Part shown: positions 1 through 34,193 of the stretch, piece by piece
Position numbering within the stretch: position 1 is the first letter of the stretch
How the letters are laid out: each line of letters starts with the position of its first letter
Assembly (NCBI GenBank): GCA_025935675.1
Contig: JAICUU010000010.1
Coordinates: 1-34,193, forward strand
From: Burkholderiales bacterium
GTDB lineage: Bacteria > Pseudomonadota > Gammaproteobacteria > Burkholderiales > Casimicrobiaceae
Length of the DNA stretch: 34,193 nucleotides
Direction of reading: 5' to 3'
The notes under the pieces: model-generated
What the model saw: the letters and a program-made list of their open reading frames with translations, nothing else
Told to the model about the DNA's origin: nothing
Database searches by the model: none
Made by a program: the position numbers and the translations under genes

Positions 1-19
1 GCCTGCTGTATGAAGCGAA

Positions 20-180
20 GGCGGGCATACCCCTCGCCCGATGACACGCGCACGACGCGAGGCAGACATACCCCTCGCCCAATGACACGCGCACGACGCG
101 AGGCAGACATACCCCTCGCCCAATGTCCCCCGCACGACGAAGGCGGCCATGCCCCTGGCTGATGACACGCATGTGTGCGT
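20..180. repeat. 41-bp tandem repeat, about four copies
   Basis: Four consecutive units start near 20, 61, 102 and 142, so the period is 41, 41 and 40 bases. Units two and three are nearly identical and the first and last are diverged. Each central unit carries a short dyad, GCGAGG with CCTCGC about ten bases apart, so each repeat could fold as a small hairpin. The array may extend left of the window. No reading frame over it looks like a gene. Its function is unknown. Confidence 0.85.
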
Positions 181-212
181 CAGCCCGCCCACCTCACGCT
201 GCTTGGTGCGAC

Positions 213-248
213 AAAAAACGCCGCCGCCTCAGCGAGGCGGCGGCGTTT
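213..248 (-). terminator. Rho-independent terminator of the peptidoglycan-binding-domain gene
   Basis: A perfect 15-bp inverted repeat (216-230 with 234-248) encloses a 3-base loop. Read on the minus strand, it is followed directly by a run of six T. It lies about 40 bases past the stop codon of the minus-strand gene at 286. This is the best intrinsic terminator in the window. Confidence 0.9.
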
Positions 249-285
249 CGAGCCGATGCCGGGTATCCCCGGCACGGGGTTCCGA

Positions 286-831
286 TCAGCTGATCGCGAG
301 CTTGTCGAGTGTCGCGGAGTCGAGCGTGCCGGTCTGCTCGAGGCCGTTCTTGGCCTGCCAGCTCTTCAGCGCGCTTTCGGTCTGCGGGCCCATCACGCCG
401 TCCACCTGGACGTTGTATCCCTGCTCGTTGAGCGCCGATTGCACGCGGCGCACCTGGTCGTCACTCCTGGACATCATGTGCGAATCGTTCGAGGCCGTCT
501 TGGTAACGCGACCGTTGGCATCGGTTCCCTGATGGCCAACCACCGCGCCGACCCCCGCGCCGACCACTGCGCCGACCGGCCCGCCCACGGCCGCACCAGC
601 CAACGCGCCCGTGCCCGCGCCGATGGCGGTCGCCTTCTCCTTGCCGGTGAGCGGCTTGGCGGGCGTCGTGCTGTTCGCCGTCGCCGAGTTGCCCGCGGTG
701 TTGCTCGCCGCAGCCGGCTGGTTCTGCGTCGTCTTGCTGTTGGTCGAGTCATCGGCCAAACACGCGCCGGCCGTTCCCATCGCCAGCGCCACGGCGCCCG
801 CGATCATTGCATGCTTGAAAGTCGCTTTCAT
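286..831 (-). CDS. Exported glycine-zipper protein with C-terminal peptidoglycan-binding domain
   Basis: The 181-residue protein has three parts. Residues 1-26 are a signal peptide (MKATFKHAM, hydrophobic core, then LADDS). Residues 68-99 form a glycine zipper with repeated G-x-x-x-G (AIGAGTGALAGAAVGGPVG and onwards). Residues 124-180 match a PG_binding_1 fold, with the typical VQSALNEQGYNVQVDGVMGP stretch. A linker rich in Ser, Thr, Asn and Ala (28-60) separates the signal from the zipper. The start is fixed by a GGAG ribosome site a few bases upstream; the long upstream extension of the frame is an artefact. By family it should sit in the periplasm or outer membrane and bind peptidoglycan. 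The exact role is unknown; an envelope or stress role is inference. It is divergent from the PRC-barrel gene. Confidence 0.9.
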   Translation of the reverse strand: MKATFKHAMIAGAVALAMGTAGACLADDSTNSKTTQNQPAAASNTAGNSATANSTTPAKPLTGKEKATAIGAGTGALAGAAVGGPVGAVVGAGVGAVVGHQGTDANGRVTKTASNDSHMMSRSDDQVRRVQSALNEQGYNVQVDGVMGPQTESALKSWQAKNGLEQTGTLDSATLDKLAIS

Positions 832-1170
832 GGAATCTCCTTCACGTCGGTTGAGCGTGGATCCCATCGTAGCGCGCATGTGTCGTGGCAAGCACCGGAC
901 AAACATGGAGCGCGACGAGGTCGGAGCGCCGAATCCGCTATCGGCATTTGGCCGACGCGACGTGGTCTTTCGCTGCGGCGCGCGCGATGTCGGCGCCGGT
1001 CGGCACGGGCGAAACGGTGCGTCCGACATCCGATGTCCGACAGCGATTGCAGCCTGCCGCCGGCTTCGACGAGTGCGCGGTTCGCGTCCAATGGCGATTC
1101 GTCCGGCCGGTCGCGTCCGGACCGTCCCGATCCCGCGGGATCGCAACCAAGGCATGGAGGGAATCAGGCC
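832..1170. other. Divergent intergenic region without a supported gene
   Basis: This 339-bp stretch separates the two divergent envelope-type genes and should carry both promoters. All frames through it are arginine-rich GC artefacts. I see no convincing -35/-10 pair. A perfect 16-base palindrome (CGATCCCGCGGGATCG, 1128-1143) lies 27 bases before the PRC-barrel start. Confidence 0.6.
1128..1143. promoter_or_regulatory. 16-bp perfect palindrome upstream of the PRC-barrel gene
   Basis: CGATCCCGCGGGATCG is fully self-complementary and lies between the palindrome-free upstream sequence and the GGAGG ribosome site at 1156. Position and symmetry are compatible with an operator for a dimeric regulator or a short 5' leader hairpin. 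In such GC-rich DNA a chance palindrome is also possible. Confidence 0.3.
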
Positions 1171-1506
1171 ATGAATCAAAGCGTCATTTCGTCGGAACGC
1201 GTCGAAGGCACGTCGGTTTACAACAACGCGGGCGACAAGCTCGGATCGATCGACGACCTGATGATCGACAAGGTGTCGGGCAAGGTGCAGTACGCGGTGA
1301 TGGAGTTCGGCGGGTTCCTCGGCATGGGCACGGATCGCTACCCGATTCCGTGGAGCATGCTGAAGTACGACACGTCGCTCGACGGCTACCGCGTGCCGAT
1401 CGACAAGACCAAGCTCGAGGCGGCGCCGAAGTATCCGGAAGACCGCATCCCGGACTACGACGTTACCTACACGGGTCGCATCAACGACTATTACGGCATG
1501 CAATAG
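1171..1506 (+). CDS. PRC-barrel domain protein
   Basis: The 111-residue protein is one PRC-barrel domain. It shows the characteristic N-terminal pattern VEGTSVYNNAGDKLGSIDDL, then the beta strand around VQYAVMEFGGFLGMG and the Y-P-I-PW motif near residue 53. There is no signal peptide, so it is probably cytoplasmic. GGAGG at 1156-1160, about ten bases before the ATG, decides the start; the frame upstream is not real. PRC-barrel proteins of this small free-standing type are common in soil proteobacteria and often lie near stress genes, but no reaction is known. It is followed by a good terminator, so it is probably monocistronic. Confidence 0.9.
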   Translation: MNQSVISSERVEGTSVYNNAGDKLGSIDDLMIDKVSGKVQYAVMEFGGFLGMGTDRYPIPWSMLKYDTSLDGYRVPIDKTKLEAAPKYPEDRIPDYDVTYTGRINDYYGMQ

Positions 1507-1548
1507 TCCCCTGCCCCGCGCCGGTCGGTGATCGGCACGCAGGCTTCG

Positions 1549-1583
1549 GCGGCGCGACTCGCAAGGGTCGCGCCGCTCTTGTT
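1549..1583 (+). terminator. Probable terminator of the PRC-barrel gene
   Basis: A perfect 10-bp stem (GCGGCGCGAC at 1549-1558 with GTCGCGCCGC at 1567-1576) has an 8-base loop and is followed by TCTTGTT. The T tract is imperfect, but the hairpin sits about 40 bases after the stop codon of the PRC-barrel gene, where a terminator is expected. Confidence 0.65.
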
Positions 1584-1734
1584 GGTGCGCGTGAATATTC
1601 GGCACGTCGCGTCCTGCGGTACCGCGCGCGTTGACGGGCGCTGCAGTGCGCGCACAATGCTCGTTTCCTCCGCGTCGCGCGCTCGCACCGTCCGGCCCGC
1701 TGCGCGCCGCGCGTACTGCCGAAAGGAGACGCGC

Positions 1735-2229
1735 ATGCCGATCAGACCGTTGCTCTTCGCCGCACTGGCCGTGACCAGCGCCACCGCCGGCGCCGCCGAG
1801 CTCACCGGGGATTGCAAACCCGTGTGGGCCGCGATGGAAAAGACCATGCGCGCCGATCACACGGCCTCGACCGTGCGTGACGGCACGACCATCCAGGGCG
1901 TGACTGCCGGCGGCGTCAACTACGTGCAGATCAGGGGCACATGGCGCAAGAGCCCGATGAGCGTGCAGCAGGTCATCGAGCAGCAGCACGAGAACCTCAA
2001 GGATGCCAAGGAGTACCGCTGCCAGCGCATCGGCGACTCCACGGTCGACGGCGCGCCGGTCACTCTGTACAAGACGCAAACCGTCAACGATTCCACGACA
2101 GGCGAGAGCACGATCGCGATCTCCCGCAGCGACGGCGTCGCCGTACAGGTCGACGCGACGATCAAGGGCGACGCCAACATGCATTTCATCACGCACTACG
2201 CGTACGGCAACGTCAAGCCGCCGATGTAG
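1735..2229 (+). CDS. Secreted protein of unknown function
   Basis: I do not recognise this 164-residue protein. Residues 1-20 are a clear signal peptide (MPIRPLLFAALAVTSATAGA, cleavage probably before AEL). The mature part has two cysteines, in GDCKPVW and YRCQRIG, which could form a disulfide in the periplasm. The rest reads as an alternating beta-rich domain (GGVNYVQIRGTWRK, GAPVTLYKTQTVND, STIAISRSDGVAVQVDATIKG), similar in style to small periplasmic beta-sheet proteins. The ribosome site AAAGGAGA at 1722-1729 supports the ATG. The genes on both sides are separated by more than 150 bases, so it is probably transcribed alone. Confidence 0.85.
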   Translation: MPIRPLLFAALAVTSATAGAAELTGDCKPVWAAMEKTMRADHTASTVRDGTTIQGVTAGGVNYVQIRGTWRKSPMSVQQVIEQQHENLKDAKEYRCQRIGDSTVDGAPVTLYKTQTVNDSTTGESTIAISRSDGVAVQVDATIKGDANMHFITHYAYGNVKPPM

Positions 2230-2389
2230 CGCTTCGGCGCGCGCTCGTTACGGCGCCCCCGCCGGCAAGGCGCAGATGGCGGCGCGCCCATGCGCACCGG
2301 CGCCGCGGCAATGCGACGCTGGCGCTCGCGGGCGGCATACGCGATGATGCGCGCTCGGCCGGCCTCCGCCCGGCCGTCCGGGACATCGC

Positions 2390-2842
2390 ATGCGCCTTCA
2401 CGGCCGCTGCCACTGCGGCAACATCGCGTTCGAGCTGACCTGGGATGGCGATCCGCCGTCGATCCCGGCGCGCGCCTGCAGCTGCACGTTCTGCGTCAAG
2501 CACGGCGGCGTGTGGACGTCCAATCCGCGCTCGCGGCTCGACGTGGTCATCCGTGACGCGTCGGAGGTGTCGAAGTACGCGTTCGGCACCGGCACCGCGA
2601 CGTTCCACGTGTGCGCCACCTGCGGCAGCGTGCCGATCGTCACCAGCGACATCGACGGCCGCAGGTACGCGGTCGTCAACGTGAATGCCCTCGAGGACGC
2701 CGATCCCGCGTGGCTCGTGCGCTCGGGCGCGAGCTTCGATGGCGAGACGCTGGAGTCACGCCTCGCGCGGCGCCGGCGCAACTGGATCGCCGATGTGCAC
2801 ATCGCCGAGAACGGCGGTGACCTCGCGTTCCTGGCGGGCTGA
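2390..2842 (+). CDS. GFA-family zinc-binding protein (CENP-V/GFA domain)
   Basis: The 150-residue protein is a single GFA (glutathione-dependent formaldehyde-activating enzyme-like) domain. The zinc ligand pattern is complete: C7-x-C9, C30-x-C32-x2-C35 and C75-x2-C78 (HVCATCGS). Family members bind two zinc ions; most have no proven substrate, and involvement in formaldehyde or glutathione adduct chemistry should not be assumed. No signal peptide is present, so it should be cytoplasmic. The ribosome site is weak. It is the first gene of a tight plus-strand run; the next start follows the stop by three bases. Confidence 0.93.
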   Translation: MRLHGRCHCGNIAFELTWDGDPPSIPARACSCTFCVKHGGVWTSNPRSRLDVVIRDASEVSKYAFGTGTATFHVCATCGSVPIVTSDIDGRRYAVVNVNALEDADPAWLVRSGASFDGETLESRLARRRRNWIADVHIAENGGDLAFLAG

Positions 2843-2845
2843 GCG

Positions 2846-3214
2846 ATGGCCCGGCCGAAGACCTCGATCGCGCCGCTGGCCGCCCCGCCGCAGGCCCATC
2901 CGGCGACGCCTTCCATCCCCCTCGGGTTCCGCCAGGGGCTCATCACCGCGATCACCGTGCTGCTCGGTTTCGCGTTCGCCTTCCTGCGCTACTGGGGCTT
3001 CGAGGCGCCGGGCGACTGGACGTGGCATTCGATCGTGCCCGCGGGCATCGCCCTCGTGTCGATCGCGCTGCAGCTCGTCACGCTGTTTCGCGCGCTGCGG
3101 CTCGCCGACGACGACCCGAAGGAATACGGGCAGACGGTGCGCTGGTTCCTCGCCTCGGTCATCGCGATGGTCGCGTGGCTCGTCGTCGCGCTCGTGGAAT
3201 CGGCGTTGCCGTGA
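2846..3214 (+). CDS. Small three-helix membrane protein
   Basis: The 122-residue protein has three hydrophobic segments: about 31-51 (LITAITVLLGFAFAFLRYWG), 64-84 (IVPAGIALVSIALQLVTLF) and 100-120 (WFLASVIAMVAWLVVALVE). A charged loop, RLADDDPKEYGQTV, lies between the second and third. The N-terminal 30 residues are proline- and alanine-rich. I recognise no enzymatic motif; it is a conserved-hypothetical-type inner membrane protein. It starts three bases after the GFA gene, so co-translation is likely. Confidence 0.85.
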   Translation: MARPKTSIAPLAAPPQAHPATPSIPLGFRQGLITAITVLLGFAFAFLRYWGFEAPGDWTWHSIVPAGIALVSIALQLVTLFRALRLADDDPKEYGQTVRWFLASVIAMVAWLVVALVESALP

Positions 3215-3255
3215 AGGCTGGCGCCCCCGTCCGTCGTCCGCCAAGGAGGTTCGCC

Positions 3256-4512
3256 ATGAGCCTGCGCCGGCTTGCGCTCGTCGCCGTCACCGCCCTCGCC
3301 GTCGCGCTGCCGGCGCGCGCGACGCTCGACGACGGACTCGACGCGTTGCGCCGCAACGACTTCGCGCGCGCCGTGAAGGAGCTGCGCCCGCTCGCCGACA
3401 AGGGCAACGCCGAGGCGCAATATCGGATCGGCCTGATGTACGAATTCGGCAAGGGCTACCCGCAGGACGTGGCCAAGGGCGTCGCGTGGCTCACCAAGGG
3501 CGCCAACCAGGGGCACACCGGCGCGCAGCAGGAGCTCGGCTACCTGTACTCGTCGGGTGAAGGCGTCGCTCGCGACGATGCGAAGGCGATCGCCTGGTTC
3601 CGCAAGGCCGCCGACCTCGGCAATGCGACCGCGCAGTTCAACCTCGGCCTGATGATCGCCAAGGGCGATGGGGCGCCGCAGAGCAACGAGGAGGCCGTCG
3701 CATGGTGGCGCAAGTCGGCCGCGCAGGGGCTCGCGATCTCGCAGTTCAAGCTCGGCGTCGCGTACGAGAACGGCCAGGGCGTCGACAAGGATCCGCTGCT
3801 CGCCTACGCCAACTACGCGATCGCCGCCCGCAACGGCAGCGACGATGGCGCCGCGCATCGCGACGACATCGGCAAGACGCTCTCGCCCGCGCAGCGCCGC
3901 GATGCGCAGGCGACGGCCGATGCGTGGAAGGTCGGCGACGCGATGCCCACGCGTCTCGCCTCCGCATCGCCGAAAGGCACCGGCGCGACGTCGGGCTGGG
4001 GTGGCGCAGCCGCGGCAACGCCCGCAGTCGCGCACAACGATTCGTGCTCGGCCAAGGGGGCGCTCGAAGGCGACGCCTTCACCGCCACGCATTGCGCCGT
4101 CGCGCTCTACGGCGACCAGCACAGCGTGGCGATCTGGTTCAACGAGCAGCCGATCGCCGCCGACGAGGTCGACGGCTTCCAGTTGTCGGCGTACGCAAAG
4201 GCCGATCCGGGTGGAAAACAGCGTACGCTCCTGCAGGTGATGTTCTGCCCGGGCGGCGGCAAGGACGTCGCGAGCGCCGCCGCAGTGAAGGCGATCGACC
4301 TCAACACCAACCATGCGAAGTCGCCGCTCGATGGCGTGCAGTGGAGCCTCGCGCCCGCGGAATTCAAGGTCGAGAAGCTGGCCGGTGAGCTCAAGCCTGG
4401 CGGCGTGCTGGCCGGTCGCATCAGTGGCCACAAGGGCAAAACGACCTTCGTGCTCGACTTCGACCTGGCGCTCCCGCAGAAGGATGCCGCCGCCGGCATG
4501 ACCTGTACCTGA
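3256..4512 (+). CDS. Exported Sel1-repeat (SLR) protein with unknown C-terminal domain
   Basis: The 418-residue protein begins with a signal peptide (1-22, cleavage near ARA/TLDD). About four to five Sel1-like repeats follow over residues 35-194, seen as the recurring A-x-x-x-L-G-x-x-Y-x-x-G-x-G-V pattern (AEAQYRIGLMYEFGKGYPQD, TGAQQELGYLYSSGEGVARD, ATAQFNLGLMIAKGDGAPQS). Sel1 repeats are alpha-solenoid protein-interaction modules. Residues 265-418 form a separate beta-rich domain with cysteines near NDSCSAKG, THCAV, MFCPGG and the C-terminal TCT; I do not recognise it. AAGGAGGT at 3243-3250 fixes the ATG. A periplasmic scaffold role is inference. Confidence 0.93.
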   Translation: MSLRRLALVAVTALAVALPARATLDDGLDALRRNDFARAVKELRPLADKGNAEAQYRIGLMYEFGKGYPQDVAKGVAWLTKGANQGHTGAQQELGYLYSSGEGVARDDAKAIAWFRKAADLGNATAQFNLGLMIAKGDGAPQSNEEAVAWWRKSAAQGLAISQFKLGVAYENGQGVDKDPLLAYANYAIAARNGSDDGAAHRDDIGKTLSPAQRRDAQATADAWKVGDAMPTRLASASPKGTGATSGWGGAAAATPAVAHNDSCSAKGALEGDAFTATHCAVALYGDQHSVAIWFNEQPIAADEVDGFQLSAYAKADPGGKQRTLLQVMFCPGGGKDVASAAAVKAIDLNTNHAKSPLDGVQWSLAPAEFKVEKLAGELKPGGVLAGRISGHKGKTTFVLDFDLALPQKDAAAGMTCT

Positions 4513-4514
4513 CG

Positions 4515-4895
4515 ATGGACGATCCATGCACGTCGCGCGATGGCATCCGCTTGTTCCGCCCAGTGGGGCCGTTCACGCTCGTCAGCGCCGTCGAAGCCAT
4601 CCGTGACGCGATCGACGACTGCCGCGCGTTGGGTGCGCGCTGGCTGCTCGCCAACGCGACCGGCATGACCGGCATATCCCAGCCGACGCTGGTCGACCGT
4701 TTCCTCGCGGTCGAGGACTGGGCGGAAACCGCGAGCGGCATGGTCACGGTGGCGCTGGTGATCCACGCCGACAAGATCCATCCGCAGAAATTCGGCATCA
4801 CGGTCGCGGAGCATTTCGGGCTCGTCGCCGACGTCTACGCCGACGAGGACGAAGCGCTCGCGTGGCTGCATCGACATATGCAGGCGGCCGGCTGA
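4515..4895 (+). CDS. SpoIIAA/STAS-like protein of unknown function
   Basis: The 126-residue soluble protein has a predicted beta-alpha alternation resembling SpoIIAA-like (STAS) folds: RLFRPVGPFTLVSAVEAIRD, WLLANATGMTGI, VTVALVIHADKIHPQKFG, and a C-terminal DEDEALAWLHRHM helix. The assignment is by pattern only; there is no catalytic motif. SpoIIAA-like domains in bacteria outside sporulation are mostly uncharacterised and some bind lipids. The start lies two bases after the Sel1 gene's stop codon and the next gene begins 13 bases after its own stop, so it is inside an operon. Confidence 0.8.
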   Translation: MDDPCTSRDGIRLFRPVGPFTLVSAVEAIRDAIDDCRALGARWLLANATGMTGISQPTLVDRFLAVEDWAETASGMVTVALVIHADKIHPQKFGITVAEHFGLVADVYADEDEALAWLHRHMQAAG

Positions 4896-4908
4896 TGATG
4901 CACCGGCG

Positions 4909-5331
4909 ATGCTGAAGCAGGCCGCGACGACGATCGTCGTCGACACGCGTGGCCTCGGCCTCGTCGAGATCACGCCGCGCGTGCGCGACTGGCTCGCGGC
5001 GCAGCCGATCCGCGACGGCGTGCTCACCGCATTCTGTCGCCATACCTCGGCGTCGCTGCTGATCCAGGAGAACGCCGCGCCGGCCGTGCTCGAGGACACC
5101 GCGGCGTTCTTCGCCCGCCTCGCGCCCGAGAGCGACACGGCCTACGCGCACGACGACGAAGGTCCGGACGATATGCCCGCGCACCTGCGCATGGCGCTCA
5201 CCGGCGTCAGCATGTCGATTCCCCTCGCCGGCGGCGCGCTTGCCTTGGGCACCTGGCAAGGCCTTTTCGTGTTCGAGCACCGCCGCCGGCCGCACCGCCG
5301 CGAGATCGCGCTTGCGCTGATCGGCGCCTGA
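4909..5331 (+). CDS. yjbQ: YjbQ family protein (UPF0047)
   Basis: The 140-residue protein carries all signature blocks of the YjbQ/UPF0047 family: FCRHTSASLLIQENA (42-56), HDDEGPDDMPAHLR (81-94) and GTWQGLFVFEHR (114-125). The family forms a trimeric cytoplasmic fold. Its E. coli member shows weak thiamine-phosphate-synthase activity, hence the common name secondary thiamine-phosphate synthase, but the physiological role is not settled. Length is normal. It is the last gene of the run from 2390; the next gene is on the other strand. Confidence 0.96.
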   Translation: MLKQAATTIVVDTRGLGLVEITPRVRDWLAAQPIRDGVLTAFCRHTSASLLIQENAAPAVLEDTAAFFARLAPESDTAYAHDDEGPDDMPAHLRMALTGVSMSIPLAGGALALGTWQGLFVFEHRRRPHRREIALALIGA

Positions 5332-5496
5332 CGCTCGCCCAATCGCTTTGGAATGTCCAACGCCGTTGCGAGCAACGCCGATGCGACGGGCCGGCAGCTG
5401 AACCGGCGCGTCGAGGCGGTGATCCCGGACGCGTACGGCGGGATGCCGCCGCAGCCGGGTTGGTCGTCAGTGCGTGTTGATCGCCGGTCGGCCGGG

Positions 5497-6036
5497 TCAG
5501 CGCTTCGCGGCCGACCACTTCCGAAGCGCGGCGAGCGTGTTGGCGACGTGGCGGTCGGGGTCGAGCGAGGTGTACTCGTAGAGGATGCGGCCGTTGGGCG
5601 CGATCACGTACGACGTGCGGTTCGCGTATTTCGGCGCGAGCTTTAGCACCGCGTCGTAGGCCTTCATGATGTGCTGGTCCTCGTCGGCGGCGACCGCGAA
5701 CTTGCTGCGGCACTCGCTCACCGAGAAGCGGTTGAGTTTCTCGATGCCGTCGTGCGACACGCCGATCACCGTCGCGCCGAGCTTGTGGTATTCATCGGTG
5801 GCGTCTGCGAAATCGTGCGCCTCGATCGTGCAGCCTTCGGTGAACGCCGCCGGGTAGAAATACAGCACGACCGGGCCCTTCTTGAGCGCGTCGGCCAGCG
5901 AGAAGGCGAACACCTTGCCGCCGAGTGACGCCTGCGCGGTGAAGTCGGGCGCCAGGTCGCCGGCCTTCAGCGCCGCGGTCGAGGGCATCGCGCCCGTCGC
6001 GAGCACCAGCGCCGCGGTCATCGTCAGCCATTTCAT
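5497..6036 (-). CDS. Exported peroxiredoxin of the Bcp/PrxQ type
   Basis: The 179-residue protein has a signal peptide (1-21, ATGAMPSTA) and an AhpC/TSA thioredoxin fold. The peroxidatic motif P62-x3-T66-x2-C69 (YPAAFTEGCT) is intact. PrxQ/Bcp enzymes often have the resolving cysteine five residues after the first; here that position is not Cys. The only other cysteine is C109 in SVSECRSKFAVA, which could serve as an alternative resolving residue. It should reduce hydrogen or organic peroxides in the periplasm, with an unknown reductant. A GAGGAG ribosome site seven bases before the ATG fixes the start. The gene is convergent with yjbQ and divergent from the transporter gene. Confidence 0.93.
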   Translation of the reverse strand: MKWLTMTAALVLATGAMPSTAALKAGDLAPDFTAQASLGGKVFAFSLADALKKGPVVLYFYPAAFTEGCTIEAHDFADATDEYHKLGATVIGVSHDGIEKLNRFSVSECRSKFAVAADEDQHIMKAYDAVLKLAPKYANRTSYVIAPNGRILYEYTSLDPDRHVANTLAALRKWSAAKR

Positions 6037-6167
6037 GTAGGACTCCTCGTCGGGTGCCGCGGGCCGTTGTCGCGGCGGTGTCCGCGCGAACAGGCTCGGG
6101 GCGACATTGATTCCACTATGCCGAACGGTGCCGCCGCACGCAATGCCCGTGTTCGCGAGCCGGTTGC

Positions 6168-6180
6168 TACACTTCGCGCG
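6168..6180 (+). promoter_or_regulatory. Possible -10 element directly before the transporter start
   Basis: TACACT at 6168-6173 ends six bases before the GTG at 6180, placing a typical transcription start at or next to the start codon. No good -35 box is seen 16-18 bases further up and no Shine-Dalgarno is visible, so a leaderless message is possible but unproven. Confidence 0.3.
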
Positions 6181-7055
6181 TGCGCCTCGTCCTGTTCACC
6201 GCGCTGGCGATGCTGGCATTCGCCGGCAACTCGCTCTTGTGCCGCCATGCGCTCACGGCGACGGCGATCGACCCCGCCAGCTTCGCGACGCTGCGCATCG
6301 TCTCGGGCGCGATCGCGCTATTGCTCATCGTCGGGCTGCGCGATCGGGCGTTGCCGCGCGCCGGCTCGTGGACGTCGGCGCTCGCGCTCGCCGTGTACGC
6401 GATCGCGTTCTCGTTCGCCTACGCCTCGCTGACCGCCGCGACCGGCGCCCTGGTCCTGTTCGGCGCCGTGCAGGTGACGATGATCGCGTACGGGCGATGG
6501 CGCGGCGAGCGCTTCAGCGCGCCGCAGGCCATCGGCTTCGTGGTCGCGCTCGCCGGTCTCGTCGGGCTGATGCTGCCAGGCCTCGCCGCCCCGCCGCTCA
6601 CCGCCAGTGCGTTGATGATCGCGGCCGGCATCGCCTGGGGCGCGTACACGGTACTCGGCAAGGGCGCCGGCGAGCCGCTCGCCGTCAACGCCGGCAACTT
6701 CGCGCGCGCCGCCGCGTTCGCCGCGCTGGCAAGCCTCGCGACGATCTCGCATCTCGATCTCGATCGAGCCGGCGTCGTCGACGCCGTCCTGTCCGGCGCA
6801 CTGACCTCGGGCGTGGGCTACGCGATCTGGTACGCGGCGCTGCGCGACCTCGACGTGACGCGTGCCGCCGTGTCGCAGTTGAGCGTGCCCGTGATCGCGG
6901 CGCTCGGCGGCATCGCACTGCTCGGCGAGGCGCCGACGCTGCGGCTTGCGCTCGCGTCGGTCGCCATCCTCGGCGGCATCGCGCTGGTCGTCGTGCCGCG
7001 GCGCGCGCAACTCGCGCCGCCGCGGCCTGACGGCGATCAGACGGTCCCGATGTAG
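6180..7055 (+). CDS. DMT-superfamily transporter (EamA domains)
   Basis: The 291-residue inner membrane protein has about ten hydrophobic helices in two EamA halves. The first starts LFTALAMLAFAGNSLLCRHAL and the second around LMIAAGIAWGAYTVLGKGAG. The second half ends with the common VSQLSVPVIAALGGIALLGE pattern near residues 230-250. By family it exports a small metabolite such as an amino acid, but the substrate cannot be told from sequence. The GTG start is chosen because translation there gives the usual short cytoplasmic N-terminus before helix 1. Its 3' end overlaps the convergent DUF1993 gene by 19 bases. Confidence 0.93.
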   Translation: MRLVLFTALAMLAFAGNSLLCRHALTATAIDPASFATLRIVSGAIALLLIVGLRDRALPRAGSWTSALALAVYAIAFSFAYASLTAATGALVLFGAVQVTMIAYGRWRGERFSAPQAIGFVVALAGLVGLMLPGLAAPPLTASALMIAAGIAWGAYTVLGKGAGEPLAVNAGNFARAAAFAALASLATISHLDLDRAGVVDAVLSGALTSGVGYAIWYAALRDLDVTRAAVSQLSVPVIAALGGIALLGEAPTLRLALASVAILGGIALVVVPRRAQLAPPRPDGDQTVPM

Positions 7056-7543
7056 TCGCGCTTGCCGACGTCGACCCCGTTGTGACGCAGGATGTCGTAC
7101 GCGGTGGTGACGTGGAAGTAGAAGTTCGGGATCGAGCGGCCGAGCAGGAACGTCATGCCCTTGTAGGGCGTGTCCTTGCCGCCGACCTTGATGACCAGCT
7201 CCTTGTCCTCGCTGCCGTCGATCTGCGCGGGCTTCAGCGTCTCGAGGAACTTCACCGTCTTGTCGATGCGCGCCTTGAGGTCGGCGATCGTCTTCTCGTC
7301 GTCCTCGAACGCCGGGATGGGGATGCCGGCGAGCCGCGCGGCGGCGCCCTTGGCGGCGTCGCAGGCGATCTGCACCTGCGCGGTCAGCGGCAGCATGTCG
7401 GGATAGAGCCGCGCGTTGGGAAGCACCGACGGGTCGAGCTTCTTCTGCTCAGCGTACGCTTCCGCCTTGTCGAAGATCTTCGAGAGGTTGCCCAGCGTGT
7501 GGATGAAGCGCGGAACGCTCACCTGGTACATCGAGATGGCCAT
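7037..7543 (-). CDS. DUF1993 family protein
   Basis: The 168-residue cytoplasmic protein matches the DUF1993 family: N-terminal SMYQVSVPRFIHTLGNLSKIFDKAEAYA, then LPNARLYPDMLPLTAQVQIA around residues 41-60, and the C-terminal IPNFYFHVTTAYDILRHNGVDVGKRDYIG. The predicted all-alpha four-helix bundle with conserved His in FHVTTAYDILRHNG resembles DinB/YfiT-type metal-dependent folds, but no activity is known. It is convergent with the EamA gene, overlapping by 19 bases, and is preceded by the membrane-protein gene in the same direction, 68 bases away. Confidence 0.92.
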   Translation of the reverse strand: MAISMYQVSVPRFIHTLGNLSKIFDKAEAYAEQKKLDPSVLPNARLYPDMLPLTAQVQIACDAAKGAAARLAGIPIPAFEDDEKTIADLKARIDKTVKFLETLKPAQIDGSEDKELVIKVGGKDTPYKGMTFLLGRSIPNFYFHVTTAYDILRHNGVDVGKRDYIGTV

Positions 7544-7611
7544 GGATTATCCGAAGGAGGTGGAAGTGGGCGCGCGGCAGGCGAGATTGCCCTTCCACCC
7601 GCGCGCGCCGG

Positions 7612-8358
7612 TCATTTTACGCGCCGGGCGTCGCGACGCGTCGCGGCGCCTGCGGGTGCATCGGCATCCTCCGCGCCACCGGGCATCGCCCGCAGGAAGC
7701 GATCGGGCGCGATTTCCGCGAAGATCGTCACCGCGACGTACACGACGACGAACGCGAACGGCGCGTAATGCCCGAACAGCCGGCCGATCCCGGTGTAGAC
7801 GACCGCGAGGACCGCAATCCAGCGCAGGAACGTGAGCGCAAAGCGGCGCTTGATGCGCAGCGTCTCGAGGGTCGCGCCCGCGCCGAGCGCGCGGCGCAGG
7901 CCGATGTAGGTCCACAGCGCGAACGCCGCCTGGATCGCCGCGCCGACGTAGAACGAGCGGTCGCCGAGCGTCGCCTTGATCGTGCCCATGTCGCCGTTCG
8001 CCATGAACACGAGCGGCACGCCCAGCGGAATGGCGATGAACGCGGCGATGAAGATGCCCGCACCGATGAAGCCCGCCTCGCTGTTGGCGCGCCCCGCGAC
8101 GCTGTCCCTGTCGACGAACGTCAGGCCGCAGGCGACGACGGCGCACAGTGCCGCGAGCACCATCATCGTGTCGACGAAATAGAGTGCCAGCACGTTGAAC
8201 GCCTTCCAGCCGAAGACGAGAATGCCGACGATCGGCACGGCGTTGCGCACGACGACCTGGGCGATGGCGATGGGCTCGATCGCTGTCGCCGCGATGGCTG
8301 GCGACGCGCTCGCGCGGCTCGTCGACGGCGACGACACGCGCTGCTGGTGCTCCGACAT
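7612..8358 (-). CDS. Multi-helix inner membrane protein of unknown function
   Basis: The 248-residue protein has about six hydrophobic segments: roughly 30-55 (IAQVVVRNAVPIVGILVFGW), 58-80, 95-120, 136-155, 175-195 and 197-215. A Ser/Thr/Ala-rich cytoplasmic N-terminus and a basic C-terminus (RRDARRVK) flank them. The GWKAFNVLALYF and ALWTYIGLRRALG stretches resemble the loosely defined DUF6498-type membrane proteins, but this is a weak recognition. GGAGG four to five bases before the ATG supports the start. It lies 114 bases downstream of the DNA ligase gene in the same direction. Confidence 0.82.
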   Translation of the reverse strand: MSEHQQRVSSPSTSRASASPAIAATAIEPIAIAQVVVRNAVPIVGILVFGWKAFNVLALYFVDTMMVLAALCAVVACGLTFVDRDSVAGRANSEAGFIGAGIFIAAFIAIPLGVPLVFMANGDMGTIKATLGDRSFYVGAAIQAAFALWTYIGLRRALGAGATLETLRIKRRFALTFLRWIAVLAVVYTGIGRLFGHYAPFAFVVVYVAVTIFAEIAPDRFLRAMPGGAEDADAPAGAATRRDARRVK

Positions 8359-8472
8359 GAGGCCTCCCCGACCCTGTGTGCCGGCGATGCCGGCGCTCGC
8401 GCGCGGCGTCGCGCGCGCCGATCCGGATCACGGCCGCCGGCGCATGGCCGCGCCCGGCGGTGCACGCGCATC

Positions 8473-10101
8473 CTACTCCCAGCCGCCCGGCAACAGCGAG
8501 GCCAGCGTATCGAGCGTATCGGCCTCGTCGACCGGCTTGTCGATCCGCCAGCGCAGGATGCGCGGAAAGCGCACGGCGATGCCGGACTTGTGGCGCGGCG
8601 AGCGCTGGATCGCCTCGAAACCGAGCTCGAACACCAGCGTCGGCGTCACGCTGCGCACGGGCCCGAACTTCTCGACGGTCGTGCGCCGCACGATCGCGTC
8701 GACCTTGGCGATCTCGTCGTCGGTGAGGCCCGAGTACGCCTTGGCGAACGGCACGAGCCGCCGCCCCTCGGCGTCGTCCGCCCACACCGCGAACGTGTAG
8801 TCGGTATAGAGGCTCGCGCGCCGGCCGTGGCCGCGCTGCGCGTAGACGAGCACCGCATCGACCGTCATCGGGTCGATCTTCCATTTCCACCACGCGCCGT
8901 CGGCCTTGGTGCGGCCGACGCCGTAGCGCGCGTCGCGGCGCTTCAGCATGAAGCCCTCGACGCCGCGCGCACGCGATTCCTCGCGCAGCGCCGCGTAGGC
9001 GTCCCACGACGGCCGCTCGACGAGAAGCGAGAGCTCGAGCGCCGGATGATCGACGCCGGTCACCAACGCTTCCAGCGCCGCGCGACGCTCGACCTGCGGA
9101 CGCGCGCGCTGGTCGACGCCGTCCGCCTCGAGGAGGTCGTACGCAACGAGCGCCACCGGACGTTCGGCGAGGAATTTCGGCGTCAGGTTCTTGCGGCCGA
9201 TGCGCGTCTGCAGCTCCGCGAACGGCTGCACGCGGCCGTCGCGCCAGACGACGACCTCGCCGTCGATCACCGTGCCGCGCGGCAGCGCGAGCCCCAGCGC
9301 GTGCAGCTCCGGAAATCGATCCGTGACGAGATCCTCACCGCGCGACCACAGCCACGCCTCGCCGTCGCGCGCGACGAGCTGCGCGCGAATGCCGTCCCAC
9401 TTCCATTCGACCAGCCAATCGGCGGTATCGCCGAGCGACGCGGGCGGCGCGTTGAGCTGCTGCGCGAGGAAGAACGGATAGGGGTGGCCGGGATTGGCGA
9501 GTGCCGTCGCATCCTCCGGGGCGACCAGCGCCGCGAACGCCTCGGCGTCGGGCGCCGCCGCGAGGTGCGTGTAGCCGATCAGGCGTTGCGCGACGGTCTT
9601 GGCGTCGATGCCGGCATGCGCCGCCAGCGCGCGCGTGACGAGGAGCTTCGACACACCGACGCGAAAGCCGCCGCCGATGAGCTTCATCACGAGGAAGCGG
9701 CCGCTCCAGTCGAGCGTGTCCCAGTAATCGAACAGGCGCGCGCGCACGACCGCGGGATCGGCGCCGCGCAGCGCGGCGAGGCGCTGCACCCACTCGGCGA
9801 GGCCGATGTCCGATTCGTGCGCCGGCGGCGGCAGCACGTGCGCGACGGTCTCCGCGAAATCGCCGACCGCCTGGTAACACTCCTCGAAGAGCCACGGTGG
9901 CAGTCCGGACGCCTCGATCGCGCATTCGCGCAGCAGCCGCGACGGCACCGCCTGGCGCGGACGGCCGCCGGCGAGGAAGTACGTCGCCCACGCGGCGTCC
10001 GCGGGCGCCGCCGCCGCGTAGTAGCGCGCCAGCGCGTCGAGCTTGCCGGTGGTCGACGTCGTCGCGTCGAGCCCGACGTATAGCCGCGCGAACGCCTTCA
10101 C
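8473..10101 (-). CDS. ATP-dependent DNA ligase of the ligase-associated damage-response type
   Basis: The 542-residue enzyme seals nicks in DNA using ATP. Residues 1-200 are the N-terminal ligase DNA-binding domain. The adenylation domain follows, with motif I K234-W-D-G-I-R (lysine nucleophile), motif III around VALVAYDLL (316-324), motif IV VEGFMLKRR (381-389) and motif V WWKWK (404-408). An OB-fold completes the protein, ending in the RFPRILRWRIDKP motif VI region. The start is a GTG overlapping the TGA of the upstream exonuclease gene (GTGA, 4 bases), so the two are translationally coupled. This pairing matches the bacterial cluster of ligase, exonuclease, Lhr-type helicase and phosphoesterase; the last two are not adjacent here. 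Confidence 0.96.
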   Translation of the reverse strand: MKAFARLYVGLDATTSTTGKLDALARYYAAAAPADAAWATYFLAGGRPRQAVPSRLLRECAIEASGLPPWLFEECYQAVGDFAETVAHVLPPPAHESDIGLAEWVQRLAALRGADPAVVRARLFDYWDTLDWSGRFLVMKLIGGGFRVGVSKLLVTRALAAHAGIDAKTVAQRLIGYTHLAAAPDAEAFAALVAPEDATALANPGHPYPFFLAQQLNAPPASLGDTADWLVEWKWDGIRAQLVARDGEAWLWSRGEDLVTDRFPELHALGLALPRGTVIDGEVVVWRDGRVQPFAELQTRIGRKNLTPKFLAERPVALVAYDLLEADGVDQRARPQVERRAALEALVTGVDHPALELSLLVERPSWDAYAALREESRARGVEGFMLKRRDARYGVGRTKADGAWWKWKIDPMTVDAVLVYAQRGHGRRASLYTDYTFAVWADDAEGRRLVPFAKAYSGLTDDEIAKVDAIVRRTTVEKFGPVRSVTPTLVFELGFEAIQRSPRHKSGIAVRFPRILRWRIDKPVDEADTLDTLASLLPGGWE

Positions 10102-11117
10102 GCGCCCGCCTCCGCGGCGTCCTCGTCGTATTCGGTCGCGAACGACGACGCCTCGAGACCGCGCTCGGCGAGCCAGCGCACCATCACCGGCACGTTGCCG
10201 TGCGTGACGATCACGCGCGATGCGCCGGTCGACTCGATCGCGGCGTTGAGGCCCGGCCAGTCGGCATGGTCGGAGAGCACGAAGCCGCGGTCGAGCGCGC
10301 GCCGCCGCCGTGCGCCGCGCAGGCGCATCCATCCCGACGCGAACGCGTCGCTGACGTCGCCGAATCGCCTGAGCCACGGCGTGCCGGCGGCGGACGGCGG
10401 CGCCAGCACCAGCGCATGCCGTAGCGACGCCGGGTCGACGTCGTCGACACGCAGCGTCGCCGGCAATCCGACGTTCGAGCGCCGGTACGCGTCGTTCAGC
10501 ACCTCGACGGCGCCGTGGCAGACGATCGGCCCGACGTCGGTCGCGCCGGCTGCCGCGAGGCCGGCGAGAATGCGCTGGGCCTTGCCGAAGGCGTAGGCGT
10601 ACACGAGGCTCACGCGCGATGCCGCGGCGTTGCCGCGCCACCACTGCGCGATGTCGGCGAACACCTCGGCGGGCGGCGTCCAGCGATAGATCGGCAACCC
10701 GAACGTCGACTCGGTGATGAACGTGTCACAGCGCACCGGCTCGAACGGCACGCAGGTCGGGTCGGCGTCGGTCTTGTAGTCGCCCGACGCGACCCACACC
10801 TCGCCGCCGCGCGCGATGCGCACCTGCGCCGAGCCGAGCACGTGGCCCGCCGGATGCAGCGAAACGTCGACGTCGCCGATGCGGATCGACTCGCCATAGG
10901 CGAGCGTCGCGAGGTCGATGTCGCCCAAGCGCGTGCGCAGCACCGCCTCGCTCGCCGTAGTCGCGATGTAGCGCTGCGAGCCGGGTCGCGCGTGGTCGCC
11001 GTGCGCGTGCGTGATCACCGCGCGCGTCACCGGCCGCCACGGATCGATGTGGAAATCGCCGGCCGGGCAGTACAGCCCTTCGGGCCGCGCGACGACGAGG
11101 TCGGCGCGCGCGCTCAT
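10098..11117 (-). CDS. Ligase-associated DNA exonuclease (metallo-beta-lactamase fold)
   Basis: The 339-residue protein has the metallo-beta-lactamase metal motif H37-A-H39-G-D41-H42 (VITHAHGDHARPG), a second ligand region in LHPAGHVLGSAQV (about 87-99), GDYKTDADPT (about 112-121), and a C-terminal beta-CASP-like part ending FVLSDHADWPGL and VIVTHGNV. These are the marks of the exonuclease found next to ATP-dependent ligases in the ligase-associated DNA damage response set, related to SNM1/CPSF nucleases. It presumably trims DNA ends before ligation. Its stop overlaps the ligase GTG. It follows the methyltransferase gene by 34 bases. Confidence 0.95.
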   Translation of the reverse strand: MSARADLVVARPEGLYCPAGDFHIDPWRPVTRAVITHAHGDHARPGSQRYIATTASEAVLRTRLGDIDLATLAYGESIRIGDVDVSLHPAGHVLGSAQVRIARGGEVWVASGDYKTDADPTCVPFEPVRCDTFITESTFGLPIYRWTPPAEVFADIAQWWRGNAAASRVSLVYAYAFGKAQRILAGLAAAGATDVGPIVCHGAVEVLNDAYRRSNVGLPATLRVDDVDPASLRHALVLAPPSAAGTPWLRRFGDVSDAFASGWMRLRGARRRRALDRGFVLSDHADWPGLNAAIESTGASRVIVTHGNVPVMVRWLAERGLEASSFATEYDEDAAEAGA

Positions 11118-11151
11118 CGGCGTGGTGTCCGTGAGCGCACGTTCCGTGACG

Positions 11152-11790
11152 TCAGGCCGCGGCGCGCAGCACGACGATCGGCAACGGACCGCCCCGCCCT
11201 TGCGGAAAGCTCCAGCGCGCGGGATCGAGCGGCGGCGGCAGGTCGGACGCGCGCTCGATCCGCGTGGTGCACTCGAGCCCGGCGCGCGTCGGATCGCCGG
11301 GCACCAACCAGTCCGCGTGGCTGACCACGATGCGGGCGCCGTCGGCCATCACGTCCGGCACGTTGGCGAAAAAGTGCGCACGCTCGTCCGGCGTGCAGTG
11401 GTTGAGCACCGAGAACAGCAGGACGAAGTCGAAGCGCTCGGCGAGCGTTGCGAATTCGAAGTCGGCGAGCAGCGTCACGCGCGGGCGCACGTCGGCGAGA
11501 CCCGCCTCGCCCAGCTCGTGGTGCGCCGCCTCGACGAGCGACGCGTTGGCATCGACGCCTCGGTAGCGGCCGGGCGCGAGGAAGCGGATCAGGGGCAGGC
11601 CGCCGCGCAGCGGGCCGCAGCCGACGTCGAGGAGACGGTGGCCGCGCTCGAGGCCGAGCTGGCGCAGCAGCGCGAGCTGGAACTCGCCGCGCTCCGCGAA
11701 GTGCGCGGCGCCGCCGCCGAGATGCGCCTTGTGCGCGCCCTTGCGGATCGCGCGTGCCGCCAGGCGCAGCGTCCGGTAGTCGAAGCCCAT
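11152..11790 (-). CDS. Class I SAM-dependent methyltransferase
   Basis: The 212-residue protein has the Rossmann-type SAM motif I, LLDVGCGPLRGG (53-64), an acidic motif II at YRGVDANASLVEAA (about 74-87), and a post-motif ADFEFATLAERFDFVLLFSVLNHC (about 109-132). The YRTLRLAARAIRKGAHKAHLGG N-terminus is basic. The substrate cannot be told. The ATG at 11790 is chosen because it gives a normal N-terminus; there is no good Shine-Dalgarno, so the start is less certain. It precedes the exonuclease and ligase genes in the same direction and may be co-transcribed, but 248 bases and a REPIN-like element separate it from the sulfatase gene upstream. Confidence 0.9.
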   Translation of the reverse strand: MGFDYRTLRLAARAIRKGAHKAHLGGGAAHFAERGEFQLALLRQLGLERGHRLLDVGCGPLRGGLPLIRFLAPGRYRGVDANASLVEAAHHELGEAGLADVRPRVTLLADFEFATLAERFDFVLLFSVLNHCTPDERAHFFANVPDVMADGARIVVSHADWLVPGDPTRAGLECTTRIERASDLPPPLDPARWSFPQGRGGPLPIVVLRAAA

Positions 11791-11860
11791 CGTGTGGCGA
11801 GTGTGCCACGGGCGGATGCGCTTGCCTTTGACGGTGGCGCTACCCGGCGCCTCCCCCGCC

Positions 11861-11998
11861 GTCATCCCCGCGAAGGCGGGGATCCAGCCTTGACGTTGCG
11901 GCGGGGCGATCGCGCGCTCCTGGTTGCTGCGCCAGAGCTGGATTCCCGCATGCGCGGGAATGACGAAGCGCTGCATCCCCGCCTTCGCGGGGATGACG
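11861..11998. repeat. REPIN-like element, copy 1 (with extra half unit)
   Basis: A left arm beginning GTCATCCCCGCG (11861) and a right arm ending CGCGGGAATGACG (11965) are inverted copies around a spacer, about 105 bp in all. A third palindromic half unit follows directly and ends at GGGGATGACG (11998). Each arm is itself a small hairpin. The element lies between the sulfatase stop and the methyltransferase start. Confidence 0.85.
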
Positions 11999-12038
11999 GC
12001 GGGTCGAGACGCGGCGGGTTGGGGCGACTGTCCGACCG

Positions 12039-13670
12039 TTACGCGTCCTCGATCGAGTAGAAGCGACGTTCGAATCCCTTGGCGCGCATCACCTTGATCA
12101 CTTCGTCCCGGTCCAGCACGCCGCAGCGCGCGGCCCACGCGTCCCAGGCCTTCGCCATCGCGGCGACGCGCGCAGGCTCGCGCGCGGCGAGGTCGTGGAG
12201 CTCCGTGCGGTCGGCTTCCATGTCGTAGAGCTCCCAGTCGCCCGGGTGCTTGCGCACGAGCTTCCATGGGCCATCGCGCATCGCGCAGTTGCCCTCGTGC
12301 TCCCAGAACATCGGGCCACGCACCACGCCGTCCTCGGTGAACGCCGGCTTGAGCGAGCGCCCTTCGAGCGGCAGCACGTCGCGACCGGGAAACTGCGACG
12401 GATACTGCGCGCCGCAGATGTCGCACAGCGTCGCCATGATGTCCGGCAGGTATCCCGGGTTGTGGCGGATCTCGTTGCGCGCCGCGATGCCCTTCGGCCA
12501 ATGGAAGATCAGCGGCGTCGAGATGCCGCCCTCGTGCACCCAGTGCTTGTAGAGGCGAAACGGCGTGTTCGACAGGTTCGCCCAGGCGACGCCATAGCTC
12601 TGGTAGGTGTCCTCCGGCCCCGGCATGATCGAGGCGTCGTTGCCGAAGCGCACCGGCCGGCCGTCGCGCGTGCGGTTGCGCGCGATGCCGAGCTTGTCGC
12701 TCAACAAGCCCTGCGGCAGGTTGTCCGGGATGTCCTCGGCGCATGCGCCGTTGTCGGCGAGGAACACGATCAGCGTGTCGTCGGCGATACCGTTGCGCTC
12801 GAGCGCGGCGAGGATGCGGCCGATGCCCTGGTCCATGCGGTCGATCTGCGCGGCGTACACCTCCATGCAGCGCGCGAGCCACGCCTTGTCGTCGGCGCCC
12901 GACCATGGCGGCTGCGTCGGATCGCGCGGTGAGAGCTGCCACTGCTTGTCGAGGATGCCCGAGCGCACCAGCCGCTCGAGGCGCTTCTCGCGCAGCGTGT
13001 CCCAGCCCTCGTCGAAGCGGCCCTTGTACCTGGCGATGTCCTCGTCGCGCGCGTGCAGCGGCCAGTGGGGTGCGGTAAAGCCGACGTAGGTGAAGAACGG
13101 CTTGTCGCCATGGTCGCGCATGTGCGTGTCGATGTAGTCGACCGCCTGGCTCGTGATCGCGTCCGTGTAGAAGAACGACGGGTCTTCCTTCGGCTCGTGC
13201 TCGATGTTGTCGTTGCCGCGCGTCAGCGTGTTGGGGTCGTAGAAGCTGCCGGCGCCGATGATCGTGCCGTAGAACGCGTCGAAGCCGCGCTGCAGCGGCC
13301 ACGAGTCGCTCGGCTCGGTGATGCTCGACGTCACGTGCCACTTGCCGCTGAGATACGTGCGGTAGCCGGCGGTCTTCAGCACCTCGGCGATCGTCACGCA
13401 GCGCTTGTTGAGGTTGCCCGCGTAGGCCTCCGGCCCCGTGGGCTCGGTGAGGATGCCGATTCCCGTCTGATGCGGATGCAGGCCGGTGAGTAGCGACGCC
13501 CGCGACGGGCTGCAGCGCGCGGTGTTGTAGAACTGCGAGAAGCGCAGCCCCCCGGCGGCGAGCCGGTCGAGGTTGGGCGTTCGCACCTCGCCGCCATAGC
13601 AGCCGAGGTCGGAATAGCCCATGTCGTCGTTGAGGATCAGGAGAACGTTCGGCTTGTTTTGCGTGGTCAT
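12039..13670 (-). CDS. Type I (formylglycine) sulfatase, cytoplasmic
   Basis: The 543-residue enzyme hydrolyses sulfate esters. The N-terminus PNVLLILNDDMGYSDLGCYG gives the calcium-binding aspartates D15 and D16. C53-S-P-S-R (ARCSPSRASLLTG) is the sulfatase signature in which Cys becomes formylglycine. Further active-site residues are K110 and H112 in LSGKWH, and FLADNGA in the C-terminal half. There is no signal peptide, so the sulfate ester is presumably cleaved inside the cell. No formylglycine-generating enzyme or anaerobic maturase is in the window. The start lies 31 bases after the ATPase gene's stop, making it the last gene of the importer operon. The natural substrate is unknown. Confidence 0.95.
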   Translation of the reverse strand: MTTQNKPNVLLILNDDMGYSDLGCYGGEVRTPNLDRLAAGGLRFSQFYNTARCSPSRASLLTGLHPHQTGIGILTEPTGPEAYAGNLNKRCVTIAEVLKTAGYRTYLSGKWHVTSSITEPSDSWPLQRGFDAFYGTIIGAGSFYDPNTLTRGNDNIEHEPKEDPSFFYTDAITSQAVDYIDTHMRDHGDKPFFTYVGFTAPHWPLHARDEDIARYKGRFDEGWDTLREKRLERLVRSGILDKQWQLSPRDPTQPPWSGADDKAWLARCMEVYAAQIDRMDQGIGRILAALERNGIADDTLIVFLADNGACAEDIPDNLPQGLLSDKLGIARNRTRDGRPVRFGNDASIMPGPEDTYQSYGVAWANLSNTPFRLYKHWVHEGGISTPLIFHWPKGIAARNEIRHNPGYLPDIMATLCDICGAQYPSQFPGRDVLPLEGRSLKPAFTEDGVVRGPMFWEHEGNCAMRDGPWKLVRKHPGDWELYDMEADRTELHDLAAREPARVAAMAKAWDAWAARCGVLDRDEVIKVMRAKGFERRFYSIEDA

Positions 13671-13701
13671 TGTCGTCGGGCGTCAGGGTGGAGGGCGCGC
13701 G

Positions 13702-14790
13702 TCAAAGGCGCGCGCCCGTGGTGCGATCGAAGAGGTGCGCGCTGCCGGGCGCGAAGCCGAGCGTGACGTCGTCGCCGTCGCGCACCACGGTGCGGTCGGT
13801 CTTCTGCTTGACGAGCGCGCCGGCCGCCCGGTAGCTGAGGACGGCCGTGTCGCCGAGATCCTCGACGCGCTCGACGTGCGCCGGCAACCCGCCGTCGGCG
13901 ACGCGAACGTCGCCGGGGCGCACGCCGAGCGTCACGTCGCGCGGCGCAGCCGCGTGGGCGCCGACCGGGAACGCGTGGCCGGCGACGGTGACGGTGTCGC
14001 CCTGCCAGACGCCCTCGAGGAGGTTCATCGGCGGCGTGCCGATGAAGCCGGCGACGGCGCGCGTCTGCGGCGTCGCGAAAACCTCGCGCGGCGTGCCGAC
14101 CTGCACGATGCGGCCATCCATGAACACGGCGATGCGATCGGCGAGCGTCATCGCCTCTTCCTGGTCGTGCGTGACGTAGACGGTGGTGACGCCGAGGTTG
14201 CGCTGCAGCGAATGGAGCTCGAGGCGCGTCTCGAGCCGCAGCTTGGCGTCGAGGTTCGACAGCGGCTCGTCGAGCAGGAAGAGGCGCGGCTCGCGCACGA
14301 TCGCCCGCGCGAGCGCGCAGCGCTGCTGCTGGCCGCCCGAGAGCTGGCCCGGCGTGCGCGCGAGGAGATGCTGGATGCCGACCTTGGTCGCCACCGCCTC
14401 GACGGCGCGCGCGACCTCGGCGGCCGGCACCTTCACCATCCTGAGCGGGAAGCCGATGTTGGCGGCGACGCTCATGTGCGGATACAGCGCGTAGCTCTGG
14501 AACACCATCGCCACGTCGCGCTCGCCGGGCGGCGTCGTCGTGACGTCCTCCCCGTCCATCGTCACGCTTCCTGCGCTCACCGATTCGAGGCCGGCCAGGA
14601 TGCGCAGCGTCGTCGTCTTGCCGGAGCCGGACGGTCCCAGCAGCACGAAGAACTCGCCCGGCTCGATCGCCAAGTCGACGTCGTGCAGCACGGTGGTCGC
14701 GCCGTGGCGCTTGACGATGCCCTCGAGGCGGATGCTGCCGCGGCTCGCGTTGCCGGGGCGGCCCGTACGCGTCGTTGCGTCGGCGCTCAT
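13702..14790 (-). CDS. ABC importer ATPase, MalK/UgpC type
   Basis: The 362-residue protein energises the importer encoded upstream. It has Walker A GPSGSGKTT (52-60), Q-loop FQSYALYPHM (97-106), signature LSGGQ (150-154), Walker B FLLDEP (171-176) and the switch histidine H208 in YVTHDQEEAM. The C-terminal third (about 235-362) is the MalK-type regulatory OB/TOBE region with FIGTPPMNLLEG and TLGVRPGDV. The ATG overlaps the stop of the malG-like gene (ATGA, 4 bases), showing translational coupling. Length and domain order are typical of carbohydrate-uptake (CUT1) ATPases. Confidence 0.96.
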   Translation of the reverse strand: MSADATTRTGRPGNASRGSIRLEGIVKRHGATTVLHDVDLAIEPGEFFVLLGPSGSGKTTTLRILAGLESVSAGSVTMDGEDVTTTPPGERDVAMVFQSYALYPHMSVAANIGFPLRMVKVPAAEVARAVEAVATKVGIQHLLARTPGQLSGGQQQRCALARAIVREPRLFLLDEPLSNLDAKLRLETRLELHSLQRNLGVTTVYVTHDQEEAMTLADRIAVFMDGRIVQVGTPREVFATPQTRAVAGFIGTPPMNLLEGVWQGDTVTVAGHAFPVGAHAAAPRDVTLGVRPGDVRVADGGLPAHVERVEDLGDTAVLSYRAAGALVKQKTDRTVVRDGDDVTLGFAPGSAHLFDRTTGARL

Positions 14791-15635
14791 CGCCGCCCTC
14801 CACCCTTGACCGCGCCCACCGTCAGGCCCTTGACGATGTGGCGCTGCGCGAAGAGTCCGATCAGGATCACCGGCAGCATCGCGAGCGTCGCGCCCGCGGC
14901 GAGCCGCGCCCACTGCGTCTGCTCGACCGACATGAAGTTGAACATCGCGACCGTCACCGGCCGCACGCGGTTGCCGCCGATGACGACGGCGAACAGGAAC
15001 TCGTTCCACGTGTTGAGGAACACGAAGATCGTCGTGACGGCGATGCCGCCGCGCACCTGCGGCAGGATCACGTGCCACAGCGCGCCAAAGCGGCCCGCGC
15101 GGTCGAGCAGCGCCGCCTCCTCCATCTCGAGCGGCACGTCCTCGAAGTACGAGACCATCAGCCAGATCGCGAACGGCAGCGTCAGCGTGAGGTCGATCAG
15201 GATGAGGCCGAAGTACGTGTCGAGGCCGCCGACCCTCTGCAGCACGAGGTAGTACGGGATGATGAGGCCGACGGGCGGCAGCATCTGCGTGGCCAGCACG
15301 TAGAAGCCCGACGCACGCTTGGCCGGGTAGCGCAGTCGCGCAAGTGCATACGCCGCCGGCACCGCGAACACGACGGTGAAGAACGTCGCGCCGACCGCCA
15401 CGATGACGCTCGACCACAGGTTGGGGACGATCGACGTCGCGCCGAACAGCACGTCGTGGTAGTTGGCGAGCGTGGGCGTGAAGATCAGCGACGGCGGGTA
15501 CGCGAGCACGTCGCGCTCGGTCTTGAACGACGTCAGGAGCGCCCACAGCACCGGAAACGCCCAGATCGCGAGCGCGGCGCCCGTCAGGACCGGCACGGCG
15601 ATCGCGCGGATGGGATGCGGCTTGGCGACGATCAT
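14787..15635 (-). CDS. ABC importer permease, MalG type
   Basis: The 282-residue inner membrane protein has six hydrophobic helices and the EAA loop EEAALLDRAGRFGALWHVIL at 172-191, the contact for the ATPase. The N-terminal pattern AFPVLWALLTSFKTERDVL and the FLNTWNEFLFA stretch are typical of MalG-like permeases of CUT1 importers. The start codon is 37 bases after the malF-like stop, and its own stop overlaps the ATPase start. Confidence 0.95.
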   Translation of the reverse strand: MIVAKPHPIRAIAVPVLTGAALAIWAFPVLWALLTSFKTERDVLAYPPSLIFTPTLANYHDVLFGATSIVPNLWSSVIVAVGATFFTVVFAVPAAYALARLRYPAKRASGFYVLATQMLPPVGLIIPYYLVLQRVGGLDTYFGLILIDLTLTLPFAIWLMVSYFEDVPLEMEEAALLDRAGRFGALWHVILPQVRGGIAVTTIFVFLNTWNEFLFAVVIGGNRVRPVTVAMFNFMSVEQTQWARLAAGATLAMLPVILIGLFAQRHIVKGLTVGAVKGGGRR

Positions 15636-15672
15636 CGCGTCGTCCCCCGCCGTGTCGCCGGCGCGCGAGCGA

Positions 15673-16569
15673 TCAACGACGGCTCCTGCGCAGCCGGAAC
15701 ATCACGTACGAGATCGCCAGCGTGATCGCCATCAGCACGACGGCGAGCGACGCGCCGTAGCCGAGGTTGAGCTCGGAGAACGACGTGCGATAGGCGTACA
15801 GGTTGAGGATCTCGGTCGCCGATCCCGGGCCGCCGCCGGTGGCGGCGAAGATCGCCGCGAAAGCCGACAGCGCGGTCATCATCCGCAGGATGACGACAAC
15901 GACGATCGCCGGCCGCAGCAGCGGCAGCGTGATATGGCGGAACCGCTGCCACGCGCCGGCGCGGTCGAGGCGCGCAGCCTCGTAGATGTCGGGCGGCAGC
16001 GTCGCGAGGCTCGCGAGCAGCACGAGGAACGCGAACGGCGTCCACTGCCACGTGTGGATCGCGATCACCGAGATCAGCGCGAGCTGCGGATCGCCGAGCC
16101 AGTTGTGGCTGCCGAGCCCGAGCGTGCGCGTGACGAGGTCGACGAGCCCGACGTCCGGCGAGAGCACGAGCGTGCGCCAGAAGAGGCCGACAACGACCGG
16201 CGCCAGCACGATCGGCAGGATCGCCGCGACGCGCAGCAAGCCCTGCCCTTTGGGAATCTGCAGCACGAGGAGCGCGACACCGAGACCGAGCACGACCTGC
16301 GCGACGACGGTGGAGATCGTGTAGATCGCCGTCAGCCCGAGCGAATTCCAGAAGCGCGGGTCGCTCCCCATCTTCGCGTAGTTGCCGAGGCCCGCGAATC
16401 CCGACAGCCACGGCATGCCGAGGTCGAGGCGATGGAGGCTCGTCCACAACAGGTAGACGAGCGGCGCCGTCGTGGTGACGAGCAGCAGGACGAGCGCCGG
16501 CGCGACCAGCGTCAGCGCGAAGCGCCGCTCCTGCGCCTCGAACGAGCGCGCCGCCGCCCCTGTCGCCAT
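15673..16569 (-). CDS. ABC importer permease, MalF type
   Basis: The 298-residue inner membrane protein has about six hydrophobic helices. It begins with LTLVAPALVLLLVTTTAPLVY and carries the EAA loop YEAARLDRAGAWQRFRHITL at 196-215. PRFWNSLGLTAIYT near 71-84 is the common WxSLxNTxxY-type feature of MalF/UgpA permeases. It partners the MalG-type permease encoded next. A REPIN-like element fills the gap between it and the binding-protein gene upstream. Confidence 0.95.
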   Translation of the reverse strand: MATGAAARSFEAQERRFALTLVAPALVLLLVTTTAPLVYLLWTSLHRLDLGMPWLSGFAGLGNYAKMGSDPRFWNSLGLTAIYTISTVVAQVVLGLGVALLVLQIPKGQGLLRVAAILPIVLAPVVVGLFWRTLVLSPDVGLVDLVTRTLGLGSHNWLGDPQLALISVIAIHTWQWTPFAFLVLLASLATLPPDIYEAARLDRAGAWQRFRHITLPLLRPAIVVVVILRMMTALSAFAAIFAATGGGPGSATEILNLYAYRTSFSELNLGYGASLAVVLMAITLAISYVMFRLRRSRR

Positions 16570-16588
16570 TCGCTAGGCCCGCGGGCAC

Positions 16589-16691
16589 GTCATCCCCGCG
16601 CAAGCGGGGATCCAGACGTGACGCCGACGTGCATGTACCGCGTGTTCCACTCGAGCGTCAAGGCCGGATTCCCGCTTTCGCGGGAATGACG
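16589..16691. repeat. REPIN-like element, copy 2, inside the importer operon
   Basis: A 103-bp element: left arm from GTCATCCCCGCG (16589), right arm ending CGCGGGAATGACG (16691), with inner borders CCAGACGTGACG and CGTCAAGGC. It lies between the stop of the binding-protein gene (16709) and the start of the malF-like gene (16569), so it is transcribed within the operon and can fold into strong hairpins. Confidence 0.85.
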
Positions 16692-16708
16692 GATCGCCCT
16701 CCGCCACG

Positions 16709-18127
16709 TCAACCCTTGAGGATCTGCTGGATGCGCGCCTGCGCCTCGTCGAGCGCTTCCTTCGGCTTCTTCTGGCCGACGAGCGCGGCCTGGATCGCGG
16801 TCGCCATCGTGTCGCCGATGGCGGGCCACTGCGGCACGCGCGGGCGCCAGTCGACGTCGGTGTCCTGGTTGAGCGATTCGAGCACCGCGGGGATGAAATT
16901 GTCGCCCGCGTATTGCATCGCCGTGGCGAACTCGGGTGCGCGCACCAGCGACAGCCGGTTGACGCCGGACCGCTTGCCCGCCCCCGCGTATTTCCACGAG
17001 CCGCGGATCTGCGTCTCCGCGCAGCATGCCCAGGTGATGAACAGCCACGCCGCCTTCTTCTGCTTCGGCGACGCCGCGGCGTTGATCGGGAAGCCCCAGT
17101 TCCAGATCGACGTCACCCGCTTGCCCGACGGCCCCTTCGGCCAGCGCGCGTAGGCGATCTTGCCGATCACCTTGGACTTCTCGGGATTGGTGATCACGGT
17201 CGCCGACGAGCTCGCGTCGATGTAGCAGGGGATGTTGCCTTGCGAGAAGGCGTCGGCGATGTCCGGCCAGTTCCAGTTGCGCACCGCGGGCGGCGCGTAC
17301 TTCGTCAAGAGGTCGACGTACCAGGCGAGCGCGTCGACCGCCGGCTTGGAGTTGACGTCGACCTTGCCGCCCTCGATCCACGTGCCGCCGAAGCCGCGGA
17401 ACAGCGACGGGTAGATGTACATGTTCTGGCCGGCGCCCGCGAAGCCGCGCAGCGCGACGCCATAGGTGCGCGCGGACGCGTCGGTCAGCGCCTTCGCGTT
17501 GCTGACGAACTCGTCGTAGGTGTCGGCGGGCTTGAGGCCCTTCGCGGCGTACAGGTCCTTGCGGTAGACCTGGACCGTGACCTCGCCGTCGTACGGCATG
17601 CCGTAGAGCTTGCCGTTGATCGACGCCGAATCGCGCCAGGACTTGATGACGTCGTCGACGTTGAACCACGCGGCGTCGGTCAGCGTCTTGTCGTCGAGGT
17701 ACTGGTCGAGGTCGTCGACCCACTTGTTCGACGCGTACAGCGGGTAGTACATCGGGTCGGTCGCCGACGTCGCGTACGTCGCCGTCTTCGACGACAGGTC
17801 GAGCATCGCCTTCTGGCGGATCTGCCCCGGCGGGATCTTCTCGAAGCGCACCTTGATGCCGGTGAGCGCCTCGAACTGCGGGCCGAGCCCGATCAGGATG
17901 TCGAAGTAGCTCGCGGGGATGAGCGCGACGGTGATCGACTCGCCTTCCGCCTGGCGCCAGTTGATCTTCGCCGACTTGTACGCGCCGAGGTCGTCGGCCT
18001 GCGCGAACGCGGCGCCGGCCAAGCTCGAGCCGACGAGCCCGGCCGCGCCCATCGCAGCACCTTGCCGCAGGATCTCGCGACGACCCGGATTGCGCGGCCC
18101 GCGGCCGCCGAAGGAACGCTCACTCAT
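16709..18127 (-). CDS. Tat-exported ABC substrate-binding protein (sugar type)
   Basis: The 472-residue protein is the extracytoplasmic receptor of the importer. The N-terminus has a twin-arginine signal (R16-R17 in PGRREILRQG, hydrophobic 23-42, cleavage near AFA/QADD). The mature part fits the extracellular solute-binding family 1: ITVALIPASYFDILIGLGPQ, TGIKVRFEKIPP, YGMPYDGEVTVQVYRKDLY, and a C-terminal VRAPEFATAMQYA. Mature length suits carbohydrate binding. Tat rather than Sec export suggests folding before export. GGAGAGA a few bases before the ATG fixes the start. Ligand unknown; the downstream sulfatase suggests a sulfated compound (inference). Confidence 0.94.
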   Translation of the reverse strand: MSERSFGGRGPRNPGRREILRQGAAMGAAGLVGSSLAGAAFAQADDLGAYKSAKINWRQAEGESITVALIPASYFDILIGLGPQFEALTGIKVRFEKIPPGQIRQKAMLDLSSKTATYATSATDPMYYPLYASNKWVDDLDQYLDDKTLTDAAWFNVDDVIKSWRDSASINGKLYGMPYDGEVTVQVYRKDLYAAKGLKPADTYDEFVSNAKALTDASARTYGVALRGFAGAGQNMYIYPSLFRGFGGTWIEGGKVDVNSKPAVDALAWYVDLLTKYAPPAVRNWNWPDIADAFSQGNIPCYIDASSSATVITNPEKSKVIGKIAYARWPKGPSGKRVTSIWNWGFPINAAASPKQKKAAWLFITWACCAETQIRGSWKYAGAGKRSGVNRLSLVRAPEFATAMQYAGDNFIPAVLESLNQDTDVDWRPRVPQWPAIGDTMATAIQAALVGQKKPKEALDEAQARIQQILKG

Positions 18128-18229
18128 CGAAGTCTCTCCTCTATCGGTGGGACGAGCCGGCGAGCCTGGCGCTCGTCGCGGCGGTCGAACGGGCCGCCTT
18201 CGCGCAAGCGCGCGGCGGTCTTCGCGGCG

Positions 18230-18243
18230 TGTATTCGATTACA
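18230..18243. promoter_or_regulatory. Candidate LacI-family operator
   Basis: TGTATTCGATTACA is a 14-base near-palindrome centred on CG; the half-sites TGTATTC and TGTAATC agree at six of seven bases. CG-centred palindromes of this type are usual LacI-family operators. It lies between the divergent binding-protein and lacI genes and covers the predicted transcription start of the binding-protein promoter, which fits repression. Confidence 0.6.
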
Positions 18244-18245
18244 TC

Positions 18246-18274
18246 ACGTTACCAGCGTCTTGCGCGCGTGGCAA
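18246..18274 (-). promoter_or_regulatory. Candidate promoter of the importer-sulfatase operon
   Basis: On the minus strand, TTGCCA (18269-18274) and TAACGT (18246-18251) are separated by exactly 17 bases. The -35 matches the sigma-70 consensus at five of six bases; the -10 is weaker. The operator-like palindrome begins two bases downstream, over the expected transcription start. Confidence 0.5.
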
Positions 18275-18289
18275 GGCTCGGCATATAAG
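18260..18289 (+). promoter_or_regulatory. Candidate promoter of the lacI-family gene
   Basis: TTGCGC (18260-18265) and TATAAG (18284-18289) are separated by 18 bases. The -10 matches five of six consensus bases and is the most AT-rich spot in the region. It is divergent from and overlaps the importer promoter, so one bound repressor could affect both. Confidence 0.45.
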
Positions 18290-18377
18290 ACCAGCTGGCG
18301 CCACTCGCCTCGACACGCTCGTGCAATCGAAATCATCGCGGGTACCACGACTGGCCGCGGGCACACGCCGGAACCCG

Positions 18378-19436
18378 GTGCGCCGCCGTGACGCGGGCGT
18401 GACGCGCCCGGGGGCGCGGCCGAGTGCCAAGGACGTCGCGCGCCTCGCCGGCGTGTCGACCGCGACGGTGTCGCGCGCGATCAACCTCCCCGACCGCGTC
18501 GATGCGAAGACGCGCGCGAGCGTCGACGACGCCGTCGCCAAGCTCGGCTACGTGCCGCACGGCGCGGCGCGCGCGCTGCGCAGCCGGCGCAGCCAGATGG
18601 TCGGCGCCGTCGTGCCGTCGGTCGACTACGCGCTCTACGCGCGCACGACAAGCGCGCTGCAGGCGGTGCTCGACGCCAAGGGCTACTCGCTGGTGCTGGC
18701 CGAGCAGCACTACGACCTCGACGCCGAGGTGCGCGTCACCGAGCAGCTGATCGGCCACGGCGTCGATGCGTTCGTGTTCGTCGGCCTGCATCACGATCCG
18801 CGCCTGTTCGCGCTGCTCGACGCCTACGGCCGGCCGTATGTGCTGACGTGGGGCGTCGACCCGATGCGTCGCCACCCGAGCATCGGCTTCGACAATCGCG
18901 CAGCGGCGTTCGCGGCGACGCGCCACCTGATCGACCTCGGTCATCGCCGCTTCGGCCTTTTGAGCGCGCATACCGCGGGCAACGACCGCTCGACCGAGCG
19001 CGGCCTTGGCATCCGCGCGGCGCTCGCGCAGGCGGGCCTCGCGCTCGACGAGCGCCACGCGCGCTACGGCGCGATCGACCTTGCGTCATCGCGGGCGATG
19101 ATGCACGAGCTCCTCGCACTGGGCGACCCGCCGACGGCGGTGGTGTCGACCAACGACGTGTTCGCGGTGGGCGGCATGCTCGCCTGCCGGGACCGCGGCG
19201 TGCGCATCCCCGACGACCTTTCGATCACCGGCATCGACAACACGGACCTTGGCGCGACGCAGACGCCGGGGCTCACGAGTGTCAGCACACCGATCGTCGA
19301 CATCGGCCGCGCCGCCGGCGAGCAGGTGATCGCGCGCCTCGAGAGCCGGCCGTACGTCGCGTTCCAGGAGCTGCCGTTCGCGCTGGTCGTGCGCGGCAGC
19401 ACGGCGCGGCCCGCGCGTCAGTCGCCGAAGCGATAG
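18378..19436 (+). CDS. LacI-family transcriptional regulator
   Basis: The protein is about 352 residues. The helix-turn-helix covers SAKDVARLAGVSTATVSRAI (16-35), followed by the hinge helix with the minor-groove leucine in AARALRSRR (L67). The rest is a periplasmic-binding-protein-like sensor domain (MVGAVVPSVDYALYARTTSA; DDLSITGIDNTDLG near the C-terminus), which binds a small effector. The start is uncertain: in-frame GTGs exist at 18321, 18378 and 18399. I chose 18378 for the GGAA just upstream; 18321 would add 19 residues. It probably represses the divergent importer-sulfatase operon, with the imported compound as inducer. Its end overlaps the sulfotransferase gene by 19 bases. Confidence 0.92.
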   Translation: MRRRDAGVTRPGARPSAKDVARLAGVSTATVSRAINLPDRVDAKTRASVDDAVAKLGYVPHGAARALRSRRSQMVGAVVPSVDYALYARTTSALQAVLDAKGYSLVLAEQHYDLDAEVRVTEQLIGHGVDAFVFVGLHHDPRLFALLDAYGRPYVLTWGVDPMRRHPSIGFDNRAAAFAATRHLIDLGHRRFGLLSAHTAGNDRSTERGLGIRAALAQAGLALDERHARYGAIDLASSRAMMHELLALGDPPTAVVSTNDVFAVGGMLACRDRGVRIPDDLSITGIDNTDLGATQTPGLTSVSTPIVDIGRAAGEQVIARLESRPYVAFQELPFALVVRGSTARPARQSPKR

Positions 19437-19999
19437 CCGAACGCGCGGATGTCGTCGGCGTAGACGCGCGCGACGATGTCCCGTGCCGCGTCGTCGTAGT
19501 ACTCGGTGTAGCGGCGATGCTCGCTCGCGAACACGTGCTGCAGCTCGACGCGCGGATGGCCGATGCGCTCGCACACCGCGTCGAAGTCGCGCTGCAGGTG
19601 CTCGTAGCGGCCGACGAAGTCGACGCCGATCCGGCCGCGCACCGCGAGCTTGCGGGATTGCGGCACCAGCGCGCCGGTCTCGAGCCAGCGCGCCTCGGCG
19701 GACAGCGGCACCCCGCGCTCGATCCGCCGCAGCATCTCCGCGAACTCGAAGTCGAAGAGCTTCTGGCGGTCGCGGCTCCAGTGATAGCGCGACACCAGCC
19801 AGTCCCAGGGATTGCGCACGAACGCGAACTTGAAGTAATCGCGGAACGCGCGGGGATATTCCTTGCGGTAGTCGGCGAGCGACGCGTGCTTGTGGCGTAC
19901 GTCGCGCGCGTCGGCCGTTGGCTCGAACACCTTCTCGATGCTGGTGCCGCCGGTCTTGTTGATGTGGACGAAGATGAAGCGGTAGCGTTCCGAGATCAT
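19418..19999 (-). CDS. Small sulfotransferase-family protein
   Basis: The 193-residue protein shows both PAPS-binding elements of carbohydrate-type sulfotransferases: the 5'-phosphosulfate loop HINKTGGTSIEKV (12-24) and the 3'-phosphate site FVRNPWDWLVSRY (60-72). By family it transfers sulfate from PAPS to a hydroxyl of a glycan or small molecule. It is short but complete for the Sulfotransfer_2 group. No signal peptide or membrane helix is seen. It lies tail-to-tail with the LacI gene (19-base overlap), close to the sulfatase operon but not in it. A functional link with the sulfatase is suggestive only. Confidence 0.9.
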   Translation of the reverse strand: MISERYRFIFVHINKTGGTSIEKVFEPTADARDVRHKHASLADYRKEYPRAFRDYFKFAFVRNPWDWLVSRYHWSRDRQKLFDFEFAEMLRRIERGVPLSAEARWLETGALVPQSRKLAVRGRIGVDFVGRYEHLQRDFDAVCERIGHPRVELQHVFASEHRRYTEYYDDAARDIVARVYADDIRAFGYRFGD

Positions 20000-20039
20000 C
20001 GGCCGCTCATTCGTCGCTGATGGGCCGCTCCTCGGCCGC

Positions 20040-20498
20040 TCATGGGCCGATCTCGCCGAAATGATCGGGGTCGAGCGTCGTCGAGTGGGTGGCGATGTAG
20101 ACCTCGCGCAGGAAGCACGACAGCCCGCAGATCAGCGACAGCAGCGCCAGCACGAACAGGCCGCCCGCGAGCATCCGCAGGTTGCGGTCGAAGTATTCCT
20201 CGGCGAACAGCGTGACGATGTCGAGGCAGATGACGAGCGCCGCGGTCGTGCAGAAATTGATCGCCCAGCTGCACAGCCGCCGCCGCCGCTCGAGGATGCG
20301 CAGCTCGCGGCGCCGCGGCTTGCGCGCGACCTCGTCGAGCGCCTGCCACGTGGTCTCGAACGCACGCGCGCGGTCGATGACGCGCGACAGCCGCGTCGCC
20401 ATCACGTTGAGGAGCCCGGCGATGCCGGCGAGCAGGAACACGGGGGCGATCGCGAGCTGGATCGCATGCGCGATCACGCCGGTCGAGGGGCCGAACAT
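20040..20498 (-). CDS. DUF2721 family membrane protein
   Basis: The 152-residue inner membrane protein has three hydrophobic segments: about 8-33 (VIAHAIQLAIAPVFLLAGIAGLL), 75-97 (INFCTTAALVICLDIVTLF) and 105-130 (MLAGGLFVLALLSLICGLSCF). A long charged, arginine-rich cytoplasmic loop lies between the first two. This layout and the N-terminal helix pattern match DUF2721, whose function is unknown. The ATG at 20498 is preferred because GGAGAG precedes it closely; an upstream ATG at 20534 has no ribosome site. It follows the pilin-like gene by 39 bases on the same strand. Confidence 0.9.
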   Translation of the reverse strand: MFGPSTGVIAHAIQLAIAPVFLLAGIAGLLNVMATRLSRVIDRARAFETTWQALDEVARKPRRRELRILERRRRLCSWAINFCTTAALVICLDIVTLFAEEYFDRNLRMLAGGLFVLALLSLICGLSCFLREVYIATHSTTLDPDHFGEIGP

Positions 20499-20537
20499 GG
20501 TCTCTCCGAGGGTGGGAAGCGGTCGCCGGCCCAAGCG

Positions 20538-21029
20538 TCAGCCGGCCTGGCAATTGTAGGGAAGCACGCCGACCGGCAGGTCGGTGTGGTCGGTGCCGAC
20601 CGCCGTCATGCCGCCGGGCACCGGCGCCTTCGCGCAGATCCAGGCGACCGGCACGACGGGCGCGTCGAGCACGACGGCGGGCCGCAGCGTCAGCACTTTG
20701 CCGTCGATCGACTTGTGCACGCTGTTGCCGAACGTGATGTCGATCGCGCCGTCGACGATCCTGACGGAGCGCACGTAGTTGCCGACGATCTTGTCGGCGG
20801 GCGGCAGCCCGGCGCCGGCGTTGTCGCCCGGCAACGCGTGCAGCGCCGCCCATTTGCCGGCGACGGCAGCCTTGGCGATGTCGGCGAGCGGCATCGCGTC
20901 GACGACCTGCCGGCGCACGATGCCGTTCACCATGCCGGGGACCGCGAGTGCCGCGAGGATCGCGACGATCGCGCCCGCCACGACGACCTCGAGCAGCGTG
21001 AAGCCCGCGTCGCCCGCCGAGCGTGCCAT
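20538..21029 (-). CDS. Type IV pilin-like protein (orphan prepilin)
   Basis: The 163-residue protein has a class III prepilin leader: G9 followed by FTLLE, with the conserved glutamate at mature position 5 (E14), then a hydrophobic helix EVVVAGAIVAILAALAVPGM. It should be cleaved and methylated by a PilD-type peptidase and inserted in the inner membrane. The C-terminal domain has cysteines in WICAKAP and YNCQAG, suggesting a pilin disulfide loop. No pilus assembly genes are in the window, so it depends on machinery elsewhere. It starts ten bases after the aldo-keto reductase gene's stop. Whether it is a major pilin, minor pilin or pseudopilin cannot be decided. Confidence 0.88.
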   Translation of the reverse strand: MARSAGDAGFTLLEVVVAGAIVAILAALAVPGMVNGIVRRQVVDAMPLADIAKAAVAGKWAALHALPGDNAGAGLPPADKIVGNYVRSVRIVDGAIDITFGNSVHKSIDGKVLTLRPAVVLDAPVVPVAWICAKAPVPGGMTAVGTDHTDLPVGVLPYNCQAG

Positions 21030-21039
21030 CGCGTCGCGG

Positions 21040-22026
<987 letters not shown>

Positions 22027-22087
22027 CCGCACGCCCCCCGATCCGGCGCGGGGTCAACGCGCCCGCGCCACTGCCGTGATCGACGCG

Positions 22088-22894
22088 TCAGGCCGGCGCG
22101 CCGAGCCGCCCGATGCCGGGCAGCTTGAGCGCAGGATGCCGAAAGTCGACGCCGGTCACAAGCCCGAGCACGTTGATCTCGAGTCCTTCGTCGCGGCCGA
22201 TGATCGCGCCGGCGAGGCCGTAGAGCGATACCTGCACGCCGGTGTGGCTCGGCGCCCAGCCGATCGCCTGCGTGATCGGCACGTAGTCCTTGCCGATGGC
22301 GTTCGACGGCATCGCGAGCTCGAGCTCGGGCATCTCGCGGCCGATCCAGGCGATGAACGTGTTGCTGTTGGGGCCGGGCCATGCCCGGTATTCGCCCGCA
22401 TAGGGATAGGCAGCGATCACGCCGGGCAGGCGAGCGATCACCGCGGCCGCCTTCGCCCCACGCAGCTCGCGCAGGAGCTCCGGGCGCGCGCCGAACCATT
22501 CGCCATCGGCGGCGCGGTCCATGCCGACCGACACCGCCGAATCGCCGCCGCGGTAGATGCGCCAGCCGATCACCTCGTAGCGCGTGTAGCGGTCGCCGCC
22601 CTCGGGCTTCACCGCGAGCCAGGTGTGCACGGCGAATGCGCCGCGCCAGCCGACGGTACGCGCTGCGTACACCTGCACGATCGGCTCGCGATGCGCGGCC
22701 GGGTCGGGCGCGAGGCCGATCGACGCGCGCGAGGCCGTGCGCCAGTCGCGTGAGAGGGAAGCGTCGCCGACGGCGAGCGCGAGAACCGGGCCGCCGACCA
22801 TCAGCGAGACGAACACGAATGCGACGAGGGACACGGGCTTCCTGAGCGACGTCACGGGCGACATGGGGGCACGATGGGGGCTTCCTTGCGCCAT
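22088..22894 (-). CDS. DUF3750 family protein
   Basis: The protein is up to 268 residues, with an N-terminal membrane anchor or signal (VSLVAFVFVSLMVGGPVLALAV). A globular domain follows, carrying the DUF3750 patterns: VYAARTVGWRGAFAVHTWLAVKP, YTRYEVIGWR, YPYAGEYRAWPGPNSNTFIAWI and the C-terminal GLEINVLGLVTGVDFRHPALKLPGIGR. The conserved His, Asn and Trp residues suggest an enzyme, possibly hydrolase-like, but no activity is established. The start is uncertain: ATG at 22894 or, ten codons later, 22864, which suits the usual family length. Neither has a good ribosome site. It is divergent from the S41 peptidase gene. Confidence 0.85.
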   Translation of the reverse strand: MAQGSPHRAPMSPVTSLRKPVSLVAFVFVSLMVGGPVLALAVGDASLSRDWRTASRASIGLAPDPAAHREPIVQVYAARTVGWRGAFAVHTWLAVKPEGGDRYTRYEVIGWRIYRGGDSAVSVGMDRAADGEWFGARPELLRELRGAKAAAVIARLPGVIAAYPYAGEYRAWPGPNSNTFIAWIGREMPELELAMPSNAIGKDYVPITQAIGWAPSHTGVQVSLYGLAGAIIGRDEGLEINVLGLVTGVDFRHPALKLPGIGRLGAPA

Positions 22895-23010
22895 CACAAT
22901 ACGCGAGCCGGCGTGCGGTGGCGCGCGCCGCGATCGGCAGGCCGGGTTGAATCCGCCGGCATCATCGGCCGCATCCAACCGCCGATGACCCCGCCGTCGA
23001 CTTCCTCGCG

Positions 23011-24429
23011 ATGACACGCCGGACGCGTACGATCCTGTGGTGGGTCGGCGGGTGCGTCGCGATCCTGGTGGCGATCGGCGCGGCGATCGTCGGTATCGGT
23101 TTCCATATCTTCTATCCGACGCCACCCGCGCCGTCGGGCCCGCCCCCACGCGACCTTGCATCGGCCCAACGGCAGGACCTCGCCTATTTCCGCCACTACT
23201 TCGATCTCGACCGCGCGTACAGCGACGCCGCGCGCGCCAAGGCGCTCGGGCTGTGGTCGAAGGCGGAAGCGCGCGCCGGAAGCCTCACGTCGCCGCAATT
23301 CGACCTCGCCATCCTCGCGATGGTTGCATTGGCGGACAACGGCCATTCGCAGGTCTTTCGCAACCCGATGGCGCGGGGCCTGCACCGCGTGCCGTGCCGG
23401 CTCTACCACTTCAGCGACGGCTACCGGATCCTGCGCGCACGCCCTGCCTGCGCGGCGCTTCTCGGCGGCCGCGTCGATGCGATCGACGGGCGGCCGGTGG
23501 GCGCGATCGTCGACGCGATGTTCGTCTACGCCGGTGGCCCGCGCGCCCACTACGACCAGTACAGCTCGACCTATTTCCTCGAGTTGCCCGAGCTCCTGCA
23601 TGCGGCGGGCCTCGGTGCGCGCGACGATGCCGCCACGTGGACCGTCACGATGCCCGACGGCTCGACCCGCTCGGCGACGCTGCCCGTCGATCCGCCCGAC
23701 CCGTCGTCGCCACGCGTGTTCGGCGACCGCTTCCTGTCGCCGCAACCGATCCCGGGCGAATTGTCCGACTGGACGCCGTACCTCGCGCGCGACGCGATGC
23801 TGCCGATGTTCCTCACCGACTACGCGACGCCGTTTCGCACGCGCTACCTCGCCGAATCCCGCACGTACTATGCCGAGCTCAAGTCGAATGACGACGAGAA
23901 TGGCTACGCAATCGCCCCTTTCGTCGACGGGGTGAAGCGTGACGTCGCGACGCTGAATCCGCGCACGCTGATCGTCGACCTGCGCTTCAACCAGGGCGGC
24001 AACTTCACCAAGACCGCAAGCCTGATGAAGCACGTGACGTCGCTCGCGCCGTCGATCGAGCACGTCTACCTGCTGACGAGCGCGTGGACGTTCTCGGCCG
24101 GCAACGTCAACATCGCGCTCGCACGCGAGCACGGCCAGGGCCGCGTCACCGTCGTCGGCGAGGGCCCCGGCGACCGGGTGCGCATCTGGGCGGAAGGCGG
24201 CGACATCGTGCTGCCGAACTCGAAGCTCGACATCGGCTTCGCGACGGGCCTGCACGACTATTCGAAGTCGTGCTTCGGCGAGCCCGGGTGCTTCTGGGTG
24301 CTCTACCTCTACCCGACGCACGTAGCGAGCCTCGCGCCCGACGTCGACGTCCCGTATACGTTCGCCGACTACGCCGCGGGCCGCGATCCGGTGCTCGCGC
24401 GCGCGATGGCGATGGCCGACGACCGCTAG
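23011..24429 (+). CDS. Membrane-anchored S41-family peptidase-like protein
   Basis: The 472-residue protein has one N-terminal membrane segment (about 9-33) and a periplasmic part with S41 (C-terminal-processing/tricorn-type) marks: LADNGHSQVF with His112, LIVDLRFNQGGN (320-331), LTSAWTFSAGN with probable nucleophile Ser362, and a C-terminal PDVDVPYTFADYAAGRDPVL typical of the family. No obvious PDZ domain is present. Where many S41 members have Glu shortly after the Ser (SAAE), this one has SAGN, so activity on peptides is likely but not certain. It is followed by a REPIN-like element and a convergent methyltransferase gene. Confidence 0.88.
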   Translation: MTRRTRTILWWVGGCVAILVAIGAAIVGIGFHIFYPTPPAPSGPPPRDLASAQRQDLAYFRHYFDLDRAYSDAARAKALGLWSKAEARAGSLTSPQFDLAILAMVALADNGHSQVFRNPMARGLHRVPCRLYHFSDGYRILRARPACAALLGGRVDAIDGRPVGAIVDAMFVYAGGPRAHYDQYSSTYFLELPELLHAAGLGARDDAATWTVTMPDGSTRSATLPVDPPDPSSPRVFGDRFLSPQPIPGELSDWTPYLARDAMLPMFLTDYATPFRTRYLAESRTYYAELKSNDDENGYAIAPFVDGVKRDVATLNPRTLIVDLRFNQGGNFTKTASLMKHVTSLAPSIEHVYLLTSAWTFSAGNVNIALAREHGQGRVTVVGEGPGDRVRIWAEGGDIVLPNSKLDIGFATGLHDYSKSCFGEPGCFWVLYLYPTHVASLAPDVDVPYTFADYAAGRDPVLARAMAMADDR

Positions 24430-24475
24430 ATCGCGCGGCAGGGCGCTGCTTGCGTGGTCGACGTGCCCATTTCTC

Positions 24476-24578
24476 GTCATTCCCGCGCATGCGGGAATCC
24501 AGTCCTGACGCCGCGATGGGGCGCGCGATCGCCCGGCCGGAACGTGAAGGCTGGATCCCCGCGTTCGCGGGGATGACG
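24476..24578. repeat. REPIN-like element, copy 3
   Basis: A 103-bp element: left arm GTCATTCCCGCG from 24476, right arm ending CGCGGGGATGACG at 24578, with inner borders CCAGTCCTGACG and CGTGAAGGCTGG. It fills the gap between two convergent genes, where its hairpins could act as a two-way transcript end. Confidence 0.85.
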
Positions 24579-24612
24579 GTGGGGGCTCGTCACCTGTGCA
24601 TGCGCGCAGCCG

Positions 24613-25242
24613 TCAGTTCAGGCGGCGCCAGACGCTGGCGAACCACGGCTGCTGCTCGCGCGGCAACCCCGCGGGCCTGTAGTAGTGATCGAGCTCGGTG
24701 AAGCCGGCGTCGCGCAGGTACCGTTGCCACGTCGCGGGCCGGTGGAATGCGCCATAGCGCCCGGCGTTGAAACCCTCGACGTCGTCGCCGTGCGGATTGG
24801 AGCTGAACAGCACGCCGCGCGGCTTCAAGGTCTCGCGCAATTGCGCGAGCACGCGCGGCAGCTCCTGCGTCGGCACGTGGAACAGCGATGCATTGGCGAA
24901 AATGCCGTCGAAGCGCGCCGGCGGCAGGTCGAGCGCGAGGAAATCCTGCTGCCAGACCTCGCAACCGCTCGACGCGCGCGCCATCGCGACGAACGCCGGT
25001 GCGGCGTCGAGACCGATCGCCTCGTGCCCGAGGCGCGTGAACGCCGCGAGGTCGCGCCCGGGCCCGCAGCCGAAGTCGAGGATCGCGAACGGCGGCGTGC
25101 CGTCGAGGCGGTCGAGCAGCGCCGCGATGTTCTGGCCGACGTCGTGGTCGCGCGTGCCCTCGCGAAACGCCTCGGCGCGGCCGGCGTAGTGCGCCAGCGT
25201 GCGCGCGGTGATGTCGCGCAGCTCTTCGCGGTCGAGGGTCAT
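24613..25242 (-). CDS. Class I SAM-dependent methyltransferase
   Basis: The 209-residue cytoplasmic protein has SAM motif [13 protein letters not shown] (53-64), motif II around [19 protein letters not shown] (about 72-90), and [14 protein letters not shown] (about 109-122), the usual pattern of the Methyltransf_11/25 group. The region [24 protein letters not shown] is typical of small-molecule methyltransferases related to tellurite-resistance/TehB-like proteins. The substrate is unknown. It is divergent from rhlE with a 173-base gap. Confidence 0.92.
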
Positions 25243-25367
25243 GGCGTGCGCAGCGGGCGGCTCGGGGGCATCGCCTCCATGCTACTATCCGTCCGCGGCC
25301 CTTGTACCAGTCCCCTTGCCGCAGTCGATTCCGACCTTTTCGTCGTTTCTTCCGTTTGGCTGCGACT

Positions 25368-25392
25368 GGCCGCCCTCGATGGGCGGGCGGCC
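25368..25392 (+). promoter_or_regulatory. Hairpin in the rhlE 5' leader
   Basis: GGCCGCCC (25368-25375) and GGGCGGCC (25385-25392) form a perfect 8-bp stem with a 9-base loop, ending 23 bases before the rhlE ATG. The ribosome site is weak (GAAAG). A structured leader on an RNA-helicase gene could allow self-control, but that is inference. Confidence 0.4.
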
Positions 25393-25415
25393 GGGCACCC
25401 ACTCGAAAGCTTTTC

Positions 25416-26711
25416 ATGCCGTTCCGAAAACTCGGGCTCACCGACGCGCTTGCGCGGGCGGTCGCCGACCAAGGTTATTCCATGCCGACGCCGATCCAGG
25501 CCGAGGCCATTCCCGCCGTCATCGCCGGCAGCGACGTGCTCGCCGCCGCGCAGACCGGCACCGGCAAGACCGCCGGCTTCGTGCTGCCGATCCTGCAGCG
25601 CGTCGCCGCGCAGCCCGCGCAGCGCGGCGCGCCGCGCCACGCGCCGCGCGTGCTGATCCTCACGCCAACGCGCGAGCTCGCGGCGCAGGTCGAAGCGTCG
25701 GTGCGCACCTACGGCAAGTACCTCAAAGTGTCGTCGCTGGCGGTGTTCGGCGGCGTCGGCGTCGGCCCGCAGGCGACGCGCTTGAAGCGCGGCGTCGACA
25801 TCCTGGTGGCGACGCCCGGTCGCCTGCTCGACCATGTGCAGCAGCGCAGCGTCGACCTGTCGCGGATCGAGACGTTCGTGCTCGACGAGGCCGACCGGAT
25901 GCTCGACATGGGCTTCATCCCCGACGTCAAGCGCGTGATCGCGCTGTTGCCGCGCCGGCGGCAGACGCTGCTGTTCTCGGCGACGTTCTCCGACGACATC
26001 CGCCGGCTCGCCGGCAGCTTCCTCGTCGACCCGCGCACGATCGAGGTCTCGCCGCGCAATTCCACGGTGGACATGATCGCGCAGCGCATTCACCCGGTCG
26101 ACCGCGACCGCAAGGCGGAGCTGCTCGCGTTCCTGATCGGCCGCAACCGCTGGCAGCAGGTGCTGGTGTTCACGCGCACCAAGCATGGCGCCGACAAGCT
26201 GCGGCAGACGCTGGAGCGCAGCGGCATCGCCGCCGTCGCGCTGCACGGCAACAAGAGCCAGGGCGCGCGCACCCGCGCGCTCGACGACTTCAAGCGCGGC
26301 GCGGTTACGGCACTCGTCGCCACCGACATCGCGGCGCGCGGCATCGACATCGACCAGCTGCCGCACGTCGTCAACTACGACCTGCCGAACGTTGCCGAGG
26401 ATTACGTGCACCGGATCGGCCGAACCGGCCGCGCCGGCAACGAGGGCGAGGCGATCTCGCTCGTCTGCATCGACGAGCACGCGTTCCTGCGCGACATCGA
26501 GCGCCTGACCAAGCGCACGATCGCACGCGACGTGGTGCCGGGGTTCGAGCCCGACCCGCGCATCGCCGCGCAGCCGGTGTTCGCGCCGCGCGGACGGGGC
26601 GCGCCGCGCGTCAGCCGCCCGGCGCCGGCACGGGCACCGCGTCAAGGCCGAACGCCTCCGCGAGGAGCGCGTAAGAGCGGGCCCGCGCCGCGGGGTCGAA
26701 TGTCCACGTAA
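25416..26711 (+). CDS. rhlE: DEAD-box RNA helicase RhlE
   Basis: The 431-residue ATP-dependent RNA helicase shows all motifs: Q-motif with PTPIQ (24-28), motif I AQTGTGKT (45-52), Ia PTRELA, Ib TPGR, motif II DEAD (156-159), motif III SAT (187-189), and [11 protein letters not shown] and [10 protein letters not shown] in the second RecA domain. The N-terminus [21 protein letters not shown] and overall order match RhlE, which remodels RNA in ribosome assembly and RNA decay. The C-terminal tail is basic and rich in Arg, Pro and Gly, typical of RNA-binding tails. The ATG at 25416 gives the standard RhlE N-terminus; the upstream extension is not supported. The last 101 bases overlap the convergent monooxygenase gene. 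Confidence 0.95.
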
Positions 26712-27642
26712 CGATCACGAGCTCGTCGAGGCCGAGGCGTCGCGCTTCGTCGCGCAGGCGCGTCGACACGGCGTCCGCGGTGCCTGCGAACGCGCGCCGG
26801 CGCAGCGCCTCGATGCGCAGCATGTCATCCGCCGAATAGGCCTGCATCGCGGCCTCCTCCGGCGCGACCAGCGGCGCGCGGATGCCCTTCTCGAATCCCA
26901 CCCGCCATTGCTCGCGGGTGCGCAACAGCCGTTGCGCCTCCTCGTCACTGTCGGCCGCCAGCGCCCAGATGCACACGGTCGCCTGCGGCTGCGGATGGCG
27001 CTCGCTCGGCCGGTAGTGCGCGCGATAGACGTCGAGCGCTTCCTCGACGCCCTTGCCGTCGCTGAAGAAGTACGCGTACGCATACGGCAGCCCGAAGTGC
27101 GCGGCGAGCTCGGCGCCGTACAGCGAGCTCCCGAGGATCCAAAGCTCGGGCGCCGTCGTTCCGCGCGGATGCGCGACGATGTCGCCGAACGGGTGGTTTG
27201 CGGAGAGCGGCTTGCCGCGCACCCACGCGTCGAGGTCGAGCACCTGGCGCGGAAACGCCTCTGCCGCGAAATCGTCCTGCGGATTGAGCGCGTACGCGGT
27301 CTTGCGGTCGGAGCCCGGCGCGCGACCGACGCCGAGATCGATGCGGCCCGGTGCGATCGCCTCCAGCACGCGGAATTGCTCGGCGACCTTGAGCGACGAG
27401 TAATGCGGCAGCATGACGCCGGCACTGCCGACGCGGATGCGCCGCGTCGTCGCCGCGATCGCCGCCATAAGCACCTCGGGCGCCGTGCCGACGATGCTGC
27501 CGCTGTTGTGGTGCTCCGAGACCCAGAAGCGGTGGTAGCCGAGCGTGTCGGCGAGGCGCGCGAGCTCGAGCGTGTCGCGAATCGCGTCGCTCTCGTCGCG
27601 TCCCTTCGACGCGGTCGACTGGTCGAGGATCGAAAGTCGCAT
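26611..27642 (-). CDS. LLM-class (luciferase-like) flavin monooxygenase, MsnO8-type
   Basis: The 343-residue TIM-barrel protein begins [20 protein letters not shown] and contains [33 protein letters not shown] and [16 protein letters not shown], the marks of the MsnO8-type luciferase-like oxidoreductases. These use reduced FMN supplied by another protein; the substrate is unknown. Two starts are possible, 27648 and 27642; GGA lies directly on the first but at proper spacing (six bases) from the second, so 27642 is preferred. It follows the ABC exporter's stop within a few bases, so they are co-transcribed. Its last 101 bases are antisense to rhlE. Confidence 0.94.
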
Positions 27643-27650
27643 CGTCATTC

Positions 27651-29534
27651 CTATCGGTAGCCTGCCGCCTGCAACTCGAAGAGCTCGGCGTAGCGGCCGC
27701 CGGCGGCGAGGAGCTCGTCGTGCGTGCCGATCGCCTCGATCTCGCCGGCGTCGAGCACGATGATCCGGTCGGCCATCCGCGCGCTCGAAAAGCGGTGCGA
27801 GATCAGGATCGCCGACTTGCCTGCCGCGAGCTCGCGGAAGCGCTCGAACACCTGGAACTCCGCGCGCGCGTCGAGCGCGGCCGTCGGCTCGTCGAGGATC
27901 AGGAGGTCGGCGTCGCGCATATAGGCGCGCGCGATCGCGACCTTCTGCCATTCTCCGCCCGACAGGTCGACGCCACCGCGGAAGCGCTTGCCGAGGACCT
28001 GGTCGTAGCCGTTGGGCAGGCGCGCGATCACGCCGTCGGCCAGGCTCTCGCGGGCCGCGGTCTCGATGCGCCGGCGATCGAGGCGTGCATCGATCCGTCC
28101 CACCGCGATGTTCTCGCCGGCGGTCAGGTGATAGCGGACGAAGTCCTGGAAGATGACGCCGATGTGCGCGCGCAGGTCCTCGAGGTCGTAGTCGGAGAGG
28201 TCGCGGCCGTCGAGCAGCACGCGGCCCTCGTCGGGGTCGTAGAGGCGCGCGAGCAGCTTGACCAGCGTGGTCTTGCCGGCGCCGTTCTCGCCGACCAGCG
28301 CGAGCACCTCGCCCGCGTGCAGCGTGAAGTCGAGGTGGCGCACCGCGAAGCGCTCGGCGCCAGGGTAACGGAAGCCGGCGTTCTCGAACGTGAAGCCCTC
28401 GCGGATCGGCCGGGGGAACGGCAGCGCGCCGGGCTTGCTGCGGATCTCGGGCTCGATCTCGAAGAACGAGAAGAGGTCGTCGAGGTAGAGCGCCTGCCCG
28501 GCGACGCTGGAAAAGCCGATCAGGAGTCCTTCGAGCAGCGTGCGCAGCCGCCGGAACGAGCCCGCGAGGAACGTCAGGTCGCCGATCGTGAACGCGCCGT
28601 GCAGCGTGCGCAGGATGATGTACGCATAGGCGGCGTAGTACGCGATCGTGCCGATCGTCGTCAGCACGCCGCCCCAGGTCGCGCGCTTGAGCGCCAGCGC
28701 GCGGTTGGCGGCGAAGAAGCTGTCGGCGAGCGTGCGGTAGCGCTCGATCAGGAACGCGTTGAGGCCGAAGATCTTGACTTCCTTCGCGGTCTCGACGCTG
28801 GCGCCCGTCTGGCGGATGTAGTCGAGCTCGCGCCGCTCCGGCGTGCGCACGTAGTTGAGCGTATAGCTGCGCGCATTGAAGTACGCTTCGCCGATGAACG
28901 CGGGCACGAGCGCGATCGCCAGCAGCACGATGAGCCACGGCGCGTAGACGACGAGCCCCGCGCCGAAGCTCACGATCGTGACGAAGTCCTGCGCCTGGCC
29001 GAAGAGCTCGCCCATCAGCGACGAGCGGCCGGCCGCCTGGCGCCGCGCGCGCTCGAGGCTGTCCTGCAGGTCGGGATCCTCGAAGTCCTCGAGGTCGAGC
29101 GTCGCCGCGTGCGCCATCAGGCGCAGGCTGGTCGCGTTGCTGAATCGCTCGGACAAGAGCGCGTCGATCAGCGACACGGCGCGGCCGAGCACGTCGGAGG
29201 CGATCGCCAGCGCGAATTCGATCGCGACGAGCGTGGCGAGCCGTGCGAGCGGCCCTTCGAATGCGACCGCCAGCGTCGCCGTCGTCGCCTCGTGGCTGCC
29301 GACCAGGCGCACGACCTCGTCGATGATGAGCTTGCCGACGTAGAGCGTGGCGATCGGCAGCAGCGCGCGGCCGATGCGCAGCGCGCCGGTCGCGAGCGTG
29401 AGCGCGGGGCTCGTGCGCCACACCATCGCGAGGAACGGCGGCAGGTTGCGCAGCGCGCCGACGCGCTCGCGCAGCGACCGCGCGCCGGGCAGCGGCGTGC
29501 GGCCCGGTTTCGCGTCGGCGGCAGGCGCTGGCAT
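27651..29534 (-). CDS. ABC exporter, fused permease-ATPase
   Basis: The 627-residue protein has a type IV ABC transmembrane domain (about 1-345; helices near LTLATGALRIGRALLPIATL, LIVLLAIALVPAFIGEAYF, TIGTIAYYAAYAYIIL). An ATPase domain follows, with Walker A GENGAGKTT (K421), signature LSGGEWQKVAIARA, Walker B LLILDEPTAALD and the switch His in LISHRFS. One such half transporter normally dimerises. The transported compound is unknown; drug, lipid or peptide are possible. The ATG at 29534 is chosen because the longer frame would start inside a REPIN-like element. The monooxygenase gene follows directly, so it may act on the same compound. Confidence 0.94.
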   Translation of the reverse strand: MPAPAADAKPGRTPLPGARSLRERVGALRNLPPFLAMVWRTSPALTLATGALRIGRALLPIATLYVGKLIIDEVVRLVGSHEATTATLAVAFEGPLARLATLVAIEFALAIASDVLGRAVSLIDALLSERFSNATSLRLMAHAATLDLEDFEDPDLQDSLERARRQAAGRSSLMGELFGQAQDFVTIVSFGAGLVVYAPWLIVLLAIALVPAFIGEAYFNARSYTLNYVRTPERRELDYIRQTGASVETAKEVKIFGLNAFLIERYRTLADSFFAANRALALKRATWGGVLTTIGTIAYYAAYAYIILRTLHGAFTIGDLTFLAGSFRRLRTLLEGLLIGFSSVAGQALYLDDLFSFFEIEPEIRSKPGALPFPRPIREGFTFENAGFRYPGAERFAVRHLDFTLHAGEVLALVGENGAGKTTLVKLLARLYDPDEGRVLLDGRDLSDYDLEDLRAHIGVIFQDFVRYHLTAGENIAVGRIDARLDRRRIETAARESLADGVIARLPNGYDQVLGKRFRGGVDLSGGEWQKVAIARAYMRDADLLILDEPTAALDARAEFQVFERFRELAAGKSAILISHRFSSARMADRIIVLDAGEIEAIGTHDELLAAGGRYAELFELQAAGYR

Positions 29535-29568
29535 GGCGCCATTGTGCCGAATACACCGATTGGTGCTT

Positions 29569-29671
29569 GTCATCCCCGCGAAAGCGGGGAATCCAGTCGT
29601 AACGCTGCACTTGGATGTCGCCGGATCATCCGTTGCGCCAAGGCTGGATCCCAGCTTTCGCGGGGATGACG
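29569..29671. repeat. REPIN-like element, copy 4
   Basis: A 103-bp element: left arm GTCATCCCCGCG from 29569, right arm ending CGCGGGGATGACG at 29671, with an inner border CCAAGGCTGG. It lies between the sorbosone-dehydrogenase-like gene's stop and the ABC exporter's start, both on the minus strand, about 35 bases from each. Confidence 0.85.
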
Positions 29672-29703
29672 AGGAAAGGGTCGCCGCCCCCGAACGATCG
29701 CCG

Positions 29704-31026
29704 CTAACGCGCGCTCACGCGCCAGATGCAGTTGCCGACGTCGTCGGCGACAAGGAGCGCGCCGCGCCGGTCGATCGCGACGCCGACCGGACGGCCGCGC
29801 GCGTTGCCCTTGTCGTCGAGGAAGCCCGTGAGCACGTCGAGGGGCGGACCCGCCGGCCGGCCGTGCACGAACGGCACGAACACCACCTTGTAGCCGCTCG
29901 GTGGATCGCGGTTCCACGAGCCGTGCTGGCCGACGAACATGCCGTTGCCGAACGGCGCCGGCAGCGCCGCGCCGGCCGACGACGCGAGGCCGAGCGATGC
30001 GGTGTGCGGCCCGAGCGCGTAATCGGGCACGATGGCGCGCGCGACGAGGTCCGGTCGCTGCGGCGTCACGCGCGGATCGAGATGCGTGCCGAAGTAGCTG
30101 TACGGCCAGCCGTAGAAGCCGCCGTCCTTCACTGCCGTCATGTAATCGGGCACGAGGTCGTTGCCGAGCTCGTCGCGCTCGTTGACGGCGGTCCACAGCG
30201 CGCCGGTCTCGGGCTCGAACGCAAGCCCGTTGGGATTGCGCAGGCCCGACGCGTACACGCGGTGCGCGCGCGTCGCGACGTCGACCTCCCAGATCGCGGC
30301 GCGCCCGGCCTCGGCGTCGATGTCGCGCTCGCCCGCGTTGCTGTTCGATCCGACGGTGACGAAGAGCTTGCGGCCGTTCGCGCTGGCGATGACGTTCTTC
30401 GTCCAGTGATGGTTGATCGGCCCCCCCGGCAGGTCGGTGACGACCACCGGCGCTTCGGCGATATGCGTCGCGCCGGGCTTGTACGGGAACTTGAGCAGCG
30501 CATCGGTATCGGCGACATAGAGGTCGTTGCCGACGAGCGCCATGCCGAACGGCGAATGGAGGTTCTCGAGAAACACCGTGCGCGTGCCGCCGCCGCCGTC
30601 GCCGTCGTTGTCGCGCAAGAGCGTGATCCGGTTCGCCGACGGCGCGGCGGCACCGGCGCGCGCGAAGAAGAGGCGCATGAAGAAGCCGCGGATGCCGCCG
30701 GTGTCGTCGGGCCGCGGCGGCGCGTTGGTCTCGGCGACCAGCACGTCGCCGTTCGGCAGCACGTAGAGCCAGCGCGGGTGGTCGAGGCCGCCGGCGAAGC
30801 GCCGCACCTCCAGGCCCGGCGCGGCATCGGGCTTCGTCCCTGCGGGCCAGCCAACGGCGCGCGCGACCTTGACGGTGGGAACGAGCGTCGTCGACGGCGG
30901 TGGCAGCACGGGCTCCGGACCGGTGCCGGCGCTGACCGGCAGCAACGCGAGTCCCCCACAGGCGCACAGCAGCAGTGCCGCCAGCACCACGGCGGGGCGG
31001 CGCCAGGATCGATCGAGGGGACTCAT
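29704..31026 (-). CDS. PQQ-type glucose/sorbosone dehydrogenase-like lipoprotein
   Basis: The 440-residue protein has an N-terminal lipoprotein-like signal (hydrophobic [13 protein letters not shown], likely lipidated C23). A six-bladed beta-propeller follows, of the glucose/sorbosone dehydrogenase (L-sorbosone dehydrogenase) family: [80 protein letters not shown] and [10 protein letters not shown]. Family members oxidise sugars or aldoses with PQQ, but many close homologues are uncharacterised. It should face the periplasm. The start ATG lies divergent to the CHRD gene; the ribosome site is weak. Confidence 0.92.
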
Positions 31027-31253
31027 CACGGACTCGGGGGCGAAACAGCTTCTTTTCGCCGATCGGCGCCGCGATGTCTGTCGGCTTTTGACGGACTCGC
31101 GTGTCGGCGCGATACGGACGGCGCCGTCGCAGCTCGCCAAAGGTTCGAAAACAGCGCGCGGCGGGCCCCTATTCCGGCGATGTCGATGCTATCGTCGCAT
31201 CGTTGCGCGGCGGTGCGCGCGCGACGCCCACTCAATCGAAACGCGGAGGAAAC

Positions 31254-31685
31254 ATGCGTTGCATCCGGTACATGCAGCAACTGGCCGCCGTCGCCGCCGT
31301 CGGAACGCTGGCGAGCTTCGCGCCGCAGGCGATCGCGCAGATGCAGGAAGTCGCGCTGTCGGGCGCGAACGAGGTGCCGGCCGTGCAAAGCGGCGCAAGC
31401 GGCACGGCGTCGGTGACGATCGGCGCCGACCATTCGGTCACCGCCAAGGTCGTCGCCAAGGGCATGACGGCGACGGCGTCGCACATCCACGAAGCGGCCT
31501 CCGGCGCCAACGGCCCGGTGATCGTCCCGTTCGTGAAGACCGGCGACAACACGTTCGAGTCGTCCCCCGGCGCGAAGCTCACCGACGCGCAATACGAGAG
31601 CTACAAGGCGGGCAAGCTGTACGTCAACGTGCACAGCGCCGCGCATCCGGGCGGCGAGATTCGCGGCCAGCTCGCGGCGAAGTAG
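31254..31685 (+). CDS. Secreted CHRD-domain protein
   Basis: The 143-residue protein has a signal peptide (1-28, APQAIA/QMQ) and a single CHRD domain: VALSGANEVPAVQSGASGTA (33-52), SHIHEAASGANGPVIVPF (about 81-98) and KLYVNVHSAAHPGGEIRGQL (about 121-140). The domain is named after chordin. In bacteria it is a secreted or periplasmic beta-rich protein with no proven activity; the His pair in SHIHEA is compatible with metal binding. GGAGG at 31245-31249 fixes the ATG. A stem-loop follows the stop. It is divergent from the sorbosone-dehydrogenase-like gene. Confidence 0.93.
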   Translation: MRCIRYMQQLAAVAAVGTLASFAPQAIAQMQEVALSGANEVPAVQSGASGTASVTIGADHSVTAKVVAKGMTATASHIHEAASGANGPVIVPFVKTGDNTFESSPGAKLTDAQYESYKAGKLYVNVHSAAHPGGEIRGQLAAK

Positions 31686-31704
31686 CGTCCATTCACGTCT
31701 TTGC

Positions 31705-31735
31705 GCGCCCGCCCTCGTCGCGAGGGTGGGCGCGT
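31705..31735 (+). terminator. Stem-loop after the CHRD gene
   Basis: A 14-bp stem (31705-31718 with 31722-31735, one G-U pair) with a 3-base loop lies 19 bases after the stop codon. No T run follows, so it is either an inefficient terminator or an mRNA 3'-end stabiliser. The REPIN-like element begins seven bases later. Confidence 0.5.
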
Positions 31736-31741
31736 GCCCCT

Positions 31742-31874
31742 GTCATTCCCGCGCATGCGGGAGTCCAGCCTTGACGTAACGCTCGTGGCGCGGCCCCGGC
31801 CGCCGGGCGATACGGCGGGATCCCTGCATTCGCGGGGACGACGGCGGCTGGATCCCCGCATTCGCGGGGATGAC
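31742..31874. repeat. REPIN-like element, copy 5 (with extra half unit)
   Basis: The left arm starts GTCATTCCCGCG at 31742; the first right arm ends CGCGGGGACGACG at 31843 (102 bp). A second right-type arm ending GCGGGGATGAC at 31874 follows at once. Like copy 1 it has three palindromic units. It fills the gap between two convergent genes. Confidence 0.85.
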
Positions 31875-31880
31875 CATCGA

Positions 31881-32918
31881 TCAGGTCGCCGGGTCCGGGT
31901 AGCGTGCCTGGATCGCGGTGATCTCGCGCAGCGTGTCCGCGTCGAGCGACTTCGCGCAGGCGGCGAGGTTCTCGTCGAGCTGCGCGAGCGACGTCGCGCC
32001 GATGATCGTCGCGCCGACGAACCAGCGGCTCGTCACGTAGCCGAGTGCCAACTCGACGAGCGTGAGCCCGCGCGAGCGCGCGAGCGCCGCGTACGCGTCG
32101 ATCGCCTCGGCGACCAACGGCTTGCGGTAGCGCTGGCCGATCGTGTCGAAGCGTGCGTAGCGCGTGCCGGCGGGCCTTGCGCCGCCCGCGTACTTGCCGG
32201 TGAGCATGCCGCCGGCGAGCGGGCTGTACGCGAGGATCGACATGCGCTCGCGGTAGAGCACCTCCGCCATGTCGCCATCGGCGCGGCGCGACACCAGGCT
32301 GTAGCTCTGCTGCGCCGTCACCGGCGGCGGCACGCCGAGCTCGCGTGCGACGCGCGCGAACTCGCACAGGCCCCACGACGTCTCGTTCGACAGCCCGTAG
32401 TAGCGGATCTTGCCGGCGTCGATCATCGCCGCCATGCCCTCGACCTGCTCGCGGATCGACGGGCCGGCGCGCTCCTTCGCCGGGTCGAAGTCGGTGACGC
32501 CGAACGACGGCACGTTGCGCTGCGGCCAATGGATCTGGTAGAGGTCGATGTAGTCGGTGCGCAGCCGCGCGAGGCTCGTGTCGACCGCCTCGGCGATCGT
32601 CGCCGCGGTGACATCGGTGCGGCCGTTGCGGATCCAGTCGCGGCGCCCGGGCCCTGCGATCTTGGTGGCCACGACGAGCTTGTCGCGCGGCTGGCGCACG
32701 AGCCAGTTGCCGACGATCGTCTCGGTGCGTCCCTGCGTCGTCGCGTTGGGCGGCACCGGATACATCTCCGCCGTGTCGATGAAGTTGACGCCGGCGTCGC
32801 GCGCGCGGTCGAGCTGCGCGTGCCCGTCGGCCTCGCTGTTCTGCTCGCCGAAGGTCATCGTGCCGAGGCACACGGTCGACACCTCGAGATCGGTGCCGGG
32901 CAGCGTCGCATGTCGCAT
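31881..32918 (-). CDS. tas: Tas-type NADP(H)-dependent aldo-keto reductase
   Basis: The 345-residue protein matches E. coli Tas in length and sequence style: LEVSTVCLGTMTFGEQNSEA near 11-30, IDTAEMYPVPP (47-57), TETIVGNWL (66-73) and YIDLYQIHWPQRNVP (123-137). The catalytic tetrad is D48, Y53, K86 and H130. E. coli Tas was found through complementation of a tyrosine auxotroph under starvation; its physiological substrate is not settled. GGGAGG about five bases upstream fixes the start. The gene is convergent with the CHRD gene and divergent from the formyltransferase-like gene. Confidence 0.95.
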   Translation of the reverse strand: MRHATLPGTDLEVSTVCLGTMTFGEQNSEADGHAQLDRARDAGVNFIDTAEMYPVPPNATTQGRTETIVGNWLVRQPRDKLVVATKIAGPGRRDWIRNGRTDVTAATIAEAVDTSLARLRTDYIDLYQIHWPQRNVPSFGVTDFDPAKERAGPSIREQVEGMAAMIDAGKIRYYGLSNETSWGLCEFARVARELGVPPPVTAQQSYSLVSRRADGDMAEVLYRERMSILAYSPLAGGMLTGKYAGGARPAGTRYARFDTIGQRYRKPLVAEAIDAYAALARSRGLTLVELALGYVTSRWFVGATIIGATSLAQLDENLAACAKSLDADTLREITAIQARYPDPAT

Positions 32919-33035
32919 CGCATCCTCCCTGTTCGGCCTTCGATTATCCACGAGCGTCGCGGGCGGCCGTCCGATGCCGATACGCCGCGGCTGTGGCACA
33001 CTCTCGCGCGCACATCCCGCTTTTCGTCACGACCG

Positions 33036-33626
33036 ATGAAAATCACCCTGGTGGGCTCGCGCTGGTTCGGCGCGGAGACGCTGAAGCGGCTTCGCGCCGA
33101 GAAGGTCGAGATCGCGCGCGTCGTCGTGCCGGAGAGCGACGACCGCCTCGCGAACGCCGCGCGCGACGCCGGGCTCGACATCTACGTGCTGCCCGACCGC
33201 CACCTCGTCGAGGCCGACGCGATCGCGCCCGGCACCGACCTCATCGTCTCCGCGCACAACCACGCGCGGGTGGGCGCCGCCGCGCTTGCGCATTCACGTC
33301 TCGGCGGCATCGGCTATCACCCGTCGCTGCTGCCGCGCCATCGTGGCATCGCCGCGATCGAGTGGACGGTCAAGGAAAAGGACCCGATCGCCGGCGGCAC
33401 GATCTACCACCTCGCCGAGCGGATGGACGCGGGCGCCATCGCCGCGCAGGACTGGTGCTTCGTCAAGCCGGGCGAAGGCGCGCGCGAGCTCTGGGAGCGC
33501 GCACTCGCGCCGCTCGGCTTGCGGCTCATCGCCGATGTCGTACGCGAAGCGGCACGCACCGGCGCGCTGCCGGCGAAGCCACAGGACGAGGCGTTCGCCA
33601 CCCAGGCGCCGAAGCTCGACGCCTGA
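33036..33626 (+). CDS. Formyltransferase-like protein with altered active site
   Basis: The 196-residue protein is a formyl-transferase N-terminal (PurN/Fmt-type) domain alone. It shows MKITLVGSRWFGAETLKRL, the substrate loop GGIGYHPSLLPRHRG (90-104) and AERMDAGAI (127-135). In Fmt and PurN the catalytic triad is Asn-x-His plus Asp; here His95 and Asp131 are present, but the Asn position is Gly93. The domain lacks the C-terminal tRNA-binding part of methionyl-tRNA formyltransferase, so it is not fmt. A related reaction on a different formyl or amino substrate, or loss of activity, are both possible. The ribosome site is weak. Confidence 0.88.
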   Translation: MKITLVGSRWFGAETLKRLRAEKVEIARVVVPESDDRLANAARDAGLDIYVLPDRHLVEADAIAPGTDLIVSAHNHARVGAAALAHSRLGGIGYHPSLLPRHRGIAAIEWTVKEKDPIAGGTIYHLAERMDAGAIAAQDWCFVKPGEGARELWERALAPLGLRLIADVVREAARTGALPAKPQDEAFATQAPKLDA

Positions 33627-33650
33627 GGGACGCGCCGCCAAGCGGCCGGG

Positions 33651-34193
33651 CTACTTGACGTAAGCCGCGACGACCTTGTCGTACTCGCCGTTGGCGCGCG
33701 CGAGGTGCAGCCACTGGTCGACGAACGCCTTGAAGGCGACGTCGCCGCGCGGCGTCAAATAGGCCATCTCGCCGTACTGCAGCGGCTTGTCGGGGTTCAC
33801 CGCGCAAAGCCCGGGCCGCAGCTTCGCCTGCACCTTCGTCTCGACGGACTCCGAGATCATGAGGTCGGCGTGGCCCTTGAGGATCTCGTCGAAGATCGTC
33901 GTGTTGTCGTTGTAGATGACGATCTTCGCCTGCTTGAAGTTGGCGCGCGCGAACTTCTCGTTGCTGCCGCCGGGATTCTCGACGACCGTCACGCCCGGCT
34001 TGTCGATGTCGGCGATCGTCTGGAATTTCGCGACGTTCTCGCACCGGGTGATCGGCGCCTTGCCGTTGACCATGTACGGGTCGCTGAAGAACGCGCGCTT
34101 CTGGCGCTCGAGCGTGACGGAGATGCCGCCGACCGCGAGGTCGCACTTGTCGACGAAGTCGTCCATCAGCTTCGGCCACGAGGTCTTGACGAA
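33651..34193 (-). CDS. Periplasmic binding protein/cyclohexadienyl-dehydratase-like, 3' part
   Basis: Only the C-terminal 180 residues are in the window; the start lies past 34193. The sequence is a family 3 solute-binding domain: SWPKLMDDFVDKCDLAVGGI, ERQKRAFFSDPYMVNGKAPI, VENPGGSNEKFARANFKQAK, NTTIFDEILKGHADLMISES and FKAFVDQWLHLA. The GGSNEKFAR and TIFDEI patterns and the ending resemble PheC cyclohexadienyl dehydratase, a periplasmic enzyme for phenylalanine synthesis that evolved from amino-acid binding proteins. Whether this copy is an enzyme or a transport receptor cannot be decided without the N-terminus. A signal peptide is expected in the missing part. Confidence 0.9.
   Translation of the reverse strand, partial: FVKTSWPKLMDDFVDKCDLAVGGISVTLERQKRAFFSDPYMVNGKAPITRCENVAKFQTIADIDKPGVTVVENPGGSNEKFARANFKQAKIVIYNDNTTIFDEILKGHADLMISESVETKVQAKLRPGLCAVNPDKPLQYGEMAYLTPRGDVAFKAFVDQWLHLARANGEYDKVVAAYVK

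Follow-up and report, generated by a model that had tools for sequence, protein, structure and literature searches.

The window, i.e., the whole analysed stretch of 34,193 nucleotides (contig JAICUU010000010.1 of the Burkholderiales bacterium assembly GCA_025935675.1), carries at positions 12039–18127 five minus-strand genes for a solute-binding protein (SBP), two ABC permeases, an ATPase and a sulfatase, preceded by a divergent regulator gene (Table 1). All five frames are open and their placement is correct. In a preliminary description, the importer and a signal-less sulfatase were proposed to form one minus-strand unit with a coupled overlap and short gaps. The unit stands, as the five genes are open and their order is kept across many genera. 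The overlap is a four-base ATGA at 14787–14790, formed by the stop codon TGA of the MalG-like permease and the start codon ATG of the ATPase, and the gaps between the sulfatase and ATPase genes (31 bp) and between the permease genes (37 bp) are short. However, the gap between the permease and SBP genes measures 139 bp and contains a REP-like palindromic element. The divergent LacI gene and the operator were absent from that description; the LacI regulator completes the unit.

Table 1. Features of the importer–sulfatase locus and its control region in the window.
Feature	Position	Strand	Basis
Sulfatase gene, S1 formylglycine-type, 543 aa	12039–13670	-	PF00884, 203.9 bits vs gathering cut-off 25
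ABC ATPase, MalK/UgpC-type	13702–14790	-	ABC_tran, OB_MalK, TOBE_2 (scanned as 13702–14748)
ABC permease, MalG-like	14787–15635	-	PF00528; NCBIfam MalG and GlcU below cut-off
ABC permease, UgpA/MalF-like	15673–16569	-	PF00528; NCBIfam UgpA below cut-off
Solute-binding protein (SBP), CUT1 kind	16709–18127	-	PF01547; Tat-like signal by eye
Predicted LacI-type operator TGTAATCGAATACA	18230–18243	-	Before SBP gene; motif match
Second operator-like site, degenerate, TGATTTCGATTGCA	18322–18335	-	9/12 positions, hand count
LacI/GalR-family regulator gene, divergent	18378–19436	+	PF00356 and PF13377 (scanned from 18402); start as given by gene caller

The importer corresponds to the definition of the CUT1 (MalFGK/Ugp-like) group, with an SBP_bac_1 protein, two BPD_transp_1 permeases and an ATPase carrying OB_MalK/TOBE domains; the predicted direction of transport is import. 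The best NCBIfam model for the ATPase, UgpC, scores 384.9 bits, under the cut-off of 432, and no named CUT1 equivalog (Ugp, Mal, Glc) exceeded its cut-off among the matches listed (for the ATPase, the best 25 of 186). The binding protein, described earlier as Tat-exported, does possess an RR-containing Tat-like N-terminus, judged by eye, the export itself being a prediction. Among the matches listed, its closest solved relatives are 5iai and 4rya, the latter named as a sorbitol-binding ABC protein; SmoF is found lower down and UgpB at rank 50. The closest solved relatives are sugar or polyol binders, which was counted against the glycerol sulfate reading given below. The structure model of the SBP (pTM 0.74) confirms the fold and gives no indication of the ligand. 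SmoF resembles the window SBP as a CUT1-type binding protein of the same fold for an organosulfur sugar derivative, but its ligand is a sulfonate rather than a sulfate ester and the identity is 17–18%. The sulfoquinovose importer route is not known to include a sulfatase.

In the sulfatase, the PF00884 domain begins at residue 5–7, too close to the N-terminus for a signal peptide to fit. The C-x-P-x-R motif reads C53-S-P-S-R57, and residues D15, D16, C53, R57, K110, H112, H202, D306, N307 and K375 are invariant in 24 aligned sulfatases. We take these residues to be the catalytic set of P. aeruginosa AtsA, with roles as metal and sulfate ligands. Judged by domain, motif, conserved ligand residues and a maturing enzyme encoded in the genome, the protein can be assigned to the S1 formylglycine sulfatases, with a predicted activity of this kind. 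The best solved relative, 7all (2.6e-106 by sequence, 35% identity), is also the best fold match; the second closest is 1hdh, P. aeruginosa AtsA, with a sequence E of 8e-89 and a fold match at 32% identity. The structure model (pTM 0.85) confirms the fold and does not indicate the substrate.

The PDB title of 7all names a mucin sulfatase study, and this entry is presumably BT4683. As regards SulfAtlas subfamily S1_4, the nearest solved relative would belong to it if 7all is BT4683, at 35% identity to the window protein. In the available text of PMC10154612, BT4683 is described as an S1_4 endo-acting 3S-Gal sulfatase of B. thetaiotaomicron. The fold and the C-x-P-x-R class are shared, but BT4683 acts on intact mucin glycans via an open cleft (same source), whereas the window sulfatase travels with an importer. 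The match to 7all begins at chain residue 22, the window sulfatase being without an N-terminal extension. The choline sulfatase BetC is likewise an S1 sulfatase for a small alkyl sulfate ester (PMC5870055, accessible part); this identity was rejected, as the window protein scores 120.9 bits against a TIGR03417 cut-off of 433.45, and the operon neighbours differ. PehA and Mn-arylsulfatase identities were also rejected, with scores far below the NCBIfam cut-offs.

For comparison, 104 loci were counted after 13 duplicates from a second collection had been dropped, and split at 64.5% identity to the window sulfatase into 72 clade and 32 outgroup loci. Locus L072 (64% identity) was counted outside the clade, though the tree groups it with L041 and L048. 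Most rows of alignments A1 and A2 were trimmed to the tblastn match and so do not begin with the start codon. The sulfatase clade was found in Achromobacter, Bradyrhizobium, Variovorax, Xanthobacter, Paracoccus, Sulfitobacter and Paenibacillus. Most relatives likewise offer no space for a signal peptide: in 65 of the 72 clade loci, a stop codon upstream limits the frame before the match to 15 residues or fewer, and in 67 to 25 or fewer; longer open frames are seen in L011, L012, L025, L043 and L171. This agrees with the sulfatase having been called signal-less, and a cytoplasmic location is predicted.

A formylglycine-generating enzyme (FGE), the lack of which would have refuted the proposed uptake and desulfation operon, is encoded on another contig of the window genome (G000:C241); it matches PF03781 with 274.5 bits and a solved FGE at 1.4e-71, has the FGE-type Cys pair and carries KGGSYLCAPNYCRRYR. 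In the window operon, neither FGE nor glpK adjoins. In relatives, the FGE gene lies in the locus in 62/72 clade cases and directly downstream of the sulfatase gene in 59 of the 69 loci with at least 1 kb of downstream sequence; for the FGE encoded in the L005 operon, the match to solved FGEs is at 1e-103.

The order of the importer and sulfatase genes is conserved in Burkholderiales and Rhizobiales loci and, being kept across many genera, cannot be attributed to chance. Among related loci with 5.6 kb or more of upstream sequence, 55/63 have the same ABC importer, and another kind of importer (TRAP, MFS or Dpp-type) lies near the sulfatase in seven of the remaining eight. The replacements are unrelated to the ABC importer: a TRAP system is found in L044, L045 and four plasmid loci, an MFS transporter in L037, L040, L041 and L048, and a Dpp-type ABC in L047. 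By gene content, the conserved core is an importer, a predicted cytoplasmic sulfatase and a maturase. The proposal that an intact small sulfate ester is imported and desulfated inside is supported by the linkage of sulfatase and importer across genera, by the exchange of the importer while the sulfatase stays and by the frequency of FGE genes; such import and intracellular desulfation is very probably the function of the operon.

Divergent LacI–SBP arrangements number 23, window included, and the operator motif occurs with at most one mismatch in all 23 intergenic regions. The window operator is the sole exact match to the widened pattern in the 3.68 Mb genome. When one mismatch was allowed in the own-genome search, the backward-read control gave 39 and 37 matches vs 10 and 8 for the pattern, so only the exact match carries weight. 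Many relatives possess two better operator sites, roughly 90–130 bp apart. The LacI protein can be predicted to regulate the operon and is likely a repressor of it. Regulators of the LacI or GntR type encoded at the locus are consistent with control by the carbon source.

The genes glpK and glpD were found in or beside the operon in 13/72 and 12/72 clade loci, respectively, and in 0/32 outgroup loci. Linkage of glpK is seen in five separate lineages out of 28 (defined at 85% identity), corresponding to five changes on the tree, vs 0.13 expected (Poisson 3e-7). The Poisson value is post hoc, because glpK was singled out after inspection of the neighbours; correction for a few thousand families leaves about 1e-3, and the chance density was drawn from seven genomes, two of them glp-linked. 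A neighbour-family control was run on the window together with the first-scan loci (49 loci in 26 lineages altogether), with only some clusters named by Pfam/NCBIfam. In this control glpK and glpD each occur in five lineages and TctC receptors in eight (cluster 8, 12 loci), while other families occur in at most two, besides the importer, FGE and regulator genes. TctC receptors are very numerous in Burkholderiales and were therefore set aside as background.

The linked kinases are GlpK by the curated cut-off of 590 (701, 703, 690, 665, 727 and 683 bits). The curated GlpD cut-off is not reached in L014 and L042, and in L006 the assignment of GlpD was based only on its cluster and Pfam DAO. One Alcaligenaceae-type group has glpK beginning some 30 bp beyond the FGE match. 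In 10 of the 11 glp-linked genomes searched (matched by coordinates; the L019 and L141 genomes are outside the 11), no GlpK other than the linked one exceeds the cut-off, so that the linked gene can be regarded as that of the general glycerol kinase rather than of an additional, dedicated enzyme; in Xanthobacter aminoxidans, two GlpK exceed the cut-off. The cassette sulfatase, an importer and glpK occur together in 13/72 clade loci (L037 with an MFS importer) and on a Sulfitobacter faviae plasmid, not at the window. Within the sequence at hand, where many stretches end within 9 kb, glpK was found neither in the window operon nor in 59/72 clade loci; in the window genome it lies on another contig. 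A crude regular-expression look, made without a positive control, found no glycerol facilitator in glp-linked loci. The substrates suggested at first (a sulfated monosaccharide, polyol or aryl compound) can be narrowed towards the polyol glycerol, because the glpK/glpD linkage recurs.

Gene content, its conservation, the FGE in the genome, the operator motif and the glp genes linked in relatives can be read directly from the sequences. They are best accounted for by a catabolic operon under local regulation that serves the use of a small alkyl sulfate ester. Glycerol monosulfate is the most likely ester, the substrate being deduced from the relatives; we put the probability of this reading at roughly 0.55. 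LacI would repress the operon from the operator before the SBP gene and release it in the presence of the ester or of its product. In the periplasm, the ester would be captured by the binding protein, to be taken in intact by the CUT1 ABC importer. FGE would convert the sulfatase cysteine to formylglycine, and the cytoplasmic sulfatase would hydrolyse the ester to sulfate and glycerol. GlpK and GlpD would then convert glycerol into DHAP, and the sulfate would be assimilated; in the window genome, FGE and GlpK would have to come from other contigs. Chances appear about even that the clade represents a widespread, transporter-swapping glycerol sulfate pathway with ABC, TRAP or MFS import, a dedicated FGE-matured cytoplasmic sulfatase clade and GlpK/GlpD leading into glycolysis.

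The same mechanism might serve another substrate, such as a sulfated sugar alcohol, tetrol or monosaccharide (e.g., an alditol sulfate), with glp genes nearby as related polyols are handled together. The kinship of the SBP to 5iai and the sorbitol-binding 4rya is consistent with this, as are the 59/72 loci without glpK, a set of SDR, DeoR/GlpR, FGGY and HAD genes upstream of the sulfatase in Labrenzia and an SDR gene (PF00106) just upstream of the SBP gene in L029, with its cluster member in L031. However, GlpK, as defined by the curated cut-off, is the kinase seen repeatedly in independent lineages, the sole non-GlpK FGGY-like match in the 104 loci is weak (27% identity, L023; best match per locus), and, apart from TctC receptors, none of the other metabolic neighbour families in the clade occurs in more than two of the 26 lineages. 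A substrate of this kind is considered rather unlikely.

A unit for scavenging sulfur, comparable to the Pseudomonas ats cluster (atsACBR-sftR-atsK-sftP; PMC3596284), with a broad sulfatase and an importer acting on aryl or alkyl sulfates under sulfate starvation and the carbon part incidental, seems improbable. Both systems encode an ABC importer with the sulfatase and follow the plan of importing the ester, then desulfating it, and AtsA is among the closest solved relatives. According to the accessible part of PMC3596284, ats has an aliphatic-sulfonate-type ABC importer, a LysR regulator, AtsK and a TonB receptor, whereas the clade operons have a CUT1 ABC importer, LacI or GntR regulators (with a local operator in the window), FGE mostly in the operon and glpK/glpD in several lineages; glpK and glpD would be useless for sulfur scavenging. 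Membership of the window operon in the ats system was rejected on account of its importer and regulator.

The importer might instead transport a polyol or sugar without sulfate, the sulfatase being used separately and merely sharing the operon, but this is very improbable. In its favour, 95 of the 96 plasmid records with a sulfatase match (most below 60% identity) are without an SBP match at 1e-60. Against it, no plasmid SBP match at this threshold (one record) lies away from a sulfatase, and loci without the CUT1 ABC have another importer nearby in 7/8 cases.

If the glycerol sulfate reading is true, a substrate would be assigned to a clade annotated only as ‘arylsulfatase’, a bacterial sink for small organosulfates would be added, and bacteria of soil, freshwater and the sea could draw both carbon and sulfur from glycerol sulfate. 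Atmospheric particles are reported to contain glycerol sulfate isomers (PMC12224290, available text), and it is mainly as a constituent of aerosols that the compound appears in the literature searched. No paper there combines the exact phrase ‘glycerol sulfate’ with ‘sulfatase’, no import–desulfation pathway for glycerol sulfate was found in the literature searched, and the accessible parts of a cloud-water paper (PMC6529453) and a review (PMC3920027) contain nothing on such a route.

The Sulfitobacter faviae plasmid carries glpD-glpK-GntR-sulfatase-DctP-DctQ-DctM-FGE on one strand, with a TRAP importer. Six of the 96 plasmid records were read in detail, H6 and H7 not being among them, and H8 (Phaeobacter, 46.7% identity) is outside the clade; the seven records H1–H7 annotate the clade protein only as ‘arylsulfatase’. 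The single SBP record lies beside a clade sulfatase. GlpK was found by tblastn in one of five clade plasmid loci, and L195 has an FGGY relative at 24%, xylulokinase-like. Bradyrhizobium-type loci have as neighbours a GMC oxidoreductase (cluster 9, 11 loci, 2 lineages), a mandelate-racemase-like enzyme (cluster 11) and a chloride channel (cluster 18), the first two encoded on the opposite strand. A Bradyrhizobium DeoR/GlpR-like gene lies upstream in L033, L034, L166, L170 and plasmid L196; it was not counted as support, because it is below the GlpR cut-off (238 in L033 vs 331) and possibly belongs to a neighbouring operon.

All five genes that the preliminary description had placed in an importer and sulfatase unit are present in the window on the minus strand (see table), and the sulfatase has no signal peptide, as had also been claimed. 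The protein features the motif C-S-P-S-R, and its residues corresponding to the catalytic set of AtsA showed no variation across 24 aligned sulfatase sequences. Among solved structures, 7all and P. aeruginosa AtsA (1hdh) come closest to it, both in the sequence search and, for the predicted model, by fold.

Searching bacterial and archaeal genomes for the window sulfatase yielded at least 80 loci, and further genomes searched added more. With 13 duplicates dropped, 104 loci (L-numbers) were retained and divided at 64.5% identity into a clade of 72 and an outgroup of 32. In 65 of the 72 clade loci an upstream stop lies at most 15 residues ahead of the sulfatase domain, leaving no room for a signal peptide; longer open frames were found in five. 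A homologue of the importer's binding protein (SBP) occurs in 58 of the 72; where the available upstream sequence spans at least 5.6 kb, the count is 55 of 63. Seven of the other eight contain a different importer within the locus (TRAP replacing ABC in L044 and L045, MFS in L037, L040, L041 and L048, and a Dpp-type ABC upstream of the sulfatase in L047), L017 being the exception. It is very probable that an intact small ester is imported and then desulfated inside the cell.

The distribution of the sulfatase is patchy: 5/22 genomes of the window's genus, 0/42 other genomes of its family, at least 3/399 in a sample of its order and at least 15/268 in another family of that order. The family of the Xanthobacter genome gave at least 18/296, and that of the Frigidibacter genome at least 1/394, the one being the Frigidibacter genome itself.

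The proposed check for a formylglycine-generating enzyme (FGE) was positive. The window's own genome (410 contigs, 95.66% complete) encodes one on contig C241 (PF03781, 274.5 bits; 1.4e-71 to a solved FGE), which carries KGGSYLCAPNYCRRYR and is 41–45% identical to FGEs inside relatives' operons (best 12 rows). A second PF03781 place, on C135, is a match split in two pieces. Since the genome has nine PF00884 places, including the window sulfatase, its FGE need not be dedicated. The eight others lie on contigs C264, C307, C207, C351, C121, C244 and C190, in our judgement an unusually high number given the genome size of 3.7 Mb. Among clade loci with at least 1 kb downstream, FGE directly follows the sulfatase in 59 of 69. 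The operon FGE type, SBP and glpK were each found in 0/32 outgroup loci by tblastn.

The preliminary description had not included the LacI-family gene, which is divergent from the operon in most Burkholderiales loci; in Rhizobiales loci, a GntR/UTRA gene lies between ATPase and sulfatase. The site TGYAANCGNTTRCA, with at most one mismatch, is present in 23/23 LacI–SBP intergenic regions (window and 22 loci), against a mean of 0.045 and a maximum of 2 in 200 dinucleotide shuffles, a control that is partly circular because the pattern was derived from those same regions. The window site (18230–18243, which the pattern was widened to include) is the sole exact match in the 3.68 Mb genome, which fits a single-operon regulator. 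Such local LacI/GntR control would point to compound catabolism, not general sulfur starvation. The REP-like element between the SBP and permease genes may influence differential SBP expression. The operon also has a sulfotransferase-like neighbour, since the end of a Sulfotransfer_2 gene (PF03567, 59.7 bits; 19418–19999, minus strand) overlaps the LacI gene at its 3′ end. On the same strand, within 8473–11117, an ATP-dependent DNA ligase gene overlaps a gene at 10098–11117 with no Pfam match, which by eye resembles a metallo-beta-lactamase-fold exonuclease.

Features of the window and of related loci
Feature	Sequence	Position	Strand	Remark
Importer–sulfatase operon	window	12039–18127	-	SBP, two permeases, MalK-type ATPase, sulfatase
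LacI-family gene	window	18378–19436	+	divergent from operon
REP-like palindromic element	window	11855–12003		CGTCATCCCCGCG..CGGGGATCCAG / GATTCCCGC..GCGGGAATGACG type; just downstream of sulfatase
REP-like palindromic element	window	16588–16697		same type; between SBP and permease genes
glpD	L192	4999–6558		open frame without entry in the plasmid gene table (table incomplete)
glpK	L192	6640–8118		
GntR	L192	8198–8947		
Sulfatase	L192	9001–10632		
DctP, DctQ, DctM	L192			between sulfatase and FGE
FGE	L192	13613–14566		
sulfatase-FGE-glpK-glpD	L014, L016, L018, L019, L141, L006, L042, L043, L059			L019 contig ends within glpK
glpD-glpK-SBP	L010 (Xanthobacter), L177, L178 (two related genomes)			
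MFS-sulfatase-FGE, then glpD-glpK	L037			

Clustering of neighbour genes revealed glycerol kinase (glpK) and glycerol-3-phosphate dehydrogenase (glpD) genes beside the operon. When all neighbour families of the first-scan clade loci were counted over 26 lineages, glpK and glpD each occurred in 5 and TctC receptors in 8; importer, FGE and regulator genes aside, every remaining family occurred in at most 2. GlpK exceeds the curated cut-off of 590 bits in L016 (701), L006 (703), L042 (690), L010 (665) and L037 (727). GlpD exceeds its cut-off of 360 in L010, L037 and Sulfitobacter faviae (726–760) and falls under it in L014 (300) and L042 (261). Mapped onto a maximum-likelihood tree (quick search) built from 105 sulfatases, the glpK trait requires five changes; it occurs in five of the 28 clusters formed by the 72 loci at 85% identity. 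Given that seven genomes totalling 31.3 Mb contain 8 GlpK above the cut-off, 0.13 linked clusters are expected by chance versus five observed (Poisson 3e-7, post hoc and assuming uniform gene placement). A sixth case, S. faviae plasmid NZ_CP116421 (L192; GlpK 683 bits against the cut-off of 590), has a TRAP importer; its cassette, glpD through FGE, lies on a single strand and comprises genes for all steps from uptake to DHAP.

The glycerol clue has limits. glpK is absent from 59/72 clade loci within the stretch examined, from the window and, by tblastn, from four of five clade plasmid loci; among these four, the Labrenzia locus carries a xylulokinase-like FGGY gene in place of glpK. Of 11 glp-linked genomes searched, 10 have no GlpK above the cut-off other than the linked one, so that any other use of glycerol depends on the linked genes as well; the exception, Xanthobacter aminoxidans, encodes two. 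Only one GlpK above the cut-off is present in the window's genome, on C387, with sucCD-like neighbours (by eye). Sugar and polyol binders are the best matches of the predicted SBP model; SmoF and M. tuberculosis UgpB rank lower, and the comparison does not decide the ligand.

Weighing the linkage with these limits, we propose glycerol sulfate as the substrate, with a probability of roughly 0.55. Glycerol monosulfate would be imported and hydrolysed in the cytoplasm to glycerol and sulfate, and the glycerol would be converted to DHAP through GlpK/GlpD. The Pseudomonas ats cluster shares the plan of an ABC importer with a sulfatase, which is thus already known (PMC3596284), choline sulfatase is a known S1 sulfatase for a small alkyl sulfate (PMC5870055), and glycerol sulfate isomers are reported from atmospheric particles (PMC12224290). 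A literature search covering few subscription journals found no sulfatase for glycerol sulfate, no glpK link, no joint occurrence of 'glycerol sulfate' and 'sulfatase' and no title on a bacterial pathway; within that scope, the proposed sulfatase and its glpK link appear new.

The Devosia locus L047 has, amid its Dpp-type transport genes and beside the sulfatase, a gene for a metallophosphatase and one resembling phosphodiesterases (PF01663), at 4625–5500 and 7607–8986, as if a phosphodiester were cleaved too. In L042, a second sulfatase gene (PF00884, 14792–16210) comes right after glpK-glpD, with cluster members in L043 and L059, suggesting that more than one ester may feed the same route.
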